From Pseudomonadota bacterium (lineage in GTDB: Bacteria; Desulfobacterota; Binatia; UBA9968), in assembly GCA_021324155.1 (NCBI GenBank), contig JAJPJQ010000021.1, positions 62,001 through 126,000 of the forward strand: a stretch of 64,000 nt of DNA, in the 5' to 3' direction. The translations under genes were made by a program, and so were the position numbers. Below the pieces are notes generated by a model. That model did no database searches, was not told where the DNA came from, and saw nothing but the letters and a program-made list of their open reading frames with translations. Of the stretch, positions 1 to 64,000 are shown one piece after another. Within the stretch, counting starts at the first letter, position 1. The number at the start of each line of letters is the position of its first letter.

Positions 1-762
1 GAGGCCGCGAAAGAATTTGTCGGGAGATGACAAGTGAATCACGAAGGGCAGCCCTTCGCGGTCAGTGAAGGCGAAGACACCGGCTGTGCGAACGCGCGTC
101 GCGCGCCGCGGCACGCGCCCGGTCTCGAAAAAACGCACGGCGTTCTCGCTTGTGAACGAAACCGTCGCGCGCAGCAGCGACGTTTCCACGCGCTGTCCTT
201 CGCCGCTCTGAAGCCGGTGCACCAGCGCGCTGAGAATGCCGTAGCAGGCGTAAATGCCGGTGAGATGATCCGAGAAGGATATGCCCATCCCCTGCGGCTT
301 CTCCGGATCGGTGCACAGACTGAGGAGGCCGCTCATCGCCTGACCGACGGTATCGTAGCCGGGACGGTCGCGATACGGTCCTGTCTGGCCGAAGCCCGAG
401 ATCGAGCAATAGACGATCCTGGGATTAAGCGCCTTGACGGCGTCGTAGCCCATGCCGCGCTTTTCGAGAGTTCCGGGACGGAAATTCTCGATTAGCACGT
501 CGGCGCCGGATGCGAGCTTCAGGAAGATCTCGCGCGCGTCCTCCTTGCGTAGATCGAGAGTCAAGCTTCTTTTGTTGCGGTTGAGACTGCGGAAATTCGA
601 CGAGTAGAGGTTCTCGCCCCACCCGCGGAACGGATCACCCTGGCCAGGCTGCTCGATTTTTACGACGTCCGCGCCCATATCGGCGAGCAAAAGGCCGGCG
701 AACGGTCCCGTGACGTAGCTTGCGATTTCGATGATCCGGATGCCTTCCAGCGCGCCGCCCAT
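1..762 (-). CDS. Family III (CaiB/BaiF) acyl-CoA transferase, C-terminus cut off by window edge
   Basis: Members of this family move CoA between an acyl-CoA and a free carboxylate in the cytoplasm. The visible 254 codons start with MGGALEGIRIIE, typical of the family, and continue with GADVVKIE near residue 30, NRNKRSLTLDL near 61 and PGYDTVGQAMSG near 135. The likely catalytic Asp is D165 in SFSDHLTG. The full family length is about 400 residues, so roughly 150 are missing beyond base 1. An AAGG-type ribosome site sits 7 bases before the ATG. It lies 91 bases downstream of the large histidine kinase on the same strand. The acyl substrate cannot be told from sequence. Confidence 0.93.
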   Translation of the reverse strand, partial: MGGALEGIRIIEIASYVTGPFAGLLLADMGADVVKIEQPGQGDPFRGWGENLYSSNFRSLNRNKRSLTLDLRKEDAREIFLKLASGADVLIENFRPGTLEKRGMGYDAVKALNPRIVYCSISGFGQTGPYRDRPGYDTVGQAMSGLLSLCTDPEKPQGMGISFSDHLTGIYACYGILSALVHRLQSGEGQRVETSLLRATVSFTSENAVRFFETGRVPRRATRVRTAGVFAFTDREGLPFVIHLSSPDKFFRGL

Positions 763-853
763 GATAACGCCTTTCTTCTTTCGTGGAGAAAGAGTTCGAT
801 CGCTAAATTCACTTTCATTCCCGTAAGAGGAAAGAAAGTCAAGAGCAACAGCT

Positions 854-3800
854 TTAAGCCTGGGTAGTAGCGGCGCCGGGGACGGCGCCGGCGGCGTCCA
901 AAGAGTAGGGCAGCGTGAACGTAAACGTCGAGCCGGCGCCCGGCTTGCTCTCGACACGTATGTCGCCCTTCATGAGATCGAGATATTTCTTGATGATGCT
1001 CAGTCCGAGGCCGACACCGAAATAGCTGCCGGTATGCGCCTCTTCAAGCTGGTGGAATTCGTCGAAGATTTTATCGAGGTCATCCGCCTTGATGCCGATG
1101 CCGGTGTCTGAAACGGCAAACTCGACGCGCTGCTCGCGCGGGAGATCGCGGACGCGGATCTCGATCGACCCGCTGGGTGTGAATTTATAGGCGTTTCCGA
1201 TGAGATTCTGCAAGATTTCTTCGAGCTTCAAGGCGTCCGTCGTGAGTGGCCGCAGATTCGCCGGTACGCTCCAGGAGATGGTCACGCGTCCATTTTGCTT
1301 GAGCTGCTCGACGTAACTTTCCACCTGCTCGATGACCTCGGCGATTTCGAAGGTGGACACGTCAAGCGACATTTTCTTCGCCTCTATTTTCGTCAGCGTC
1401 AGCACGTCGCTTATGAGCTTCAGCAGGATGCGCGAATAGCGGAGTATTTTTTCGATCGCCTGTTTTTGCTTGAAAGACACATCGCCGAAGAAGCCGTCGC
1501 GGCATAGGTCGGCGTTGCCGATGATCACATTGAGCGGGGTTCTGAGTTCGTGCGACATCGCCGCGAGAAAGTCCGCCTTTGCCCGAGACGCGTCGTGCAT
1601 CTCGCGGTTCGCCTTCTCCAACTGGAGTGTTTTTTGCTTCGTCTCCGAATACAGCCGCGCGTTCTCGACGGCGACGCCGATCTGCGCCGCCATCGAGGCG
1701 ATCAGCTGGGTTTCGCCCGCCGTGAGCCGCCGCGGCTCACGCCCGTTGCAGAGAATCGTTCCAACGGTGGTGAACTTCGCCATGATCGGAAAGATCGCCA
1801 GAAACGCGTTGCCGGTTTCCCTAGTGTTCTTGCTGCTGCTCATCTGCTGATACCGTAGATCGGTGCGCAGGTCCTCGAAAATCATCGGCTCGCCGCTTTC
1901 GGCCACTTTTCCGATAATCCCTTCTCCACGACGAAACGACCGCACCCTTTCGCTGTTGTTTCCATCCATCGAGTATGACGCCTGCAGGGTGAGAGCGCCC
2001 GTCTGCGGATCGGCAAGATAGATACGCGTTGAATGGAAGCGGAAAATCTCGTTGAATTTCTCGATCACCTCTTGGAGCACGGCTCCGAGATCGAGCGACT
2101 GATTGACCGTTTTGGTGACGTCGTAAAGCGCGGAAATTTCCTTGGCTCCAGCTACCGTCTGTTCGAATAGCTTCGCGTTTTCGAGTGCCACGCAAATCTG
2201 GTTCGCCATCGAGAGCAGCATGACTCTGTCTCTTGCGCTCAGGTTTCGCGGCGTGCGGCTCAAGAAATTGATCGTACCGAGCGTCCGCGTCTTGCTGCGC
2301 AGCGGAAAGCTCATGAGCGTGCGGAAACCGGCCGCGCGCGCCCGCCCCCTCCGCGCTATCGAATTGTACAGCGGATCGTTCTGGATATCGTAGAAAAACG
2401 CCGGCTCGCCGCTCGCGGCGACTTTGCCGTCGATGCCCTCGCCGGCGCGGTAGGAGACGACCTGCGCGGCGAACTCCGGCGTAAGGCCTTCGTGAACCTT
2501 CAAGCGCAGTGCTTCGGTCTCCGCATCGAACAGGTAAACGCGGGCGGCGTCGAAACCGGTCAACTGGAGCACTTTGTGAATAACCTCGCGCAGCACGACG
2601 TCAGGATCGCGCGATTGGTTTACCGTAGCGGTGACGTCGTAAAGCGCCGCCAGTTCATTGGCACGGCTTACGCTTTCCTCGAAAAGGCTCGCTTTCTGAA
2701 CGGCCGCAGCGATCTGGTCTGACATGGAAGCCAACAGCCTGAACTCCTCGTCGGTGAGATGACGCGGTTGCTTGCACGTGCAAATGACGACGCCCACCGT
2801 CTCCCCCTTGGTCTTGATCGGCAATACGGCGAAAAACCGGATTCCGGCAGCACGCGTCTCCCCGCTGCGCGTGAGCGCGTCGTAACGCGGATCGCGCCCG
2901 ATATCCTCGAAGACGAGCGCCTCGCCGCTTTCCACGACGCGACCGACGGCTCCTTGGCCGCGGTAAAATCCTTTCGCGGTACGCCAAAACTTCGGGCAGT
3001 CGCCGGCGGAGGCGCGCATATGGAACTGCTCGCCGCTCTCCTCGAAAAGAAAGATCGCCGTAGCGTCGAAACTAAACAACGCAGAGATTCTTTGGATGAC
3101 ATGCTCGAGAACTGGTGGCAGCTCCAACGATTCGTTCACGGCGGTCGTTACCTCGTAAAGCGCCGCCAGATCTTTGGTCCGCTGCTCGACGCGCTGCTCG
3201 AGCATCCCATACGAATTCCCGAGGTCGGCCGCCATTTGGTTGAACTCGGCCGCAAGCTGCTCAATCTCATCGCCGCTGGCTATATTGACGCGGTGCTCGA
3301 GATCTCCCCGGCGCATGATTTCTACGCCGCGGTGGAGTTCGCGAATCGGCGCGGTGATCTTGTTGCTGACCCAGAGAATCAGCAAAGACCCCACGCCGAG
3401 ACCGGCGACGAGCAGCAGAAACGCATAGCGCTGCATCGCGACAAGATCGGCGAGAGCGCTGTCGACGGGCTCGGTCACAACCACCGCCCAGCGCAATCCT
3501 TGCACCGGCGCATAAGTCGAGAGCACGGGTCGGCCCATAATGCCGAGTCCTTCTTCGCCCGGCTTCAAATCGGCGACGTCCGGCAGCTGAAGGAATTCCC
3601 GCACTTTAAAATGCTCTCGCAGGTTGGTTCGTCTCAGGACAAGCGACGGATCGCGATGCGCGATCAGATTTCCCTGCTCGTCGACCAGGTATGTATCTCC
3701 GGCTTCGGAAAACTTCACGTCGCCGATAATCTGCCACAAGAACGTCAGGTTGACTTCCGCCGCCACGACACCGACGGCCCGGCCCGGGCCCTGCAGCACG

Positions 3801-4315
3801 GGCACGGCCATCTTCACGTAGGGCTCGGCTTTATCTGTCGTGTAGACGGGAGATACGTAAGTCGCGCCCTGCATCGGATAACGGAAAAGCGCTTCGGAAG
3901 CGCGATTGGTGAAATCGCTCGGGAAATAAACGCGGCGCTCGGAAACATTAACGATCTCGTTGCCCTGAGCATCGAGGATCGTCATGCCGGTAAATGCTTG
4001 GTCGTTTTTTAGCAGAAGCAGCGCGAGCGTGCGTTGCCCTTCGGCGCCGGGAACATAGAGATTCAACGAGACCGCGAGATCCATGAGCCGCTCAGTTTTG
4101 CGGTCCATAATGCCCGCGATTTGGTTCGCTACTTTAGACGCCACTTCGGCCTGAAGCCGAGTCGCCGCCCGCTTAATTTGACTCCGGGTGTACAGGCTGC
4201 CGGCAATCGTATTGGCAAGAAGCGCAATGCCGAGAAACAGAAGGCCGGTCCAGAGCAGCCGGCGCCGGATGCCGCGACGCCAGCGAAACGAAGCTGCGGC
4301 TGTTTTCCAAACCAT
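854..4315 (-). CDS. Membrane sensor histidine kinase: dCache-HAMP-GAF-GAF-GAF-HisKA-HATPase
   Basis: Two-component sensor of 1153 residues in the inner membrane. Order of parts: membrane segment about 18-40, extracytoplasmic Cache-like region about 45-295, second membrane segment about 297-319, HAMP about 318-372, then three similar GAF domains (about 395-545, 567-717, 740-890). Each GAF block is preceded by a repeated helix reading LYDVT/LYEVT. HisKA carries H922 in SHELRTPL. The ATPase domain has its N box near N1037, DTGIG at 1070 and GVGLG at 1100. There is no receiver domain and no response regulator next to it. The start lies 14 bases after the stop of a periplasmic binding protein gene, so the two are probably cotranscribed and the binding protein may supply the ligand signal. 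Confidence 0.93.
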   Translation of the reverse strand: MVWKTAAASFRWRRGIRRRLLWTGLLFLGIALLANTIAGSLYTRSQIKRAATRLQAEVASKVANQIAGIMDRKTERLMDLAVSLNLYVPGAEGQRTLALLLLKNDQAFTGMTILDAQGNEIVNVSERRVYFPSDFTNRASEALFRYPMQGATYVSPVYTTDKAEPYVKMAVPVLQGPGRAVGVVAAEVNLTFLWQIIGDVKFSEAGDTYLVDEQGNLIAHRDPSLVLRRTNLREHFKVREFLQLPDVADLKPGEEGLGIMGRPVLSTYAPVQGLRWAVVVTEPVDSALADLVAMQRYAFLLLVAGLGVGSLLILWVSNKITAPIRELHRGVEIMRRGDLEHRVNIASGDEIEQLAAEFNQMAADLGNSYGMLEQRVEQRTKDLAALYEVTTAVNESLELPPVLEHVIQRISALFSFDATAIFLFEESGEQFHMRASAGDCPKFWRTAKGFYRGQGAVGRVVESGEALVFEDIGRDPRYDALTRSGETRAAGIRFFAVLPIKTKGETVGVVICTCKQPRHLTDEEFRLLASMSDQIAAAVQKASLFEESVSRANELAALYDVTATVNQSRDPDVVLREVIHKVLQLTGFDAARVYLFDAETEALRLKVHEGLTPEFAAQVVSYRAGEGIDGKVAASGEPAFFYDIQNDPLYNSIARRGRARAAGFRTLMSFPLRSKTRTLGTINFLSRTPRNLSARDRVMLLSMANQICVALENAKLFEQTVAGAKEISALYDVTKTVNQSLDLGAVLQEVIEKFNEIFRFHSTRIYLADPQTGALTLQASYSMDGNNSERVRSFRRGEGIIGKVAESGEPMIFEDLRTDLRYQQMSSSKNTRETGNAFLAIFPIMAKFTTVGTILCNGREPRRLTAGETQLIASMAAQIGVAVENARLYSETKQKTLQLEKANREMHDASRAKADFLAAMSHELRTPLNVIIGNADLCRDGFFGDVSFKQKQAIEKILRYSRILLKLISDVLTLTKIEAKKMSLDVSTFEIAEVIEQVESYVEQLKQNGRVTISWSVPANLRPLTTDALKLEEILQNLIGNAYKFTPSGSIEIRVRDLPREQRVEFAVSDTGIGIKADDLDKIFDEFHQLEEAHTGSYFGVGLGLSIIKKYLDLMKGDIRVESKPGAGSTFTFTLPYSLDAAGAVPGAATTQA

Positions 4316-4329
4316 GTTGCCGCCCGACT

Positions 4330-5301
4330 TTACTCAATGAGTTCGTCCGCGCGCAAGAGAATTTCCTTTGGGGGCTTGACCCCGATGGCGCGGGCGGTCT
4401 TGAGATTGACGGCAAGCTGCAATTTATGCGGTAGCTCGATCGGCAACTCCGCGGGTTTCGCGCCGCGCAAAATCATGTCGACGAGCTTCGCTCCTTGGCG
4501 GCCCAAGGCGCGATAATCGGCACTGTAGGCGGCGAGCATTCCGCGCCGCGCGGTCTGAACGTTCGGACCTATGGCGGGAAGCTTTTCGTGAACCGCCTGA
4601 GACGCAATGAATTCTATCGAGCTCACCAGCGTAGCGTCGGGCGGAAGGAAGAGCGCTTCGCCGGCTTTGCGCGTGATGCGCTCGACCTGATTTTTTATCT
4701 TCTCGCGATTGGCGCCGAACAACTCGAGTTCGGTTAAGTCGAAGCTGAATTTCTTGGCGGTGTCGCGTGTCGCGACAACGTACTCGTCGTAATTCGTCGA
4801 CTTGCCGTTCGTCAAAAAGATAATCCGTTTGACCATCGGCGTGAACTCACGCAGCAGCGCGAGGCGCTTTTCGGTCAGTTCCAATACAGAGCTGGAGATG
4901 CCTGTGAGATTGTTGCCGGAGCTGGAGTAGCTTTTGACGAGCTTAAGCGGATTGCCGGCACTCAAAAAAACGACCGGGAGATCCGTGCCGGCGGTGAGCT
5001 TGGCAACGGGCAAAGTCGCGGTTGTCGAAGAGGTTACGATGAGATCCGGTTTTTGCTGTACGATTTTTATCGCAAGGCTTTTGAGCCCGTCCATGTCCCC
5101 CTTGGCATTATAAAAGCTATAGCGGACATTTTTGCCCTCCACGTAGCCGAGCTCCGTCATTTTGCTGCGAAAGCCTTCAAAACCCGGCACAAACTGATCC
5201 TCACCGACCAGCGCGCAGATATGAAAAATCTTTTGCGCCCGACAGGGAGCCGCCGCCAACACAAGCGCGGCGATGAGGGATATGATGAGTGCGCTTTTCA
5301 T
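4330..5301 (-). CDS. ABC-type substrate-binding protein (PF04392 family), probable sensory partner
   Basis: Periplasmic binding protein of 323 residues. A signal peptide ends near residue 22 (CRA-QKIF), and the mature part has the two-lobed fold of the PF04392/TrpX-like family, recognisable from GYVEGKNVRY, KPDLIVTSSTTATLPV and GVKPPKEILLRADELIE near the C-terminus. No permease or ATPase of that system lies nearby. Instead the gene sits 14 bases upstream of a Cache/HAMP/GAF histidine kinase and 88 bases downstream of a small helix-turn-helix gene. I infer a sensory rather than transport role; the ligand is unknown. Confidence 0.87.
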   Translation of the reverse strand: MKSALIISLIAALVLAAAPCRAQKIFHICALVGEDQFVPGFEGFRSKMTELGYVEGKNVRYSFYNAKGDMDGLKSLAIKIVQQKPDLIVTSSTTATLPVAKLTAGTDLPVVFLSAGNPLKLVKSYSSSGNNLTGISSSVLELTEKRLALLREFTPMVKRIIFLTNGKSTNYDEYVVATRDTAKKFSFDLTELELFGANREKIKNQVERITRKAGEALFLPPDATLVSSIEFIASQAVHEKLPAIGPNVQTARRGMLAAYSADYRALGRQGAKLVDMILRGAKPAELPIELPHKLQLAVNLKTARAIGVKPPKEILLRADELIE

Positions 5302-5389
5302 CGCCCCGTTTTCGACATCCGACAGCGTCTACAGCCGTTTGGATCGAAGCGCCGCACCGGCGCGGCGCCGCGGGGTCGATATGGGAGTA

Positions 5390-5602
5390 TTATTTGAATT
5401 CGGCGCCGGCCTGCGCCATCTCGGACTGAAGCGAGGCGAGGCGGCCGCTTGAGATCATCTTCAAGATCTCTTCCTTGCTGAAGCGCCAGCCACCGCCAAA
5501 CTTACGGCCCGGAATCAGGCCCTTGCGAGCGAGTTTGTAGACCGTTCGCAAATGGACCTGAAGCAGGTCTGCGACCTGTGAAGCTGTCAATATTTGTTCC
5601 AC
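5390..5602 (-). CDS. Small excisionase-like helix-turn-helix protein (HTH_17)
   Basis: A 70-residue protein made almost entirely of one winged helix-turn-helix of the MerR/excisionase type. LTASQVADLLQVHLRTVYKL (about residues 5-24) is the recognition region and PGRKFGGGWRFSKEEI the wing. The start is GTG, supported by a strong GGAGG 8 bases upstream. It is the first gene of a minus-strand run with the binding protein and histidine kinase, and a sigma54-like promoter lies 48 bases upstream. No phage or integrase gene is near, so a local transcription regulator is more likely than an excisionase. Confidence 0.82.
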   Translation of the reverse strand: MEQILTASQVADLLQVHLRTVYKLARKGLIPGRKFGGGWRFSKEEILKMISSGRLASLQSEMAQAGAEFK

Positions 5603-5904
5603 TTTACCCGCCTCCTAAAGTTCTTACATTTTCCCGTTTACGCCAAGGGAGCAGGATTTATGCCAACATCGAAGACGTTTGCGCGGCGAGCAAGTCACGG
5701 AAATTTCACATGATTTAATTTTCAGCGGTCGTCGTAGAGGAGACAACTTTCTGCCATTTCTGCGCCGCTAGACAAAATTTGTCACGGCTGAAGTTCTGCG
5801 GCCAAAGATTCGGCGGCTCCTTGGCGACAGAAGTGGCTTCCCGGTGTCCCTCACGAATCGTCGGATAGTCTTCCGGTTCTGGGACTAACCTTTTGAACGC
5901 GGGG
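5603..5904. other. 302-base gap holding the promoter zone of the sensory operon
   Basis: This gap separates the helix-turn-helix gene from the methyltransferase on the minus strand. It holds the GGAGG of the downstream gene and a sigma54-like promoter. A minus-strand open frame covers 5715-5905 and continues antiphase into the methyltransferase, but it has no start codon or ribosome site of its own, so I do not call a gene. No tRNA or repeat is visible. Confidence 0.5.
5650..5666 (-). promoter_or_regulatory. Candidate sigma54 (-24/-12) promoter of the HTH-binding protein-kinase operon
   Basis: Read on the minus strand the site is TTGGCATAAATCCTGCT. It has GG and GC separated by exactly 10 bases, and TGGCA and CTGC at the consensus sigma54 spacing, with one mismatch in the -12 element (CTGC for TTGC). 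Transcription would begin about 36 bases before the GTG start. No enhancer-binding activator gene is visible in the window, so this rests on the motif alone. Confidence 0.35.
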
Positions 5905-6501
5905 TTACTTTTTCGCTTCGACTCTCCAGAGGTAAAGCGTGTGTTCCCAACCTGAGGAGTCTTTGATGTGCTCTTCACGCACCGGCTTCCAATCGCCCAT
6001 ATCGAAGTCGTGCGAAACAACGCGCGAGCCAGGCTTCATCTGGTTCCAGATATTCGGCCTGATCATCATATTGACTTCCGGAAGCAGGTACATCGTCAGC
6101 ACCGAGGCGGGCGATAGATCGACCGTGCGAATATCCTGCTGGCGGATCTCAACGAGCTTATCCACGCCGGCCTTTTTGATGTTTTCGTGCGATTCTTTGA
6201 TGCGCTGCGGATCGATCTCGAAACCGATCGCCCTGACGCCGTATTTTTTCGCCGCCGTCACGACGATGCGGCCGTCGCCCGAGCCAAGGTCGTAGACCAC
6301 ATCGCCTTTTTTGACCTGGGCCATGTCGAGCATTTTCTCGACGACCTCCTGTGGTGTAGGAACATAAGGGACGATTTTCTTCGATTCTTCGTCCTGGGCC
6401 TGGGCATCGGGCACGATAACGTGGCGCGTCGGCGACAATAACGCGCTTGTCGCCAGGAATGCGCACAATGACATCCAAAGAAGGAGTCCGCGCGTTCTCA
6501 T
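5905..6501 (-). CDS. Exported class I SAM-dependent methyltransferase
   Basis: A 198-residue protein with a Rossmann methyltransferase domain: SAM motif I DLGSGDGRIVV starts at D71, an acidic loop EIDPQRI follows, and PYVPTPQEVVEKML precedes it as in FAM173/DOT1-like bacterial methyltransferases. I chose the internal ATG at 6501 because GGAGG lies 7 bases upstream and the first 35 residues (MRTRGLLLWMSL to DAQAQ) form a clear signal peptide. A longer open frame starts at 6606 but its extra residues look random. An exported SAM enzyme is odd, since SAM is cytoplasmic. It starts 64 bases after the acyl-CoA synthetase stop and may be in the same operon. Confidence 0.85.
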   Translation of the reverse strand: MRTRGLLLWMSLCAFLATSALLSPTRHVIVPDAQAQDEESKKIVPYVPTPQEVVEKMLDMAQVKKGDVVYDLGSGDGRIVVTAAKKYGVRAIGFEIDPQRIKESHENIKKAGVDKLVEIRQQDIRTVDLSPASVLTMYLLPEVNMMIRPNIWNQMKPGSRVVSHDFDMGDWKPVREEHIKDSSGWEHTLYLWRVEAKK

Positions 6502-6565
6502 CACACAACCTCCTATTTTTGCAGCCGTTGGAAAGCTAGCCCATACCCCTGAGGGTGTCAAGAAG

Positions 6566-8377
6566 CTATTCGGTATCAGCCCTGGGGCGGCGCGCCATTT
6601 CTTCAATGATATTTTTGTAGCGTTCTTTGATGATCTGGCGCCGGAGTTTTAACGTCGGCGTAACCTCGGCGTTCGCCATCGAGAATCCGTCCGGCAAAAT
6701 GCGAAAATTCCTTACCGCCTCGTATGCGGCGACGCGCTTATTGACGGCGCGAATGCGCTCTTTGATCAATGCCGTGACGCGAGGATCTTCGGCGGCTTGC
6801 TCGGCTTCGCCGAGCTGAATACCTTGTTTTTCCGCCCATTCTGACAGACGTGCGCGGTCAAGCGTGACGAGCGCCATCAGGTGCCGCTCGCCGTCTCCCA
6901 GCACCATCGCTTCCTCGATGAGCGGGTCGGCCTTGATCAGGCCTTCGATCATCTGCGGAGCGACCTTTTTGCCGCCCGACGTGACGATCAGATCTTTCTT
7001 GCGGTCTGTAATGGTCAGGAAGCCGTCGGGGTCGATTGCGCCGATGTCGCCACTGTGGAGCCAGCCGTCGGCATCGACGGTCTCGCGCGTGGCCTCTGCG
7101 TCGCGAAAGTACCCTTTCATAATGTTTGCGCCGCGCATCAGAATCTCGCCGTCGGCTGCCGTGCGGCACTCGACGCCCGGAAGCGGAGGGCCGACCGTGC
7201 CGAATTTGTAGTGCCACGGGCGATTCACGTGCGAGACGGTCGACGATTCCGTTAGACCGTATCCTTGCAAAACCAGAATGCCGACAGAATGAAAAAACCG
7301 TGCGACCTCCTCGGCGAGCGGAGCGCCGCCAGAGACTGCGAAACGAAGCCGGCCGCCGAACGCTTCGTGGATGCGCGCGAACACCAGCCGCGTCGCGAGG
7401 CGATGTGCGAGGCAGAGCGACGCCGGCAGCGGCTTTCCCGCGCTTTGATAACGGCTCCAGCGCTGGCCGACCGCCACGGCCCAGCGGAAAATCGCGCGGC
7501 GCAGAGTGCCGGCAGACTCGGCCCTGGAGCGAATGCGTTCGTAGGCGTTCTCGTAAATCCGCGGCACCGAAATAAGAATCGTCGGTTTGAGCTCAGGTAA
7601 ATCTTTGGCGATCGTCTCGAGCGAGCGCGCGACGCCGCAGGTAAGCCCCTGCGCGACGACAAAAAAATGCTCGACCCGCCCGAGCGAATGCGCCAGCGGC
7701 AAGAACAGCATGTCGGAATCGTTCTCGTCGCAGCCGATGGCCGCCGCTGCGGCTTCGACCATGAAAAGATAATGCCGGTGGGTCGTCAGCACGCCCTTGG
7801 GCTCGCCGGTCGTTCCCGAAGTGTAGATGATCGTGAGATCGTCGTCGGGATCGAGCGCCGCGGCGGTTTTCTCGAAATCCTTCGAGCCCGAGCTTTGCTC
7901 CAGTCCGGCTCGCTCGAGACCCGCCAGGTTGATAATCGGCGGCGCATGCGACGATGCGTCCGCGTCAGCCTCACCGTCGAGCGTCACGACGAGCCTGACG
8001 CACGAAAACGACTCGCCGAGTCGCTTTATCTTATCGGCCGAGTCGACGAAGAGAACGGTGGACCCGGAATGCGCTAGGATGTTTCCCGCCTGCGCCGGCG
8101 TGCTCGACGCGTAGACCGGAACCGTCAATGCGCCGAGACAGATGTTCGCCCAATCCACGAGACACCACTCGACGCGATTCGGAAAAAAGAGCGCGACACG
8201 ATCGCCCTTGCCGACGCCGCGTGCCGCGAGACCGAGCGCGAGCGCCCGCACACGCGCGCGCGCCTCGCGCCAGCTCATCGTTTGCCATTGTCCGCGTGAA
8301 TAATATCGGTAGAGCGGCCGATCGCCGTAACGCTCGGCCTGCGCGAGGAACATTTCGGCGATGCTTTTGTGCTTCAC
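6566..8377 (-). CDS. Long-chain acyl-CoA synthetase (AMP-forming, FadD15-like)
   Basis: Activates a fatty or related carboxylic acid to acyl-CoA through an acyl-adenylate. The 603-residue length fits the long-chain group. The phosphate-binding loop IIYTSGTTGEPKG lies at residues 183-195, and later come GYGLTESS (A5), HSGDIGAIDPDGF (A7) and DRKKDLIVTSGGKKV (A8). The C-terminal domain carries PTLKLRRQII, with the conserved catalytic Lys region typical of bacterial homologues. It is divergent from coaE, 80 bases apart, and upstream of the exported methyltransferase. Chain-length preference cannot be read from sequence. Confidence 0.92.
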   Translation of the reverse strand: MKHKSIAEMFLAQAERYGDRPLYRYYSRGQWQTMSWREARARVRALALGLAARGVGKGDRVALFFPNRVEWCLVDWANICLGALTVPVYASSTPAQAGNILAHSGSTVLFVDSADKIKRLGESFSCVRLVVTLDGEADADASSHAPPIINLAGLERAGLEQSSGSKDFEKTAAALDPDDDLTIIYTSGTTGEPKGVLTTHRHYLFMVEAAAAAIGCDENDSDMLFLPLAHSLGRVEHFFVVAQGLTCGVARSLETIAKDLPELKPTILISVPRIYENAYERIRSRAESAGTLRRAIFRWAVAVGQRWSRYQSAGKPLPASLCLAHRLATRLVFARIHEAFGGRLRFAVSGGAPLAEEVARFFHSVGILVLQGYGLTESSTVSHVNRPWHYKFGTVGPPLPGVECRTAADGEILMRGANIMKGYFRDAEATRETVDADGWLHSGDIGAIDPDGFLTITDRKKDLIVTSGGKKVAPQMIEGLIKADPLIEEAMVLGDGERHLMALVTLDRARLSEWAEKQGIQLGEAEQAAEDPRVTALIKERIRAVNKRVAAYEAVRNFRILPDGFSMANAEVTPTLKLRRQIIKERYKNIIEEMARRPRADTE

Positions 8378-8457
8378 GGCAACAAATTAACGCAGCGATT
8401 GCACAGAAGCCAACATCTTTCTTGCAAGCGCGCCGTCTTTCTGCCATTAGTAAAACC

Positions 8458-9072
8458 GTGAAGCTCGTCGGTTTGACCGGGGGAATCGCAACCGGGAAGA
8501 GCACCGTCACCGCGATGCTCCGCGAGTTCGGTGCCAAGATCATCAACGCCGACGATCTGGCGCGCGTCATCGTCCAGCCCGGCAAAGAGGCATGGAAGGA
8601 GATCGTCAGCGCCTTCGGCAACGACATCATCCGCCCCGATAAAACCATCGACCGCGAGAGGCTGCGGAAGATTATTTTCGAAGACCCCAAGGCCCGCGCC
8701 AAGCTGAACGATATTACCCATCCGCGCATCCGCGCGCTCGCGCTCATACGCGCGCAGGAGCTCGCGGCCAAGGGGTCGGAAGTCGTGATCTACGAAGCGC
8801 CGCTCCTCTTCGAGAACGAGGCGCACACCTGGTTGAGCCCGATCATCGTCGTCTCGTGCGACGACGAGACGCAGCGGCGACGACTGAAGGCTCGCGACAA
8901 GCTCAGCGATCCGGAGATCGACCAGCATATTCAGGCCCAGATGCCGCTCACGGAGAAAAAAGGGTTGGCCGATTACGTAATCGAGAACGACGGCGACCTC
9001 GACGATCTCAAGCGTCAAGTCCGCGACGTATGGACGAAGCTCACCGGCGCTAAACAGTCAGCGATTCGGTAA
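8458..9072 (+). CDS. coaE: Dephospho-CoA kinase
   Basis: Last step of CoA synthesis: phosphorylates the 3'-hydroxyl of the ribose of dephospho-CoA. With the GTG start at 8458 the protein is 204 residues, the normal CoaE length, and begins VKLVGLTGGIATGKST with the P-loop at residues 8-16. NADDLARVIVQPG and THPRIRAL are further family signatures. The open frame reaches back to 8128, but those codons are antisense to the acyl-CoA synthetase and show no CoaE homology. There is no clear Shine-Dalgarno before the GTG, so the exact start is a little uncertain. It converges on efp with a 6-base gap. Confidence 0.93.
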   Translation: MKLVGLTGGIATGKSTVTAMLREFGAKIINADDLARVIVQPGKEAWKEIVSAFGNDIIRPDKTIDRERLRKIIFEDPKARAKLNDITHPRIRALALIRAQELAAKGSEVVIYEAPLLFENEAHTWLSPIIVVSCDDETQRRRLKARDKLSDPEIDQHIQAQMPLTEKKGLADYVIENDGDLDDLKRQVRDVWTKLTGAKQSAIR

Positions 9073-9078
9073 ACGGTT

Positions 9079-9639
9079 TCATTTGATTCTTTCCAGATAA
9101 GTGCCTTCCGACGGATCGACGCGCACCCTATCCCCAATCTGAATGAACGGCGGCACCTGTATCGTGACTCCGGTTTCGAGCTTGGCGGGCTTATAAGATG
9201 CGCTCGCGGTAGCGCCCTTGAGGCTGGGTTCGGTGTCTACGACTTCGAGGTCGACCGTCGACGGCGGGCTGATGCCCACCGGCCGCCCATCGAAAAACTC
9301 CATTTCCACGACGTGGTTCGGCAATAAATAATTCAACAAATCTCCGATCTCCTCAGCGGACATCGACATCTGCTCGTAATTTTCCGTGTCCATGAATGTG
9401 TGGAGATCGCCTTCGGCGTAAAGATACTGCATCTTGCGCGTCTCCATCGTCGCCTGCTCGAGTCGGTCTTCAGAGCGGAACTTCTTCTCCGTCCCGATGC
9501 CGGTCTTGAGGTTCTTCATCTTCGTCTGCATGAAGCCGCGCTTGTTGCCCGGCGTCAGGTGATGAATCGCCGTCACGCGGTAAAGATTGCCCTCGTAGAT
9601 GATGATCATGCCCGGTCTCAGTTGGGTCGCCTGGATCAT
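9079..9639 (-). CDS. efp: Elongation factor P with Asn at the modification-loop tip
   Basis: Relieves ribosomes stalled on polyproline by binding between the P and E sites. The 186-residue length and the three-domain pattern fit EF-P, with GTEKKFRSEDRLEQA in domain I/II and a C-terminal GDRVRVDPSEGTYLERIK. In the domain I loop the sequence is TPGNKRGFMQTK; aligned with E. coli KPGKGQAFARVK, position 34 (Lys) becomes N32 here. Enzymes that modify Lys (EpmA) or Arg (EarP) would therefore have no target at that residue. No modification gene is adjacent. A GGGG-rich ribosome site precedes the ATG. Confidence 0.94.
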   Translation of the reverse strand: MIQATQLRPGMIIIYEGNLYRVTAIHHLTPGNKRGFMQTKMKNLKTGIGTEKKFRSEDRLEQATMETRKMQYLYAEGDLHTFMDTENYEQMSMSAEEIGDLLNYLLPNHVVEMEFFDGRPVGISPPSTVDLEVVDTEPSLKGATASASYKPAKLETGVTIQVPPFIQIGDRVRVDPSEGTYLERIK

Positions 9640-9726
9640 GTACTCCCCTCTCGGAATATTACTGGAACATTAATACATGTCTTAAATCGCTACCGGAATC
9701 AAGGAAGAACAGGACGTAGTCGGCCG

Positions 9727-9850
9727 AGCGGAGTCAACGAACAAGCATAACGAGGCGCAAGCCCCCGAAGCGACCGAGGCGTACTCTTTTGTACGCCGCA
9801 GGACGCGACGGGGCGATGAACGAAGTTGGGCGAAGTTCATTGGCTCCGCT
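9727..9850. repeat. 124-bp imperfect inverted repeat (MITE/REP-like hairpin) between efp and gdhA
   Basis: The left arm 9727-9784 opens with AGCGGAGTCAACGAAC and ends GGCGTAC. After a 6-base TCTTTT loop the right arm 9791-9850 opens GTACGCC and ends with the complement of the first arm (GTTCATTGGCTCCGCT). The tips and the inner 7 bp pair perfectly and the middle pairs in patches, giving one long cruciform or RNA hairpin. It abuts the gdhA stop codon, overlapping it by one base. I see no open frame and no obvious target-site duplication. It could be a non-autonomous mobile element or an mRNA 3' end structure. Confidence 0.7.
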
Positions 9851-11118
9851 CAAGCGTAGAGGCCCCGCCACAGCATCGCGCGGGACACCCGCTCTACGCC
9901 GATCATCAGCGCCGCCAATCGCATATCGACCTTTTCCGTCCGGCTCATGTCGAGGACTTCGTAGAACGATTTGGTCAGGATCGCGCGCAACTTTTTATTG
10001 ATCTCGTCCTCGGTCCAGAAAAAGTTCTGCAGATCCTGTACCCATTCGAAGTACGAGACGATGACGCCGCCGGCGTTCGCGAGCACGTCGGGAATTACGA
10101 AGATGCCCTTCTCCCTCAGGACGGCGTCGGCGTCCAGCGTCGTCGGACCGTTTGCGCCTTCGGCCAGAAGACGGCATTTAAGCTTCGGCGCGTTCTGCGC
10201 CGTGATCTGCATGCCGAGCGCGGCGGGCACGAGAATGTCGCACTGTATCTCCAGCAGCTCGGCGTTAGTGATGCGCTCGCCGTGCGGACAGCCCTCGAGC
10301 GTGAAACTTTTCGAAGTCTTCGTGACGTATTCGATGACGCTCTGGATCGGCAGACCTTTGGGATCGTAGCGGCCGCCGGTCTTGTCTGAGATCGCGACGA
10401 TCTTCACGCCCACATCCGCCAGCTCCTTCGCCGCGACCGAGCCGACGTTGCCGAATCCCTGAACGGCAGCCGTCGCTCCGACCAGATCTATATTCAAGTG
10501 TTTCGCCGCCTCGCCGATCGTGTAGACGACGCCGCGCCCGGTCGCTTCGCGTCGTCCGACCGTGCCGCCGATTGCGACCGGCTTGCCGGTGACGACGCCG
10601 GGCACGGCATGACCCTTGTGTTGGCTGTAGGTATCCATGACCCACGCCATGACTTGCTCGTCGGTGCCCATATCCGGCGCGGGTACGTCGACCTCCGGAC
10701 CGATGATGTTGAGAATCTCGGCGGTGTAGCGCCGCGTTAGGCCCTGCACCTCCGCGCGCGACAGCTCGGCCGGATCGCACGACACACCGCCCTTGGCGCC
10801 GCCGAGCGGCAAGCCGGCGAGCGCGCATTTCCACGTCATCCACATCGCGAGCGCGGAGACTTCGCCGAGATTCACGTCGGGATGGTAGCGAATGCCGCCC
10901 TTGAACGGCCCGAGCGTATCGTTGTGCTGCACGCGGTAGCCGGTGAAGACCTGCACCCTGCGATCATCGCGCATGACCGGGACGCTCACGATCAGCGCGC
11001 GGTCCGGCCGCCGGAGACGCTCGGCCACGTTTTTATCAAGGTTTAATTTGCCCGCGGCGATCTCGAACTGCTTGACCGCCATCTCGCTCGCCGGACTGCG
11101 CCACTCAACGGTTGCCAT
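9850..11118 (-). CDS. gdhA: Glu/Leu/Phe/Val-type glutamate dehydrogenase
   Basis: NAD(P)-linked oxidative deamination of glutamate to 2-oxoglutarate, or the reverse. The 422-residue length fits the hexameric GDH family. Substrate and catalytic residues are visible: K73 in PFKGGIRY, K97 in MTWKCAL and K109 in PLGGAKGG. The dinucleotide-binding domain follows GRREATGRGVVYTI with GFGNVGSVAAKEL. GGAGG lies 6 bases before the ATG at 11118. A long hairpin follows its stop and a heptad-repeat hairpin lies just upstream of its start. Coenzyme preference is not evident. Confidence 0.95.
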   Translation of the reverse strand: MATVEWRSPASEMAVKQFEIAAGKLNLDKNVAERLRRPDRALIVSVPVMRDDRRVQVFTGYRVQHNDTLGPFKGGIRYHPDVNLGEVSALAMWMTWKCALAGLPLGGAKGGVSCDPAELSRAEVQGLTRRYTAEILNIIGPEVDVPAPDMGTDEQVMAWVMDTYSQHKGHAVPGVVTGKPVAIGGTVGRREATGRGVVYTIGEAAKHLNIDLVGATAAVQGFGNVGSVAAKELADVGVKIVAISDKTGGRYDPKGLPIQSVIEYVTKTSKSFTLEGCPHGERITNAELLEIQCDILVPAALGMQITAQNAPKLKCRLLAEGANGPTTLDADAVLREKGIFVIPDVLANAGGVIVSYFEWVQDLQNFFWTEDEINKKLRAILTKSFYEVLDMSRTEKVDMRLAALMIGVERVSRAMLWRGLYA

Positions 11119-11130
11119 CGAAACCTCCGA

Positions 11131-11216
11131 GTTTCAGGTTGCAGGTTTAAAGTTTCAGGTTTCCATCAAAATGCTTTTAAGCGCCGACGGGAAACCTAAG
11201 ACTTGCAACTTGAAAC
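11131..11216. repeat. Heptad-repeat hairpin, locus 1 (GTTTCAG-type)
   Basis: The left arm 11131-11165 is five 7-bp units: GTTTCAG, GTTGCAG, GTTTAAA, GTTTCAG, GTTTCCA. The right arm 11190-11216 is the reverse complement of similar units (GTTTCAA, GTTGCAA, GTCTTAG, GTTTCC). The arms are about 25 bases apart and can fold into a hairpin. It fills most of the 108-base gap between the HIT gene and gdhA on the minus strand. Confidence 0.75.
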
Positions 11217-11226
11217 GCTTTTTATT

Positions 11227-11571
11227 TTATCCCGGCGGCCACGAGAAATGACGGCCGCCCAGGAGATGAAAATGGATGTGAAACACCGTCTGGCCGGCAT
11301 TGGCGCCGCAGTTGACCACGATACGGTACCCGCCCTTTGCGACGCCTTCCTTCTCGGCGAGGCGGTTCGCGACGCCATGGATCGCACCGATGAGCTCATA
11401 ATCTTCTTTCTGAACATCGGATAGCATCGCAACGTGCTTGACGGGCACGATCAGAATGTGAACGGGCGCCTGCGGCCGGACGTCGCGGAAGGCGACGATC
11501 CGATCGTCACGGTAGACGATGTCGCCCTTGATTTTTCCTTCGATGATTCCGCAGAAAAGACAATCGGCCAT
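11227..11571 (-). CDS. HIT-family nucleotide hydrolase/transferase (HinT-like)
   Basis: A 114-residue cytoplasmic protein of the histidine-triad superfamily, whose members hydrolyse nucleotide phosphoramidates or related adenylates. The triad is FHIHFHLL with H98, H100 and H102, and the substrate helix VRPQAPVHILIVP is present. An N-terminal C4-C7 pair is typical of zinc-binding HinT. The ATG at 11571 was chosen because AGGAG sits 7 bases before it and MADCLFCGII is the standard HinT start; the frame is open further upstream. It follows the tandem Rieske genes by 16 bases. Confidence 0.92.
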   Translation of the reverse strand: MADCLFCGIIEGKIKGDIVYRDDRIVAFRDVRPQAPVHILIVPVKHVAMLSDVQKEDYELIGAIHGVANRLAEKEGVAKGGYRIVVNCGANAGQTVFHIHFHLLGGRHFSWPPG

Positions 11572-11587
11572 CCGAGTCTCCTTTCGC

Positions 11588-11965
11588 TCAGTCGTCGAGC
11601 GTCTCGGGACAGACGGCGTAAATTTTTTCGCCCGCCACCTCGAGCACGACCGGCTGGAGAAACGCGCCGAGACACGGACCCCAGATGCATTCGCCGGTCT
11701 TCGGCTCGTACGTCGCACCGTGATTAGCACAGATGATATAGCGTCCGTCTTCGGTGAAAAAACGGTTGTCGACCCAATCGAGCGTTAACGCTATATGCCG
11801 GCAGCGGTTCAGGTACGCGTAATGCGTGCCGCCGCAGTTGACAATGAATGCCTCCACGGCATTTCCGCCGGGCTTCAAGATAAATTTTTTGGTCGTTCCG
11901 GGGTCGAGCTCATTTACGCGAGCGACGAACTTTCGCCCGTTGGTATTTTTCGTCTTTGCTTCCAC
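11588..11965 (-). CDS. Soluble Rieske [2Fe-2S] protein, downstream copy of a tandem pair
   Basis: A 125-residue protein with a Rieske cluster motif: C55-R-H57 and C79-A-N-H82, as expected for two Cys and two His ligands. It is clearly paralogous to the gene just upstream (shared NRCRHI/M, FFTEDGR, TGEC/SGLC..GPC). I place the start at GTG 11965, one base after the upstream stop, so translation is probably coupled. An upstream open frame exists, but its residues match nothing and overlap the paralogue. There is no membrane segment. It probably shuttles electrons; the partner oxygenase is not identified. Confidence 0.82.
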   Translation of the reverse strand: MEAKTKNTNGRKFVARVNELDPGTTKKFILKPGGNAVEAFIVNCGGTHYAYLNRCRHIALTLDWVDNRFFTEDGRYIICANHGATYEPKTGECIWGPCLGAFLQPVVLEVAGEKIYAVCPETLDD

Positions 11966-11966
11966 T

Positions 11967-12449
11967 CTATAAGTCCGCCACTTCGAGCAGATCTCCCTCC
12001 GGGCAGCCGACGAGCACGTCATCGCCATCCACACGCACGGGAAGCGCGTAGAGCGACTGCCCCTTGCACGGCCCATCGACGCAGAGGCCGCTTTCGGGGT
12101 CATACAATGCGCCGTGCGTCATACAGATGAGGTGCCGTCCGTCTTCGGTGAAAAACTGGTAGCGCACGAAATCGAGCGGCGTCGTCATATGGCGGCAGCG
12201 GTTCACGTAAGCGCGAAAGGCGCCTTGATGATTGATCAAGAACGCGTCGATCCGATACTTCTGACAAATAAGATCGAATTTTTTTACCGATCCCGGTCTG
12301 ATTTCCGCCACGCGGGCGACGACGCGCGCGCCCGCGCGGCTCTCTTGCATCATCCTTTTTTTATCTTGCGCGAAACGATAACGGCGAACGGCGAAAGCGG
12401 CGAGATAAAGGGCGAGAAAGATGAGCGAGAGATAAATCGTCGCGAGCAT
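11967..12449 (-). CDS. Membrane-anchored Rieske [2Fe-2S] protein, upstream copy of a tandem pair
   Basis: A 160-residue protein with one N-terminal membrane helix (about residues 3-21) followed by a charged stretch and a Rieske domain with ligands C85-R-H87 and C109-M-T-H112. An extra Cys pair (C123, C128) follows, as in the downstream paralogue. It resembles small Rieske proteins that feed electrons to oxygenases or membrane oxidases rather than a cytochrome bc1 subunit, which would be longer. It is transcribed with the second Rieske gene and the HIT gene. A heptad-repeat hairpin lies immediately upstream. Confidence 0.83.
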   Translation of the reverse strand: MLATIYLSLIFLALYLAAFAVRRYRFAQDKKRMMQESRAGARVVARVAEIRPGSVKKFDLICQKYRIDAFLINHQGAFRAYVNRCRHMTTPLDFVRYQFFTEDGRHLICMTHGALYDPESGLCVDGPCKGQSLYALPVRVDGDDVLVGCPEGDLLEVADL

Positions 12450-12460
12450 GATGAAAACTC

Positions 12461-12572
12461 AGAACGTAGAATTTAGAACATAGAATCTAGAAGCGAAATT
12501 CAGAAGAACCTCACGGATGCTTCCCGCCCTTTTTACTTCTATATTCTAACTTCTAAATTCTATTCTACTTCT
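12461..12572. repeat. Heptad-repeat hairpin, locus 2 (AGAATNT-type)
   Basis: The left arm from 12461 is AGAACGT, AGAATTT, AGAACAT, AGAATCT, AGAAGCG. The right arm from about 12535 is the reverse complement type TTCTATA, TTCTAAC, TTCTAAA, TTCTATT. The block is AT-rich within GC-rich surroundings. The right arm runs over the stop codon of the next gene (TAG at 12565-12567), so the repeat contributes coding bases at that C-terminus. Confidence 0.78.
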
Positions 12573-12888
12573 TCTCCTTCTCGATCGACTGGCGAATGTC
12601 TTTCACGTTCTCGGCGCTCTGTTTGCCTTTAAGGCCCATCACTTGCATCAGCTCGCTCGTCATTTCCGCGGTTACCTGATCCCGCACGCTGCCCTTCCCT
12701 TCCGGATCGGCCTTCAGGAAGAGGATAATTTTTTCCTTCGGAACGCCTGTCGCCGCGAGGCCGTCGAGAAACTCTCCGTAGCCTACGTTTCCCCGGAGCT
12801 CGTCGACTTTCGCGAGCAGCTTTTTACAGTCGCCGCAGACCTTCGCGAACAAGCCGCTGCGCACGCCGCAGTAAACGCACAGCGCCAT
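12565..12888 (-). CDS. Hypothetical protein with N-terminal double CxxC (zinc-ribbon-like)
   Basis: I do not recognise this 107-residue protein. It begins MALCVYCGVRSGLFAKVCGDC, giving two CxxC pairs (C4/C7, C18/C21) 10 residues apart, a likely metal knuckle. The rest is charged and probably helical, ending in a Lys/Glu-rich tail. It starts 6 bases downstream of the phosphatase gene on the same strand, so coexpression is likely. No signal peptide or membrane segment is present. A role in nucleic acid or protein contact is only a guess from the knuckle. Confidence 0.7.
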   Translation of the reverse strand: MALCVYCGVRSGLFAKVCGDCKKLLAKVDELRGNVGYGEFLDGLAATGVPKEKIILFLKADPEGKGSVRDQVTAEMTSELMQVMGLKGKQSAENVKDIRQSIEKEKK

Positions 12889-12894
12889 TGTCGA

Positions 12895-13695
12895 TCAGAA
12901 ATTCTCCGCCAGCGCCTTTGAAAGCATGACGTGGAGCGACTTCGCGAGCATTGGGTTCGCCGCGACAAGGCCGCGGCAGAGGCTGTCCTTACGGTTAAAC
13001 CGCACCGGCAGTCCCTCGCCGTCGATGACCACACCGCCGGCGCCCTCGATGACCGCGACGCCACCGCAGATGTCCCACTCGTGCAGCGCGCGGAACGTAA
13101 GCATCGCGTCACCTTCGGCGCCACCGATGAGCGCCAGGCGGTACGCGATGCTACCGACGGATTGAACTTTGCACATTGCCTCGAACTGCTGAAATCTTTT
13201 CCGCGGCTCCGAGCGGCTCACGATCAACGACGCGCCCTCGACCTGTTCCCGCTGCGTCACTTGAATCGGCCGCCCGTTGAGCATCGCGCCGGCGCCCTGT
13301 CCACCTTTGTAAAGCTTGTTCACCGCTGGGTTAAAGACGACGCCGACGGCCGGCCGCCCTTCTACGGCGAAGCCTATCGATACGGTGAATTGCGGAATGC
13401 CTTCAATGAACTCGCGCGTGCCGTCGATCGGATCGATGACCCAGACCCGCTTGGCATGAAGCCGCGCGAGATCATCCTTGCTTTCTTCCGAGAGCCAGCC
13501 GTCGTTGGGATATTTGCCGAGCAGGACTTCCTGGATCTTCGCATTCGCCTCGAGGTCGGCTACCGTGACGGGATTATTTTTTCCCTTCTGTTCGATGCGG
13601 TATTCCTTGCCGAAATACCCCATCACGATCTTGCCGGCTTCGCGGGCGGCGTGCTCGGCGGTCTCTAATTCTTCAGTGAAATCGAACCCCATCAT
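12895..13695 (-). CDS. Inositol monophosphatase-superfamily phosphatase, CysQ/PAP phosphatase-like
   Basis: Mg-dependent phosphomonoesterase of 266 residues. Metal ligands are visible: D47 in VTVADLEAN, E70/E71 in LSEES, and D88 and D91 in DPIDGTREF, with the distal EWDICGG motif near the C-terminus. These fit enzymes acting on 3'-phosphoadenosine 5'-phosphate (CysQ) or inositol phosphates; TREF rather than TxNF leans to the CysQ/BPNT group. The start could be either of two adjacent ATGs. The gene follows the MpaB-type oxygenase gene by 6 bases in a compact minus-strand operon with the nicotinamidase-like gene. Confidence 0.88.
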   Translation of the reverse strand: MMGFDFTEELETAEHAAREAGKIVMGYFGKEYRIEQKGKNNPVTVADLEANAKIQEVLLGKYPNDGWLSEESKDDLARLHAKRVWVIDPIDGTREFIEGIPQFTVSIGFAVEGRPAVGVVFNPAVNKLYKGGQGAGAMLNGRPIQVTQREQVEGASLIVSRSEPRKRFQQFEAMCKVQSVGSIAYRLALIGGAEGDAMLTFRALHEWDICGGVAVIEGAGGVVIDGEGLPVRFNRKDSLCRGLVAANPMLAKSLHVMLSKALAENF

Positions 13696-13701
13696 TCCCC
13701 A

Positions 13702-14496
13702 TCAGGCGCTGCGTTCGGCCGCGCGTGCGTGCGGCACGACCCGGATAATACGCGGCACGAGCGGCAGCGCGGCGCGCGTCGAGCCGGCGACCAAGCGCAG
13801 GACTCGTTCGCGCCGGCTATTCCAGTGAAGGCCGTATGCGCGCCGGAGCTTCGGCGGCAGCAGCCCCGCGGTGATCAACACGTTCACCGGCGCGACGCTT
13901 TTTAAAAACCACGGGCGCGGGTAAAGAATCGCGCGGGCGAGGGAGCGCGCCGGTGCGCCGACGGCGATGCTGTCGGATTCGATGGCGGCATTCATGTATC
14001 GGTCGAAATCTTCGAGTGTGGCCGGCAGCGTCGCTTGCGGCACGCCTATCAACGCACCGAGCTTCTTCGAATCCTCGTAATAGCGGCGGCGCAGCTCGCG
14101 CGACAGCGGTCGCACGAAGCGATCGTAAGTAACCAACGCGGAATCGACCAGCGTCCCGTGCACCCAGAGCAGCAGCTCCGGATCGATCGCGCTGTAGGCT
14201 GCCCCGTTCGCGAGCTGCCCCTGCACGCGCTCGTGCACGCGGCCGAGGCGATCGAGCGACGCCTGCGCCCTCGGCAGATCGTCGAACACGATCGACCACA
14301 TCGTCTCCATCGTCTGCTTGAGGCGCCCGAGCGGATCGGTCACAAAGCGGCTGTGCTCCCCGACGCCGGCGGCGATTTTGGGATGCGCGATCTGCATAAG
14401 CAGCGCCCGCCCGCCGCCGAGGAGCAGCGCCATCTCGCGGTCGACGCGCCAGATTGCGCTGCCGGGCGAGAAAAATCGTTCGGTCATTTTACTCAT
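13702..14496 (-). CDS. MpaB/latex-clearing-type oxygenase family protein (DUF2236)
   Basis: A 264-residue helical protein of the DUF2236 family, which includes heme b oxygenases such as rubber oxygenase Lcp and fungal MpaB. Family features include FSPGSAIWRVDREMALLLGGGRALLMQ at the N-terminus (two pieces), HPKIAAGVGEHS, and LLWVHGTLVDS, whose His residues are heme-ligand candidates. I start at ATG 14496 with GGAAG about 8 bases before it; this overlaps the nicotinamidase-like stop by 8 bases, implying coupled translation. The substrate is unknown. Confidence 0.83.
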   Translation of the reverse strand: MSKMTERFFSPGSAIWRVDREMALLLGGGRALLMQIAHPKIAAGVGEHSRFVTDPLGRLKQTMETMWSIVFDDLPRAQASLDRLGRVHERVQGQLANGAAYSAIDPELLLWVHGTLVDSALVTYDRFVRPLSRELRRRYYEDSKKLGALIGVPQATLPATLEDFDRYMNAAIESDSIAVGAPARSLARAILYPRPWFLKSVAPVNVLITAGLLPPKLRRAYGLHWNSRRERVLRLVAGSTRAALPLVPRIIRVVPHARAAERSA

Positions 14497-15085
14497 GAAT
14501 GAGGACTTCCGGTCCGCCGGCTTTTTTTGCGCCCCGCGCCAACATCTCACGCGCGGCGCGCGCCGAGTCGCCCGGCGCGACGTCGACGCCGCGCGAGGCG
14601 TCTTCCAGCCAGACGACTTTGAACCCGTGCTTCAGACCGTCGAGTACCGTGTGCTTGACGCAATAATCCGTCGCGAGGCCCCCGACGAAGATCCGCTCAA
14701 CGCCCGAGCGTCTGAGCAGCTCGGCGAGCGCCATACCGCGCTCGTCGCGTCCGTCGAAGCCGGAATAACCGTCTTCGTCGGGCAAGGCGCCAGTGGTGAT
14801 AATGGAAGCGGTACGCGGCAGGCGCAAATCGGACCGCAGCTCCGCGCCTTTGGTCCCTTGGATGCAGTGCGGCGGCCACTGTCCGCCATAAGCCTTGAAA
14901 TGAATCGTTTTCTTCGGATGCCAATCGCGCGTCGCGAAAATCGGCTTTCGCGCTTTCTCGAATTTCTCGATGTAGGCATTTAATCGCGGGACAACTTCGT
15001 CGCCGCCAGCCACCGCGAGCGCTCCGCCGGGGCAGAAATCGTTCTGCACGTCGACGATTACGAGCGCATCCTTGCCTTTCATCAT
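14489..15085 (-). CDS. Nicotinamidase-like isochorismatase-fold protein with altered catalytic Lys
   Basis: Resembles PncA, which deamidates nicotinamide for NAD salvage. The 198-residue protein has D12 in VDVQNDFCPGG, the metal site D54-W-H56, WPPHCIQGTKGAE and the nucleophile C142 in GLATDYCVKHT. The conserved catalytic Lys of the D-K-C triad, expected before G in the segment leading to YSGF, is Thr: the residues read IITTGALPDEDGYSGF (T98). Metal and Cys sites are otherwise textbook. It may have altered activity, or another residue may substitute. First gene of the operon with the DUF2236 and phosphatase genes. Confidence 0.85.
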   Translation of the reverse strand: MMKGKDALVIVDVQNDFCPGGALAVAGGDEVVPRLNAYIEKFEKARKPIFATRDWHPKKTIHFKAYGGQWPPHCIQGTKGAELRSDLRLPRTASIITTGALPDEDGYSGFDGRDERGMALAELLRRSGVERIFVGGLATDYCVKHTVLDGLKHGFKVVWLEDASRGVDVAPGDSARAAREMLARGAKKAGGPEVLIHE

Positions 15086-15133
15086 TTCAGATTATATGGA
15101 AGATGGCGTACTTGCAAGAAAAGCAAGGAAAAT

Positions 15134-15240
15134 CAGAATATAGAAGTTAGAAGGCTCGAACATAGAGCCTGGAAGAGATGTTCGTATTCCGACCGTTCAT
15201 GCTGATTTCTGCATTCTGAATTCTAAATCATCTTCTATTG
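15134..15240. repeat. Heptad-repeat hairpin, locus 3 (AGAANNT-type)
   Basis: The left arm 15134-15178 reads AGAATAT, AGAAGTT, AGAAGGC, then degenerate units. The right arm 15206-15240 reads TTCTGCA, TTCTGAA, TTCTAAA and degenerates. It lies between the divergent nicotinamidase-like and HAD genes, ending 2 bases before the HAD ATG, so it occupies their promoter and leader region. Confidence 0.7.
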
Positions 15241-15242
15241 CT

Positions 15243-15947
15243 ATGATCAAAACCGTATTTTTCGACGCTGCGGGCACGCTCATGAGACCCGTGCGGCCGG
15301 TCGGCGAAAGCTATGCGCTCGTCGCCGCGAGCTATGGCATGAACGTCGCTCCCGAGGAAGTGTCGGCGCGCTTCCGCGCGTGCTTCGGCAACGCGCCGCC
15401 GCTCGCGTTTCCCGGAGCGCAAAACAATGGGATTCAGGAGCTGGAGCGCGACTGGTGGAAAACGCTGGTCACCCGCGTGTTCGAGCCGTACGGCCGCTTC
15501 GAGCGCTTCGACGAATATTTTACAGATTTGTTCGCTTACTTCTCGCGCGCGGACTCGTGGCGACTCTTTCCCGAGACCGAAGAGACGCTGGCGTCGCTCA
15601 AGCGCCGCGGTTTGAAGCTCGCCGTGATCTCGAATTTCGACTCGCGGCTCTTCGCCATTCTCGAAGGACTCGGCGTCGCGCCGGAATTCGAATCGATCCT
15701 GATCTCGAGCCACGCCGGCTACGCGAAGCCCGCGCCGGAGATTTTTCGCCAAGCTCTGGAACGCCATCAGACCGGCCCCGACGAGGCGCTTCATGTGGGC
15801 GACAGCGTCGAGAAGGACGCCGAGGGCGCGCGCGGCGCGGGCATTCAGGGCGTCCTGCTCGACCGCCAAGCCAAGCTCGTAGGCGCCGGGTTTCCGAAGA
15901 TCAAAAATCTCTCCGGGCTGCTGCCGCTGGTCGAAAACGGGAGGTAA
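15243..15947 (+). CDS. HAD-superfamily hydrolase (HDHD3-like) with DxA in motif I
   Basis: A 234-residue HAD-IA protein. Motif I is FFDAAGTL: nucleophile D8 is present, but the second Asp (normally DxD, acid/base) is A10. Motif II is VISNFDSR, motif III lies around YAKPAPEIF, and motif IV is HVGDSVEKDAEGARGAG. The DAAGTL variant is known in the HDHD3-like branch, where phosphatase activity is uncertain. The ATG follows the heptad-repeat hairpin and lacks a strong ribosome site. It is followed 1 base later by the next gene, whose GGGAGG lies inside the HAD C-terminus, so they form an operon. Confidence 0.85.
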   Translation: MIKTVFFDAAGTLMRPVRPVGESYALVAASYGMNVAPEEVSARFRACFGNAPPLAFPGAQNNGIQELERDWWKTLVTRVFEPYGRFERFDEYFTDLFAYFSRADSWRLFPETEETLASLKRRGLKLAVISNFDSRLFAILEGLGVAPEFESILISSHAGYAKPAPEIFRQALERHQTGPDEALHVGDSVEKDAEGARGAGIQGVLLDRQAKLVGAGFPKIKNLSGLLPLVENGR

Positions 15948-15948
15948 C

Positions 15949-16932
15949 ATGGCAAACACGCGCATCACGATGGGTATCCCCGATCATCCGCGTACGCGCG
16001 CAATCATCGACGGCGACATTAACATCGACGGCTACGACCTCGATCTCACCTACAAATTTGCTTCACCCGGCGAGCGCCACTACCGCTTCGCCCAGGGCGA
16101 GTGGGACGTGGGCGAATATTCTGCCGCCACGTTTATGCGCACGCGCGAGAAGGGTAAAGCATTCCTGGCGCTGCCGATCTTCTTCGAGCGCGGCCCGCGC
16201 CAGAGAAATATTTTTTATCGCGAGGGGAACCTTTCTTCGCCAACCGATTTGAAAGGCAAGAAGATCGGCTGCTTTCGCTACGGCGCGACGGCTGTTGTCT
16301 GGGAGCGCGGCTATCTGCTCGACGAGCACGGCCTCAAGACTACGGATATGAGTTGGTATGTTTCCGGTAAAGAGGTCTTCATTGGCCAGGACCTACCGGT
16401 GAAAGTCGAGCGCCTCGAGCCGCCGACGCCGTTCGGCCAGGAGAAGGCGGTACTATCGCGGCTCGTCAGCGAAGGCGCGCTGCACGCGGCGCTCGTCGCC
16501 GGCGACATGGGTTATTTCGGCATCTTCGGCGGCGGCACGCTGCCGAGAATCATGGGCAAGTTCCCGGGCGTCAAGCCGCTGTTCGACGATACCGAGGACG
16601 CGATCCGCTGGATCAAGCGCACGCGTCTTTATCCGATCATTCACTTGATCGCGATGAAGGAAGAAGCCGCGCAAAAATATCCCGACCTGCCGGCTAAGCT
16701 GGTCGAAGCGTTTCGCGCGGCGAAGCGCGCGGCGCCGAAGTACATGAAGCGCGACGAGATCGACGGCTACGAGAAGGAAGCCGCCGTGGTCGGCGAAGAC
16801 CCTTACGATTGCGTTCTCGGCGACATGGAGAAGCGCACGCTCCAAGCGCTCAACCGCTACCAGATCGAGCAGGGACTCATGCGGAAAGAGCTGGCGCTCG
16901 AGAGCTGCTTCGTCCCCGGCACGTTCAAGTAA
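15949..16932 (+). CDS. 4,5-dihydroxyphthalate decarboxylase-like / ABC binding-protein-fold protein
   Basis: A 327-residue protein whose closest recognisable family is the Pht5-type 4,5-dihydroxyphthalate decarboxylase group, which shares the fold of NitT/TauT solute-binding proteins. DGDINIDGYDLDL near the N-terminus, GEYSAATFMR and LKGKKIGCFRYGATAVVW are typical. There is no signal peptide (MANTRITMGIPDHPRTRA), so it is cytoplasmic as written, which favours an enzyme or repurposed binding protein over a transport receptor. A strong GGGAGG sits 6 bases before the ATG. It converges on the dienelactone hydrolase gene with a 1-base gap. Confidence 0.8.
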   Translation: MANTRITMGIPDHPRTRAIIDGDINIDGYDLDLTYKFASPGERHYRFAQGEWDVGEYSAATFMRTREKGKAFLALPIFFERGPRQRNIFYREGNLSSPTDLKGKKIGCFRYGATAVVWERGYLLDEHGLKTTDMSWYVSGKEVFIGQDLPVKVERLEPPTPFGQEKAVLSRLVSEGALHAALVAGDMGYFGIFGGGTLPRIMGKFPGVKPLFDDTEDAIRWIKRTRLYPIIHLIAMKEEAAQKYPDLPAKLVEAFRAAKRAAPKYMKRDEIDGYEKEAAVVGEDPYDCVLGDMEKRTLQALNRYQIEQGLMRKELALESCFVPGTFK

Positions 16933-16933
16933 T

Positions 16934-17632
16934 CTACGCGAGAGCTTTTTTCAGCCACTTCGTAGTACGCGCGACGGACTGCTCCGCCGCTTTCCGATCG
17001 GCTTCGATCTTTCCCGCCGGGTTATTGAGAAAGGCGTGACCGGCGCCGTCATACATGTGAATCTCGTACTTCTTGCGGTAGCGGTCGAGCGCCGTGCGAA
17101 ACATCTCGATCTCGGCCGCCGTTGTGTTCGCATCCTCGGTGCCGCAGTGGCACTGGAGCGGCGCGCGAATCGTCTTCAATTCTTCGGGATCGGGAAAAAG
17201 GCTCTGATAATAGATCACGCCCGCGGCGAAGCTGCGCGACGTCGCCAGCGCATAAAGCGCGAGGCCGCCGCCCATGCAGAAGCCCAGCACGGCGATTTTT
17301 TTCTGCCCGACGAACGGCAGCTTCCGGAGATACCGGACGCTGTCGACGATCTTTTCGGTCGCGCGCTGGACGTCGAGCGACGTCTTCGCGAAAGCGCACG
17401 ACTCGAGAGTCGAATAGAGCTTGCCGTGAAACAAATCGGGAGAGAGACAGACGAAGCCCTCCTGCGCAAAGCGCCGCGTGACGGCGCGCTGGCCGTTGTC
17501 GACGCCGCGGTAGCCGTGGATCAGGACAATTGCGGGCCGCGGGCCGGAATCGTTCGGGCGGGACAGAAAGCCATCGACGATCTCTTTGCCGCTTCTATAC
17601 GCGGCGTGCATCGATACAATTCGTTCCGCCAT
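16934..17632 (-). CDS. Dienelactone hydrolase family protein
   Basis: Alpha/beta hydrolase of 232 residues with the Cys-Asp-His triad of dienelactone hydrolases: C119 in GFCMGGG, D167 in GTEDANT and H199 in GAGHAF. An oxyanion region LIHGYRGVDN is near residue 38. Such enzymes open lactones in chlorocatechol or aromatic ring-cleavage pathways, though many family members act on other esters. It is monocistronic or first in a run with no close downstream neighbour on the strand, and converges on the dihydroxyphthalate-decarboxylase-like gene. No signal peptide. Confidence 0.9.
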   Translation of the reverse strand: MAERIVSMHAAYRSGKEIVDGFLSRPNDSGPRPAIVLIHGYRGVDNGQRAVTRRFAQEGFVCLSPDLFHGKLYSTLESCAFAKTSLDVQRATEKIVDSVRYLRKLPFVGQKKIAVLGFCMGGGLALYALATSRSFAAGVIYYQSLFPDPEELKTIRAPLQCHCGTEDANTTAAEIEMFRTALDRYRKKYEIHMYDGAGHAFLNNPAGKIEADRKAAEQSVARTTKWLKKALA

Positions 17633-17685
17633 AGTTCGTCGCTCGTGTATAGTGGTTTCAGCCCGCTATAAGATTTTTGTAGCGC

Positions 17686-18444
17686 TCAGCGGCGCCTAGC
17701 CAGCAGCTTAAGCTGGTACCGCCATTCGGACATGAAGCGCGTCGAAGATTCGGTCTGCCGGCCGGTGCTGCGCTCGGCGCGGCGGCGGTACTCGAAGATG
17801 TCTGCCTCGGAGATCGGCTTCGGCTGGCCGATGGCGTAAGCCATCGCGTTGACCCGCGCGAGCTCGTAGAGGTGGAGGCTCGTCGCCGTCGCCTCTTCGA
17901 CGCTCCCGCCGGCGACGGTCATGCCGTGGCCCGCGAGCAGGCAGGCTTGCTTCTCGCCCATCGTCTTCATGAAATCGTCCGCGAGCTCTTGATTGATGAT
18001 CGTCACGCTACGCGGATAAACTGGAATGCCTTCGACGGCGAGCTTCATGCCCGCCGGGCTATACGCGGCGTAGATCGGCAGGAGCGGCTTCTCGCACGCG
18101 GTGAGCGCGACGATCCAATCGGGATGCGTGTGGATCACGCTCCTCACCTCCGGGCGCTTCTTATAAATCGCGAGATGCATCGCGCTCTCGTTCGGCGCGT
18201 CGAGCCCGCGCCCTTTCTCCAGAACGCGGCCATCGAGGTCGACCGTGATGATGTCGCGCTCGGTCGCGAATTCGACGGCTTCCTCGTTGACGCCTTTGCC
18301 CTTGATGAGTACGCGGTCTGTGCCTGGGATGCGCGCGCTCACGTGACCGAGAGCACCGCGGACGAGCCCTTGGTTGCCAACGATTCGGCATGACATCGCA
18401 ACCGTCTTTCTGAGGTCGGCAATGGTTCGGGAACGATTGGCCAT
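17686..18444 (-). CDS. Class II aldolase/adducin family protein
   Basis: Zinc-dependent aldolase fold of 252 residues. The metal ligands are H105 and H107 in HTHPDW and H173 in AGHGMTV, and a catalytic Glu lies at E86 in PNESAMH. This matches L-fuculose-phosphate aldolase/ribulose-phosphate epimerase relatives, including those that decarboxylate or cleave hydroxylated acids. Its gene lies 115 bases downstream of the NRPS gene on the minus strand, so the two could be linked, but no shared pathway is evident. The C-terminal 40 residues are basic and poorly conserved. Confidence 0.87.
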   Translation of the reverse strand: MANRSRTIADLRKTVAMSCRIVGNQGLVRGALGHVSARIPGTDRVLIKGKGVNEEAVEFATERDIITVDLDGRVLEKGRGLDAPNESAMHLAIYKKRPEVRSVIHTHPDWIVALTACEKPLLPIYAAYSPAGMKLAVEGIPVYPRSVTIINQELADDFMKTMGEKQACLLAGHGMTVAGGSVEEATATSLHLYELARVNAMAYAIGQPKPISEADIFEYRRRAERSTGRQTESSTRFMSEWRYQLKLLARRR

Positions 18445-18559
18445 TTTTCAAGCTGATGGAAACCGAATCATTGGCGATTATATCCACGAAAGCGCGAAGC
18501 GCAAGCGGTCCGCCGCGGCGGGCAAAACACCGGAGGTGAGAATGGAGAGAAGCGAAAGG

Positions 18560-21346
18560 CTACAGCTCGCCGAAGATCGCAGTGATCAGAGTCTGCACGA
18601 AACGTGGAATGGGCCTGATAAGCCAGGGTAGTCGAGAGTCGAGCGGCCGGCCGTGGACGCTTGAAACGTTCTCTAACGACGGTTGCCGGACGTTCGACGG
18701 CGCACGGCTCCTTTCCAGCGCGATACGCAATTGACCGGCGAGGGAGCTCACGTAAGGCTCCACCATGAAATCTTCGTGCACGCCGTCGACCACGTAAATT
18801 TCGACGCCGCCTTGCGCCAGACATCTCCAGCCGTTATCGGCGTGCGCTCGGAATAGCGGCTGCGCGCGGGTACGAAACAACATGATACGACCGCTGTAAG
18901 GACCGGGACGATAATCCAACAGCGCCCGATAATGCGCCGCGATGACGCGGCGGTATCGCTCCGGGAATTCGTCGGGCATCGCGACTTCGTCTTCGATGTT
19001 TGCCGGCAAGGCTTCGAATCCAAACGGGCACGCGATCTTGTTGAACACGACCTTGCAAACATTTTTGACTTTCATTTGCACGTCGGCTACGACCTGCCGG
19101 CGGTCGCGACGAAAAACGAAATCGTTCATCCAGAACGGCAGGTTGTGGATGAAGCCGGGGAAATCGAAGCGACGCTGGTTCGGCGCTTCGGTGTCGAGAA
19201 TCGCGAGGATTCCTAACTTTTGTCCGGCCGCTTCGAGCTGCCGCGCGATCTCGAAAGCGACGACGCCTCCGAACGAATAGCCGCCGATGAAGTATGGACC
19301 GTTGGGCTGGGCGGCGCGTATGGCATCGACATAATAGCGCGCCATTTCTTCGATCGACCCGCACGGGCTCTCGTCGTTTTTGATTCCGCGCGCCTGCAAG
19401 CCGAAAAGCGGCTGATCCTTTCCGAGGTGCTGCGCCAGATATGAAAGGCCCAGCACCATGCCGCCGATTCCCGGGACGAAATACAGCGGCGCGAGGCGGC
19501 CGTTCGGCTGCACCGCTACAATCGTATCGTCGTGCGGCTCCATATCGAGACGATGGATGGCCCGCGCGAGCTTCTCGATCGTATTTTCTTCCATGAGCAG
19601 CGCGGGCGGAATGTGCCGGCCGCGCACTTCTTCGATCTTGGCCGTCAACACGACCGCCTTGAGCGAATCTCCGCCGATCTCAAAAAAATTGTCCGTCGCG
19701 CCGATTGGCCGGACGTTCAGGAGCTGCTCCCAAATGCCGGCCAATTGGATCTCGAGCGTTTCCGAAGGAGCCCTGAACGACCGCTCGCCTGCGACGACGC
19801 GCTCGACCGGCGCGGGGAGCGCGTCACGATCGACTTTGCCGTTGACGGTGAGCGGGAACTCCGGCAGCGTAACGAATGCGGCAGGAACCATGTATGGCGG
19901 CAGCCGTTCCAGCAAAAAGCCGCGCAGTTCACCGGCGTCCGGCCTAAGTTTGTCCCGAGCGACGACGTAGCCGACCAGCTGCCTATCGCCCCCGTGCTCG
20001 CGGGCGAGAACGGCGCAGTCGCGCACCGTCGGATGGCGCGCGAGAGCGACTTCGATCTCGCCCAGCTCGATGCGATAGCCGCGGATCTTCACCTGGTGAT
20101 CCGTGCGGCCGAGATATTCGAGATTACCGTCTGACAGAGCGCGCGCGAGGTCGCCGGTCTTATAGAGACGCGACTCGACGCGTTCGATGTTGACGGAGAG
20201 AAATTTCGCCGCCGTCGTCTCCGGCTGGTTGAGATAACCGCGCGCGACGCCCACGCCGCCGATGTAAATTTCTCCGATCGAACCATGCGCGACCGATCGC
20301 AGATCGGCGTCGAGGACATGCATCTGCATATGATCGATGGCGACGCCGATCGGTACGGAGCCCGCAGCGACTCTGTCATGCGCTTCGTAGATACAGCAGC
20401 CGACGACGGTCTCGGTCGGACCGTACTCGTTGATCAACCGGGTGGCCGGCGCATGACGGCGCCACCTCTCGATGTGCTCCCAGCGAAGCATCTCCCCGCC
20501 GATAACGAGGACGCGAACGCGTCCGGCCAGCTCGTTTTCCGGCAGCATGTGAGCTAGCGCCTCCAGGTGCGTCGGGGTTATTTTTACGACGGTGAAATCT
20601 TTTTGCGAGCGCAGCGCGGCGGCGAGTTCGTCCAATCCCAGCCCCTCGGGCAGCAGCATGACCCGCTGCCCAACGATCAAAGGCCCGAACAGCGTCGTTA
20701 TCGTCAGATCGAAGCCGATGGGCGAATGGACCAGCGAGCCGGAGCCTTCCCACATGCGATAGAATTTGCTGGCCCACGATAAATAATTGACGAGCCCGAG
20801 GTGATGAATCATCACGCCTTTCGGTTTTCCCGTCGAGCCGGATGTGTAAATCACATACGCAAGATTCTCCTGCTCGACGCCGCTGTCGATGCGCTCGGTG
20901 CTCTGCTTCGCGATTTCCGGCCATTGCTCATCAACGGCGACGATCTCGGCGGGCGTCGAGATTTTCTCGCGGAGGCGCTGTTGTGTCAGGACGACCGGCG
21001 CCTTTGCGTCATCCATCATATAAGTAAGGCGATCGGGCGGATATGAGGCGTCCAGCGGAAGATACGCGCCGCCGGCCTTGAGAATGCCAAGCAGCGCGAC
21101 CATCATCTCCGGCGCGCGCTCCATACAAATGCCGACGAGCGTCTCGGGACCTACGCCGCTCGCGCGAAGAAAATGCGCGACCTGATTGCCACGCTGGTCA
21201 AGCTCGCGATAGGTGAGCCGCTGGTTGCGGTAGACGACGGCTTCGGCTTCGGGCGTCCGTTCAGCCTGTTGCTCGAACAGCTCGTGAAAGCAGCGGCCGG
21301 GGAGAGCGCGCGAATCGATCAACGAAGTAATAGTCTGGTTCACCAC
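18560..21346 (-). CDS. Single-module NRPS: adenylation (Asn-like code)-carrier-thioesterase
   Basis: A 928-residue megasynthase lacking a condensation domain. Adenylation spans about 15-510: A3 YTSGSTGKPKG at 167, A5 NEYGPTET at 306, A7 YKTGDLAR, A8 GRTDHQVKIRGYRIELGEIE and A10 NGKVDRDAL. Aligned by eye on GrsA, the ten specificity residues are D213 L214 T217 K255 V281 G283 E307 V315 G316 K504, close to published Asn codes. The carrier domain holds S561 in FEIGGDSLKAV, the phosphopantetheine site. The thioesterase has GYSFGG with S691, D718 and a late GVHEDFM His. The start is GTG (two in tandem) with a weak ribosome site. No partner module, MbtH or phosphopantetheinyl transferase is in view. 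Confidence 0.92.
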   Translation of the reverse strand: MVNQTITSLIDSRALPGRCFHELFEQQAERTPEAEAVVYRNQRLTYRELDQRGNQVAHFLRASGVGPETLVGICMERAPEMMVALLGILKAGGAYLPLDASYPPDRLTYMMDDAKAPVVLTQQRLREKISTPAEIVAVDEQWPEIAKQSTERIDSGVEQENLAYVIYTSGSTGKPKGVMIHHLGLVNYLSWASKFYRMWEGSGSLVHSPIGFDLTITTLFGPLIVGQRVMLLPEGLGLDELAAALRSQKDFTVVKITPTHLEALAHMLPENELAGRVRVLVIGGEMLRWEHIERWRRHAPATRLINEYGPTETVVGCCIYEAHDRVAAGSVPIGVAIDHMQMHVLDADLRSVAHGSIGEIYIGGVGVARGYLNQPETTAAKFLSVNIERVESRLYKTGDLARALSDGNLEYLGRTDHQVKIRGYRIELGEIEVALARHPTVRDCAVLAREHGGDRQLVGYVVARDKLRPDAGELRGFLLERLPPYMVPAAFVTLPEFPLTVNGKVDRDALPAPVERVVAGERSFRAPSETLEIQLAGIWEQLLNVRPIGATDNFFEIGGDSLKAVVLTAKIEEVRGRHIPPALLMEENTIEKLARAIHRLDMEPHDDTIVAVQPNGRLAPLYFVPGIGGMVLGLSYLAQHLGKDQPLFGLQARGIKNDESPCGSIEEMARYYVDAIRAAQPNGPYFIGGYSFGGVVAFEIARQLEAAGQKLGILAILDTEAPNQRRFDFPGFIHNLPFWMNDFVFRRDRRQVVADVQMKVKNVCKVVFNKIACPFGFEALPANIEDEVAMPDEFPERYRRVIAAHYRALLDYRPGPYSGRIMLFRTRAQPLFRAHADNGWRCLAQGGVEIYVVDGVHEDFMVEPYVSSLAGQLRIALERSRAPSNVRQPSLENVSSVHGRPLDSRLPWLIRPIPRFVQTLITAIFGEL

Positions 21347-21554
21347 GGAGAAAGTCTTCTAGGTTCGCTGTTGTGCTCCCTTTTTTACATGGTTAAGAAT
21401 AAGGCCCAGCCTCCCTGCCAACAATGGTGTAAAAACCTCGATCGGAGGAGAAAAAACCTTCGATGGAATAAGGCGATTACCTGAAGTGAAAGAAAGAAAG
21501 GACGGAGAAATACGGAGCGGCTTCGGGTATATGAGAGGACGAACGAAAAGGAGC

Positions 21555-23759
21555 TTATTTGGCCGAGGCCTTAAAAGCCCGCCAGACGCGCTCGGGCGTG
21601 AGAGGCAAATCGCGCATGCGGACGCCGTAGCCGCGCGCGACCGCACTCGTGATCGCCGGGGCCACGGCGACGAGCCCGCCCTCGCCCATGCCGCGCGCGC
21701 CGTGCGGTCCCGGACCATCCTCGTTCTCCACGAGGACGGTCTCGAAGACGGCGGGCACGTCGCGAAAGCGCGGCACGCGGTAATCGATCAGTCCGGCGTT
21801 GACGAGCTGGCCGTCTTCGTAAATCATCTGCTCGAAAAGCGTGTGGCCGATGCCCATCATCGAGGCGCCCTCTTCCTGGCCGACGCAGCCCTCGGGGTTG
21901 ATCGCTTTGCCGACGTCGGCGACGGAAACATAGCGCGTCAGCGCAATCTCTCCGGTATCCTTATCGACGGAGACTTCCGCGCTGCCCATGCCGATCTCCC
22001 AGAAAACCGGCAACGAGCCGGTGATCTCAGGCCCGACGTCGCCGTGCCCGATCAACTCGCCGCCGCCTCCGAAGCGCCACTGGAGCGCCTCTTTGAAGCT
22101 GAGGCGCATCTCGCCCGCGATCATCGCGCCGTCGAGAAGCTGTATCTGTCCGGGTTTGACGCGCAGCGCCTCGGCGCCGATCTTTAATAGCTGCTGCTTC
22201 AAATCGCGCGCGGCGCGCTGGATCGCTGTCCCCATCAACGTGGTCGAGCGGCTCGACCCCGTCGAGGCGTCGTAGGGCGTGACTTTGGTGTCCGCGCCGC
22301 CGACTTGGATCGCGTCGATCGGCATGTGCAGCTCTTCCGCGATGATCTGCGACAGCACCGTGCGCACGCCCTGTCCCATCTCGGTGCTGCCCGCGTACGC
22401 CGTGAGCGTCCCGTCGGCGAGCATCCGCACCATCGCGACCGACACCGGCGTCGCCCCGGCGTTCGTCGCGCCGCACGCCAAGCCCATCGCGGCGCCTTTT
22501 TTCTTCGACCGCCGCCGCCATTCGCTCGAGCGCACGAGCGTTTTCAGACTCGACGGCAGGTCGGCGTCCATGCCGCGGAGCTTCGCGCGAAGCTCCTCGC
22601 CCTTTTTGAGAAAATTCTTGAGCCTCAGCTCCGCCGGGTCGATGCCCAGCCGCTCCGCGATCATGTCGAGATGCGATTCCGAGGCGAAGATCACCTGCGG
22701 CGCGCCGATCGCGCGAAAAGAGCCAGCCGAGCTCTTGTTGGTGTAAACCGCGGAGGCGTCGGTCCGGATGTGCGGAATACGATACGGCCCGAGCACGCGC
22801 GTCGCCGCGCGCGCCGCCACCTGCGGGCCGTTGTCGGCGTAGCCGCCGGTATCGAGATATATCTCCGCCTCGCGCGCGACGATCGTCCCATCGCGCTTGA
22901 CGCCGGTCTTAAGCCGCACGCGCGCGCCGTGGCGCCGCACCGTGACCATCGAGTCGGCGACGGAATTGACGATCCTCACCGGGCGCTTCGCCTTGCGCGC
23001 GAGCGCGACGACGAGCGGCTCGAACTTCGTGTACGATTTACTGCCGAAGCCGCCGCCGAGAAACGGGATGACCATGCGTACTTGCGTCTGCCGCAGGCCG
23101 AATATTTTCGCGATGTCGCCGCGCACCTGGAACGGATGCTGCGCCGATGAATGGACCGTGACGCCCTCCTCAGTCCACTGTGCGATGACCGAATGCGGCT
23201 CGAGCGCATAGTGATAGACCATCGGGAACGTAAACGTGTCTTCGACGATCTCCTCCGACTCGGCGAAACCCTGTCGGACGTCGCCTTTCTCGACACGCTC
23301 GTGGCCGCAGATGTTTCCCGGCGCGTCGTCATGAATGAGCGGCGCGCCGCCGGCGATCGCGGCGTCGATGCCGGAGGCGGCCGGCAGCTCTTCGTAGTCG
23401 ACGTGAATGAGCGCAAGCGCTTCTTCCGCCGTGCGGATGTCCTCGGCGGCGACGGCCGCGACCGGCTCCCCGATGTAGCGCGCCTTGTCGAGCGCGATCA
23501 CCGGGCGGCCGCTGTAGATCGGCTGTGTGTCGGAAATATCTTTCGCGGTAAGCACCGCGACGACGCCGGGCAGCGCCTCGGCCTTCGATGCGTCGATGCC
23601 GCGGATACGCGCGTGCGGGAGCGGGCTGCGGAGGATTTTTCCGTGCAGCATTCCCGGCACGTTCAAGTCGCCGGTGAATTTCGCCTTGCCGGTGACCTTA
23701 TCGATACCGTCGACCCGAGCGACGCTGTGCCCGACATATTTGAATTCTTTCTGCGGCAT
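21555..23759 (-). CDS. Xanthine dehydrogenase-family molybdopterin-binding subunit, solitary
   Basis: Large catalytic subunit of a molybdenum hydroxylase (xanthine/aldehyde/CO dehydrogenase family), 734 residues. The N-terminal a/b-hammerhead domain is marked by VARVDGIDKVTGKAKFTGDL and GEPVAAVAAED, and the Mo-cofactor domain by FLGGGFGSKSY, SAGSFRAIGAPQ, GSTEMGQGVRT and a C-terminal GARGMGEGGLV, whose Glu is the expected base. Unlike the copy near 44 kb, no FAD or iron-sulfur subunit gene is adjacent. It would need to borrow these or have another electron path. The NRPS gene follows 208 bases downstream. Confidence 0.9.
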   Translation of the reverse strand: MPQKEFKYVGHSVARVDGIDKVTGKAKFTGDLNVPGMLHGKILRSPLPHARIRGIDASKAEALPGVVAVLTAKDISDTQPIYSGRPVIALDKARYIGEPVAAVAAEDIRTAEEALALIHVDYEELPAASGIDAAIAGGAPLIHDDAPGNICGHERVEKGDVRQGFAESEEIVEDTFTFPMVYHYALEPHSVIAQWTEEGVTVHSSAQHPFQVRGDIAKIFGLRQTQVRMVIPFLGGGFGSKSYTKFEPLVVALARKAKRPVRIVNSVADSMVTVRRHGARVRLKTGVKRDGTIVAREAEIYLDTGGYADNGPQVAARAATRVLGPYRIPHIRTDASAVYTNKSSAGSFRAIGAPQVIFASESHLDMIAERLGIDPAELRLKNFLKKGEELRAKLRGMDADLPSSLKTLVRSSEWRRRSKKKGAAMGLACGATNAGATPVSVAMVRMLADGTLTAYAGSTEMGQGVRTVLSQIIAEELHMPIDAIQVGGADTKVTPYDASTGSSRSTTLMGTAIQRAARDLKQQLLKIGAEALRVKPGQIQLLDGAMIAGEMRLSFKEALQWRFGGGGELIGHGDVGPEITGSLPVFWEIGMGSAEVSVDKDTGEIALTRYVSVADVGKAINPEGCVGQEEGASMMGIGHTLFEQMIYEDGQLVNAGLIDYRVPRFRDVPAVFETVLVENEDGPGPHGARGMGEGGLVAVAPAITSAVARGYGVRMRDLPLTPERVWRAFKASAK

Positions 23760-23884
23760 GGGAGCAAACTAACAAAGCGAGACGGGAGGCGCAAACGAAG
23801 ATGTTCGCGTGCGGCCGGACAGGGATTCGGCCGAAAGAGATTATTGTCGGCACTCTGAGCAGTTCAGCAGAGCGTTAAGGCCCC

Positions 23885-24064
23885 TTACCAGTCGCGCGGC
23901 TGCGGACCCGGAACGATTCCGGCGAGATCCGGATCTTCGCCGTCCTCGGCCGGTGGGCGATTGGCCTTTTCTTCCTTGCGCTGCTGGCGGCGAAGGGCCT
24001 TTTCTTTCTGGCGGTTTTGCCGCTGGAGCTCTTTCTGCCGCTTTTTAAACGTTTCACTGGCCAT
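23885..24064 (-). CDS. Small highly charged helical protein, function unknown
   Basis: A 59-residue protein beginning MASETFKKRQKELQRQNRQK, followed by an almost unbroken run of Lys, Arg, Gln and Glu to about residue 38 and a Pro/Asp-rich tail ending QPRDW. The first part should be one long charged helix. I chose the ATG at 24064 because this opening recurs in small hypothetical proteins of several proteobacterial groups (from memory, not searched). There is no recognisable Shine-Dalgarno. A role in RNA or ribosome binding is possible but unsupported. Confidence 0.6.
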   Translation of the reverse strand: MASETFKKRQKELQRQNRQKEKALRRQQRKEEKANRPPAEDGEDPDLAGIVPGPQPRDW

Positions 24065-24157
24065 AAGATTTATACATAACACTTGGCCGCGCCTCATGCG
24101 AGTCAAATAAAAGGCGCGTTTCGGCTGGGGCCGGACCTTTTGTGCTTCGATTGATAT

Positions 24158-24643
24158 CTACTTGCCGGGCGTAAGCTGCCCGCGGATCTCACCGCCTTTG
24201 TTCGCCGCGCTGTGCACGTTGACGTAAAGGTTACCAGCCTGGAAATCCTTGTACTGCTCGTCGGTAAGCTTCGCTCCCGGCGGTACCGACCATGTGTCGC
24301 CGTTCTTCGTTAGTGGGATGATTACCGGACCGGTCTTATCTGCAGGGCCGTCGTGAATATGCGCCACGGTTCCGTCCACACCTTTGGTTGTGACACTGCC
24401 GCTGACGGATTTATCCTGTCCCACGGTGATCGTGCCGCTGCCGGTTGCTTTTGTCTGCACGGGCGGCACTTGCTTGTCGCCGGACAGCGTGACCTTGACC
24501 ACCTGTCCTTTAGCTTCCGATCGCGCCGCCTCGGCCCGGCGCCCTTCGCCGCCACCTCCGTTCGACGCACTGCAGCCGAAGGCCACTAGCGCGAGGACAA
24601 GACTGCACGCCAGGTAAGGTTTAAGGCTGACTGGATGTTCCAT
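24158..24643 (-). CDS. CHRD-domain lipoprotein
   Basis: A 161-residue exported protein. A lipoprotein-type signal ends at C24 (VAFGC), then a Gly/Glu linker, then a CHRD domain starting KVTLSGDKQVPPV with AHIHDGPADKTGPVI and NLYVNVHSAANKGGEIRGQL, the hallmark His-containing strands. CHRD domains occur in extracellular or periplasmic proteins of largely unknown function. The ATG at 24643 is preferred over 24658 because AAGGAGG stands 5 bases before it. A promoter with a palindrome lies about 60 bases upstream. It stands alone between the charged small gene and ubiD. Confidence 0.88.
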   Translation of the reverse strand: MEHPVSLKPYLACSLVLALVAFGCSASNGGGGEGRRAEAARSEAKGQVVKVTLSGDKQVPPVQTKATGSGTITVGQDKSVSGSVTTKGVDGTVAHIHDGPADKTGPVIIPLTKNGDTWSVPPGAKLTDEQYKDFQAGNLYVNVHSAANKGGEIRGQLTPGK

Positions 24644-24698
24644 AAGCTCCTCCTTCATGGGTTAAAGGTTAAAAGGTGAATAGATAACCGCGCAATAC

Positions 24699-24727
24699 CT
24701 AATAAGGAGAAACCCGCGGGTTGTCCA
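24699..24727 (-). promoter_or_regulatory. Candidate sigma70 promoter of the CHRD lipoprotein gene, with palindromic spacer
   Basis: On the minus strand TGGACA and TATTAG are separated by 17 bases, 5/6 and 4/6 matches to the -35 and -10 consensus. The 12-bp perfect palindrome AACCCGCGGGTT (24711-24722) begins inside the -35 box and runs through the spacer, a common place for a repressor site. Transcription would start about 50 bases before the CHRD ATG. Confidence 0.4.
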
Positions 24728-24753
24728 GATGGGGCAAGTCGGTAGAGACAGAC

Positions 24754-24791
24754 AAAAAAAGGCCCGGTCGCCTCTCAGGCGCCGGGCCTTT
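24754..24791 (-). terminator. Rho-independent terminator of the ubiD-like gene
   Basis: On the minus strand the stem AAAGGCCCGG/CCGGGCCTTT, with an inner CGCC/GGCG extension and a 5-base loop, is followed by TTTTTTTGTC. It starts about 20 bases after the stop codon at 24812. This is a strong intrinsic terminator separating ubiD from the CHRD gene. Confidence 0.9.
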
Positions 24792-24811
24792 GAATGGAAA
24801 CGCCGCGCGGC

Positions 24812-26305
24812 TTAACTCTGCCCTTCCAACATCTTCTTCCATTTCTGGCGGATTTTTTCCTTGAGCTCGGGGCTCGACTCCGCGACCGGCGGAAAATCCT
24901 TGATCCACTCGAACGGCCGGCACGCGTCGATGACCGCGCGCGAGTTGAAGCCCTTCTTCCCGGGCTGGATGCGCGGATCGAGCGGCCCGCTCCAGCAGCG
25001 ACGGAGAATCTCAATCGACTCCGCCGGATCGGAGCGCGACGCGAGCGCCCAGAGGACGTCGAAAGTGCTGGTCGGATCGATGTCTTCATCCACGACAATG
25101 ACGTAGCGGCCGAGATAGGCGCCCGCGTGGACCTGCGACGCAGCGAGCATCGCCTGGCGCGCGTGGCCGGGATAGCGCTGTTTGATCGAGATGATGTTGA
25201 GGAGCCTGCCGCCGCCGGCTTCGTGGCACCATACGCCGCGCACGTCCGGAACGCCGGCCTTTTCCACCTGCTCCCAGATGAGAGCGGATTTCACCATGCA
25301 CTTCGCGATGGAATAATCTGACGGCGGACGACCCGGGCGAGCGCAGCAGAGGATCGGATCGTTGCGATGGTAGACGCGCTCGACGCGAATGACCGGCTCC
25401 GGACGCGACGAGCTGGCGTAGTAGCCGGTCCATTCGCCGAACGGGCCTTCGGTCTTGACGTCGTCGGGCTTCATGAAGCCCTCGATGACGATCTCCGCGT
25501 GCGCCGGGAACGGCAGGCCGGTGGCCTCGCCCTCGCAGACTTCGATCGGCGCGCCCTTGAGTCCGCCGGCGTAGTCGAATTCCGACACGCCGTAGTCGAT
25601 CTCGTTTCCGGAGACCATAAAGAGCACCGGGTCCTGGCCGACACAGATGATGACCGGGCACGGCTTGCCCTTCTCGAACCACTTGCGGCGCTGGATCGAG
25701 CCGTGTTTACCGGGCGAAATGTACAGCCCCATGCTGTTCTTGTCGTGCACCATGCCGCGGTAGGCGCCGAAATTGACCCAGCCTTCGTCCGGGTCCTTCG
25801 TGATCACAAGGCACGCGGTGCCGATAAAGCGGCCGCCGTCGAGCTCGTGCATGAACGGCACCGGAAATTTCAAAAGATCGATGTCGTTCCCCTTTTGGAT
25901 GTTTTCGAGGATCGGGCCTTTCTTGACGACCTTGTGCGTGATCGGCTTGTGCTCGTTGAGCTTGTGGCGAAACGCCTTGACGAGCTCCAGGTTTGTCAGG
26001 TCCATGGGAAGGCCGAGGTTCAGCGCCATGCGCTTGAACGAGGCGTTCTGGGCGAACAGCGTGCGATAACCCTTCGGATAGCCCTTAATGTTGTCGAAGA
26101 GCACCGCCGGAACGGGACCTTTGCTCTCGGTCGCGAGCAGCTCGGCGAGCGTGCCCATCTCCAGGTTCCAATCGGCGCCGTCCACTTTCCGGAGCTCGCC
26201 GATGCTGTCGACGATCTCAAGCCATTCGCGCAGATCGGTGTAGCTCGGCGTGCGGCCGGCTTTCATCTGGTCTTCGGCCATTTTTCTCGCTTCTAGAGCG
26301 GTCAT
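24812..26305 (-). CDS. UbiD-family prenylated-FMN decarboxylase
   Basis: Reversible decarboxylation of aromatic or alpha,beta-unsaturated acids using prenylated FMN. The 497-residue length and motifs fit the family: DLREWLEIVDSIGELRKVDG at the N-terminus, RYRGMVHDKN-like AYRGMVHDKN, EGPFGEWTGYYASSS with the catalytic Glu region, and the C-terminal GYARQAM-like GHARQAMLAASQ. AGGAG stands 6 bases before the ATG. No UbiX (prFMN synthase) gene is in the window. The gene is monocistronic, bounded by a terminator downstream and a heptad-repeat hairpin upstream. Substrate is unassigned. Confidence 0.92.
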   Translation of the reverse strand: MTALEARKMAEDQMKAGRTPSYTDLREWLEIVDSIGELRKVDGADWNLEMGTLAELLATESKGPVPAVLFDNIKGYPKGYRTLFAQNASFKRMALNLGLPMDLTNLELVKAFRHKLNEHKPITHKVVKKGPILENIQKGNDIDLLKFPVPFMHELDGGRFIGTACLVITKDPDEGWVNFGAYRGMVHDKNSMGLYISPGKHGSIQRRKWFEKGKPCPVIICVGQDPVLFMVSGNEIDYGVSEFDYAGGLKGAPIEVCEGEATGLPFPAHAEIVIEGFMKPDDVKTEGPFGEWTGYYASSSRPEPVIRVERVYHRNDPILCCARPGRPPSDYSIAKCMVKSALIWEQVEKAGVPDVRGVWCHEAGGGRLLNIISIKQRYPGHARQAMLAASQVHAGAYLGRYVIVVDEDIDPTSTFDVLWALASRSDPAESIEILRRCWSGPLDPRIQPGKKGFNSRAVIDACRPFEWIKDFPPVAESSPELKEKIRQKWKKMLEGQS

Positions 26306-26328
26306 ATTGTTCTCCTCTTCTCTTCGCC

Positions 26329-26436
26329 TGAATTCGGAACATAGAATATAGGAGATAAAATTCAGAATCCAGAAGAAAGAACGGGATTCCGACCCCCTTC
26401 GGTCTCCTGGATTCTGAATTCTATATTTTATTTCTT
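26329..26436. repeat. Heptad-repeat hairpin, locus 4 (AGAATNN-type)
   Basis: The left arm 26329-26380 includes AGAATAT, AGGAGAT, AGAATCC, AGAAGAA, AGAACGG. The right arm 26406-26436 includes TTCTGAA, TTCTATA, TTTTATT. It fills the gap between the ABC ATPase stop and the ubiD ribosome site on the minus strand, so it lies in the ubiD promoter zone and just after the ATPase gene. Confidence 0.7.
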
Positions 26437-26443
26437 GCTTATT

Positions 26444-27592
26444 TTACGCTCCTAAAGCCGATTCGTCCATCCCTTCGGTGTCTTCCGCCGGGAGCCCGTT
26501 GCAGCTCTGCGGGTCGAGATGAAGGTAAACCTTGTCGCCGGGGTTCATGGTAAGGAATGGATGTGTGTGGACGCGCAGCAGCGTATCGCCGACGGCGATC
26601 TGGCAATGATATGCGTCGCCCATGAAAATCGCCTCCTTGACCGTCCCTTCGAGAACGTTTTCGCTAACCTGAGGCTTTTGTTTCATGACTTCGATGTGCT
26701 CGGGGCGGATCGACAGCACGGCGGCGCCGCCCGCATGCAGGCCGGCGGCCGGAATAAACGCGAAAACCCCCTTGGAAGTCTCCAGCCGTCCAGGCTTGGA
26801 GTCTCCGCCGAGCTCGACGACTTTGCCGGGAATCAAATTGGTGAGGCCGAGGAACGTCGCGGTGAACCTTCGTTTCGGACGAGAATAGAGCTGATGGGGA
26901 TTGCCGACCTCGATCAATTTGCCCGCGTGCATAACGGCGATCTGATCGGAGATGGCGAGCGCCTCGCCCTGATCGTGCGTGACGTAGATCGTCGTGATGT
27001 TGACGCGCCGCTGCAGCGCTTTGATCTCGAAGCGCATTTGCTCACGGAGCTTGGCGTCGAGATTCGAAAGCGGCTCGTCGAGCAGCATGACCTTCGGCTC
27101 GTTGACGAGCGCGCGCGCGAACGCGACCCGCTGTTGCTGCCCGCCGGAGAGCTTCGGCGCCGGCCGGTCTTCGAGCCCTTGGAGGCCGACGATCTTCAAG
27201 ACTTCGCCGACGCGCTTTTTGATATCGGCTTTATTGACATGCTGGATCGTGAGCGGATACGCGACATTCTCGAAAACTGTCATGTGCGGCCAAATGGCGT
27301 AGGACTGAAAGACCATGCCGATCGGCCTTCGGTTTGTCGGGACGTAGACGCGCTCGGCCGCGGAGAAAACCGTCTTGCCGCCGATGCTGATGCTGCCGAT
27401 GTCGGGACGCTCGAGGCCGGCGACGCAGCGCAGGGTCGTAGTCTTGCCGCAGCCGGAAGGGCCGAGAAACGTGTAGAGCGACCCCTCCGGGATGTCGAGT
27501 GAAACCCCCTTTAAAACGTGAACACGCTCGCGGTCCTCGCCGAAAAATTTTTCCAGGTTCTGGATCCGCACCATAAAATTCTTCTCTGCCAT
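26444..27592 (-). CDS. ABC transporter ATP-binding protein, iron/polyamine type (FbpC/PotA-like)
   Basis: Cytoplasmic ATPase of an importer, 382 residues. Walker A GPSGCGKTT at 44-52, signature LSGGQQQR, Walker B VMLLDEPLSNLD and switch His in VTHDQGEA are all present. A C-terminal TOBE domain (about 270-365) identifies the PotA/FbpC/MalK branch. It lies 87 bases downstream of the double-permease gene and is very likely its motor subunit. No matching binding protein is adjacent; the iron-type binding proteins near 38 kb and 58 kb could serve. Confidence 0.93.
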   Translation of the reverse strand: MAEKNFMVRIQNLEKFFGEDRERVHVLKGVSLDIPEGSLYTFLGPSGCGKTTTLRCVAGLERPDIGSISIGGKTVFSAAERVYVPTNRRPIGMVFQSYAIWPHMTVFENVAYPLTIQHVNKADIKKRVGEVLKIVGLQGLEDRPAPKLSGGQQQRVAFARALVNEPKVMLLDEPLSNLDAKLREQMRFEIKALQRRVNITTIYVTHDQGEALAISDQIAVMHAGKLIEVGNPHQLYSRPKRRFTATFLGLTNLIPGKVVELGGDSKPGRLETSKGVFAFIPAAGLHAGGAAVLSIRPEHIEVMKQKPQVSENVLEGTVKEAIFMGDAYHCQIAVGDTLLRVHTHPFLTMNPGDKVYLHLDPQSCNGLPAEDTEGMDESALGA

Positions 27593-27679
27593 TGAACCCC
27601 CTGCTTTATATCCGCGTCCGCTTCACCTCTACCACGAGCCGGACGGCGCGCCAATCACATGCGCGCCGACCGGCCAATG

Positions 27680-29461
27680 TCATTCGGCTATGCCGATACG
27701 CGCGCCCAATTTGCGCGCGACAACCGCCATCGCCACCAGCAACAACACCATTAATACGCCGAGCGCGCACACATAGGTGTACTGGCCGCCTTCCCAAAGA
27801 TCGAAAGCCATGATCGAGAGCACCGTGCTATTGTACGAGTAGAGCAAAATCGATGTCGAAAGCTCGCGCAGCGAGATGATGCTGATGTAAATCCAGCCTG
27901 CGACGAATCCCGGCATCAACAGCGGAAGAATGATTTTGCGGAATGTCTGAAACCACGTGCCGCCGCTCGTCATCGAAGCCTCTTCAAGCTCTTTGTTGAT
28001 TTGGATCATCGTCGCCGACGAGCTGCGGATGCCGTACGGCATGAACTTGGTGATGTAGGCGAGCAACAGGACCCAGATCGTGCCGTAGATCGGGATCGGC
28101 AGCGTGAGGTAAACCCAAATCAGGCTCACTCCGAGAACGATGCCCGGCATCGCGATCGGGATGAAGGCCAGGTTATCGAGGAAAACGCCCCCCGGGATTT
28201 TGGACTTGACGGTGATCCATGCGATGACGGAAGTCAGCAGCATCACGAGCGTCGCGGAGCCGACAGACAGCAGAAAGCTGTTCTTGAACGCCGTCAGCGC
28301 GAGCGGATACGTCAAGACATAATGATAGTTGGCTAAAGTTACCTTCGCCAGCAGCTCGCGCGACGGGATGCCGTAGAACGGGATGAACGACGACCATAAG
28401 AGAATGAAAACGGGCATAATAACAGCGAGCAAAAATATCAGGAAGGCGATAAAGCAGGTTACCCACTTCCATGGGCCGAGGTCGATTACGCGCGGGCGGT
28501 AGCCCTTTCCCGTCACAGTGGCGAAGCGCTCGGTCCGCTTCGTGACCCTTTGATAAATCAGCACACCGGCGCCGCTGATGATGAGCAGCGTCACGGCGTA
28601 CGCGCCCGCCAGGCCGAAATCCGACGGAAATTGGTGAATGGCGAGAAAGATCTTCGTCGTGAAAACAGAAATCTTCGCGGGCACGCCGACCAACGCAGGC
28701 ACTTCGAAGGCCTCGATACCGCGCACGAACATCACGAGCAGCACGCCGAACATCGCCGGGCGCATGAGCGGCAGCGTCACGCGCCGGAGCGTCGTAAACG
28801 TGCTCGAACCGGCGGTGAGCGCCGCCTCTTCGAGGGATGTATCCATGTTGCGGAACGACGCCGACATCAGCAGGAACACGAGCGGGTATAGATGGATCGC
28901 CTCCGCCCAGATCATTCCGCCCATCGAATAGATATTGAACGGCGCCGATTCGAGACCCAGCGCATTCTTGACGACGAGATTGATAAGGCCGATCTTCGGG
29001 CTCAATAGCAGAATCCACGCGATCGTGCTCAAAATTCCCGGGATTATGAAGGGAATCAACGCCATCACCAGGAAAAGCTTTTTGAACGGCGTGTTGGTCC
29101 GCTCGTTGACCCAGGCGAGGAACGTGCCGATGGCGAACGACACAAGACACGTGCCGAGCGCGTATTTGATCGAGTTCCAGAACAACAGATAAAATTCGCG
29201 GTCGAAATAGGCTTTGATGTAGTTCTGGATAGTGTACGCTGCGCCGGGCTCGCCGATCGGGGCGCTGCGGACGCTGCCGTAAAGCAGCATGACGAGCGGA
29301 ATGCCCGCGAGATAGAGCACGAAGAGCGAACAGCCCAGCAGAATAACTGTCTGGGCGTTGATGAAACGTCCCATTAACTTTTTCAAGTAAGACGTTCTCA
29401 GGGAGTCGTACGTCTCAATGTACTTCCTTGGCGATGCGGAAAAGCCCGGACGCCCCGTCAT
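27680..29461 (-). CDS. ABC transporter permease, iron(III)/thiamine type, two fused permease domains
   Basis: A 593-residue inner-membrane protein with about twelve hydrophobic segments in two homologous halves, as in FbpB/ThiP permeases. EAA-type loops occur as EEAALTAGSSTFTTLRRVTLP and EEASMTSGGTWFQTFRKIILP (each about 20 residues). ATG 29461 has no strong ribosome site; ATG 29374 (residue 30) is a possible alternative that would still keep the first membrane segment. It is the only permease gene in the window. Downstream is its ATPase; upstream by 54 bases is an ATPase of a different (nitrate/taurine) family. Confidence 0.92.
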   Translation of the reverse strand: MTGRPGFSASPRKYIETYDSLRTSYLKKLMGRFINAQTVILLGCSLFVLYLAGIPLVMLLYGSVRSAPIGEPGAAYTIQNYIKAYFDREFYLLFWNSIKYALGTCLVSFAIGTFLAWVNERTNTPFKKLFLVMALIPFIIPGILSTIAWILLLSPKIGLINLVVKNALGLESAPFNIYSMGGMIWAEAIHLYPLVFLLMSASFRNMDTSLEEAALTAGSSTFTTLRRVTLPLMRPAMFGVLLVMFVRGIEAFEVPALVGVPAKISVFTTKIFLAIHQFPSDFGLAGAYAVTLLIISGAGVLIYQRVTKRTERFATVTGKGYRPRVIDLGPWKWVTCFIAFLIFLLAVIMPVFILLWSSFIPFYGIPSRELLAKVTLANYHYVLTYPLALTAFKNSFLLSVGSATLVMLLTSVIAWITVKSKIPGGVFLDNLAFIPIAMPGIVLGVSLIWVYLTLPIPIYGTIWVLLLAYITKFMPYGIRSSSATMIQINKELEEASMTSGGTWFQTFRKIILPLLMPGFVAGWIYISIISLRELSTSILLYSYNSTVLSIMAFDLWEGGQYTYVCALGVLMVLLLVAMAVVARKLGARIGIAE

Positions 29462-29515
29462 TCGACGAGCGGTGCCGGGCTCTTCCGCCTAGTTACCGTC
29501 CGTTCGCTACCCCGT

Positions 29516-30337
29516 CTAGCCCGCGGTGTTGATGTCGTGGACGAGCTGGTCGGCCACCATTGTCTTGCGCACCTCTTCCTCGATCTGATTCCACAGGTAA
29601 TCCTCGTATTCGAGGAACTGCTTGCCGCGCTTGACGGACAACTCGCGGGGGCGCGGCAAATCGATCTTGAGCGTATCCTTAACACGTCCGGGCCGCGCGC
29701 AGAAAATGATAACCCGGTCCGCCAGGTAAATCGCCTCGTTGATCTGGTGCGTGATGAAGAGCACCGTCTTCTTCGCCTCGCGCCAGATACGGAGCAACTC
29801 CAGCTGCATGATCTCGCGAGTCTGCGCGTCGAGCGCCGCAAACGGCTCGTCCATGATCAGAACCTGGGGGTCGACCGTCAGGGCCCGGGCGAGATTGCAG
29901 CGTTGCTGCATGCCACCGGAGAGCTCGTGCGGATAGTGATCCTCGAACCCCGAGAGGCCCACGAGCTTGATGAACTTGAGCGCGCGCTCCTTGTCTTCTT
30001 GAGTGTTTCCACGGCCGCGGCATTCGAGGCCAAAGAGCACGTTCTTCAGCACCGTGCGCCAGGGCAGAAGGCAGGCGTCCTGGAAGACCATCGCGCGGTC
30101 CATACCGGGGCCTTTGACCTCTTTTCCGTCGAGGACTATTTTGCCGCCGGTGGGCTTAAGCAACCCGTCGGCGATATTGATGAAGGTCGTTTTGCCGCAG
30201 CCCGACGGGCCGACGATCGTGACGAATTCGCCCTCGTCGACCGCCAGATTGACGTTTTCGAGCGCCAGGAGCCGGCCGCCCGTCCGTGGCTGATAGTACT
30301 CCATTCGCAGCCCCATCGATTGTAGCTTAATCGCCAT
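29516..30337 (-). CDS. ABC transporter ATP-binding protein, nitrate/sulfonate/taurine type (TauB/SsuB-like)
   Basis: A 273-residue importer ATPase. Walker A GPSGCGKTT at 43-51, signature LSGGMQQR, Walker B VLIMDEPFAALDAQTR and switch His in FITHQINEA are clear. The QDACLLPWRTV Q-loop region and ALDAQTR are hallmarks of the NitT/TauT branch. Normally such an ATPase partners a short single-domain permease, but the neighbour is a double-domain iron-type permease. The cognate permease is missing from the window. It is first in the minus-strand run starting at 30337, with GGAGG before the ATG. Confidence 0.92.
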   Translation of the reverse strand: MAIKLQSMGLRMEYYQPRTGGRLLALENVNLAVDEGEFVTIVGPSGCGKTTFINIADGLLKPTGGKIVLDGKEVKGPGMDRAMVFQDACLLPWRTVLKNVLFGLECRGRGNTQEDKERALKFIKLVGLSGFEDHYPHELSGGMQQRCNLARALTVDPQVLIMDEPFAALDAQTREIMQLELLRIWREAKKTVLFITHQINEAIYLADRVIIFCARPGRVKDTLKIDLPRPRELSVKRGKQFLEYEDYLWNQIEEEVRKTMVADQLVHDINTAG

Positions 30338-30381
30338 GCTTCCCTCCTAAAGTCATTGTAAAAACCTGATATGATTTTGTC

Positions 30382-30409
30382 CTGCTATAGAATATATCCA
30401 TCTGCTATA
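30382..30409. promoter_or_regulatory. Direct repeat CTGCTATA x2 with a 20-bp period, candidate operator
   Basis: CTGCTATA occurs at 30382-30389 and again at 30402-30409, exactly 20 bp apart (about two helical turns), in an AT-rich stretch of the divergent region between the TauB-like ATPase and the allantoinase-like gene. Such spacing is typical of sites bound by a dimer on one DNA face. No regulator gene lies adjacent. Confidence 0.35.
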
Positions 30410-30415
30410 TTTCCA

Positions 30416-30436
30416 CTTGCAACTTCATCCTGCAAG
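30416..30436. promoter_or_regulatory. Inverted repeat CTTGCA-N9-TGCAAG, candidate operator
   Basis: A perfect 6-bp inverted repeat with a 9-base spacer, 16 bases upstream of the -35-like TTGACA. Its position fits a regulator site for the plus-strand promoter. It could also be chance; only the pattern supports it. Confidence 0.35.
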
Positions 30437-30451
30437 GACGATTCACGTTTC

Positions 30452-30480
30452 TTGACAAGGCGTGGACGTTCGGATAGGGT
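30452..30480 (+). promoter_or_regulatory. Candidate sigma70 promoter of the allantoinase-like gene
   Basis: A perfect -35 TTGACA (30452-30457) is followed after 17 bases by TAGGGT (30475-30480), a weak -10. Predicted transcription start is about 100 bases before the ATG, leaving a leader that contains a terminator-like hairpin. Confidence 0.4.
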
Positions 30481-30529
30481 CCTTTCGAATCGGGACTTTT
30501 ATACGTAATAAAACGAGAATGCAAGAGGG

Positions 30530-30559
30530 TGGAGGCGGACAACGTCGCCTCCATTTTTT
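30530..30559 (+). terminator. Terminator-like hairpin in the leader of the allantoinase-like gene (possible attenuator)
   Basis: TGGAGGCG (30530-30537) pairs with CGCCTCCA (30546-30553) around an 8-base loop and is followed directly by TTTTTT. This is an intrinsic terminator shape on the plus strand, ending 30 bases before the ATG and about 13 bases before the GGGAGGAG ribosome site. No plus-strand gene lies upstream for it to terminate, so an attenuator or riboswitch expression platform is a reasonable reading. Confidence 0.6.
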
Positions 30560-30589
30560 ATTGACGCATCGGGAGGAGAAAGGAACAAG

Positions 30590-31963
30590 ATGAACGCGGA
30601 TCTGGTCATTAAAAACGGACAGGTGGTGACGCCGCAAGAGACCTTTAAGGGCGGCGTCGCGATCAAGGATGGGAAGTTTGTCGCCATCGGGACCGATGAC
30701 AGCCTGCCGAAAGGCAACGAGGAGATAGACGCCAAGGGAAATCACATCCTCCCTGGAATTATCGACGGCCACGTACACTTCCGCGAGCCTGGTATAGGCT
30801 ACAAGGAGGACTTCACGACCGGGTCGACGGCCGCCGTCTGCGGCGGCGTCACGATGGTGATGGACATGCCGAATGTCCAGCCGCCAACGGCCGACGCGAA
30901 GACAGTGACTGAGAAGATAAAGATCGCCGAAGGCAAGTTCCTGACCGACTACGCTTTTTACGGCGTGGTCGTGCAGACGAATGCCAATGACATTCTTCCG
31001 ATGGCCGAAGCCGGCGTTATCGGCTACAAGATTTTCTTCGGCGAGACGATAGGCAATCTCCCCTTCCCAGACGACGGCATGTGCCTGGAAGCGTTCGCCA
31101 ACATCACCAAGTCGGGCCTGCCGCTCGGCATCCATGCCGAGAACCGCCAGATCATGGCGTACTACACGAATAAATTGAAATCCGAGGGCAAGAACGACCC
31201 TATTTACTGGGAGCAGTCGCGGCCAGACATCTGCGAAGCAGAATCGGTTGCGCATGCGCTGTTCTTCGCGGAGATGTTCAAGACCAAGCTCCACGTCTAT
31301 CACATGAGCTCCAAGCAGGCGGCGTGGATGGTGCGCGATGCCAAGGCCAAAGGCCTGCGCGTTACCGCCGAGACCGGCCCGCATTATCTGCTGCGCGAGC
31401 CGAAAGACATGGAAAAGGTCGGGCCGTTGCTCAAAATGAATCCGCCGGTGCGCACGCGCGACCACGGCGAGGTTCTCTGGGACGGACTGCTCAACGGCTA
31501 CGTGGACATGATCGCGACCGACCATTCACCGCATACGCTCGAAGAAAAGGGCTCGGACATCTACGGCAAGATGACCAAGCCGGCGATTTGGGAATGCATC
31601 TCGGGCTTCTGCGGCGTCGAGACCGCTGTGCCTGTCATGCTGACGGAAGTGAATAAAGGGCGGATGTCGCTGAACCATTACGCCAAGGTCACGTCGGAGA
31701 ACCCGGCGAAGGTCTGGCAGATTTATCCGCAAAAAGGCGCCATTCGGCTGGGCTCCGACGGCGACGTCACGATCGTCGACATGAACAAGGAGACGACGGT
31801 CGACGTAAACAAGCTCCACAGCAAGAACAAGCCGAGTCCCTGGCACGGGTGGAAATGCAAAGGCGCGCCGATCGCGACGATTGTGCGCGGCCACGTTCAG
31901 ATGCGCGACGGCGAACCGGTCGGCAAGCCGATAGGGAAGCTGGTGAAACCGAAGGTCAAGTAG
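30590..31963 (+). CDS. Cyclic amidohydrolase, allantoinase/dihydroorotase family
   Basis: Hydrolyses a cyclic amide such as allantoin, dihydroorotate or a hydantoin, using two metal ions. The 457-residue protein has H61 and H63 in DGHVHFREPG, the carbamylated Lys K147 in GYKIFFGE, H182 in GIHAEN, H238 in VYHMSS and D311 in ATDHSPH, the complete binuclear site. Length and GVTMVMDMPN fit allantoinase or class I dihydroorotase. No other pyrimidine-synthesis enzyme is adjacent, so a catabolic role is favoured. A GGGAGGAG ribosome site precedes the ATG, and a possible attenuator lies in the leader. Confidence 0.9.
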   Translation: MNADLVIKNGQVVTPQETFKGGVAIKDGKFVAIGTDDSLPKGNEEIDAKGNHILPGIIDGHVHFREPGIGYKEDFTTGSTAAVCGGVTMVMDMPNVQPPTADAKTVTEKIKIAEGKFLTDYAFYGVVVQTNANDILPMAEAGVIGYKIFFGETIGNLPFPDDGMCLEAFANITKSGLPLGIHAENRQIMAYYTNKLKSEGKNDPIYWEQSRPDICEAESVAHALFFAEMFKTKLHVYHMSSKQAAWMVRDAKAKGLRVTAETGPHYLLREPKDMEKVGPLLKMNPPVRTRDHGEVLWDGLLNGYVDMIATDHSPHTLEEKGSDIYGKMTKPAIWECISGFCGVETAVPVMLTEVNKGRMSLNHYAKVTSENPAKVWQIYPQKGAIRLGSDGDVTIVDMNKETTVDVNKLHSKNKPSPWHGWKCKGAPIATIVRGHVQMRDGEPVGKPIGKLVKPKVK

Positions 31964-31980
31964 ACATTACGACGCCGACA

Positions 31981-32016
31981 AAAAAGCCCGAGCGAGAAAT
32001 CGCTCGGGCTTTTTTA
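31981..32016. terminator. Bidirectional intrinsic terminator between convergent genes
   Basis: A 14-bp perfect stem AAAAAGCCCGAGCG/CGCTCGGGCTTTTT with a 6-base loop. T-runs on both strands let it serve the allantoinase-like gene (plus) and the cupin gene (minus), whose stops flank it. Confidence 0.92.
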
Positions 32017-32065
32017 TTATTGCGAGACCGCGTGCGGTTGCCCGCGGCGTCGCATGAATTATCTC

Positions 32066-32554
32066 TCAGCGGGCTTCGTCGGCGAAGAATTTTTCCATGT
32101 AGATCGGCGGCAGGCTCTTGTTCTCGACCGAGCCGCCGAGAATCTCTTCGCCGGTGGGTGTCACGCGCGTGGCTTTGCCCTGCTTGGGCTTGTCGCGCAC
32201 GATCGAGCCGACGCGCAGCACGACCAGGTTGCCTTCGCCGGTGTTGAGATAGCGATAGTAGGCGCCCTTCGGTAGCAGCACGCCCTCCCACTTCTTGAGC
32301 TTCATCTCCTCGCCCTTTTCGTTGAATACGCTCATCTCGCCTTCGAGCACGATGAAGGAGTGGTCTTCGTCCAAGTGTGTGTGGATCTCGTTCTCGCCGC
32401 CCTCGGCGTTGATCTTGCAGTGGATCCACATGTTCGGCGTCTCGGCGACAAGCTGCGTGATGCGGCCCTGCTTCATGTAGGGAGTTTTCAGGTTGAACTT
32501 CTGCGCCTTCGGCGTGTCCTCTTCCTTGTATCTGGCTGCGGTTGCGGTCGTCAT
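32066..32554 (-). CDS. Cupin-domain protein
   Basis: A 162-residue single-cupin protein. The first cupin motif reads HTHLDEDHSFIVLEGEM, with two His, an acidic residue and a later His-free second motif (YYRYLNTGEGNLVV), so metal binding may be partial. Such proteins are small dioxygenases, isomerases or binding proteins. The ATG at 32554 follows AGGAG by 7 bases; the frame is open further upstream but only antisense to the amidohydrolase gene. It lies 32 bases downstream of the amidohydrolase gene and probably shares its transcript. Confidence 0.87.
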   Translation of the reverse strand: MTTATAARYKEEDTPKAQKFNLKTPYMKQGRITQLVAETPNMWIHCKINAEGGENEIHTHLDEDHSFIVLEGEMSVFNEKGEEMKLKKWEGVLLPKGAYYRYLNTGEGNLVVLRVGSIVRDKPKQGKATRVTPTGEEILGGSVENKSLPPIYMEKFFADEAR

Positions 32555-32586
32555 GTCTGGGCTCCTTTCGTTAAGCTCGTTTAGTA

Positions 32587-33636
32587 TTAGACATCTAATT
32601 TGAGATCGTACAGCCTGATCACGTTCTCGCGGATCGCCTTTCTCAGAATGTCCTTCGGTAGGTGGCCCAGCTCGCGCGCGATCACCTCGCGCGAGTGCGG
32701 CCAGGTCGACGCCGCGTGCGGATAGTCGCTCGACCACATGAAGGTATCCTGGCCCCAACGCTGCATCAGCAGCCCGCCCGCGGGGTCGCTGAAAAACGTC
32801 GCGTAAACCTGCTTCTCGATGTATTCGCTCGGCAGCTTTTTCATGTAAGGGAGATCGAGCTTCACTCGATGGCGCACCCAGTACTTGTCCCATTCGTGCG
32901 TGAAGAACGGTATCCATCCGACCTCGTTCTCGACGTAGACGAACTTGAGCTTGGGAAAGCGCTCCGTCACGCCGCCGAAGACGAGATCGAACAGCGAGTT
33001 GGCGGCGTCGTTGAGCTTGGTGTTGACGGTCGCGCGGAAGATATCGAGACCCTTGCGCTCGAAGCGGCTGTAGTTGAAGCCGGTTAGGATATGGAGATTG
33101 ACCGGCATGTCGAGCGCCTCGGCCGCCTCCCAGAACGGATCGTAGTAATCGCTCGTGAACGGCTTGTCCTCCGGCGGCACCTGCCAGATGAGGCAGCCGA
33201 CAAGGCCAGCTTTCTTGCAGCGCTCCAATTCCTTGATTGCGTTCTTGAGGTTGTAAAGCGAAATCGACGGAATGCCGACCAGCCGTCCCGGCGCGACTTT
33301 GCAGTAATCGATCAGCCAGTCGTTGGCGATCTGGAAGCAGGCTTCCTGCACGTCGGCGTCTTCGAGCGCGAAGAGCCGCAGCCCGAAGGTCGGATAAAGC
33401 ACCTCCGCCGAGACGCCGTCAACCGCCATCTCGTCGAGACGCGCCTTCGGGTCGCAGCCGCCGGGCTTCTCCCCGGTTGTGTTCCTTGGCGGGAACTTGG
33501 GGTATTTCGCCTTCAGCGAAGGTGTCAGGTTTTTCTCGAATAGATCGACCGGCTCCATGATATGCGAATCGGCGGAGATAAGAATCTCATCGGCCAGAAT
33601 CGACGGCGTTTCTTTTCGAGCGACCGCGACGCTCAT
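32587..33636 (-). CDS. Amidohydrolase-2 family TIM-barrel protein (decarboxylase/hydrolase)
   Basis: A 349-residue protein of the ACMSD-like amidohydrolase group, whose members decarboxylate or hydrolyse aromatic and related acids with one metal. ISADSHIMEPVDLF near residue 20 replaces the usual HxH with DSH, common in this uncultured-bacteria clade. MPVNLHILTGF supplies a metal His, and MWSSDYPHAASTWPHS supplies the barrel-end Asp. There is no signal peptide. The cupin gene follows 32 bases downstream. Exact chemistry cannot be assigned. Confidence 0.88.
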   Translation of the reverse strand: MSVAVARKETPSILADEILISADSHIMEPVDLFEKNLTPSLKAKYPKFPPRNTTGEKPGGCDPKARLDEMAVDGVSAEVLYPTFGLRLFALEDADVQEACFQIANDWLIDYCKVAPGRLVGIPSISLYNLKNAIKELERCKKAGLVGCLIWQVPPEDKPFTSDYYDPFWEAAEALDMPVNLHILTGFNYSRFERKGLDIFRATVNTKLNDAANSLFDLVFGGVTERFPKLKFVYVENEVGWIPFFTHEWDKYWVRHRVKLDLPYMKKLPSEYIEKQVYATFFSDPAGGLLMQRWGQDTFMWSSDYPHAASTWPHSREVIARELGHLPKDILRKAIRENVIRLYDLKLDV

Positions 33637-33826
33637 GAGTCACTCCCTTTCATCGGCGCCTATACTGCGCTCCGACTCGATTTCGTATTATCTATACTAC
33701 CAGGCGCTCGATCGATTCAAGCCCATTGGTTACTGCGGGACGGTCCTTCTAACCCTTGAGGGGAGCTGAAGAAATGCAGCTCGGTTCGTACACTGAGTTA
33801 CGCCGGATCGCGTCGCATTGCGGCGG

Positions 33827-34201
33827 CTAAACGCCGTTAGAATTGCCGGAGGGAGTTTTTTGCATCTCGGCTCGAGATGATAATTCCGCCAGCTCCAAAC
33901 GACCAACCTCCGAAAGCTTCATACCGGGGCGAATCGCGTCGAAACCGTCTTTGACCACAGCCGCTGGAATGGAAAGTTCGATGCCGTATTCCTGCGCGTC
34001 GGCTTTAGATACCCTGATCCCGATCAAGCCGTCTGCCAGCATAACCCACTCGACATCGACAACGGTATCGGCGAGACCTACGGCGACAGCGTGACCGAAC
34101 GACCATGTCATGCGCGGCGGCCATGAAGGCAGATCCGCGATCGTCCTACACCGGGTGGCTTCGGGTTTAAAAGCGATAGGCGCTTCGGCGGGGGTATTCA
34201 T
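33827..34201 (-). CDS. Hypothetical protein, 124 residues
   Basis: I do not recognise this protein. It has an N-terminal low-complexity segment, a middle predicted beta-rich part (WSFGHAVAVGLADTVVDVEWVM, about 22 residues, split here as WSFGHAVAVG and LADTVVDVEW), and a hydrophilic tail ending NSNGV. No Cys pairs, membrane helix or signal peptide are seen. The gene has a well-formed promoter with TATAAT inside an inverted repeat about 40 bases before its ATG, which supports it being real. Isolated by 106 to 190 bases from its neighbours. Confidence 0.6.
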   Translation of the reverse strand: MNTPAEAPIAFKPEATRCRTIADLPSWPPRMTWSFGHAVAVGLADTVVDVEWVMLADGLIGIRVSKADAQEYGIELSIPAAVVKDGFDAIRPGMKLSEVGRLELAELSSRAEMQKTPSGNSNGV

Positions 34202-34236
34202 GACCCATTGTGGCGCTCGTGGCGGAACGCGATCAA

Positions 34237-34255
34237 TGTAGGATTATACCCTACA
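34237..34255 (-). promoter_or_regulatory. Promoter -10 (TATAAT) embedded in a TGTAGG-N7-CCTACA inverted repeat
   Basis: On the minus strand the sequence TGTAGGGTATAATCCTACA contains a perfect -10 box centred in a perfect 6-bp inverted repeat. The -35 region is weak (TTTCAC at short spacing). Predicted start is about 35 bases before the ATG at 34201. Overlap of -10 and palindrome suggests a repressor site, possibly autoregulation. Confidence 0.5.
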
Positions 34256-34307
34256 CGAATATGGTGAAATCGGCCGGGGGCTCGGAGTAGATAGGGGTCG
34301 TCGAGGC

Positions 34308-34961
34308 TTATTTCTTGAAGTCCAGGAGTTCGATCGCGAATGTCTCTTGCACACCGTAACGCTGGTCGCCGACCAGGTCTTTCATTTCCTCGCTGGAATC
34401 ATACTTGACGATGCTTCGCGTCTGCGGGCTGTAGAAGTAAACTTCCGACCGATAAAAATTGCGGATGCCGACGAAAATGCGGATATCTCTTTCGATGCGA
34501 TAAGCCGAAAAGGTTCCCGCCGGGGTCACGACGCTTTCCATACCGGTGACCCAACTGCGCGTCCCGCGCCATTTGTGATCCCAAAATTCGCTGCCGCGCC
34601 AATCTTTACCGACCCACAGCGGAAAATTGAAGTATTGGGGTTGCGCCCGAGCGACCGCTTCGGTCGGCACCAGGATGGCGAGTGGATTTGGGTCCGCAGT
34701 GATCTCGACGACCTTGGTGGAATTCGGCTGAAAAATCTTTGGCTCGCCGTTACGGACGGCGATCTCAAACTCGCCGTTAACAAGATTGGACTTCCAAACT
34801 CCGCTGTATGTTCGATGGACGACGCGGTATTTCCACGAGCTTGCTTCGGAGTAGCTGGGAGCCTGAGCTTGCTCGCCGCCGCTGGGCGGCACGGTGGTTT
34901 GGACGCAAGACGAAAGAGCGAAGAACAGGAGAACAACCAACGGTGCCGCGAAGTGCTTCAT
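34308..34961 (-). CDS. Putative lipoprotein, function unknown
   Basis: A 217-residue exported protein. MKHFAAPLVVLLFFALSSC is a lipoprotein signal with Cys19 as the anchor, followed by a Pro/Gln-rich linker and a beta-rich domain (WKYRVVHRTYSG, TPAGTFSAYRIER, YFYSPQTRSIVKYD). The AGTF...YRIE and YFYSPQ/R.IVKYD pattern is seen in DUF3108-like outer-membrane lipoproteins, but I am unsure of the family. ATG 34961 is preferred over the upstream 35003 because the signal peptide starts there. It is followed 106 bases later by the hypothetical gene. Confidence 0.75.
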   Translation of the reverse strand: MKHFAAPLVVLLFFALSSCVQTTVPPSGGEQAQAPSYSEASSWKYRVVHRTYSGVWKSNLVNGEFEIAVRNGEPKIFQPNSTKVVEITADPNPLAILVPTEAVARAQPQYFNFPLWVGKDWRGSEFWDHKWRGTRSWVTGMESVVTPAGTFSAYRIERDIRIFVGIRNFYRSEVYFYSPQTRSIVKYDSSEEMKDLVGDQRYGVQETFAIELLDFKK

Positions 34962-35038
34962 AGTCAGGCTGTATACAATGCCGCCTGTCTTTCGCGCAAG
35001 CACGTTTCGCAGAAATGATCGCGATCAGATGTTGTATA

Positions 35039-35902
35039 TTATGCGACCTTCAAATTCATCGCCCCGATACCTTCGATCTCCGCCTTCATACTGTCGCCGG
35101 GCGCGAGCTGCTGCTGGAACGCCGGCGCATCGGGATTGCCGGTGGCGATCAAATCGCCCGGCAGGAGCGTCGAGACCCCGGAGAGAAAGCTGACCAATTC
35201 CGCCACCCCATTAATCATCGCGTCGGTCTTGGCCGATTGGCGCAACTCGCCGTTGACCCAGAGCTGCATCTTGAGATCGTGCGGGTCTTTGATCTCGTCG
35301 CGCGTCGTAATCCACGGGCCGACCGGCGAGAAGGTCTCGAAGCCCTTGCGCACACAGCGGCTTCCGGGAAGTCCCTTGCCTGAGCCGTACGAGCGAGCGG
35401 TCATGTCGAGGATAATCGTATAGCCGAATACGGCGTCGAGCGCCTGCTCTTTCGTCAGGTTGCGTACTTTCTTGCCGATCACGACGCATAGCTCCAGCTC
35501 TGGGAACACGTTGCCGGCGCCCGGCGGGATGACGACCGCTTGCTCGGGACCGATGATCGCCGACGGCGGCTTGAGAAAACTCTTTTCCAAGACTTCCTCC
35601 TGCGTCATCGTGCCGGCCTCGCCGCGGCCGCGTGCGTCACCGAGGCCCTTGCTGCCGCGCTTGTAGTTCGTCGCCGCGGCCCAAATCTTCGACGGATTCT
35701 CCACCGGCGCCTTAAGCTTATTGGGATCTAGCGGCGCTCGCTTGCCCTTCTCGGCGGCCGCGGCGATCGACGCACGCAGCTCGCCGTAGCGGGCGATGAG
35801 GTCGATCATGGTCGCGCCTTTCGGCACGTCGTCGCCGAGCAAAATCATTTCGTTGTCTTTAACGATCGCGAGTTGATCTGGTTTGACGGACGCAAATTTC
35901 AT
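35039..35902 (-). CDS. Fumarylacetoacetate hydrolase family protein
   Basis: FAH-fold enzyme of 287 residues, acting on carbon-carbon bonds of keto acids or as hydratase/decarboxylase in aromatic meta-cleavage pathways. Metal-site features FPELELCVVIGKKVRNL and ILDMTAR, with KGFETFSPVGPWI, are typical, and GDLIATGNPDA near the C-terminus is the signature PGDxIxTGTP variant. It is the last gene of the seven-gene minus-strand operon and follows the heme-oxygenase-fold gene by 15 bases, which supports a catabolic function. Confidence 0.9.
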   Translation of the reverse strand: MKFASVKPDQLAIVKDNEMILLGDDVPKGATMIDLIARYGELRASIAAAAEKGKRAPLDPNKLKAPVENPSKIWAAATNYKRGSKGLGDARGRGEAGTMTQEEVLEKSFLKPPSAIIGPEQAVVIPPGAGNVFPELELCVVIGKKVRNLTKEQALDAVFGYTIILDMTARSYGSGKGLPGSRCVRKGFETFSPVGPWITTRDEIKDPHDLKMQLWVNGELRQSAKTDAMINGVAELVSFLSGVSTLLPGDLIATGNPDAPAFQQQLAPGDSMKAEIEGIGAMNLKVA

Positions 35903-35917
35903 TCTGCTTCTCCTTCG

Positions 35918-36697
35918 TTATTTTGCTTTGAGTCGCTCGGCCTCTTCGAGGGCCGTGCGCTGCATGACGGCATGGAGATCGACGGACGTGAGCGCGCAGT
36001 ATTCCATGCCATAGGTCGGGCGCTCCTCGGCGAGGCCGTCTTCGAGCAGGCGCTGCAGCACGGTGCGGTTGAATTGCCCGTGGCCCATCACGCCCTCTTC
36101 GTGCTCCTCAAGGTCGGCCTCATGATGGGTCGAGAAATAGGTCGCCTGCTCGTTCGTGAAGCCGTAATGCGTGATCAAAGCCTTGAACCAATCGCCGGCC
36201 CAGTGACCGATGCGCTCCTCGGTGGTGACGCACGAGTACCATTCGGCGGCGGTGCCCTCGAACATGACGCCGCGCATGAAATCGATCTTGGCGCGGAATT
36301 CCGAGAGCAGCGGCTGCGTGAAGACTTCCTCCTCGGTGATGCCGAGCGCCTTGGCGGTCTGCATCATCACGAGATAATGTCCCGGCGGTTTTGGGTGCAT
36401 GAACTCGTCGGCGATCTTCTCGCCGAGCGGTGCCATCAGCTCACGGTGGGTCTTGAAGAACGTGAGAAAGCGCTGGTACGAGCAAGCGGTGAGGGTATTG
36501 ATCTCGATCGTCCACGCGCCCCAGTTTTTGAAGAAAAGCCGGATCGTCGACAACGGCAGCTTGCCGCTCATGAGCTGCTGCATGAACGGCGAGCGTGTTA
36601 CGCGCTCTTCCCAGCGCGCTGCGACCTTGGCGTAGAGCTCGTCGACGGCCGCCTTCGCTTCCGCCGGCTTCATCTTACTTCCCGGTATGATTTTCAT
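35918..36697 (-). CDS. TENA/PqqC-like heme-oxygenase-fold protein (possible diiron oxidase)
   Basis: A 259-residue all-helical protein of the heme-oxygenase-like superfamily. Candidate ligands are E and H residues in the helices: EFMHPKPPGHYLVMM, MFEGTAAEWYSCV, and FSTHHEADLEEHEEG with H/E/H spacing typical of HDO-type diiron oxidases or PqqC relatives. Its neighbours (FAH hydrolase downstream, two binding proteins upstream, EutA-like and bicupin further up) suggest a role in catabolism of an organic ligand, perhaps oxidative. Iron content and substrate are unproven. Confidence 0.82.
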   Translation of the reverse strand: MKIIPGSKMKPAEAKAAVDELYAKVAARWEERVTRSPFMQQLMSGKLPLSTIRLFFKNWGAWTIEINTLTACSYQRFLTFFKTHRELMAPLGEKIADEFMHPKPPGHYLVMMQTAKALGITEEEVFTQPLLSEFRAKIDFMRGVMFEGTAAEWYSCVTTEERIGHWAGDWFKALITHYGFTNEQATYFSTHHEADLEEHEEGVMGHGQFNRTVLQRLLEDGLAEERPTYGMEYCALTSVDLHAVMQRTALEEAERLKAK

Positions 36698-36751
36698 TGC
36701 ATAAATTCCTATTCGTCGAATGTACCGGATTTTTTATAGACCGAAGGAAGG

Positions 36752-37690
36752 CTATTGTCGAACGCCCAATTCCTTCTGCGCCTGGCGCAGCAGCGTGAAG
36801 TCGCGCACTTCGGCGAGCGGCTTCCTGCCTTCGGTAAGGCGCTCCCATTCAAAGTCGGTGATCTCGCCGCTGCGCGCGAGCGAGATGATCTCGAGCTGAT
36901 ACGAATGCGCGGCAACTTCAGGCGTCTGGCTCAGCCAGCGCATCATGATCTGGATCGTCTCGGGCCGGTTCTCGAAAACGAACCGGTGCGCCTTGAGTAA
37001 CGCGCGCAGAAACTGCTTAACGACCTGCGGCTTCTCCTGCAGGAACTTGACCGCGACCGCGACCCCCGAAGTCGGCAGCGCGTACTTCACGTCCTCGGGG
37101 CCGCCGAGGACGTTGAAGCCCTCGTCTTTGAGGATCATGTCGTGCGGCGATGAGATCGAGCTCGCGTCGACCAGCCCGGTTCGGAGCGCCTGCGCGCGCA
37201 GCGGCGCGTCGCCGACGGCGATCGGCTGCACCAGAGCGGGATTGAAGCCCTTCGAGCGCATGATCTCCTCCGCCGCGGTCTGATCGGTGCCGAGGAGCGT
37301 CGATACGGCGATTTTTTTCCCCTTCAAGTCATGCACATCTTTGATGTCGCGACGCGTCACCAGGAAGTGCTCCGACTTTTTCACGGATACCGCCACGAAT
37401 TTGATGGGCAAGCCCTGAAGCACGCCTCGGAGCGTGCTGCCGAACGTCGTGGTAAAGTTGAGATCGCCGTTCATCACCGCCATCGCGCCGAGCCGCGGAT
37501 TGACCTGGATCAACTCGACGTCGAGCCCCTCCTCTTTATAGAAGCCTTTCACCGCCGCTAGCTGGAACGGCGTCACCGAGTTGCTGCGGCTCGAATAGGA
37601 CAGGCGGATCTTCTGCGCCTGCGCGCGCGCCGGCGGCGGCGCGAGTACGACCAAAAGCGCCGAGGCGGCGATAAAGAACCGTACCGTCAC
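36752..37690 (-). CDS. NitT/TauT-type ABC substrate-binding protein
   Basis: Periplasmic receptor of 312 residues. The signal peptide ends near ARAQAQKI, followed by the SsuA/NMT1 fold: GFYKEEGLDVELIQVN, LKGKKIAVSTLLGTDQTAAEE and the C-terminal helix region. Start is GTG, overlapping the upstream stop by four bases (GTGA), a sign of coupled translation with the iron-type binding protein gene. No permease lies in the operon. The ligand is unknown; the TauB-like ATPase at 29.5 kb may belong to the same transport family. Confidence 0.88.
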   Translation of the reverse strand: MTVRFFIAASALLVVLAPPPARAQAQKIRLSYSSRSNSVTPFQLAAVKGFYKEEGLDVELIQVNPRLGAMAVMNGDLNFTTTFGSTLRGVLQGLPIKFVAVSVKKSEHFLVTRRDIKDVHDLKGKKIAVSTLLGTDQTAAEEIMRSKGFNPALVQPIAVGDAPLRAQALRTGLVDASSISSPHDMILKDEGFNVLGGPEDVKYALPTSGVAVAVKFLQEKPQVVKQFLRALLKAHRFVFENRPETIQIMMRWLSQTPEVAAHSYQLEIISLARSGEITDFEWERLTEGRKPLAEVRDFTLLRQAQKELGVRQ

Positions 37691-38703
37691 TGCTTGATGC
37701 CCAAAAGCTGCTGATAGGTCTGCATCGCCTCGCTGTAGGCGCCTAGCAGTTTGACAAAGTGCAGGTTGCCGCCGGTGATGAGATCGTCGATCGCCTTCGC
37801 CGGCGTCTTGACGCCTTTCCGCAGTGGAATCTTTCCACCGCGCACGAGCGCCTGTTGTCCCTCGGGAGAGAGAATGAAATCCACGAACAGCTTCGCGGCG
37901 GCCGGATGCGGCGCGTTTTGCACCACGCCGACGGTAGAGAGTGTCGCGAAGGTTGGCGCGCCCGGAAGGAAGTCCACGGGCGCGCCTTTTTTCTTCAGCT
38001 CCTCGATTTTTGAGACTTGCATGAAAATCACGATGGGATATTCCCCCGCCGCCAGCAGATTGCTGGTGTGCGTATACCCTTCGACGGGCCGGACGTCCTG
38101 CTGCTGCAGCCGTTTGAGATAGGCCTTTGCCTGCTCCACGCCGCGCAGACTGATCATTCCCGTGTACGGATACGGCACGCTGCTGTTGTTCGCCATCTGT
38201 CCTTTGAATTCCGGGTTCAGATACTCGTCGTAGTTTTTCGGCGCCTTCGCGCGGGCGATCAGGCGCGTGTTGTAGGCGGTGACTAGAAAGTCGGTCGTGA
38301 TGCCGATCCAGAAGCGATCCGGGTCGACGCTGCCGTCGATCAACGCCTTGCCTTCCGGCGAATCGTAGCGGGCGAGGATTTTCTGATCGCGGTAGTAGGT
38401 CATGCCCTCTAGACTGTTGCCGAGCACGTCGGCCTGAATCTTACCGCTACGATGTTCGAGCATGACGCGCGCCGCCTGGCGTCCCGACGCGAGATAGACG
38501 TGCTGGAAATTCAGGAATGGATATTTCTCTTTCGCCGCTTTATGTAATATTTCGAAGACCGAAACGGACATGGTGGAGTAGTACACGACCTCGCCCTCTT
38601 TCCGAGCCTGCTCGATCAAACTTTGACTCTGCGCGCGAGCGGCTGCGGAAGCGAGCCCCGCCGCGATAAGGACGACGGCGCCAATGATGTATTGTAATCG
38701 CAT
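37687..38703 (-). CDS. Iron(III)/organic-acid-type ABC substrate-binding protein (FbpA family)
   Basis: A 338-residue periplasmic receptor. MRLQYIIGAVVLIAAGLASAAARA is a signal peptide (split here as MRLQYIIGAV and LASAAARA), followed by EQARKEGEVVYYSTM, DVLGNSLEGMTYY, and APHPAAAKLFVDFILSPEGQ, features of the bacterial extracellular solute-binding family 1/6. ATG 38703 was chosen for the signal peptide; ATG 38727 is possible, neither has a strong ribosome site. It overlaps the next binding protein gene by 4 bases. Pairing of two unlike binding proteins without a permease is unusual. Confidence 0.87.
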   Translation of the reverse strand: MRLQYIIGAVVLIAAGLASAAARAQSQSLIEQARKEGEVVYYSTMSVSVFEILHKAAKEKYPFLNFQHVYLASGRQAARVMLEHRSGKIQADVLGNSLEGMTYYRDQKILARYDSPEGKALIDGSVDPDRFWIGITTDFLVTAYNTRLIARAKAPKNYDEYLNPEFKGQMANNSSVPYPYTGMISLRGVEQAKAYLKRLQQQDVRPVEGYTHTSNLLAAGEYPIVIFMQVSKIEELKKKGAPVDFLPGAPTFATLSTVGVVQNAPHPAAAKLFVDFILSPEGQQALVRGGKIPLRKGVKTPAKAIDDLITGGNLHFVKLLGAYSEAMQTYQQLLGIKQ

Positions 38704-38765
38704 CGGCCTGCTCTTTCTGGCCACCATAATCAATGTGACCGTTGGGTCTACAGCAATTGCGCGAA

Positions 38766-40199
38766 TTACGCTCCGAATGCCAGGCTCTTGATCACTACCG
38801 GCACGTACCCTTCCGCCTCGACGAGCCGTCCGACATCGATGAAGTCGAGCTCGCCTAGCGCGACCTCGTCCACGCACGGCAGCCCGAAGTCGGCGAGACT
38901 CTCGCCGATGACGCGGCCGACGTTCTGCTCGAAGACGAGCATGCGCGGCCGCTCGTCAGCGGGCAGCGGGGCAACCGCGGCGCGGATGCCCGCCGCGAGG
39001 TCCTGCGCAGCGCCGTAACCGACGAACGGCGGCGAGACGAAGGCCAGCGCGAAGGGCGTCACCCGCACTTCGGCGTCCGTCGCCGCCAGCGCGGCGCGGA
39101 TCGCTTTTTCCGAGTTCGCCGCGACCGGCGCGTTCCAATTGACGCGCACGACGACGACACGGAGGTTGTGCAGCGGCAGCATCTTGGGATCGGGTATGAA
39201 GATCGTCTCGCCGCTCACCTGCATGGAATATTGCGAGGCGCCGATCACCGTCGCGCGGATGCCCTCGCTCGAATCGAATAGACTGAAACCACGGCGCTCG
39301 GCCTGCGCGCGCGCTGCGTCGCCGAGCAGCGGCCCGAGGTCGCCGAAGATGCCGCGCTCGCGTCCATAGATATACTCTGAAACGCCGCCGGAAAAAATAA
39401 TGCCGTCGATTGCCGGCAGTTTGTCAAGCGGCGGCAGGACCATCAATTCGTTCCATGCGGGTTCTCCGCTCGCTAACGTATCGAACAGTAAATGCGCCAT
39501 TTCGCGCGCGATCTGTTCGAGCGTGCCGGTATCGACCGCATCGTCCATCGACAGCTGCGAGACGAGCGAGCGCAGAATTCGCTTGCCGGATTCTTCGAGC
39601 CGCGCGATGCGTCCGCCGCCATTGACCGCGATCAGCCGCGCACCAATGTTCAGCGCCGTGATGCCGGCGATGCGCCCCTTGTCGATCAGCGTCACTTTCG
39701 TCGTGCCGCCACCGATATCGACGTTAAGCAGCGTGAGCGCCTCGTCGAGACTGCGGCCGACCGCGCCCGAGCCGTGCGCGGCGAGCAGCGCTTCGAGTCG
39801 CGGCCCGGCGGTCGCGCAGACGAATTGTCCGGCCTGCGCTGAAAACAGCTCGGCGATCTTTTGCGCGTTCTCGCGCCGCGCCGCTTCGCCGGTGATGATC
39901 ACGGCGCCGGTGTCGATGTCCTCGCGCTTCAAGCCCGCCGCGCGAAAGCTCTCGTCGATGAGCTGCGCGAGCGGCCCGGCCTCGATGTTCCAATCGCCGC
40001 TGAACGGCGTCAGCATCACCGGCGAGCGCGCGATCACGCGCCGCTCGAGAATTTCCGGTCTGCGACGATGCACGGACGGATAACCGATCGCGAGTTCGGA
40101 GAACATCAGATGCGACGTCGACGAGCCGATGTCGATGCCGACACTGGTCAGATGCGAATGCGGCTCGGACGCGCCTTCGTGTTCGTGGCCGTGCGACAT
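38766..40199 (-). CDS. EutA-like ASKHA ATPase (ethanolamine ammonia-lyase reactivase family), orphan
   Basis: A 477-residue protein of the EutA family, ATPases that reactivate B12-dependent ethanolamine ammonia-lyase. ASKHA motifs are visible: SVGIDIGSSTSHLMFSEL (phosphate 1) and NVDIGGGTTKVTLID (phosphate 2), with IIFSGGVSEYIYGRE (adenosine). A His-rich N-terminus, SHGHEHEGASEPHSH, may bind metal. No EutB or EutC gene is present. ATG 40199 is one base after the bicupin stop (TAG-G-ATG), so translation is coupled. It probably services some other enzyme here. Confidence 0.87.
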   Translation of the reverse strand: MSHGHEHEGASEPHSHLTSVGIDIGSSTSHLMFSELAIGYPSVHRRRPEILERRVIARSPVMLTPFSGDWNIEAGPLAQLIDESFRAAGLKREDIDTGAVIITGEAARRENAQKIAELFSAQAGQFVCATAGPRLEALLAAHGSGAVGRSLDEALTLLNVDIGGGTTKVTLIDKGRIAGITALNIGARLIAVNGGGRIARLEESGKRILRSLVSQLSMDDAVDTGTLEQIAREMAHLLFDTLASGEPAWNELMVLPPLDKLPAIDGIIFSGGVSEYIYGRERGIFGDLGPLLGDAARAQAERRGFSLFDSSEGIRATVIGASQYSMQVSGETIFIPDPKMLPLHNLRVVVVRVNWNAPVAANSEKAIRAALAATDAEVRVTPFALAFVSPPFVGYGAAQDLAAGIRAAVAPLPADERPRMLVFEQNVGRVIGESLADFGLPCVDEVALGELDFIDVGRLVEAEGYVPVVIKSLAFGA

Positions 40200-40200
40200 C

Positions 40201-41271
40201 CTAATAGTCCGCGGGCTCGCCCTGCTGCGTGTGGACGTAGCCGGTGCTCTCCATCGCAACGCGCCCGTGATGCACGAGAAAACGCGCCGTGTCCTTGCCC
40301 GTATTGAAATGCTGGTGCCAGGCGAAAACGGGGATCACCAGCGTATCGCCCTTCTTCCAGTCATAGCGTTGGTCCTCGATGATGCTGTACCCTTCGCCGG
40401 AAAGAATGTAATTTGTCTCTTCATAAATGTGCCGGTGCGCGCCGGAGCGCTTGCCGCCGGGAATCTCCGCGATGAGCGTGCCGAGCACCTTCACATGAAA
40501 GCCGAGCTTCGGATCGACGGCGTAAGCTACACGGCCCATCGGCGTGGCGCCGAATTTGAGCTCGCTGCCTTTCACCAACACTTTTCCCGCGCGGCGTAAC
40601 TTCTCTTCGCCCTCGGCGTAGGCAAGCTGCTGGTAATAGATTTCCGCCGGGCTCGGCTCGCCGTTGCTCGCCTGCTTCGGCTTCCAATCGGCGGAATTGA
40701 ATTTTACGCGCGCCTCAGGCGGAATCTCCGCGCCGCCGGGCACGAGCGTCTTCATCGCCTCTTCGCCCTTCTGCGCGAAGATCCAGTACTCGGGATATTT
40801 TTCCTCCTCGTAGATCGCGATGCCCATCGCCATGGAGAGCGGACCAGTGGTCGCGGCGAGATACAGCAATTCATCGCCGCTCTCGTTGTGATGCCGATGC
40901 CAGGCGAACACCGGCACGCAGATGAGATCGCCGGCCTGCCAAGGATACTTGATGCCGTCGATGACGCTGTAACCGTGGCCTTTGAGTATATAGATGACCG
41001 CTTCGACGGTATGGCGATGACCGAGCTGCCAGCCGCTGAACTCCATCTCCTCGCCGGGGGTGCGGAGATTGATCCAGAAGCGGAACGTCCGCTGGTTGAA
41101 ACCGAGGCGCGGATCGACGATGTAGACGTGGTTGTGCTCTTTGAGCTGTGCGTCGATCTCCTCGGCTTTCACGTGCACGGGCGATTTCCGCCGGCGCTCC
41201 AGCTCTTCTTTGCCGAAGCGGATGTGCTCCATGCGCATCCGCAGATGATCCTCTTTGCGCGCCATCACCAT
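40201..41271 (-). CDS. Bicupin protein, gentisate 1,2-dioxygenase-like
   Basis: A 356-residue protein with two cupin domains. Domain 1 holds GHRHTVEAVIYILKGHGYSV and AWHRHHNESG; domain 2 holds GAHRHIYEETNYILSGEGYS and AWHQHFNTG, each with the His residues needed for one metal. This architecture matches gentisate or hydroxynaphthoate dioxygenases, which open aromatic rings, and other bicupins. It is second in the seven-gene operon, 40 bases after a binding protein and coupled to the EutA-like gene. ATG 41271 or 41265 could be used. Confidence 0.88.
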   Translation of the reverse strand: MVMARKEDHLRMRMEHIRFGKEELERRRKSPVHVKAEEIDAQLKEHNHVYIVDPRLGFNQRTFRFWINLRTPGEEMEFSGWQLGHRHTVEAVIYILKGHGYSVIDGIKYPWQAGDLICVPVFAWHRHHNESGDELLYLAATTGPLSMAMGIAIYEEEKYPEYWIFAQKGEEAMKTLVPGGAEIPPEARVKFNSADWKPKQASNGEPSPAEIYYQQLAYAEGEEKLRRAGKVLVKGSELKFGATPMGRVAYAVDPKLGFHVKVLGTLIAEIPGGKRSGAHRHIYEETNYILSGEGYSIIEDQRYDWKKGDTLVIPVFAWHQHFNTGKDTARFLVHHGRVAMESTGYVHTQQGEPADY

Positions 41272-41311
41272 ATGCGTTCTTCCTTTCTGTATCGTTCATT
41301 CGCGCCGCGGA

Positions 41312-42253
41312 TCATTTTAGTCCGCGCGCGATGGAGTAATCGAAAATATCCGCCGGCGCGAGCGGCTTGTTGCCGAGCTCGCCGCGGCCATGCGCCCGTT
41401 CGAGAAATACCTTGATCCGCTGCTCCGGCATGACTAGGCCCTCAACCATGACGCCGGCGATATCGTCGTACGACTCGGCGGCGACGTCCGCCGGAACCTG
41501 CCAGTTTTGCTGGATGTAGGCGACCGCGGCGGTTTTATCCTGCCGGATATTTTTCAGCGTGTCGCGCAGCGCGGCGAGAAACGCTCGCACTTGACCCGGC
41601 TCTTTGGCGATTTTCTGGCGGCTCGTCACGACGCCGAGCCACGGCGCCTCGATGAGATCGCGGGCGTTCATAAGGATTTTAAATCCCTGGCGCGCGACCA
41701 GCCCGGTGAACGGCGGGCTCAAGACCGCCGCCGCTACCGCGCCCTGCTGGAGTGCGTTTAAGCTCACGATCGTGTTGCCCGTCTGGATGAAAGTGATCTT
41801 CTTTTCGTCGACGCCGCTGTTTTCCAGCATCAGCGCGCCGTAGCGGTGGCTCTCCGAGCCGATGCGCGAAACCGCAACCTTCTTTCCTTCGAGGTCCTTC
41901 GGCTTGGTCACGTTCGGCGGGACGAGCAGCGAGAGCAGCGGCGCGCGATAAAAAATCGCGACGGTCTTCAGCGGCATGCCGCCGCTGATCGCCAGAATCG
42001 CCGGCCCGACCGACGCATCGAAGTCGAGCTCGCCCGAGACGAGCCCGACGGTCTGGAGGTCGCTGCGCATGACGATGATCTCGAGCTGGACGCCGTGCTT
42101 CTCGAAGTACTTTTTGTCGCGGCCGTAGTAGAACGGCAGGAATACCACGCTGCGCGCCGATATGCCGAGGCGCGTGCGCTCCAGTGCGAATGCTCGAACC
42201 GAGAAAATTCCGATCGCGAATGAGATCAGCAAGGTGAGCAAACGACGGCGCAT
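41312..42253 (-). CDS. NitT/TauT-type ABC substrate-binding protein, first gene of the catabolic operon
   Basis: A 313-residue periplasmic receptor. From ATG 42253 it begins MRRRLLTLLISFAIGIFSV, a signal peptide ending near AFA-LERT, followed by NMT1-type GRDKKYFEKHGVQLEIIVM, LEGKKVAVSRIGSESHRYG and VLSPPFTGLVARQGF. I prefer ATG 42253 (AAGG 8 bases before) to a TTG at 42277. It heads the minus-strand operon and faces the molybdenum hydroxylase operon 126 bases away, so both promoters must lie in that short gap. Confidence 0.88.
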   Translation of the reverse strand: MRRRLLTLLISFAIGIFSVRAFALERTRLGISARSVVFLPFYYGRDKKYFEKHGVQLEIIVMRSDLQTVGLVSGELDFDASVGPAILAISGGMPLKTVAIFYRAPLLSLLVPPNVTKPKDLEGKKVAVSRIGSESHRYGALMLENSGVDEKKITFIQTGNTIVSLNALQQGAVAAAVLSPPFTGLVARQGFKILMNARDLIEAPWLGVVTSRQKIAKEPGQVRAFLAALRDTLKNIRQDKTAAVAYIQQNWQVPADVAAESYDDIAGVMVEGLVMPEQRIKVFLERAHGRGELGNKPLAPADIFDYSIARGLK

Positions 42254-42379
42254 GTTCAGCGCCTTTCTTAGGCCCAACCCGCGCCGCTGTCAATCGCCGC
42301 GAGTGGAAACGCGAATATCCGTGTGTTAGACTAAAATTTAATCCGATAACTTCTTCTCGATCATACGGAGTCTCCGCGC

Positions 42380-43288
42380 ATGAAGCGTCCCGAACCTCTG
42401 GAAATTTTCCAGCCCACGTCTCTCAAAGCTGCGAGCACGCTCGTCAAGGAGCAGGGCCCGGGGGGCCGCTTCCTCGCCGGCGGCACCGATCTCGTGATCG
42501 CCGTCAAAGAAAAGGGCTACAAGCCGAAATATGTCGTCGACTTGAAGCGCATTCCCGGACTGACGGGAATCCGCGTAGAGAAGGACGGATCCGTGACGAT
42601 CGGCGCGCTGACGACCATGCACGAGGTCGAGACCTCGCCGGTCGTGCTGAATAAATATCCATTTCTGGCGCGCAGCGCGGCGGAGGTCGGCTCGGTGCAG
42701 ATCCGCAACCGCGCCACGATCGGCGGCAACATGGCGAACGCGACGCCGTCGGCGGACGTCGCGCCTGCGCTGATCGCGCTCGAGGCGAAGGCGAAAATCT
42801 CGGGGCTGAACGGAGAGCGGACGATCTCGCTCGAAGAGCTTTTCCGTGGCCCGGGTCAGACGAATCTCGCGCCGGAGGAGATTCTGACAGCGATCGTGAT
42901 TCCGCCTGCAAGCTCCGGCCTGCGCGGCGACTATATAAAATTCTCGCCGCGCGAGATGATGGATTTGGCCTATGTCGGTGTGGCCGTTGCTTTGGATTTG
43001 CACGACGGCAAACAATGCCGCAAGGCACGCATCGCCCTCGGCGCCGTCTCGCCGACGCCGATGCGGGCGCGCCGCGCCGAGGCGCTGCTGGAAAATCAAA
43101 CCGTTACGGAAGAACTCGCCGAGAAGGCTGGCGCGGAAGCCGCCGCAGAGTCGAAGCCGATCAGCGACGTGCGCTCGTCGGCGGATTACCGGAGAGAGAT
43201 GGTCCGCGTCAACACCAAGCGCGCGCTGCTGAACGCCGTGGCGGGCGAGCCCGCTTTCTGGGTCGAGCGCCGCGATCGCAGGTACTGA
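42380..43288 (+). CDS. Molybdenum hydroxylase FAD-binding subunit (CoxM/XdhB-like)
   Basis: A 302-residue flavoprotein subunit carrying electrons from the Fe-S subunit to an acceptor. The FAD-binding signatures are AGGTDLVIAVKEK near residue 33 and IGGNMANATPSADVAPAL near 114, followed by the CO-dehydrogenase flavoprotein C-terminal domain. It is the first gene of a plus-strand operon with the 2Fe-2S subunit (4-base gap) and the large subunit. No substrate specificity can be read from this subunit. Confidence 0.93.
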   Translation: MKRPEPLEIFQPTSLKAASTLVKEQGPGGRFLAGGTDLVIAVKEKGYKPKYVVDLKRIPGLTGIRVEKDGSVTIGALTTMHEVETSPVVLNKYPFLARSAAEVGSVQIRNRATIGGNMANATPSADVAPALIALEAKAKISGLNGERTISLEELFRGPGQTNLAPEEILTAIVIPPASSGLRGDYIKFSPREMMDLAYVGVAVALDLHDGKQCRKARIALGAVSPTPMRARRAEALLENQTVTEELAEKAGAEAAAESKPISDVRSSADYRREMVRVNTKRALLNAVAGEPAFWVERRDRRY

Positions 43289-43292
43289 AACC

Positions 43293-43772
43293 ATGAAAAA
43301 AAAGATTCAAGTCACGCTCAACGGCAAGAAAACCGAACTGGAAGTCCCGTCGCATCGTTTGCTGCTCGACCTGCTGCGCGACGAGATCGGCCTCACCGGA
43401 ACCAAGGAAGGCTGCGGCACCGGCGACTGCGGCGCCTGCACGGTTCTCTTGAACGGCAAGCCGGTGAACTCGTGCCTGATTTTTTCCGGCGAGCTCGACG
43501 GCGCGGACATCGTCACGATCGAAGGCTTGAAGATCGGCCCAGAGATGCATCCCGTGCAGCGCGCGTTCGTTCAGGACGGCGGGGTGCAGTGTGGCTACTG
43601 CACGTCGGGCATGCTGATGATGTCGAAGGCCCTGCTCGACGAGAACCCCGATCCGAGCGAGGACGACATCCGGTTCGCGATCTCCGGCAATCTCTGCCGC
43701 TGCACCGGCTACGCCAAGATCGTCAAGGCCGTGCAGGACGCCGCGCGCGAGCTGCGCAACCGCCGTTCATAG
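43293..43772 (+). CDS. Molybdenum hydroxylase 2x[2Fe-2S] subunit (CoxS/XdhC-like)
   Basis: A 159-residue iron-sulfur subunit. The plant-ferredoxin-type cluster is bound by C41, C46, C49 and C61 in CGTGDCGACT...C, and the second cluster by C100, C103, C135 and C137 (CGYCTSGM, CRCTGY). Gene spacing of 4 and 31 bases links it to the FAD and molybdopterin subunits. The length is the usual one. Together these three form a complete electron-transfer chain. Confidence 0.95.
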   Translation: MKKKIQVTLNGKKTELEVPSHRLLLDLLRDEIGLTGTKEGCGTGDCGACTVLLNGKPVNSCLIFSGELDGADIVTIEGLKIGPEMHPVQRAFVQDGGVQCGYCTSGMLMMSKALLDENPDPSEDDIRFAISGNLCRCTGYAKIVKAVQDAARELRNRRS

Positions 43773-43803
43773 TTTCGTCGGGGAAATCGAACAAAGGGAC
43801 GTC

Positions 43804-46131
43804 ATGGATAATCTCACCGTCGTTGGAAAACCAGTCACGCGCATCGACGCCGATGAAAAAGTCACCGGGGAGGCCGTGTACGGATACGATCTCGTCCTGC
43901 CGAACATGGTCTACGGCAAAGTACTCTTCAGCCCGAAAGCGCACGCGAAGATCAAACGCATTAATACGGACAAGGCGCGGCAATATCCCGGCGTGGTCGC
44001 CGTCGTCACCGGCAAGGACGCGCCCTGGATTCACGGCGAGTCGATCCGCGACAAACCCTTTCTCGCGCAAGATAAGGTCCGCTATATCGGCGAGCCGGTC
44101 GCGGCGGTCGCCGCCGTCGACGAGGATACAGCCGAAGCGGCGGTGCGGCTGATCGAAGTCGAGTACGAAGACCTTCCGGCCTACACGTCGCCGGAGGACG
44201 CCGCGCGTATGGACGCGGTCGCGATCCATGAAAATTTCGCAAGCTACCGCAAGATGCCGTTCATCACACCGGGCGCCGGTCCCAACGTCTGCGAGCATTT
44301 CAAGCTACGCACCGGCGACGTCGAGCAGGGATTCCGCGAAGCGGACGTCGTGCTCGAAGAGCGCTACTCTGTGCCGATCATCCAGCACGCCGCGATGGAG
44401 CCGCACTCCGCGCACGCGCAAGTCGATCCCACCACCGGCCGCGTGACGATCTGGGTCGCCAACGACGCGCCGTTCCGCGCGCTGCACGAGATCACCGAGG
44501 CGCTTGACGTTCCCAAGGAACAGGTTCGCTTCATCAATCCGCTCCAGGGCGGCGGCTTCGGATCGAAAGGCGGCCTCAAGGTCGAGCCGGTCGCCGTGGC
44601 GCTCGCATATAAGACGAACGGCCGGCCGGTGCGCGTCAAATTCAATCGCGAAGAGACATTCATCTCAACGCTCACCCGCCATGGCGCGATCGTGCACGTG
44701 AAGAGCGGCGTTAAGAAAAACGGCGCGATCACGGCGCGCGAAATGACGATCTATTGGAACGGCGGCGCGTACGCGGAAAAGAGTCCGACGGTCTGCATCC
44801 GCGGCAGCCTGCCCGCGCCTGGGCCGTATCGCATCCCGAACGTTAAAGTCGACGGCTACGCAGTGTACACCAATGTTCCGGTTGCAGGCTCGTTCCGCGG
44901 CTACGGCATCCCGCAGGGCGCCTGGGCGGTCGAGCAGCACACCGATGAATTGGCGCGGCGCCTCGGCATGGATCCGCTCGCGTTCCGCATGCAGAACGTT
45001 TTCGCCGACGGCGACACCGCCTACTGGGGGGAAGAGCTACACAGCGTCGGCTTGAAAGAGACGCTGCAAAAGGCCGCGGACGCGATAGAATGGGGCAAAA
45101 AAATCGACAGCATGCCAGGCTCGCGCGTCAAGGGTTTGAAAATCGGCAAAGGACTCGCCTGCATTCAGAAGCCGACGCGATCGCCGACGACTTCGAGCGC
45201 GGGCGTCATCGTCAATGCGAAAGGCGAGGCCTCGGTCCTCGCCGGCACAGTCGAGATAGGCCAAGGCTGCAACACGATTCTCTGCCAGATCGCCGCCGAA
45301 GAATTGAAGATGCCCTTCGACAAGGTGCGCTCAGCGTCGCTCGACACCGATGTGATCCCGTACGACGCCTCGACGACGTCGAGCCGCAGCACGTATCACA
45401 TGGGTAACGCCGTCAAAGGCGCGGCGATCGACGCGCGCGAGAAGCTCGCCGTGCTCGCGGCGCCGATGCTGGAGGCGAAGAAGGAAGAGCTCGCGTTTGC
45501 CGACGGAAAGATTTTTTTAAAGCATCAGCCGGAAATGGCGCTGACCGTCGGCGAGGTTGTGCGACGAAAATTCGGCCCCGAGGGGACCGTGCGGGGCGAC
45601 GCGTCGTATACGTACGAGCTGGCGAAGGACCTGGACCTCGAGACCGGCCACAGCGACAACGCTTCAGCCTTTTATATGTACGCGACGCAGGCTGCCGTCA
45701 TCGCCGTCGACGAGGAGACCGGCCGCGCGCGATTGTTGAGAATGGCCGCGGCGCACGACGTCGGCAAGGCGATCAATCCACTCAACTGCGCTGCGCAGAT
45801 CGAAGGCGGCCTCGCGATGGGCATCGGCTCCGCGCTGCACGAGCATCTCGTCATCGATCAGAACGGGAAAGTGCGGAACCCGTCGTTTCTCGATTATCAC
45901 TTGGTGACGGCGCTCGATCTGCCCGAGATGATTCCGATCATCGTCGAGTGTCCCGAGCCTCAGGGTCCCTACGGCGCGAAAGGTCTCGGCGAGCCCGGGC
46001 TGGCGCCGACGCCCGCCGCGATCGGTAACGCCGTCGCCGACGCTATCGGCGCGCGCGTGTACGACCTGCCGCTCAGCCCCGAGCGAATTTTCTGGGTGAT
46101 TCAAGAAAAGAAAAAAGGCAAGGCGGCTTAA
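43804..46131 (+). CDS. Molybdenum hydroxylase large subunit (XdhA/CoxL-like)
   Basis: A 775-residue catalytic subunit with molybdopterin-binding regions: GEPVAAVAAVDEDTAEAAV, LQGGGFGSKGG, VAGSFRGYGIPQ, GTVEIGQGCNT and GAKGLGEPGL near the end, whose Glu is the expected catalytic base. No AYxCSFR loop of CO dehydrogenase is seen, so hydroxylation of an aromatic, purine or aldehyde is more likely than CO oxidation. It completes the operon and is followed 257 bases later by a NitT-type binding protein. Confidence 0.93.
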   Translation: MDNLTVVGKPVTRIDADEKVTGEAVYGYDLVLPNMVYGKVLFSPKAHAKIKRINTDKARQYPGVVAVVTGKDAPWIHGESIRDKPFLAQDKVRYIGEPVAAVAAVDEDTAEAAVRLIEVEYEDLPAYTSPEDAARMDAVAIHENFASYRKMPFITPGAGPNVCEHFKLRTGDVEQGFREADVVLEERYSVPIIQHAAMEPHSAHAQVDPTTGRVTIWVANDAPFRALHEITEALDVPKEQVRFINPLQGGGFGSKGGLKVEPVAVALAYKTNGRPVRVKFNREETFISTLTRHGAIVHVKSGVKKNGAITAREMTIYWNGGAYAEKSPTVCIRGSLPAPGPYRIPNVKVDGYAVYTNVPVAGSFRGYGIPQGAWAVEQHTDELARRLGMDPLAFRMQNVFADGDTAYWGEELHSVGLKETLQKAADAIEWGKKIDSMPGSRVKGLKIGKGLACIQKPTRSPTTSSAGVIVNAKGEASVLAGTVEIGQGCNTILCQIAAEELKMPFDKVRSASLDTDVIPYDASTTSSRSTYHMGNAVKGAAIDAREKLAVLAAPMLEAKKEELAFADGKIFLKHQPEMALTVGEVVRRKFGPEGTVRGDASYTYELAKDLDLETGHSDNASAFYMYATQAAVIAVDEETGRARLLRMAAAHDVGKAINPLNCAAQIEGGLAMGIGSALHEHLVIDQNGKVRNPSFLDYHLVTALDLPEMIPIIVECPEPQGPYGAKGLGEPGLAPTPAAIGNAVADAIGARVYDLPLSPERIFWVIQEKKKGKAA

Positions 46132-46388
46132 CCCGGCTGCAGCGCGACATCGATAGCGAGACGCCGCTCGATCGAGCGAATATATGCTGCCGCGTCCGGT
46201 GAAAAAGCGCGGTGAAAACCGACCGGCTCCGCCTTTGACGGTGCCGCCAGTTGTCGTGGCGCCGCTCGAACTGGCACTTGCCGTCCGTAACCATTCCGGG
46301 TCCGGTGCGCGGCCATGGAAACGGCGTATGGTACTGCGCCGGCAGACGATTCTGCGCGGAACATGGAAGCTCCCACAAAGGAGACATA

Positions 46389-47384
46389 ATGAAGAAACTG
46401 CTTACAGCCGGCGGCATAGTGATTTTGTCCGCCGTCCTTTTATTGCCGCCACTTGCGGCAGCACAAAATCAGACGACGATTATGGTCGGCGTCGCCGGCA
46501 TGTCGGCGGCGTTGATCCACCCGTTCATCGCCAAGGACTCCGGCACGTTTCAAAAATACGGCGTCGACGCGCGGCTCGTACTTTTTGAAGGCGGGTCGCT
46601 GCTCTCGCAGGCGACGATGGCGGGAGAAATCAAAATCTCCACGACTTCGGGGCCGGTAACGATCGCGTCGCGCTCGGCCGGCGGGGATACGATCGTCGTC
46701 GCCGGCTACATCAACACGCTGCCCTACAATCTCGTCACGAGCAAAGCGATCACGAGTCTCGACCAGCTCAAAGGCAAGAAAATCGCGATCAGCCGTTTCG
46801 GCTCGAACACCGATACGGCGGTCCGCCTGCTGCTGGAGAAAGTCGGACTCAACCCCACGAAGGACGTGACGATCATCCAGGTCGGCGCGCAGCCGACGCG
46901 CTTCCAGGCGCTCGTGGCAGGCTCGATCGACGCGACGATAATCGCCCCGCCTTTCGACATCACCGCCAAGAAGCAGGGCTACAACGTGCTCGTCAATCTG
47001 GCCGAGCAGTCCCTCGCTTACCCGCAGCAGGTCGTCGAAACCACGGACCGCTTCATCCGCGAAAACCCGCAGGCGGTGAAGAATTACTTAAAGGGTTTCA
47101 TTGCGGGGATTCACTACGCGCTGACGAACAAGGAAGGCGCCAAGAAAATCATGGCGAAGTATCTCAGGATTACCGATCCGGAGATCCTGGACGCGACGTA
47201 TGCGAGCTACGTGCAGACTACCGATCGCCGTGCTTTTCCGAATATGCAGGGATTTCGCTACGCCGTCGACGAACTCGCTCGCCGCGTGCCCGCGGCGAAA
47301 GACAAGAAAGCCGAAGACTTCGTCAATATGCGCTTCTTGAACGAGCTGGAGAAGGAAGGCTTCTTCAAGGAGTTATACAAGTAG
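46389..47384 (+). CDS. NitT/TauT-type ABC substrate-binding protein downstream of the molybdenum hydroxylase
   Basis: A 331-residue periplasmic receptor. MKKLLTAGGIVILSAVLLL to LAAA-QNQ is a signal peptide, then NMT1-type GTFQKYGVDARLV, LKGKKIAISRFGSNTDTAVR and IAPPFDITAKKQGY. ATG 46389 was chosen because AAAGGAG lies 6 bases before it; the frame opens further upstream but without homology. It probably delivers or senses the substrate of the hydroxylase; no permease is adjacent. It converges on the response-regulator gene with a 7-base gap. Confidence 0.9.
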   Translation: MKKLLTAGGIVILSAVLLLPPLAAAQNQTTIMVGVAGMSAALIHPFIAKDSGTFQKYGVDARLVLFEGGSLLSQATMAGEIKISTTSGPVTIASRSAGGDTIVVAGYINTLPYNLVTSKAITSLDQLKGKKIAISRFGSNTDTAVRLLLEKVGLNPTKDVTIIQVGAQPTRFQALVAGSIDATIIAPPFDITAKKQGYNVLVNLAEQSLAYPQQVVETTDRFIRENPQAVKNYLKGFIAGIHYALTNKEGAKKIMAKYLRITDPEILDATYASYVQTTDRRAFPNMQGFRYAVDELARRVPAAKDKKAEDFVNMRFLNELEKEGFFKELYK

Positions 47385-47391
47385 ATCGCCT

Positions 47392-48237
47392 CTACATCCT
47401 GGCCACCGCGAAGCCCACATGGCTGGCCAAGTTCTGCACGAGCCGCACTTCCTTGTCGCGAAAGTAGTGCGGGGAATTGTATCCGACAAGGAAAATCCCA
47501 GTCAGCCGGTCGCGATAAAGAATCGGAATAAAGCCGAGCGAGCGGAGACCCTCCATCAACGCCGCGCCGCGCAAAGGGAAATCGCCGTCCTGCAGAATGT
47601 CGGTGATCATAAGACGTGCGGGATTTCCGTTCCCGTTCGGCCACGGTGTAAAGCCGTCCAAGGCGCGGCGAAACTCTTGTGATACGTTTCGCTGCGCGCA
47701 AAAACGCATGAGACCTTCCGAATCGGCGAGCAGAATCGCGCTGCGGTTGACTTTGAGGACGCTCTGAACGGCGTCGAGCGCGGTATCGCACACCTCGTCG
47801 ACGGTCGAAGCCTGATTAAGGGCCGCTGTCATCTTGTACAGCGTCTGCAGGACCAGGCGGGATTCGTGCAACTCCAGCGCCGCGCGCGCCGCCAGCGGCA
47901 GCCTGCCGAAATGGCGCGCCGACTTCGTCACATAGTCGTCCAGCCCCGACTTCATCGCCTCCACGGCGATCTCTTCGCTGCCGCTGGCGGTAAAAAAGAT
48001 CACAGGCCGGAACGGGTAGCGTTCCTTTACGGCGCGCAAAACTGCGAGACCGTTTCCCCAGCGGAGCTGATAGTCGGTGATGACAAGGTCAAAATTTCCA
48101 GTGAGTAACGCATGATCGAGTCCCGCGGCGTCGGCGACCTCGATGATCATGATATCGCTTATCTGACGCGTGAGCTCGCGGATCGCGAGCTTGCGGTCCT
48201 CGGGATTGTCGTCGATGAGGAGAATGGAATACTTCAT
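47392..48237 (-). CDS. Response regulator with GAF output (no DNA-binding domain)
   Basis: A 281-residue protein: receiver domain about 1-120 with phospho-acceptor D55 in VITDYQ, acidic pocket D9/D10 and conserved Lys in VTKSA; then a helical linker and a GAF domain about 130-280. There is no helix-turn-helix, GGDEF or kinase part, so output is by protein contact or ligand sensing in the GAF. It follows the single-domain regulator by 7 bases and the PAS kinase before it, forming a three-gene phosphorelay operon. Confidence 0.88.
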   Translation of the reverse strand: MKYSILLIDDNPEDRKLAIRELTRQISDIMIIEVADAAGLDHALLTGNFDLVITDYQLRWGNGLAVLRAVKERYPFRPVIFFTASGSEEIAVEAMKSGLDDYVTKSARHFGRLPLAARAALELHESRLVLQTLYKMTAALNQASTVDEVCDTALDAVQSVLKVNRSAILLADSEGLMRFCAQRNVSQEFRRALDGFTPWPNGNGNPARLMITDILQDGDFPLRGAALMEGLRSLGFIPILYRDRLTGIFLVGYNSPHYFRDKEVRLVQNLASHVGFAVARM

Positions 48238-48244
48238 AACTCCC

Positions 48245-48691
48245 TCACTCGAGACGCGGCAATTCGCTGAGGATTATCCAGTAGACGTGGAGCGTCTTCA
48301 TCATGTCCAACAACGATTCGAACGTAACCGGCTTCAGCAGGTACGAGTTCGCGCCCAGTTCGTAGGCGCGATTCACGTCGGAGGTCTCTTTCGAGGACGT
48401 CAGCACGACGACCGGCAAACGCCCGATCTCGGGCTGCGCGCGGAGCCATTGCAGGACTTCGAGCCCCGATTTTCGCGGCAGCTTGAGGTCAAGCAGCAGC
48501 AAAGCGGGCAGCGGATGGGTGTCGCGGTTGGAAAAGTCGCCCATGCCGGATAGATACGCGATCGCATCTTCGCCGTTGTCGACCACCTGGATAGGATTCG
48601 CGATCCGTGCCTTCGTAAATGCCCGCCGTATCAACATCACGTCGGCCGGGCGGTCTTCGACGAGGAGAATCGTGGCGTTATCCGCTTGCAT
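48245..48691 (-). CDS. Single-domain response regulator (Rcp1-like)
   Basis: A 148-residue receiver with acidic pocket E12/D13, phospho-acceptor D68 in LLLLDLKLP and conserved Lys in LLKPVTFE. The loop insertion GMGDFSNRDTHPLP before the acceptor strand is the mark of Rcp1-type regulators that partner PAS/phytochrome-type kinases. ATG 48691 was chosen with AGGAG 7 bases before it. It lies between the PAS kinase (11-base gap) and the GAF-regulator, so it is a candidate phosphate relay. Confidence 0.9.
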   Translation of the reverse strand: MQADNATILLVEDRPADVMLIRRAFTKARIANPIQVVDNGEDAIAYLSGMGDFSNRDTHPLPALLLLDLKLPRKSGLEVLQWLRAQPEIGRLPVVVLTSSKETSDVNRAYELGANSYLLKPVTFESLLDMMKTLHVYWIILSELPRLE

Positions 48692-48702
48692 ATATTCGCT
48701 CC

Positions 48703-50241
48703 TCACGGCGCGCGCGGCAGTTCGATCCAAAACCGGCTCCCCGATCCGTCCGCGGATTCCACCCACGCGCGGCCGCGCATGCGCTCGGCGCCCTTGCGCA
48801 CGATAGAAAGCCCGATGCCCGTGCCGGGATAGGCCTCGATGCCGTGCAGCCGCTCGAAGACCCTGAAGATGCGCTCCTGATACTCCGGGGCGACGCCGAT
48901 TCCGTTGTCCTCGACGCACAAGCGTACGCGGTTCTCGTCGCTTTCGCCGCGCACATGGACGCGCGGCTTGACGTCCGCAGCGACGAACTTGATCGCGTTC
49001 GAGAGCAGATTGACGATCATCTGCACGAGTGTCGTGCGGTGCGCGAGCCCAACGGGCAACGGCTTGGCGATCGTGATATGCGCGCCGCTGCGCCAAGCGT
49101 CGTCGGCGATCTGTCCCAGCGCATCGTCAACGGCGGCGTCGAGCGGCACTGGCGATAGCACGATGCGCTCGCGGCTGAGCCGGCTATACGCGAGCAAATC
49201 AAGGATGAGCCGATCCATGTGCTCGGCCGAAGCGCGGATATGTTCGGCATATTCTTTGCCTATCTCGTCGAGCCGATCGCCGTAGTCCTCCAGCAGCGCT
49301 TGGCTAAGCCCGCTCATCGCGCGCAGCGGCGCGCGCAGGTCGTGCGAGACAGAATAGGTGAACGCCTCCATCTCCTCGTTGGCCTCGCGGAGCTCGGAGG
49401 TGCGCTGGGCGACCCGGTGCTCGAGCTCCGCCTTAGACTTTCTGAGTTCCGCGTCGATTCGCTTCTGCTCGGTGACATCGCGGGTGATTTCCAGGATAGC
49501 GCTCGGTGTCCCGTTTTCGTCGCGCTGAAGCGACCAGCGGCTCACGACATCGATGACGGTCCCCGAACGCTTCTTATGGCGGAGCTCGCCTTCCCAGCGT
49601 CCTTGCGCGAATAGTCGAGATTTGATGTCGTCGAACGGTTGTGGAAACTTCGTTTCTAGAAGTTCGTGCGGCGAGCGGCCCAAAACGTCCGCCTGTTTCC
49701 AGCCGTAGAGTTCCTCGGCGCCGCGGTTCCAGAAAGTAATCCGCGCCTGCATGTCGTAAACGAAAATGGCGTCGAGGGCGAGGTCGAGCAGCGCCGCTTG
49801 CTGCGCCACGGCAGCTTCGGCTTGCTTCTTCTCGGACAAATCGCGCGTCGTTCGGGCGAAGCCTCGATGGTGGCCCTCTCGGTCGCGCAACGGCGTCGTC
49901 AAAGATTCCGCCCAGAAACGCGAGCCGTCGCGCCGCAGGCGCCAGCCTTCGCTTTCGTATGTACCACGGCTGCTGTTCTCAAGGTCTTGTGCGGCACTGT
50001 TGCGGTGTTCAGGCGGATAAAGCCGCGAGAGATGCTGGCCGACGATCTCCTCGGTGGTGTAGCCGAAGATCCGCTGCGCGCCGGGATTCCAAGCCGTGAT
50101 GCGGCCCTCGACGTCGAGCATGAAGATGGCGTAGTCACTGACGCCTTCGACAAGCAGGCGGAACTTTTTGCCGTCGTCCCCGTCGATCTCGCGGGCGCGA
50201 CGCCGCGCCGCACCGGTGTCGATATTTTCCGACCGGTCCAT
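48703..50241 (-). CDS. Soluble PAS-PAS sensor histidine kinase
   Basis: A 512-residue cytoplasmic kinase. PAS 1 is about 25-135 and PAS 2 about 150-258, each with an N-x-G motif and Trp as in WNPGAQRIFGY and WNRGAEELYGW. A short coiled coil follows, then HisKA with H300 in YSVSHDLRAPL and an ATPase domain with DNGIG and GTGIGLSIV. No membrane segment is seen, so it senses an internal signal. It is first in the operon with two response regulators, its probable targets. An AT-rich 169-base gap separates it from pyrE. Confidence 0.92.
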   Translation of the reverse strand: MDRSENIDTGAARRRAREIDGDDGKKFRLLVEGVSDYAIFMLDVEGRITAWNPGAQRIFGYTTEEIVGQHLSRLYPPEHRNSAAQDLENSSRGTYESEGWRLRRDGSRFWAESLTTPLRDREGHHRGFARTTRDLSEKKQAEAAVAQQAALLDLALDAIFVYDMQARITFWNRGAEELYGWKQADVLGRSPHELLETKFPQPFDDIKSRLFAQGRWEGELRHKKRSGTVIDVVSRWSLQRDENGTPSAILEITRDVTEQKRIDAELRKSKAELEHRVAQRTSELREANEEMEAFTYSVSHDLRAPLRAMSGLSQALLEDYGDRLDEIGKEYAEHIRASAEHMDRLILDLLAYSRLSRERIVLSPVPLDAAVDDALGQIADDAWRSGAHITIAKPLPVGLAHRTTLVQMIVNLLSNAIKFVAADVKPRVHVRGESDENRVRLCVEDNGIGVAPEYQERIFRVFERLHGIEAYPGTGIGLSIVRKGAERMRGRAWVESADGSGSRFWIELPRAP

Positions 50242-50410
50242 GAGTGCCGTAGCGGCGCAAACACCGCCCCAAGAAATATTTTAAAGGCCGAGAATCGAAA
50301 TCTTACGCGGGTGATTACCGGAGGAGCCGGACGGAGAAATCCCTTAGTAGGTAGGAGGAACTATTAGGTGCTCGCTCGCTGATAGAGATTCGCACGATAC
50401 TTGAAACGGG

Positions 50411-51079
50411 TCATACGAATCCCATCTTCCGGCCCCAGTTTTCGGGGTCTTTGAGGAAGTCGAGGATCTGCCGCGTTGCGTCGTCGCTAAGATAGTTTTT
50501 GCCGCGGCCGGCAGACAGCACGTGGTCCCAATTGGCGAGGGCATGCGATGCGATGCCGTGCTCGGCGAGATTCACTTTGCCCTCGTGAAGGTTGAGCTCG
50601 TCGGAGCCGTATTCGAAGACGCAGAGGCAATCGGTCATCTTCGAGCCGGCGCCGCGAATGCCGATGTTGAAGCGGAGCTTGCTCATGCCGTCGGTGATGA
50701 GGTCTTCGACGAGCAGGACGCGCTTGTCGGCCTCGAGAATGCCCTCGATCTGCTTCGTGCCGCCATAGCCCTTGGGCTGCTTACGGATGTAGATCATCGG
50801 CTTGCCCAGTTTTTGCGCGACCAGCGCCGCGTAGGGAATGCCGGCGGTCTCGCCGCCGGCGACGACGTCGATCGCGTCGCGGCCGATCGCCGAATCGGCC
50901 TTGCGCGCCATCTCGACGATAATCGCCTCGCGCGCCTCGGGGAACGAGAGCAGACGCCGGCAGTCGATATAGACCGGCGATATGCGCCCGGAGACGAACA
51001 CGAACGGCCGCTCCTTGTAATACGCGATCGCACCCGTCTCCAGCAGCATCTCGCCGATACGATTTCCCGCGTCGCTCAT
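50411..51079 (-). CDS. pyrE: Orotate phosphoribosyltransferase
   Basis: Adds PRPP to orotate to make OMP in pyrimidine synthesis. The 222-residue length is normal. The PRPP-binding site is LLVEDLITDGMSK, and FVFVSGRISPVYIDCR and KPMIYIRKQPKGYGG are family-specific. ATG 51079 is preferred because GGAGG lies 8 bases before it; a further open stretch upstream lacks homology. It is divergent from the M20 hydrolase gene with pyrR following that, an arrangement that may share pyrimidine control. Confidence 0.93.
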   Translation of the reverse strand: MSDAGNRIGEMLLETGAIAYYKERPFVFVSGRISPVYIDCRRLLSFPEAREAIIVEMARKADSAIGRDAIDVVAGGETAGIPYAALVAQKLGKPMIYIRKQPKGYGGTKQIEGILEADKRVLLVEDLITDGMSKLRFNIGIRGAGSKMTDCLCVFEYGSDELNLHEGKVNLAEHGIASHALANWDHVLSAGRGKNYLSDDATRQILDFLKDPENWGRKMGFV

Positions 51080-51169
51080 CGAGTTCACCTCCGGATTCGC
51101 TTCGCCTATAACACAGCGCACCGACTTTGCCAATAAATTTGGCGCCGTGCGACCAGTTTTCCCGGGCGA

Positions 51170-52489
51170 ATGGAAGCTGCTACAATGCCGGGCATGGCGT
51201 TACCGCACTCGAAGGCGAGGCCCGCGGCACCCGCCGCGCGCCCGGCGATCAACAGAGAGCGCCTGCTCGCCGATCTCAACGCGGTCTCGCGAATCGGCAT
51301 CGGCGACCGCGGCTCGGTGACGCGGCTCGTTTTTTCCGTGACCGAGCTGCGCAGCCGGCAGCTGCTCGTCCATCTGATGACGCAGGCCGGGCTCAAGGTC
51401 CACGTCGACCGCATCGGCAACATCTTCGGCCGCCTCGAAGGCGCCGACGGTCCGGCGGTGCTCGCCGGCTCGCATCTCGACAGCGTCGTCCACGGCGGCA
51501 AATTCGACGGCCCGGTCGGCGTCATCGGGGCGTTGGAAGCGGTGCGGACGATAAAAGAAAGCGGCGTCGCGCTCCCCTGCCCCGTCGAAGCGGTCTGCTT
51601 CGTCGGGGAGGAGTCGAGCCGCTTCGGCTTTTCGACGCTCGGCTCGAGCCTCGTCGCCGGCCAGGTGAAGATGAAAGATCTCACCAACGCCGTCGACGCG
51701 CGCGGCACCAAGCTCGGCGAAGTCCTCGCGGGCCTCGGCGTCGACGGCGACAGCTTGTCCGGCCTTAAGCGCGATCCCAAAACGATCAAAGCCTATCTCG
51801 AGCTGCACATCGAGCAGGGCCCGGTGCTCGAAGCGAAAGGCAAGAAGATCGGCGTCGTGACCGCGATCGCCGCGCCGACGCGGCTGCGCGTAATCTTCAC
51901 CGGACAGGCCGACCACTCGGGCACGACGCCGATGGACATGCGCAAGGACGCGCTCGCGGCCGCCGCCAATCTTATCGCCTACGTCGAGCAGGCGGCGCGC
52001 GAGAACGCGTCGATGGACAAAGGCCGCGTCGTCGGCACCGTCGGCGCGATCAAGGTCGATCCCGGCGTCATCAATGCGATTCCCGGCAAGGTCGAGCTCG
52101 CCGTCGATATCCGTAGCGTCACCGGCAAAGCGAAGGACCGCGTCGCCCGTGCCGTCGAGGGGCGCGCGAAGGAGATCGCCGCCGAGCGCGACATGAAGGT
52201 CGACATCCTGCCGATCCGCTCCGAGGAGCCGGTCGACCTCGACGCCGGCCTGATCGGCGTGATCCGCGACATCTGTGAGGAGAAAAAGATCGCCTACGAG
52301 GTCATGCCGTCCGGCGCGGGGCACGACGCGATGCAGATCGCGAAGATCGCGCCCGCCGGGATGATCTTCATCCCGAGTAAAAAGGGCATCAGCCACAGCC
52401 CACTCGAATGGACCGACCCCGATGAGATCTGCCTCGGGGCGGAAATCCTGCTGGACGCGATGATGCGCGTCGCCTATGGGGAAAACTGA
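51170..52489 (+). CDS. M20-family Zn amidohydrolase (N-carbamoyl-amino acid/allantoate hydrolase-like)
   Basis: A 439-residue M20 peptidase-fold hydrolase splitting ureido or carbamoyl groups. Metal and catalytic residues are in AGSHLDSVVHGGKFDGPVG (split), FVGEESSRFG, and DHSGTTPMDMRKDA; PSGAGHDAMQ supplies a late His. This matches AllC, HyuC and beta-ureidopropionase relatives. Possible starts are ATG 51170, 51185 or 51194; none has a clear ribosome site, and the region before residue 25 is Ala/Pro-rich. It overlaps the pyrR start by 14 bases. Confidence 0.9.
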   Translation: MEAATMPGMALPHSKARPAAPAARPAINRERLLADLNAVSRIGIGDRGSVTRLVFSVTELRSRQLLVHLMTQAGLKVHVDRIGNIFGRLEGADGPAVLAGSHLDSVVHGGKFDGPVGVIGALEAVRTIKESGVALPCPVEAVCFVGEESSRFGFSTLGSSLVAGQVKMKDLTNAVDARGTKLGEVLAGLGVDGDSLSGLKRDPKTIKAYLELHIEQGPVLEAKGKKIGVVTAIAAPTRLRVIFTGQADHSGTTPMDMRKDALAAAANLIAYVEQAARENASMDKGRVVGTVGAIKVDPGVINAIPGKVELAVDIRSVTGKAKDRVARAVEGRAKEIAAERDMKVDILPIRSEEPVDLDAGLIGVIRDICEEKKIAYEVMPSGAGHDAMQIAKIAPAGMIFIPSKKGISHSPLEWTDPDEICLGAEILLDAMMRVAYGEN

Positions 52490-53030
52490 CCGCAAAAGCG
52501 CCCGCGTTCTGGGCGCGCAGGATATCCAGAAGCAGCTCGAGCGCTGCTGCCGAGAAATTCTGAAGTCGCGCGACCACGCGGGCGACCTCGTCTTCATCGG
52601 CATCCGCACGCGCGGTATTCATCTCGCCCGCCGTCTTGGCGCGATCGCGAAAAAGCTTTCAGGCCGGGAGATTCCCGTCGGCGAGATGGACATCACGCTC
52701 TACCGCGACGATCTGAATACGTTGCTGCCCGAGGGCAAAGCGGACAACACGAGCATCCCTTTCGACGTCGCCAATAAAACCATCATCCTCGTCGACGACG
52801 TGCTCCACACCGGCCGCACCGTGCGCGCGGCGGTGGATCATTTGATCGACTTCGGCAGGCCGAAGGCGATCCATCTCGCCGTCCTGATCGATCGCGGCGG
52901 CCGCGAGCTGCCGATCGCCGCCGACTTCGTCGGCAAGAAAGTCGCCGTCCCTTCCGGTGGCGAAGTCCGCGTTAAGCTCAAGGAAGTGGACAAGACCGAC
53001 GAGGTGGTGGTAAGCAAATCTTCGGCGTAG
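52476..53030 (+). CDS. pyrR: Bifunctional PyrR (regulator / uracil phosphoribosyltransferase)
   Basis: A 184-residue phosphoribosyltransferase-fold protein; in other bacteria it controls pyr operons by RNA attenuation and has weak uracil PRTase activity. The PRPP site reads IILVDDVLHTGRTVRA, and DITLYRDDLN and RPKAIHLAVLIDRGGRELPI match PyrR. The ATG lies inside the hydrolase gene (14-base overlap), so translation is coupled. Whether it still binds RNA is unknown; no pyr biosynthesis cluster other than pyrE is visible. Confidence 0.92.
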   Translation: MGKTDRKSARVLGAQDIQKQLERCCREILKSRDHAGDLVFIGIRTRGIHLARRLGAIAKKLSGREIPVGEMDITLYRDDLNTLLPEGKADNTSIPFDVANKTIILVDDVLHTGRTVRAAVDHLIDFGRPKAIHLAVLIDRGGRELPIAADFVGKKVAVPSGGEVRVKLKEVDKTDEVVVSKSSA

Positions 53031-53096
53031 CAAAGCGCGCATATACTTTGCGGCGCGCTCTGAATCGCGCCGGGAATTCTCAGCGAGGAGTGGCGC

Positions 53097-53486
53097 ATGA
53101 AACTTACCCTATGGGTCGCTCTCATTCTTATCGCGTGCGTGCCGGAGGCGCTCTCCGCGGCCGATGAGCACCATCACCAGCAGCTCAATCCCAAGCAGCA
53201 GCTCGGCCGGCGCCTCTTCGAGCAGTCCTGCGGCGTGTGCCACACGCGGCCGACGCTCATCTCCGGCATGTTCGGACCGGAGCTCTCCAAAGACAGCACC
53301 GGCGGCAACGAGGAGTATATGCGAGAGATCATCAGCAACGGATCGGCGCGCATGCCCGGTTTTAAATATACTTACAGTCCGGAACAGATCGCCGCGATCG
53401 CCGCGTACTTGAAGACTCTGCCGCGCGGCACGCAGGATATTCCGACGGTGCGTGCGGCGGCGAAGCCGCCGACTCCGATGCAATGA
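53097..53486 (+). CDS. Small periplasmic c-type cytochrome
   Basis: A 129-residue exported cytochrome. The signal peptide ends near LSAADE, a HHHQQ stretch follows, and the heme site is C45-G-V-C48-H49. M86 in RMPGF is the likely sixth ligand, giving a class I mono-heme protein. It is followed 28 bases later by the cytochrome/beta-propeller protein, an arrangement that suggests electron transfer between the two. No terminal oxidase is in view. Confidence 0.92.
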   Translation: MKLTLWVALILIACVPEALSAADEHHHQQLNPKQQLGRRLFEQSCGVCHTRPTLISGMFGPELSKDSTGGNEEYMREIISNGSARMPGFKYTYSPEQIAAIAAYLKTLPRGTQDIPTVRAAAKPPTPMQ

Positions 53487-53514
53487 GATACGCGCTTCTT
53501 CTCAGGAGGCCGAT

Positions 53515-55359
53515 ATGAAACGCCTGCACCTATTCGCCATCTTCGCTCTTGCGGCGGCCGTAGCCATTACCGCTGCATCCGCTTACGCCGACGTCCTGCT
53601 CTCCGGCACGGTGACTTCCGCCTCAGGCGAGAAGATGGGTGGCGTGACCGTCTCGGCGAAAGCCGCGGGATCGCCGATCGCGACCAGCGTCTTCACCGAC
53701 GACGCCGGCGGCTACTACTTTCCGCCGCTGGCGAGCGGGAAATACCGCGTGTGGGCGCAGGCGCTCACGTACCAGCGCGCCGAGGCGAACGTCGATCTGC
53801 AGAAAAAATCCAAGCGCGACTTCGTGCTAAAGCCGATCGCGAACAAGGAAGATTGGATTCGCCAGCTTCCCGGCGACGAGCTTCTCGCCGCGCTGCCCGG
53901 CGATACCCCTGAAGACTACCGGATGAAGACACAGGTGCGGAAGAACTGCACCGGCTGCCACAGCGCGAGCTATCCGCTGCAGCACCGCTTCGACGAGGCG
54001 GGCTGGAACAAGATTCTCGACCTGATGAAGCACGTCAACGTGCTCGGCGTTTATCAGGGGCCGGAGCACAAGCCGACGCCGAACATCGAGTTTCATCAGA
54101 AGGATCTCGTCGCGTACCTGGCAAAAGCGCGCGGGCCGGGCGAAAGCTCGATGAAGTTCAAGCTGCGCCCGCGGCCGTCCGGCGAGGCGGCGCGCGCCGT
54201 GATCAAAGAATACGATTTCCCGATGGAGCAAGGGCACACGATGTCGATGGACGGCAGCGATTGGTCGCTCGGCACCGGTTCCAGCATGAATCATGTCGCC
54301 GGCCCGCACGACGCGCAGATGGACTTCGACGGCAACATCTGGATCACGCACGCGCACACGAGCCTCGAAACGACCGTCGCGCGCATCGACGGCAAGACAG
54401 GCAAGGTGAAGCACTTCAGGATGGAGGATCAGAAAGGCATTGCGACCGGCACCCACGGTATCACGCGCGACGAGCACGGCAATCTGTGGTTCAACACCCG
54501 CTCCAACGTTGCGCGCGGACGCGGGGGGCTGGCCAAGATCGATCCGAAAACCGAGAAGATCACCGTCTACATTCCGCCCGAGCCGATGTCCGGCACCGCC
54601 GGCACGCTGGACGCCGATCTGAACGGCAACGTCTGGGTTACCGCGCCGGACGGCGCGCTGCGCTTCAACATCCAGGAAGAGAAATTCACCGAGTTCAAAT
54701 CGGTCACGTACAAGAATCAGCACGGCACCGCGACCGTCTACGGCCTCGCCGCCGACCGCGCCGGCAACGGCTGGTGGCTCCTGATGGCGCAGGACCTGAT
54801 CGATTACAGCGACATCAAGACCGGCAAGAGCGCTGAGTTCAAGCTGCCGCCGGAAAAGAAAGTCATGGAAAACCTGACGGCCGAGCAGAAAAAGATGTAC
54901 GAGACCTTCCAGCCGCCGGACTTCAACACGCCGTTCGCCTGGGCGCAGGCGCCGCGCCGCATGGGCGCGGACAAGAACAGCGACTTCGTCTACGTCGGCA
55001 ACTCCTTCGGCGGGACGCTCGCGAAAATCAACATCGTCACGAAGGAATCGACGCTCGTCCCGCTGCCAAATCCCGAGACCGATCAGCCCTACCAGATCGC
55101 CGTGGACAAAAACCACGGCGTGTGGACCAACCTCTGGAGCACGGACAAAGTCGCCAAGTACGACGCGATCACGGGACAGTGGACGCTCTTCGATCTTCCG
55201 ACCCGCGGCACGGAGTCGCGCCACATCTCGATTCTCGAGCGAGAGGGCCAGCCACTCCGCGTCGTCGTCCCCTACGAGCGCGCGCGCAAGGTCGCCGTCC
55301 TGACGCCGCGGAGCGAGGCGGATATTCAGGCGCTGAAGAGCCAAGCCGCGCGGCGATAA
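53515..55359 (+). CDS. Exported CarboxypepD_reg-cytochrome c-streptogramin-lyase-like beta-propeller protein
   Basis: A 614-residue protein with signal peptide (MKRLHLFAIF to AYA-DVLL), a carboxypeptidase-regulatory-like beta sandwich about 27-105 (LSGTVTSASGEKMGGVTV), a heme site C145-T-G-C148-H149, and a C-terminal propeller with repeated HDAQMDFDGNIWIT, HGITRDEHGNLWFN and LDADLNGNVWVT blades typical of virginiamycin B lyase/SMP-30 proteins. GGAGG lies 6 bases before ATG 53515. The fusion of heme and lyase-like propeller suggests an oxidative role rather than antibiotic breakdown. It follows the small cytochrome. Confidence 0.88.
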   Translation: MKRLHLFAIFALAAAVAITAASAYADVLLSGTVTSASGEKMGGVTVSAKAAGSPIATSVFTDDAGGYYFPPLASGKYRVWAQALTYQRAEANVDLQKKSKRDFVLKPIANKEDWIRQLPGDELLAALPGDTPEDYRMKTQVRKNCTGCHSASYPLQHRFDEAGWNKILDLMKHVNVLGVYQGPEHKPTPNIEFHQKDLVAYLAKARGPGESSMKFKLRPRPSGEAARAVIKEYDFPMEQGHTMSMDGSDWSLGTGSSMNHVAGPHDAQMDFDGNIWITHAHTSLETTVARIDGKTGKVKHFRMEDQKGIATGTHGITRDEHGNLWFNTRSNVARGRGGLAKIDPKTEKITVYIPPEPMSGTAGTLDADLNGNVWVTAPDGALRFNIQEEKFTEFKSVTYKNQHGTATVYGLAADRAGNGWWLLMAQDLIDYSDIKTGKSAEFKLPPEKKVMENLTAEQKKMYETFQPPDFNTPFAWAQAPRRMGADKNSDFVYVGNSFGGTLAKINIVTKESTLVPLPNPETDQPYQIAVDKNHGVWTNLWSTDKVAKYDAITGQWTLFDLPTRGTESRHISILEREGQPLRVVVPYERARKVAVLTPRSEADIQALKSQAARR

Positions 55360-55400
55360 TATCGCTCGCGGAATCGAGCTTTTCCGATCGAGGCATTCAC

Positions 55401-56171
55401 TTGGGACATTTCGTCTGGAACGGCGATCCCGAGATCGTGCAACTCGGCCCGCTCGCGCTGCGCTGGTACGGGCTGACGTTCGCCTGCGGGCTTCTCTGCG
55501 GCTATTTCATTCTCCTGCGGATTTACCGGAGCGAAAAGCGCTCGGAAGCGAACCTTTCGAGCCTTTTTACGTATGTTTTCTTCGGCACCGTCATCGGTGC
55601 GCGGCTCGGCAATATTCTTCTCTATGAGCCGCAATACTACTTCACGCATCCGTGGGAGATTCCGGCGATCTGGCACGGCGGGCTGGCGAGCCATGGCGGC
55701 TTCGCCGGCGTGCTGATCGCGATCTGGCTGTATGTGCGGAAATACCGCGACATCGGCTTCCTCGAGCTCGCCGACCGGCTCGCAGTGCCCGCCGTCGCGG
55801 CGGCTTGCTTCATTCGCCTCGGTAATTTTTTCAACTCGGAGATCGTCGGCCGGCCTTCCGACGTGCCCTGGGCGGTCGTATTCCTGCGCGTCGACAACGT
55901 CCCGCGCCATCCGGTCATGCTCTACGAAACGCTCGCTTACGCAATCATCTCCACCGCGCTCTACATCGCATATCTGAAAACCAGTATCGCGGCCGTCGCG
56001 GGCCGCCTCGTGGGCGCCGCCCTGGCCGCCAGCTTCGCCATGCGATTTATCCTCGAATTTTTCAAGGAAGATCAGGTTCCGTTCGAGCGCGGCATGCTTT
56101 TCAATACCGGCCAGCTCTATAGCGTGCCGTTTATTCTTTTCGGGCTTTATCTTATGTTGCGTCGGTCATGA
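55401..56171 (+). CDS. lgt: Prolipoprotein diacylglyceryl transferase
   Basis: Transfers diacylglycerol to the lipobox Cys of prolipoproteins in the inner membrane. The 256-residue protein has LGPLALRWYGLTFACG near its start, HGGLASHGGF (essential His region) and IRLGNFFNSEIVGRPSD (the Lgt signature Arg), with about seven membrane segments. No ATG fits: the TTG at 55401, with GAGG 7 bases upstream, gives a standard N-terminus, and upstream codons are antisense-like to the propeller gene. Its stop overlaps the next ATG (ATGA). Confidence 0.9.
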   Translation: MGHFVWNGDPEIVQLGPLALRWYGLTFACGLLCGYFILLRIYRSEKRSEANLSSLFTYVFFGTVIGARLGNILLYEPQYYFTHPWEIPAIWHGGLASHGGFAGVLIAIWLYVRKYRDIGFLELADRLAVPAVAAACFIRLGNFFNSEIVGRPSDVPWAVVFLRVDNVPRHPVMLYETLAYAIISTALYIAYLKTSIAAVAGRLVGAALAASFAMRFILEFFKEDQVPFERGMLFNTGQLYSVPFILFGLYLMLRRS

Positions 56172-56929
56172 AGAATTCTTTTTCGATGTTAACGGCAGCG
56201 CTGCTGCTTCTCTCATCGCTTTCCGTATACGGCGCCGAGATCACGCTAATCGCCCCCGGCGGCATCCGAGCGGCCTTCGAAGAGATTCTCCCCGCCTTCG
56301 AGCGGACGACGGGCCACAAGGTCAAGGTGACGTTCGGCTCGGGCGGCGGAACGAAGGAGCGCATCGTGAAGGGCGAGCCGTTCGATGTTCCCGTCGCGCA
56401 GCCGCCGCTCGACACTGTGATCGCGTCAGGCCATGTCGAGCGCCAGAGTGAAACGCCGCTCGCAACCGTCTCCATCGCCGTCGCCGTGCGCGCCGGTGCG
56501 CCGAAACCCGACATCTCGACCGCCGACGCCGTCAAGCGGCTATTTCTAGGCGCGAAGGCGATCTCTTATCCGAACGCGGCGAGCGGCGCGGCCGCGGGCG
56601 TAAGCATCAACGAGACGCTCGAAAAGCTCGGCATCGCCGAGCAGATGAGGCCCAAGATCAAACTGGGCCAGGGCGGCAGAGGCGCGATGGAATTGCTCGC
56701 GAAGGGCGAGGTCGATTACGGCCTGACCTTCATCAGCGAAATCGTCACCGAGCCGGGCGTCGAAGTCGTCGGACCGCTGCCGCGCGACATCTCGACGCCG
56801 ACGGGGCTGGTCGGCTTCTTGTCGGCGCACGCGAAAGAGCCCGGGGCGGCGAAGGCGCTGCTGCGCTTCCTTTCTTCTCCCGAAGCGCATGCGGTTTACC
56901 GAGCCAAAGGCATGCAGCCGGGGCGCTGA
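56168..56929 (+). CDS. ModA-like substrate-binding protein, coupled to lgt
   Basis: A 253-residue periplasmic binding protein. The signal peptide ends near VYG-AEIT, then AFERTTGHKVKVTFGSGGGTKERI and YGLTFISEIV, features of the molybdate/ModA-like family (PBP type 2). The oxyanion ligand residues cannot be verified by eye. The ATG overlaps the lgt stop by 4 bases, so the two are translated together. No ModB or ModC partner is nearby although the molybdenum enzymes in the window would need the metal. Confidence 0.83.
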   Translation: MKNSFSMLTAALLLLSSLSVYGAEITLIAPGGIRAAFEEILPAFERTTGHKVKVTFGSGGGTKERIVKGEPFDVPVAQPPLDTVIASGHVERQSETPLATVSIAVAVRAGAPKPDISTADAVKRLFLGAKAISYPNAASGAAAGVSINETLEKLGIAEQMRPKIKLGQGGRGAMELLAKGEVDYGLTFISEIVTEPGVEVVGPLPRDISTPTGLVGFLSAHAKEPGAAKALLRFLSSPEAHAVYRAKGMQPGR

Positions 56930-56973
56930 CGGCAAATGGAATTTAGCCTCGAAATCGGCTATAAGGAATTATT

Positions 56974-58107
56974 ATGAAAATTCCCTGCGCGATTTACCGC
57001 GGCGGCACGAGCAAGCCGATCTTCTTTCTCGAAAAAGATCTGCCGCGCGACACTAAAGCGAGAGACGAGGCCGTCCTCGCGGCTTTCGGCAGTCCCGATC
57101 TCCGGCAGATCGACGGCCTCGGCGGGGCCGACCCGCTCACGAGCAAGGTCGCCTACATCGGTCCGCCGTCGGTGCGCGACGCCGATGTCGACTACACCTT
57201 CGGCTATGTCGGCATCAGAGACCCGGTGATCGACTACACCGGCAACTGCGGCAACACTTCCGCCGCGGTCGGTCCTTTCGCGCTGCTGCGCGGCTTGATC
57301 GAGCCGCAAGAGCCGGTGACCAAAATTCGCATTTACAACACCAACACGAAAAAAATCATCGTCGGCGAGTTTCCCGTCGTCAACGGCGAGTTCGACAGCG
57401 AGGGTGAATTCCGCATCGACGGCGTACCCGGCTCGGGATCGAAAATTCTGCTCGATTTTCTCGACTCCGGTGGCGCCGTGACCGGCAAGCTGCTGCCCAC
57501 CGGCAAGGTCAAAGAGAACATTAAATTTCCCACGCTCGGGACGCTGACGGTGTCGATGGTCGACGCCGCGAACCCGTTCGTCTTCGTGCGCGCGACGGAT
57601 TTGGGCATGAAAGACGACGCGACGTCGGATCAGATATCGGCCGACGAGCCGCTGCTCAAGAAGTGCGAAGAGATCCGCTCGGTCGTGGCCGAGATCATGG
57701 GCATCGCCAAGCGCGAAGAAGCGACGCAAAAGAGTCCCGGCGTTCCCAAGATCGCGCTCGTCTCCCCGCCGACGACCTACCAGACGCCCAAGGGCAAAGT
57801 CGACGCGCGCGATGTCGACGTCGTCGCGCGCATGACCGCGCTGCAGAAGCTGCACAAAGCGTACGCCGTCACGGGCGCCGTCTGCCTCGGCGCGGCGGCG
57901 AAAGTCGAAGGAACCATCGTCAACGAGATTTATCGCAAGGTGCAGCCGGAGAATCCGCCGGCGGTGCGGATCGGCCATCCTTCGGGAACGATCCAGGTGG
58001 AGATCGAGACGCGGAAGGAAAACGGCGGGCTTATTCTTTCGAAGGCCGCGCTCGCGCGCACGGCCAGACTTTTGATGGACGGCAACGTCTATCTGCCCGG
58101 ACGCTGA
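56974..58107 (+). CDS. PrpF-family protein (2-methylaconitate isomerase-like)
   Basis: A 377-residue protein of the PrpF/diaminopimelate-epimerase fold, known to isomerise 2-methylaconitate in propionate metabolism and related tricarboxylates. PCAIYRGGTSKPIFFLEKDLP at the start and GNCGNTSAAVGPFALL near residue 90 are family marks. It starts 44 bases after the ModA-like gene. No prpB/C/D genes are adjacent, so the true substrate may differ. It is convergent with the iron-type binding protein. Confidence 0.9.
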   Translation: MKIPCAIYRGGTSKPIFFLEKDLPRDTKARDEAVLAAFGSPDLRQIDGLGGADPLTSKVAYIGPPSVRDADVDYTFGYVGIRDPVIDYTGNCGNTSAAVGPFALLRGLIEPQEPVTKIRIYNTNTKKIIVGEFPVVNGEFDSEGEFRIDGVPGSGSKILLDFLDSGGAVTGKLLPTGKVKENIKFPTLGTLTVSMVDAANPFVFVRATDLGMKDDATSDQISADEPLLKKCEEIRSVVAEIMGIAKREEATQKSPGVPKIALVSPPTTYQTPKGKVDARDVDVVARMTALQKLHKAYAVTGAVCLGAAAKVEGTIVNEIYRKVQPENPPAVRIGHPSGTIQVEIETRKENGGLILSKAALARTARLLMDGNVYLPGR

Positions 58108-58129
58108 GTCCGGTGCAAAGTCAGTTCGG

Positions 58130-59224
58130 CTACTTCCCCGCGCCGCCGAGCGCTTCTTCGACGAGCTTCATCACCGGCTTCATCGCATCCCACTGACTAT
58201 CGGTATCGAGATACTTGACGCCGTCGATCCGGCGATACTTGGGATGGACGTCGTCCTTGGGAATATCGATCCTGAGCGAGTCCGGCGCGCCGTCTTCCGA
58301 CTGCGCCAGCGCTTTCTGAAAATTGATCTGCCCATCGCGTGACAAGAACCAATTGACGAAGAGCTTCGCGGCGTTCGGGTGCGGCGCCCGCTTGATCAGT
58401 GTGATAAACCCCTGTCCGGCGCTGAGCGCCGCGCCTTCCTTCATCAAACCTAATGAATCGACCGGCAATCCCTGCTGCTTCCCGCGCTCGGCTCCTTCGC
58501 ACCAGAAGCAGATCGCGAATTTTCCCGCCGCCAGCCAGTCGAGCCCCTGGCGCCGGTCGCGAAAAAATTTCATGTCGGTCTCGGTTAAAAGGCGCCGGAG
58601 AAATTCCGGCCCGAGCTCCGGACTGTAATAGAACAAGCGGATCGCGCTGCCGCCGGTTCCCGGCGCGCGGATGTCGCGCATCTCCATCCGCCCTTTCCAT
58701 TTGGGATTCAACAAATCGCGGAATGAAGAAAATTCCTTCGCGTTGACGAGCTGCGTGTTGTAATACACCTGCCCCAGCTGCGACGAGCCGACGTAGCGAA
58801 ACAAATAACTCTTCTCCGGATCGGCGTAGCGGTGCGCCTTGCCCCACCACTTCGACTCATCCACGACTTCCGGCAGCAGCAGCGCGGGCTTGATCATATC
58901 GAGCAGCTTCGCCAGATAGAAGTTGTAGCTTCTGAGCACGCCGACCATGAAGACGTCGGCGAGATATTTTCCCGCGCGCCGCTCGGCCATGAAGCGGCGC
59001 TCGAGATCGAGTTCGACGCCGCTCACGGTCACGAGCTTGATATCCGGAAACGCCTTTTGAAAGGCGCCGGATTCGAGCGCCGGCGCGTAGGTGCTGTGAA
59101 CGTAAACCGTCAGCTGTCCTTCTTTTTTCGCCGCCTGGACAGTCCGCTCCCACTCGGAGGACTTCTCCGCGGCTCCCGCGATGCCGGCTAGAAGCGCGAG
59201 CAGCGCGGCAATCAAGCATCGCAT
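58130..59224 (-). CDS. Iron(III)/organic-type ABC substrate-binding protein (FbpA family)
   Basis: A 364-residue periplasmic receptor. From ATG 59224 it begins MRCLIAALLALLAGIAGAAEK, a good signal peptide; a TTG at 59242 is an alternative. It then shows AAKKEGQLTVYVHSTYAP, an FbpA-type stretch GKYLADVFMVGVLRSY and AAKLFVNWFLSRDGQINFQ. No permease is close, but the double-domain permease at 28 kb belongs to the matching family. It lies 53 bases upstream of the MerR gene on the opposite side of no common promoter, and seems monocistronic. Confidence 0.87.
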   Translation of the reverse strand: MRCLIAALLALLAGIAGAAEKSSEWERTVQAAKKEGQLTVYVHSTYAPALESGAFQKAFPDIKLVTVSGVELDLERRFMAERRAGKYLADVFMVGVLRSYNFYLAKLLDMIKPALLLPEVVDESKWWGKAHRYADPEKSYLFRYVGSSQLGQVYYNTQLVNAKEFSSFRDLLNPKWKGRMEMRDIRAPGTGGSAIRLFYYSPELGPEFLRRLLTETDMKFFRDRRQGLDWLAAGKFAICFWCEGAERGKQQGLPVDSLGLMKEGAALSAGQGFITLIKRAPHPNAAKLFVNWFLSRDGQINFQKALAQSEDGAPDSLRIDIPKDDVHPKYRRIDGVKYLDTDSQWDAMKPVMKLVEEALGGAGK

Positions 59225-59277
59225 CGGAAAATCTCGCGTCAACGAATGCAGTGAAATATCGAAGGACGTCGCGTTGC

Positions 59278-59631
59278 CTATGACAACATCTTTTTCAGCG
59301 CCTGGATGTCCTTTTTGACTTTGGCGAGGGCGTTCTTGTAAGCGGCGTCGGGGAGGGCGAGCCGGAGCTGCTTGCGCTCTTCTTTTTTGTTCTCTTTGAG
59401 CTTCTTGCGCGCGCCTTCGATCGTAAAGTTTTCGGTATAAAGCAGCCGCTTGATCTCGAGCAGCAGCTCAACGTCGCGCTTCTTGTAGAGCCGGTGGCGC
59501 GATGGCGCCTTGCCGGGCTTCAGCAGATCGAATTCGGTTTCCCAAAACCGGAGCACGTAGGGCTTGACGCCCAGAATCTTGCTCACCTCTCCGATCTTGA
59601 AATAAAGCTTATCGGGAATCCGGAGAGCCAT
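59278..59631 (-). CDS. MerR-family transcriptional regulator of the pheST-ihfA locus
   Basis: A 117-residue protein with the MerR winged helix at its N-terminus: KLYFKIGEVSKILGVKPYVLRFWE and a wing RHRLYKKRDVELLLEIKRL. The C-terminus is a Lys/Leu-rich helix, without a Cys metal site. This regulator sits directly after ihfA in many deltaproteobacteria and relatives (9-base gap here). Its target is unknown; it could sense no small molecule at all. Confidence 0.9.
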   Translation of the reverse strand: MALRIPDKLYFKIGEVSKILGVKPYVLRFWETEFDLLKPGKAPSRHRLYKKRDVELLLEIKRLLYTENFTIEGARKKLKENKKEERKQLRLALPDAAYKNALAKVKKDIQALKKMLS

Positions 59632-59639
59632 AGAAAAGT

Positions 59640-59930
59640 CTATGACTGGGATGCGCCGCTGTTGAGGCTCTTCTTGAGGATCTGGCTCGGTTTGAACGTG
59701 AGGACTTTGCGGCCGGCAATGATGATCTCATCGCCGGTCTGGGGATTGCGGCCCTTCCGCGGCCGCTTCGTATTGACAACGAAGTTGCCGAAGCCGGAGA
59801 CTTTGACTTTTTCGCCCTTTTCGAGGCAGCCCTTGATGATGTCAAACGTCGCTTCGACGACATCGGTGGCGTCTTTTTTGGAGAAGCCTACCTTCTCGTA
59901 GATTCGGGCGATGATTTCAGCTTTGGTCAT
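59640..59930 (-). CDS. ihfA: Integration host factor alpha / HU-family DNA-bending protein
   Basis: A 96-residue architectural protein that bends DNA, helping recombination, replication and sigma54 promoters. The DNA-binding arm reads GFGNFVVNTKRPRKGRNPQTG and its helical dimer region KAEIIARIYEKVGF is standard; KPSQILKKSLN ends the fold. Its place after pheT and before merR is the usual one for IHF-alpha; the motif alone does not separate IHF from HU. It follows pheT by 42 bases. Confidence 0.92.
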   Translation of the reverse strand: MTKAEIIARIYEKVGFSKKDATDVVEATFDIIKGCLEKGEKVKVSGFGNFVVNTKRPRKGRNPQTGDEIIIAGRKVLTFKPSQILKKSLNSGASQS

Positions 59931-59972
59931 CTTCCGACCTCTCTTTCCGGGTCGCTCGATCGATTCGCACGA

Positions 59973-62036
59973 TCAGCCTCTCAGCTGGGCTCCGAAGACT
60001 TCGCCGAGCCTCGCCACGAGCTCCTGATGCACCGTTTGCACCTCCGTATCGGTCAACGTCCGGTCCTGTGCTCGGTAGGAGATCGAGAATGCGAGGCTCT
60101 TCTTGCCTTCCGGAATCGATGCGCCGCGGTATTGGTCGAACACCTCCACTTTTTCAATAAGGACGTTCCGCAGATCTTTGATCCAGTCAATAATCCGTTG
60201 AGCCGGGAACGCGTCGTCGACAACCATCGCCAGGTCGCGCTCGACGGATGGAAACCTCGGAAGGGACCGGACCGCTAACTCAGGCGAAAGATACTGAAGC
60301 AATTTTCCAAAGTCAAGTTCAAAGGTTAGACACCGTCCGAGGGACAACTCTTCGGCCAGGTCGGGATGAATCTCCCCGACATAGCCGAGCTCGGCACGTC
60401 CGGCCGCTAGGCGCGCCGCCCGGCCGGGATGGAGGAACGCAGGCGGATCGGCGGCGTTCCAGCTCCATTCGCCGCCGCGGCCGTCCAGGATACCTTCGAC
60501 CAAGCCCTTCGCGTCGAGAAAGCCGAAAGGCGCCTCCTCCGCGCGCAGCCCGCGCCGGCCGCGGCGGCCGTAGAGCAGCGCTGCGAGATGGTAGCGCTCG
60601 GCCGGCTCGTCCTTGGTGTCAAGGTAAAAGACTTTATTCAGCGCGAACGCGGCGAAGCCTTCGGCGCGCTGCGCCAGATTCACTTTCAAGTCTTCGATGA
60701 GGCCGGGGACGAGGCTCAAGCGCATCTCCGCGCTCTCCTGCACCAGCGGATTGAGAATGGCGACCGGCTTCTCCCCTGCTAAAAGGCCTGGAAAGCGGCG
60801 GTTGATGTCAGCGGAGGTGAACGGCAGATGAATCGCTTCGACGAGGCCCTCGCCGACAAGATACGAGCGCACGCCGCGGTCGGCACGGAGCCGCGCGTCG
60901 GGCTTGCCGGAAAGCAGCGCTCGCGGCAAGGTCGACGGGATCTTATCGTAGCCGTGCACCCGCGCCAGTTCCTCGATCAAGTCGGCCTCGCGCGTCAGAT
61001 CGCCGCGATAAGTCGGGGGCGTGACCTTCAAGGCAGCTTTGGTGGCCTGCACCTTGCAGCCCAGCGCCTTCAAATTCTTTTCGATCTCCGCCGGTTTGAT
61101 ATCGACGCCGACGATCTCCGAGACGCGCGCGTGACGTACAGCAATAGCCGCCGGCGCCGGGGGACGCGGATACCGATCGATGATACCGCCGAAAGTATTT
61201 CCGCCGGCGATCTCCTGCAACAGCGCGACGGCGCGCTCGAGCGCGGCGACCGTGCCCTCCGGGTCGACGCCGCGTTCGAAGCGATGCGACGCCTCGCTGT
61301 GGAGACCGAGCCGCTTCGCCGTGCGGCGCACCGTCGCCGGATCGAAACGCGCGCTTTCGAGCAGCACAGCCGTGGTGCCTTGATGAACCTCTGAATCGCG
61401 GCCGCCCATGACGCCCGCGAGCGCGACGGGAACGTCGCCGTCGCAGATCAGCAGGTCCTCCGGCGCGAGCCGCCGCTCGACCTCGTCGAGCGTGACGAAC
61501 GTCGCGATCTCTTTCGCCTGCCGCACGACGATGCGCTTGGCATCGAGCCGTTCGAGATCGAAGGCATGCAGCGGCTGCGCCGTCTCGACCATCACGTAGT
61601 TCGTTATATCGACGACGTTATTGATCGCGCGGATTCCCGCCGCCTCAAGCCGAAAGCGGAGCCAATCGGGCGACGGCCGGAGGCGGATCGATTCGACCGC
61701 CTGCGCCGAATAGCGTTGACAGGCGCGGGGGCTCTGGATTTCGACTTTAACGGGCGCGTTAGCGTTGGCTTTCTGCACCGCGGGCTTGCGCGCCGGCGCC
61801 TTCATACGGCCGGCCTTCAGCGCGGCAATCTCGCGGGCGATGCCGATCACGCCGAGGCAGTCGCCGCGGTTCGGCGTCACAGCGAGCTCGAAGATCCAGT
61901 CCTCGCTGCCGTCCGGCGCGCGCGCCGGCGCGAGCGATTCGACCTCGAGGCCCGCCATCGTGAGCGTCTCGGCGAGCTTTTCGGGAGCGTCGCGGAGATC
62001 GACGAACTCCTTCAGCCAATTGAGGGTGAGCTTCAT
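59973..62036 (-). CDS. pheT: Phenylalanine-tRNA ligase beta subunit, lacking the EMAP-like tRNA-binding domain
   Basis: A 687-residue subunit, about 100 residues shorter than E. coli PheT (795). The start MKLTLNWLKEFVDL and TMAGLEVESLAPARA lead straight into FELAVTPNRGDCLGVIGIARE, so the OB-fold EMAP/tRNA-bind domain that normally sits between residues 40 and 150 is absent. The B3/B4 editing region, B5 (ELARVHGYDKIPSTLP) and the C-terminal anticodon-binding domain (RDLAMVVDDAFPAQRIIDWI) are present. ATG 62036 lies 2 bases after the pheS stop. Confidence 0.94.
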   Translation of the reverse strand: MKLTLNWLKEFVDLRDAPEKLAETLTMAGLEVESLAPARAPDGSEDWIFELAVTPNRGDCLGVIGIAREIAALKAGRMKAPARKPAVQKANANAPVKVEIQSPRACQRYSAQAVESIRLRPSPDWLRFRLEAAGIRAINNVVDITNYVMVETAQPLHAFDLERLDAKRIVVRQAKEIATFVTLDEVERRLAPEDLLICDGDVPVALAGVMGGRDSEVHQGTTAVLLESARFDPATVRRTAKRLGLHSEASHRFERGVDPEGTVAALERAVALLQEIAGGNTFGGIIDRYPRPPAPAAIAVRHARVSEIVGVDIKPAEIEKNLKALGCKVQATKAALKVTPPTYRGDLTREADLIEELARVHGYDKIPSTLPRALLSGKPDARLRADRGVRSYLVGEGLVEAIHLPFTSADINRRFPGLLAGEKPVAILNPLVQESAEMRLSLVPGLIEDLKVNLAQRAEGFAAFALNKVFYLDTKDEPAERYHLAALLYGRRGRRGLRAEEAPFGFLDAKGLVEGILDGRGGEWSWNAADPPAFLHPGRAARLAAGRAELGYVGEIHPDLAEELSLGRCLTFELDFGKLLQYLSPELAVRSLPRFPSVERDLAMVVDDAFPAQRIIDWIKDLRNVLIEKVEVFDQYRGASIPEGKKSLAFSISYRAQDRTLTDTEVQTVHQELVARLGEVFGAQLRG

Positions 62037-62038
62037 CG

Positions 62039-63085
62039 TCAGAAGCTCGGGAACTGCCGTAAAAAGCGCAGGTCGTTTTGAAAGAAGAGGCGGATGTCTT
62101 CTACGCCATACTTGAGCATCGCGATGCGCTCGACGCCCATGCCGAAGGCGAAGCCGGAGAATTTTTCCGCGTCGTAGCCGACGAAGCGGAAGACCTCGGG
62201 ATCGATCATGCCGGAGCCCAGAATTTCGAGCCAGCCGGTCCCCTTGCAGACGCGGCACGCGTGCGAATCGCGCAGCGCGCCTTTGCCGTCGCAGATGACG
62301 CAGCCGATATCGACCTCGGCGCTCGGCTCGGTGAACGGGAAGAAGCTCGGGCGGAAGCGCACGCGCGCGTCGGCGCTGAAAATCTGGCGTAGCACGTGCG
62401 TGAGCACGCCCTTCAAATCGGTGAATGCGATGCCGCGGTCGACCATGAAACCCTCGACCTGATGGAACATCGGCGAGTGCGTCGCGTCGTCGTCATGGCG
62501 GTAGACCGCGCCCGGCACGATGATCTGGAGCGGCGGCTTGCGGCTCTCCATGACGTGGATCTGCACCGGCGAGGTGTGCGTTCGCAGCAGCCGCTCGGCG
62601 GCGACGAAGAAGGTGTCCTGCATGTCGCGCGCCGGGTGGTCCTTCGGCATGTTGAGCGCTTCGAAGTTGTGGTAGTCGTCCTCGATGTCCGGTCCGCGCG
62701 CGATCTCGAAGCCCATCGCCGAGAAAACATCCACGATCTCATCCACCACCATCGTCAAAGGATGCACGCGCCCGCGTTCGCGCCGCGACCCGGGGAGCGT
62801 GATGTCCACGCGCTCTTCGGTGAGCGCCTTAGAGCGTTTTTCCGCTTTGAGAGATTCAAGACAGCCCGCGATGCGTTCTTCGATGAACGCGCGCAGGCGA
62901 TTGAGCTCCTCCCCGCGCTGCGGGCGCTCCTCGGGCGCAACGTCCTTCAGCCCGCGCAGCAGTCCGGTGACCGTTCCCTTGCGGCCAAGGTATTCGACGC
63001 GAAGCTGTTCCACCTCGGCCTCGGAGACCGACCGGCTTAGACGGCCGGCGACCTCCTCTTTGAGGCGCTCGAGCGATTCGTTCAT
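62039..63085 (-). CDS. pheS: Phenylalanine-tRNA ligase alpha subunit
   Basis: Catalytic class II aminoacyl-tRNA synthetase subunit of 348 residues. Motif 2 region HDDDATHSPMFHQVEGFMVD and motif 3 GMGVERIAMLKYG are clear, and the N-terminal coiled coil precedes YLGRKGTVTGLL. A Cys knuckle, GCVICDGKG and CRVCKGTGW, is the usual insertion of this subunit. It is cotranscribed with rplT upstream (10-base gap) and pheT downstream. Confidence 0.97.
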   Translation of the reverse strand: MNESLERLKEEVAGRLSRSVSEAEVEQLRVEYLGRKGTVTGLLRGLKDVAPEERPQRGEELNRLRAFIEERIAGCLESLKAEKRSKALTEERVDITLPGSRRERGRVHPLTMVVDEIVDVFSAMGFEIARGPDIEDDYHNFEALNMPKDHPARDMQDTFFVAAERLLRTHTSPVQIHVMESRKPPLQIIVPGAVYRHDDDATHSPMFHQVEGFMVDRGIAFTDLKGVLTHVLRQIFSADARVRFRPSFFPFTEPSAEVDIGCVICDGKGALRDSHACRVCKGTGWLEILGSGMIDPEVFRFVGYDAEKFSGFAFGMGVERIAMLKYGVEDIRLFFQNDLRFLRQFPSF

Positions 63086-63095
63086 GCGACGGAAT

Positions 63096-63455
63096 TTAAG
63101 CCGTCAGATGGGACTTGGCGAGCTCGGCAATGCGGCCGAACGCGGGCGCGTCGGCGACGGCGATGTCGGCGAGGATCTTCCGGTCCAGCTCCACTCCGGC
63201 CTGCTTGAGGCCGCGGATCAACTGGCTGTAGGAGATACCTGAGAGGCGCGCCCCTGCGTTGATCCGCGTGATCCACAGCGTGCGGAACTCGCGCCGCCGC
63301 ACCCGGCGGTCTCTATAAGCGAAGGCGAGCCCGCGCTCGACGGTCTCGCGCGCCATGCGATAGAGCTTGCGCCGGCCTCCGACGTAGCCCTTCGCCAGCT
63401 TCATGATCTTTTTCCGCCGACGTCTGGTTTTACTTCCCCCTTTAGCTCTCGGCAC
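63096..63455 (-). CDS. rplT: Ribosomal protein L20
   Basis: A 119-residue large-subunit protein binding 23S rRNA early in assembly. The start [24 protein letters not shown] and [20 protein letters not shown] are the standard conserved sequence. It lies in the infC-rpmI-rplT order; the gap before it holds a heptad-repeat hairpin, so its ribosome site follows that structure. In many bacteria L20 represses its own operon by binding the leader, which lies outside this window. Confidence 0.97.
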
Positions 63456-63475
63456 TGCAGTGCTCCTTCCTAAGA

Positions 63476-63551
63476 AGGCGTGAGGCGAGAGGCGTAAGGC
63501 GCGAGCAGGAACGCATTCTCACTATCGCCTACGACTCCGCCAATCGCCTAA
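63476..63551. repeat. Heptad-repeat hairpin, locus 5 (GGCGTGA-type), between rpmI and rplT
   Basis: The left arm is GGCGTGA, GGCGAGA, GGCGTAA, GGCGCGA starting at 63478. The right arm (63526-63551) is built from reverse-complement units such as TCGCCTA and TCGCCTAAAG and overlaps the rpmI stop (TAG at 63548-63550). The heptamer is GC-rich, unlike loci 2-4, but the two-armed 7-bp architecture is the same. It sits within a ribosomal operon transcript. Confidence 0.75.
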
Positions 63552-63745
63552 AGATACGGTACTAATTTGCGAATGTTTTTCTGCTCGGCGTCTGAAACCA
63601 GCGCGCCCTGGCGCAGATTCCGCTTACGCTTCTTGCCCTTCGACGACAGCAGATGGCCCTTGAAGCCCTTGTTGCGCTTGATCTTCCCAGTGCCGGTGAC
63701 GCGGAATCTTTTCATCGCGCCGCGGCTGCTTTTGATCTTCGGCAT
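63548..63745 (-). CDS. rpmI: Ribosomal protein L35
   Basis: A 65-residue basic ribosomal protein; [22 protein letters not shown] and [23 protein letters not shown] are the classic L35 sequence. It follows infC by 16 bases and precedes rplT after a 92-base gap that contains a repeat hairpin, larger than the usual tight spacing. The stop codon lies in the right arm of that repeat. Confidence 0.97.
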
Positions 63746-63761
63746 TTCGTCTCCTCGTTCG

Positions 63762-64000
63762 TTAGGCCTGCTGCTTCGGTACCAGCAGCATCGCCATGTT
63801 TCTTCCTTCCAGGCGCGGCGGGATGTCGAGCTTGGCGATGTCCTGCACCTGGCCCACGACCGAGTTGAGCATGTCTCGTCCCAACTCAGGGTGCGTGATC
63901 TCGCGGCCGCGAAACAGCACAGATACTTTCACGCGCTGCCCGCGCTCGATAAAGCGGCGGATGTTTTTTACCTTGTAAACCAAATCGTGGCGGTCGGTGC
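63762..64000 (-). CDS. infC: Translation initiation factor IF-3, N-terminal part beyond the window
   Basis: The visible 79 codons are the C-terminal domain: [25 protein letters not shown] ([10 protein letters not shown] then KNIRRF), [14 protein letters not shown] and [14 protein letters not shown] at the end. These match IF-3, which prevents premature subunit joining and checks start codons. The frame is open to the window edge; a TTG at 63983 is an internal codon, not a start. It is the first known member of the infC-rpmI-rplT-pheST cluster here. Confidence 0.95.

What the first reader, a model, noticed from the sequence alone, without database searches (positions are those of the whole stretch)
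12461..12572. A family of intergenic hairpins built from degenerate 7-bp tandem units
Five loci share one architecture: a left arm of four to six 7-bp units, a short unrelated middle, and a right arm of reverse-complement units. They are at 11131-11216 (GTTTCAG type), 12461-12572, 15134-15240 and 26329-26436 (AGAATNT type), and 63476-63551 (GGCGTGA type). The heptamer differs between loci while period and inverted layout stay. All are in intergenic or stop-codon positions. This resembles the heptanucleotide STRR repeats described in cyanobacteria, but the inverted two-arm layout is distinct. It suggests a spreading or slippage-driven element, or an RNA structure kept at gene ends. One short single-arm example (GGTTAAA units) may exist at 24660-24680.
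Basis: partly seen in the sequence, partly recalled or inferred. Interest (0 to 1): 0.72.

Follow-up and report, generated by a model that had tools for sequence, protein, structure and literature searches.

The report
Seven-base hairpin elements between operon genes
Gaps between neighbouring genes in this uncultured bacterium are often filled by DNA hairpins whose arms repeat a seven-base word; the same gap in related species can hold a hairpin of the same build made from a different word, and one such word also crowds some phage genomes.

Summary
The five named loci are the top period-7 sites of the window. Intergenic DNA of an 836-kb sample of the host genome has 61 period-7 segments against 0-2 in shuffles; 52 loci in all.

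Orientation of the arms was constant in 32 of 32 classed hairpins (18 of 19 in relatives). Of 38 loci, 31 lie between co-directional genes and none between divergent ones, next to a stop codon; without the hairpin a median 15.5 nt of spacer remains. The same junction in related genera holds hairpins of unrelated heptamers. Related phages show filled and empty sites, and two phage contigs differ by one seven-base unit in 4,980 bp.

Best reading: insertion-type, non-coding hairpin elements at gene ends, reshaped by 7-bp slippage. No enzyme was found: Y1 transposase, RVT_1 and Ku did not track density.

Heptamer repeats, inverted pairs included, are published (Xanthomonas, Geobacter), so this is a new variant of a known kind; several words per genome with change of word at the same junction was not in what I read.

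The parts
11131..11216 (.). GTTTCRR hairpin between the HIT-domain gene (11227-11571, -) and the ELFV dehydrogenase gene (9850-11118, -)
12456..12572 (.). AGAAT-type hairpin (stem score 22) between ORFs 12565-12888 (-) and 11967-12449 (-)
15130..15240 (.). AGAAT-type hairpin, weaker (stem score 11), between divergent starts of the isochorismatase-domain gene (14489-15085, -) and a HAD hydrolase gene (15243-15947, +)
26337..26443 (.). AGAAT-type hairpin (stem score 22) between an ABC-transporter ATPase gene (26444-27592, -) and a UbiD gene (24812-26305, -)
63476..63551. AGGCGNN hairpin between the L35 gene (63548-63745, -; L35 named by eye from its translation) and the L20 gene (63096-63455, -); the L35 stop overlaps the outer unit

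Best explanation
These are insertion-type, non-coding hairpin elements of roughly 55-115 bp: two arrays of about 3-6 heptamers that face each other around a short loop. SHOWN: period 7 and the two-arm layout recur across the sampled genome; arm orientation is nearly constant within a unit class; they lie next to stop codons, mostly in tight co-directional junctions; orthologous junctions hold hairpins of unrelated heptamers in different genera, or none; related phages carry filled and empty sites; arms differ by whole 7-bp units between close relatives. INFERRED: they enter or are born at gene ends by a copying or insertion event whose enzyme is unknown; slippage that needs about five paired bases keeps the core of the unit uniform while the other bases drift or are replaced; they persist in operon junctions because no promoter is hit and because the folded RNA leaves stop and next start about 15 nt apart.
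For: Genome-wide excess at lag 7 only. Placement: 31 of 38 loci with stem >=12 co-directional, 5 convergent, 0 divergent, 1 inside a gene, 1 at an edge, against 215/25/77 co-directional/convergent/divergent spacers >=80 nt; spacer minus hairpin <=39 nt in 28 of 32. Five unit classes among 12 two-armed of 24 readable L35-L20 junctions, five among 11 of 22 at HIT-dehydrogenase, five among 5 of 20 at ABC-UbiD; all read by eye. Composite hairpin at non-orthologous places in two genera, 83% over 112 bp. Empty sites in phages L500/L501 and none at all in L505/L513. One 7-nt gap, no other difference, in 4,980 bp between L404 and L424; 14 and 28 nt between L404 and L417.
Against: No target-site duplication or enzyme was found. 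In G074 the TCAGC hairpins sit inside a larger element with its own inverted ends, so many copies there may be hitchhikers. Most G000 copies are too diverged to show an insertion directly. Contig differences of one unit could be short-read assembly errors. The five-plus-two pattern is graded in G000 (phase conservation 0.51 to 0.97). Variable bases pair across arms a little more than chance in G000 but less than chance in the phage. Other stop-adjacent constraints were not separated from tolerance.
Confidence: 0.5

Rival explanations
1. Slippage and hairpin template-switching alone: chance palindromes in unconstrained junction DNA grow in place by polymerase slippage that favours 7-nt steps, so hairpins are born, changed and lost locally with no mobile element.
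For: 7-, 14- and 28-nt gaps in arms of related phages; heptamer excess was put down to polymerase footprint and slippage in earlier work, as cited in PMC4692102; variable bases match across arms slightly above the unit-shuffle null in G000 (158 of 263; 5 of 1000 shuffles as high).
Against: A few words recur many times (GTTTC in 13 and AGAAT/G in 8 of 36 hairpins) with constant orientation; a composite hairpin is shared at non-orthologous places; two G000 loci share a 31-nt right arm with one mismatch while left arms and loops differ (L023:9654, L053:14527); the phage with the most hairpins has relatives with none.
Confidence: 0.22
2. A conserved RNA device: hairpins are kept after stop codons because they protect or process the message, or bind a regulator, as proposed for the paired heptamer sites of Geobacter.
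For: Position next to stop codons in operons; good RNA folds at four of five window loci on both strands; recurrence of two-armed hairpins at the same junction with different words.
Against: Ten or more family members do without a hairpin at the same junctions; no Rfam match in the window; no excess of all-frame stops (18 of 32 against 16.6 in shuffles); no clear change in Shine-Dalgarno motifs (10 of 30 against 127 of 250); the same TCAGC element sits inside a phage gene; a run of five or more T follows in only 6 of 33 junctions by eye.
Confidence: 0.17
3. End synthesis: an enzyme with a fixed 7-nt step adds same-sense heptamers to both 3' ends of a break, and joining leaves two facing arrays with an unrelated middle (telomerase-like or partly untemplated).
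For: Near-constant orientation and more G than C in arms read towards the loop (32 of 36 in G000, 18 of 22 in relatives). In the phage both arms, read in the same sense, avoid C in the first variable base (0 of 79 left, 1 of 94 right) and are not mirror copies (28 of 148 pairs; null 0.269, sd 0.036). Single arms occur (14 of 66 segments lack a stem >=12). DRT10 shows that a bacterial reverse transcriptase can make tandem-repeat cDNA (PMC12632851, passages read).
Against: RVT_1 finds nothing in G000 and in 7 of 11 hairpin-rich family genomes in all; Ku is absent from hairpin-dense G003, G005 and G007. The two phage arms differ in the make-up of the variable bases. Some single arms are remnants of full hairpins (L511, L512 keep arm plus loop). 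DRT10 units vary in length between systems. G000 shows weak mirroring.
Confidence: 0.08

Closest known systems
GGGNATC and GGGGAYT heptamer repeats of Xanthomonas and Nostoc (PMC4692102; abstract, introduction, first part of results and discussion read)
   Same: Seven-bp units with some fixed and some variable positions (GGGANTN), intergenic, close to the upstream gene, rare between divergent genes, with convergent pairs in 70 (Xcc) and 75 (Xac) cases. G000 has a related GGGATT class.
   Different: There one G-rich word was studied and read as G-quadruplex; here several words, most unable to form quadruplexes, share one architecture, and the word changes at orthologous junctions.
Paired heptamer sites (consensus MTYCTGA) of Geobacter metallireducens (PMC2700814; passages read)
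   Same: Tandem heptamers paired on opposite strands, one pair between proBA; the word fits the AGAAT/TTCTGA class here.
   Different: [quoted passage not shown] no mobility or slippage shown.
TAACTGA repeats of Beggiatoaceae and cyanobacteria (PMC4679880; abstract and one results section read)
   Same: Intergenic heptamer arrays, 7-nt indels between close strains, some relatives without them.
   Different: Direct repeats, mostly just before start codons; one word; only one indirect repeat in the main genome.
REP/REPIN elements with RAYT transposases (recalled; PMC3116915 seen in a search listing only)
   Same: Short extragenic hairpins in many copies.
   Different: No conserved stem sequence across copies; Y1 loci are not enriched for heptad arrays.
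DRT10 telomerase-like reverse transcriptase (PMC12632851; passages read)
   Same: Makes tandem-repeat DNA from a short template.
   Different: Makes cDNA, not known to enter genomes; unit length varies; no RVT_1 match in G000.

Membership tests
Bacterial heptameric tandem repeats (STRR-like) | Period of 7 bp above chance in intergenic DNA | tested here: met
   61 segments against 0-2 in shuffles
Bacterial heptameric tandem repeats (STRR-like) | Unit number varies between close relatives | tested here: met
   Met in related phages (7, 14, 28 nt); not tested between bacterial strains
Xanthomonas/Nostoc GGGNATC repeats | G-rich unit able to form a quadruplex | tested here: not met
   Most classes (GTTTC, AGAAT/G, TCAGC, GATTTT) lack G runs; a GGGATT class exists, 2 of 36 hairpins
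Geobacter paired MTYCTGA sites | Tandem TTCTGA-like heptamers paired on opposite strands | tested here: met
   AGAAT/G class, 8 of 36 hairpins in G000; other classes do not fit the word
REPIN/RAYT | Copies associated with a Y1 (RAYT) transposase | tested here: not met
   60 Y1 loci carry 11 arrays in 167,469 bp, 6.6 per 100 kb, like the 7.1 of G000 at large; one Y1 gene in G000
MITE | Terminal inverted repeats with target-site duplication and copies alike over their length | tested here: inconclusive
   G074 copies sit in an element with inverted ends; G000 copies are alike only in part; no duplication was established
Intrinsic terminator | Hairpin followed by a T run | tested here: inconclusive
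   Run of five or more T in 6 of 33 junctions, counted by eye; no expression data
Rfam families | Match at gathering score | tested here: not met
   0 matches in the window
Regulator binding site | Binding of a protein | not testable with these tools
   Needs binding assays

The most novel reading that the evidence does not exclude
An unknown bacterial activity with a fixed 7-nt step adds same-sense heptamers (about five set bases and two loosely set ones) to both 3' ends of a break, mostly at gene ends, and joining leaves two-armed hairpins: telomere-like repeats written into chromosomes and phages, with different words in different lineages.
Probability: 0.08. Interest if true: 0.9.

Novelty: new variant of a known kind. 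Interest (0 to 1): 0.6.

Why it matters
The excess of heptamer repeats in bacterial genomes has been reported (Mrazek 2007, as cited in PMC4692102) without a settled cause. Here one lineage carries several words in one architecture at recurring junctions, related phages show filled and empty sites, and two nearly identical contigs differ by one unit. That makes the cause testable, because insertion, slippage and end synthesis predict different things at the same sites. It is also a case of DNA filling the stop-to-start gap of operons with no sign of harm in the sequence.

Tried and rejected
RAYT/Y1 transposase as driver: Y1 is in 25 of 25 family genomes (one copy in G000) and 11 of 12 hairpin-bearing genomes elsewhere, with no enrichment of arrays around 60 Y1 loci. 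Autonomous element with arms flanking a gene: 14 single-arm segments searched to 6 kb on each side; best partner score 12, within the range of random places. Reverse transcriptase: RVT_1 in 10 of 25 family genomes, not in G000; this profile can miss divergent reverse transcriptases. Ku: 10 of 25, G000 included, absent from dense G003, G005, G007. All-frame stop signal: no excess. Shine-Dalgarno loss: not clearly different and dependent on my start calls. Known RNA families: none in the window. The strict GTTTC pattern found 3 of 395 genomes and none in G000, where that class is common but degenerate, so it cannot map the class.

Rows dropped and limits: 7 of 27 printed loci showed the wrong side of the gene, G006 was unreadable, and G001, G009, G023 (single-armed or doubtful) were not counted as two-armed, G020, G023, G024 had no close homologue, and G010 is read beside a run of N. 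Classes at these junctions were assigned by eye; the G003 hairpin at L35-L20 and the G025 hairpin at ABC-UbiD are weak. Class words were chosen from left arms, so only constancy within a class is a test; one of 19 classed hairpins in relatives was inside-out (GTTCAA). 'Hairpin-rich' genera are so called from the two junctions and the samples; no tree was built. The control used random, not intergenic, places. Genes in the sample come from my own codon-usage caller. The L501 junction shares one arm with the phage at L358:5714 with identical variable bases, whereas at two other junctions the variable bases differ between the phage and L500.

Full report
WHAT IS THERE. The window lies in contig 12 of a 4.80-Mb draft genome, 98.1% complete. 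The best named match to its L20 protein among those returned (records of its own genome may be left out) at 86% is a MAG labelled Deltaproteobacteria bacterium RIFCSPLOWO2_12_FULL_60_19; I did not establish its GTDB name. The five loci are the top lag-7 sites of the window. In intergenic DNA, lag 7 and its double stand out and the other lags from 5 to 15 hardly do: 61 segments at lag 7 against 0-2 in ten dinucleotide shuffles, 31 at lag 14.

ANATOMY IN THE GENOME SAMPLE. In 836,308 bp (window plus 39 stretches) 66 segments of score >=11 merge into 52 loci. Stem scores exceed 13, the best of 66 random places, for 42 of 66 segments (two segments of one hairpin count twice). Thirty-six two-armed hairpins fall into GTTTC 13, AGAAT/G 8, GATTTT 3, AGTGAG 2, GGGATT 2, TCAGC 2, TTTTGA 2 and unclassed 4; orientation is constant within each class here, and in 18 of 19 classed hairpins of three relatives, one GTTCAA hairpin being inside-out. 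Read towards the loop, arms have more G than C in 32 of 36 (18 of 22 in the relatives). Conservation per phase is graded, 0.51 to 0.97, and the two weakest phases are adjacent in 17 of 31 stems, one third being expected. Variable bases match across arms in 158 of 263 cells, 0.60, against 0.536 (sd 0.022) with shuffled units, 5 of 1000 as high. Loops hold TCCG in 17 of 38 against 4.7 in single-base shuffles; I cannot explain this.

PLACEMENT. With a home-made codon-usage gene caller (858 genes), 31 of 38 loci with stem >=12 lie between co-directional genes, 5 between convergent, none between divergent genes, 1 inside a gene, 1 at an edge. Spacers of at least 80 nt number 215 co-directional, 77 divergent and 25 convergent. 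Most hairpins begin within about 20 nt of a stop codon. In 32 co-directional cases the spacer without the hairpin has a median of 15.5 nt, and at most 39 nt in 28; 28 of 166 co-directional spacers of 60-150 nt hold such a hairpin, and 0 of 85 divergent spacers of at least 60 nt. The window's 15134 hairpin is divergent and falls just below the stem cut. Stop codons beside hairpins are TAA 19, TGA 9, TAG 5, against 288, 305 and 226 in all called genes.

ORTHOLOGOUS JUNCTIONS (read by eye). At L35-L20, 12 of 24 readable family members have a two-armed hairpin: AGGCGNN in G000, G003 (weak), G022, G005; TCAGCNN in G002, G018, G007, G019; GAGTNNT in G015, G010; TGCAAAN in G013; CTGAGNN in G014; 3 are single-armed or doubtful and 9 have none. 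Genera g6 and g8 each hold more than one class. At HIT-ELFV dehydrogenase, 11 of 22 have one: GTTTC in G000; GATTTT in G002, G003, G010; GTTCAA in G005, G022, G015; TGCAAA in G013, G007; GTCAAT in G018, G019. G013 has three words side by side, and G018 has a GGGTTT hairpin nested in a GTCAAT one. At ABC-UbiD, 5 of 20 readable loci have one, each of another class (one weak), and G003 has a single arm beside another palindrome. Where no hairpin is present the spacer is mostly short, about 20-60 nt. So place and build persist or recur while the word changes; several words may have stood side by side and been lost differently. Density of segments (>=12) per 100 kb of sample: G000 7.1, G003 9, G005 10, G007 12.2; G004 1, G016 3; sister family G028 1, G033 0; same class G050 0.

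MOVEMENT AND SLIPPAGE. A composite hairpin occurs at non-orthologous places in G007 and G018, 83% over 112 bp. Two G000 loci share a 31-nt right arm with one mismatch but not the left arm or loop. Three TCAGC units facing three GCTGA units occur in 28 of 395 genomes sampled across the phylum, in 14 families; the reversed pattern gave 0. In G074 (137 forward matches to a looser pattern, overlapping ones included) the hairpin sits within a larger element with inverted ends in most of eight copies aligned, so copies there may be hitchhikers. One 34-kb contig with terminase, portal, head and tape-measure genes has such hairpins at many junctions, one inside the head-morphogenesis gene and one near its start. 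Relatives L500 and L501 lack some of them: the hairpin near L358:5893 lies between TGA and ATG where L500 has the overlapping TAGTG, and the one at 6625 is missing from both. The more distant relative L505/L513 has no segment >=11 in the parts fetched. L404 and L424 differ over 4,980 bp by one 7-nt gap inside an arm and nothing else; L404 and L417 (87% identical) differ there by 14 and 28 nt. Assembly error cannot be excluded for these metagenome contigs. In 23 parsed phage hairpins, some sharing arms, the two variable bases differ freely among copies, avoid C in first place (0 of 79 left, 1 of 94 right read in the same sense) and pair across arms less than expected (28 of 148; null 0.269, sd 0.036; 20 of 2000 as low), opposite to the weak tendency in G000.

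HOW IT MAY WORK. Insertion or birth at gene ends plus 7-bp slippage fits most facts. Retention in operon gaps fits tolerance: no promoter is hit, and the folded message keeps stop and start close; this step is inference. No enzyme was identified: Y1 transposase, RVT_1 and Ku did not track density. A bolder reading, that a 7-nt-step activity extends both ends of a break, explains the orientation and the independent arms but lacks an enzyme.

WHAT IS KNOWN. Heptamer repeats are published (PMC4692102, PMC4679880, and Mrazek 2007 as cited in the first), with convergent pairs in Xanthomonas, and paired MTYCTGA sites in Geobacter metallireducens (PMC2700814). Section 10 of PMC4679880 also mentions a range of heptamers in Microcystis. 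I found no account of several words in one two-armed architecture with change of word at orthologous junctions in the searches, of which I read only the papers named; they cover open-licence PMC papers only.

Noticed in passing
L533-L555 (G074), e.g. L544, L550: A repeat family with inverted ends (TTAGT.TTCATCCGGAAAC and its reverse complement) carries the TCAGC hairpin in its middle.
   Followed up: partly
L358, L367, L368 (IMGVR_UViG_3300045936_000120): A tailed phage with TCAGC hairpins at many gene junctions and in frame inside its head-morphogenesis gene.
   Followed up: yes
L511 and L512, after the portal gene: Left arm plus loop of a hairpin reads as the N-terminus of the next open frame, as if taken into coding use.
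   Followed up: partly
L056 (G003), ABC-UbiD spacer: A different palindrome-like repeat (CCCTTCG...CTCAGG type) fills the spacer beside a single heptad arm.
   Followed up: no
Loops of hairpins in G000 (38 loops): TCCG/CGGATT words recur in loops of hairpins with different arm words; cause unknown.
   Followed up: partly
L318:14167-14300 and L203 near 1209-1318: The same nested hairpin (GTCAAT outside, GGGTTT inside) at different places in two genera.
   Followed up: yes
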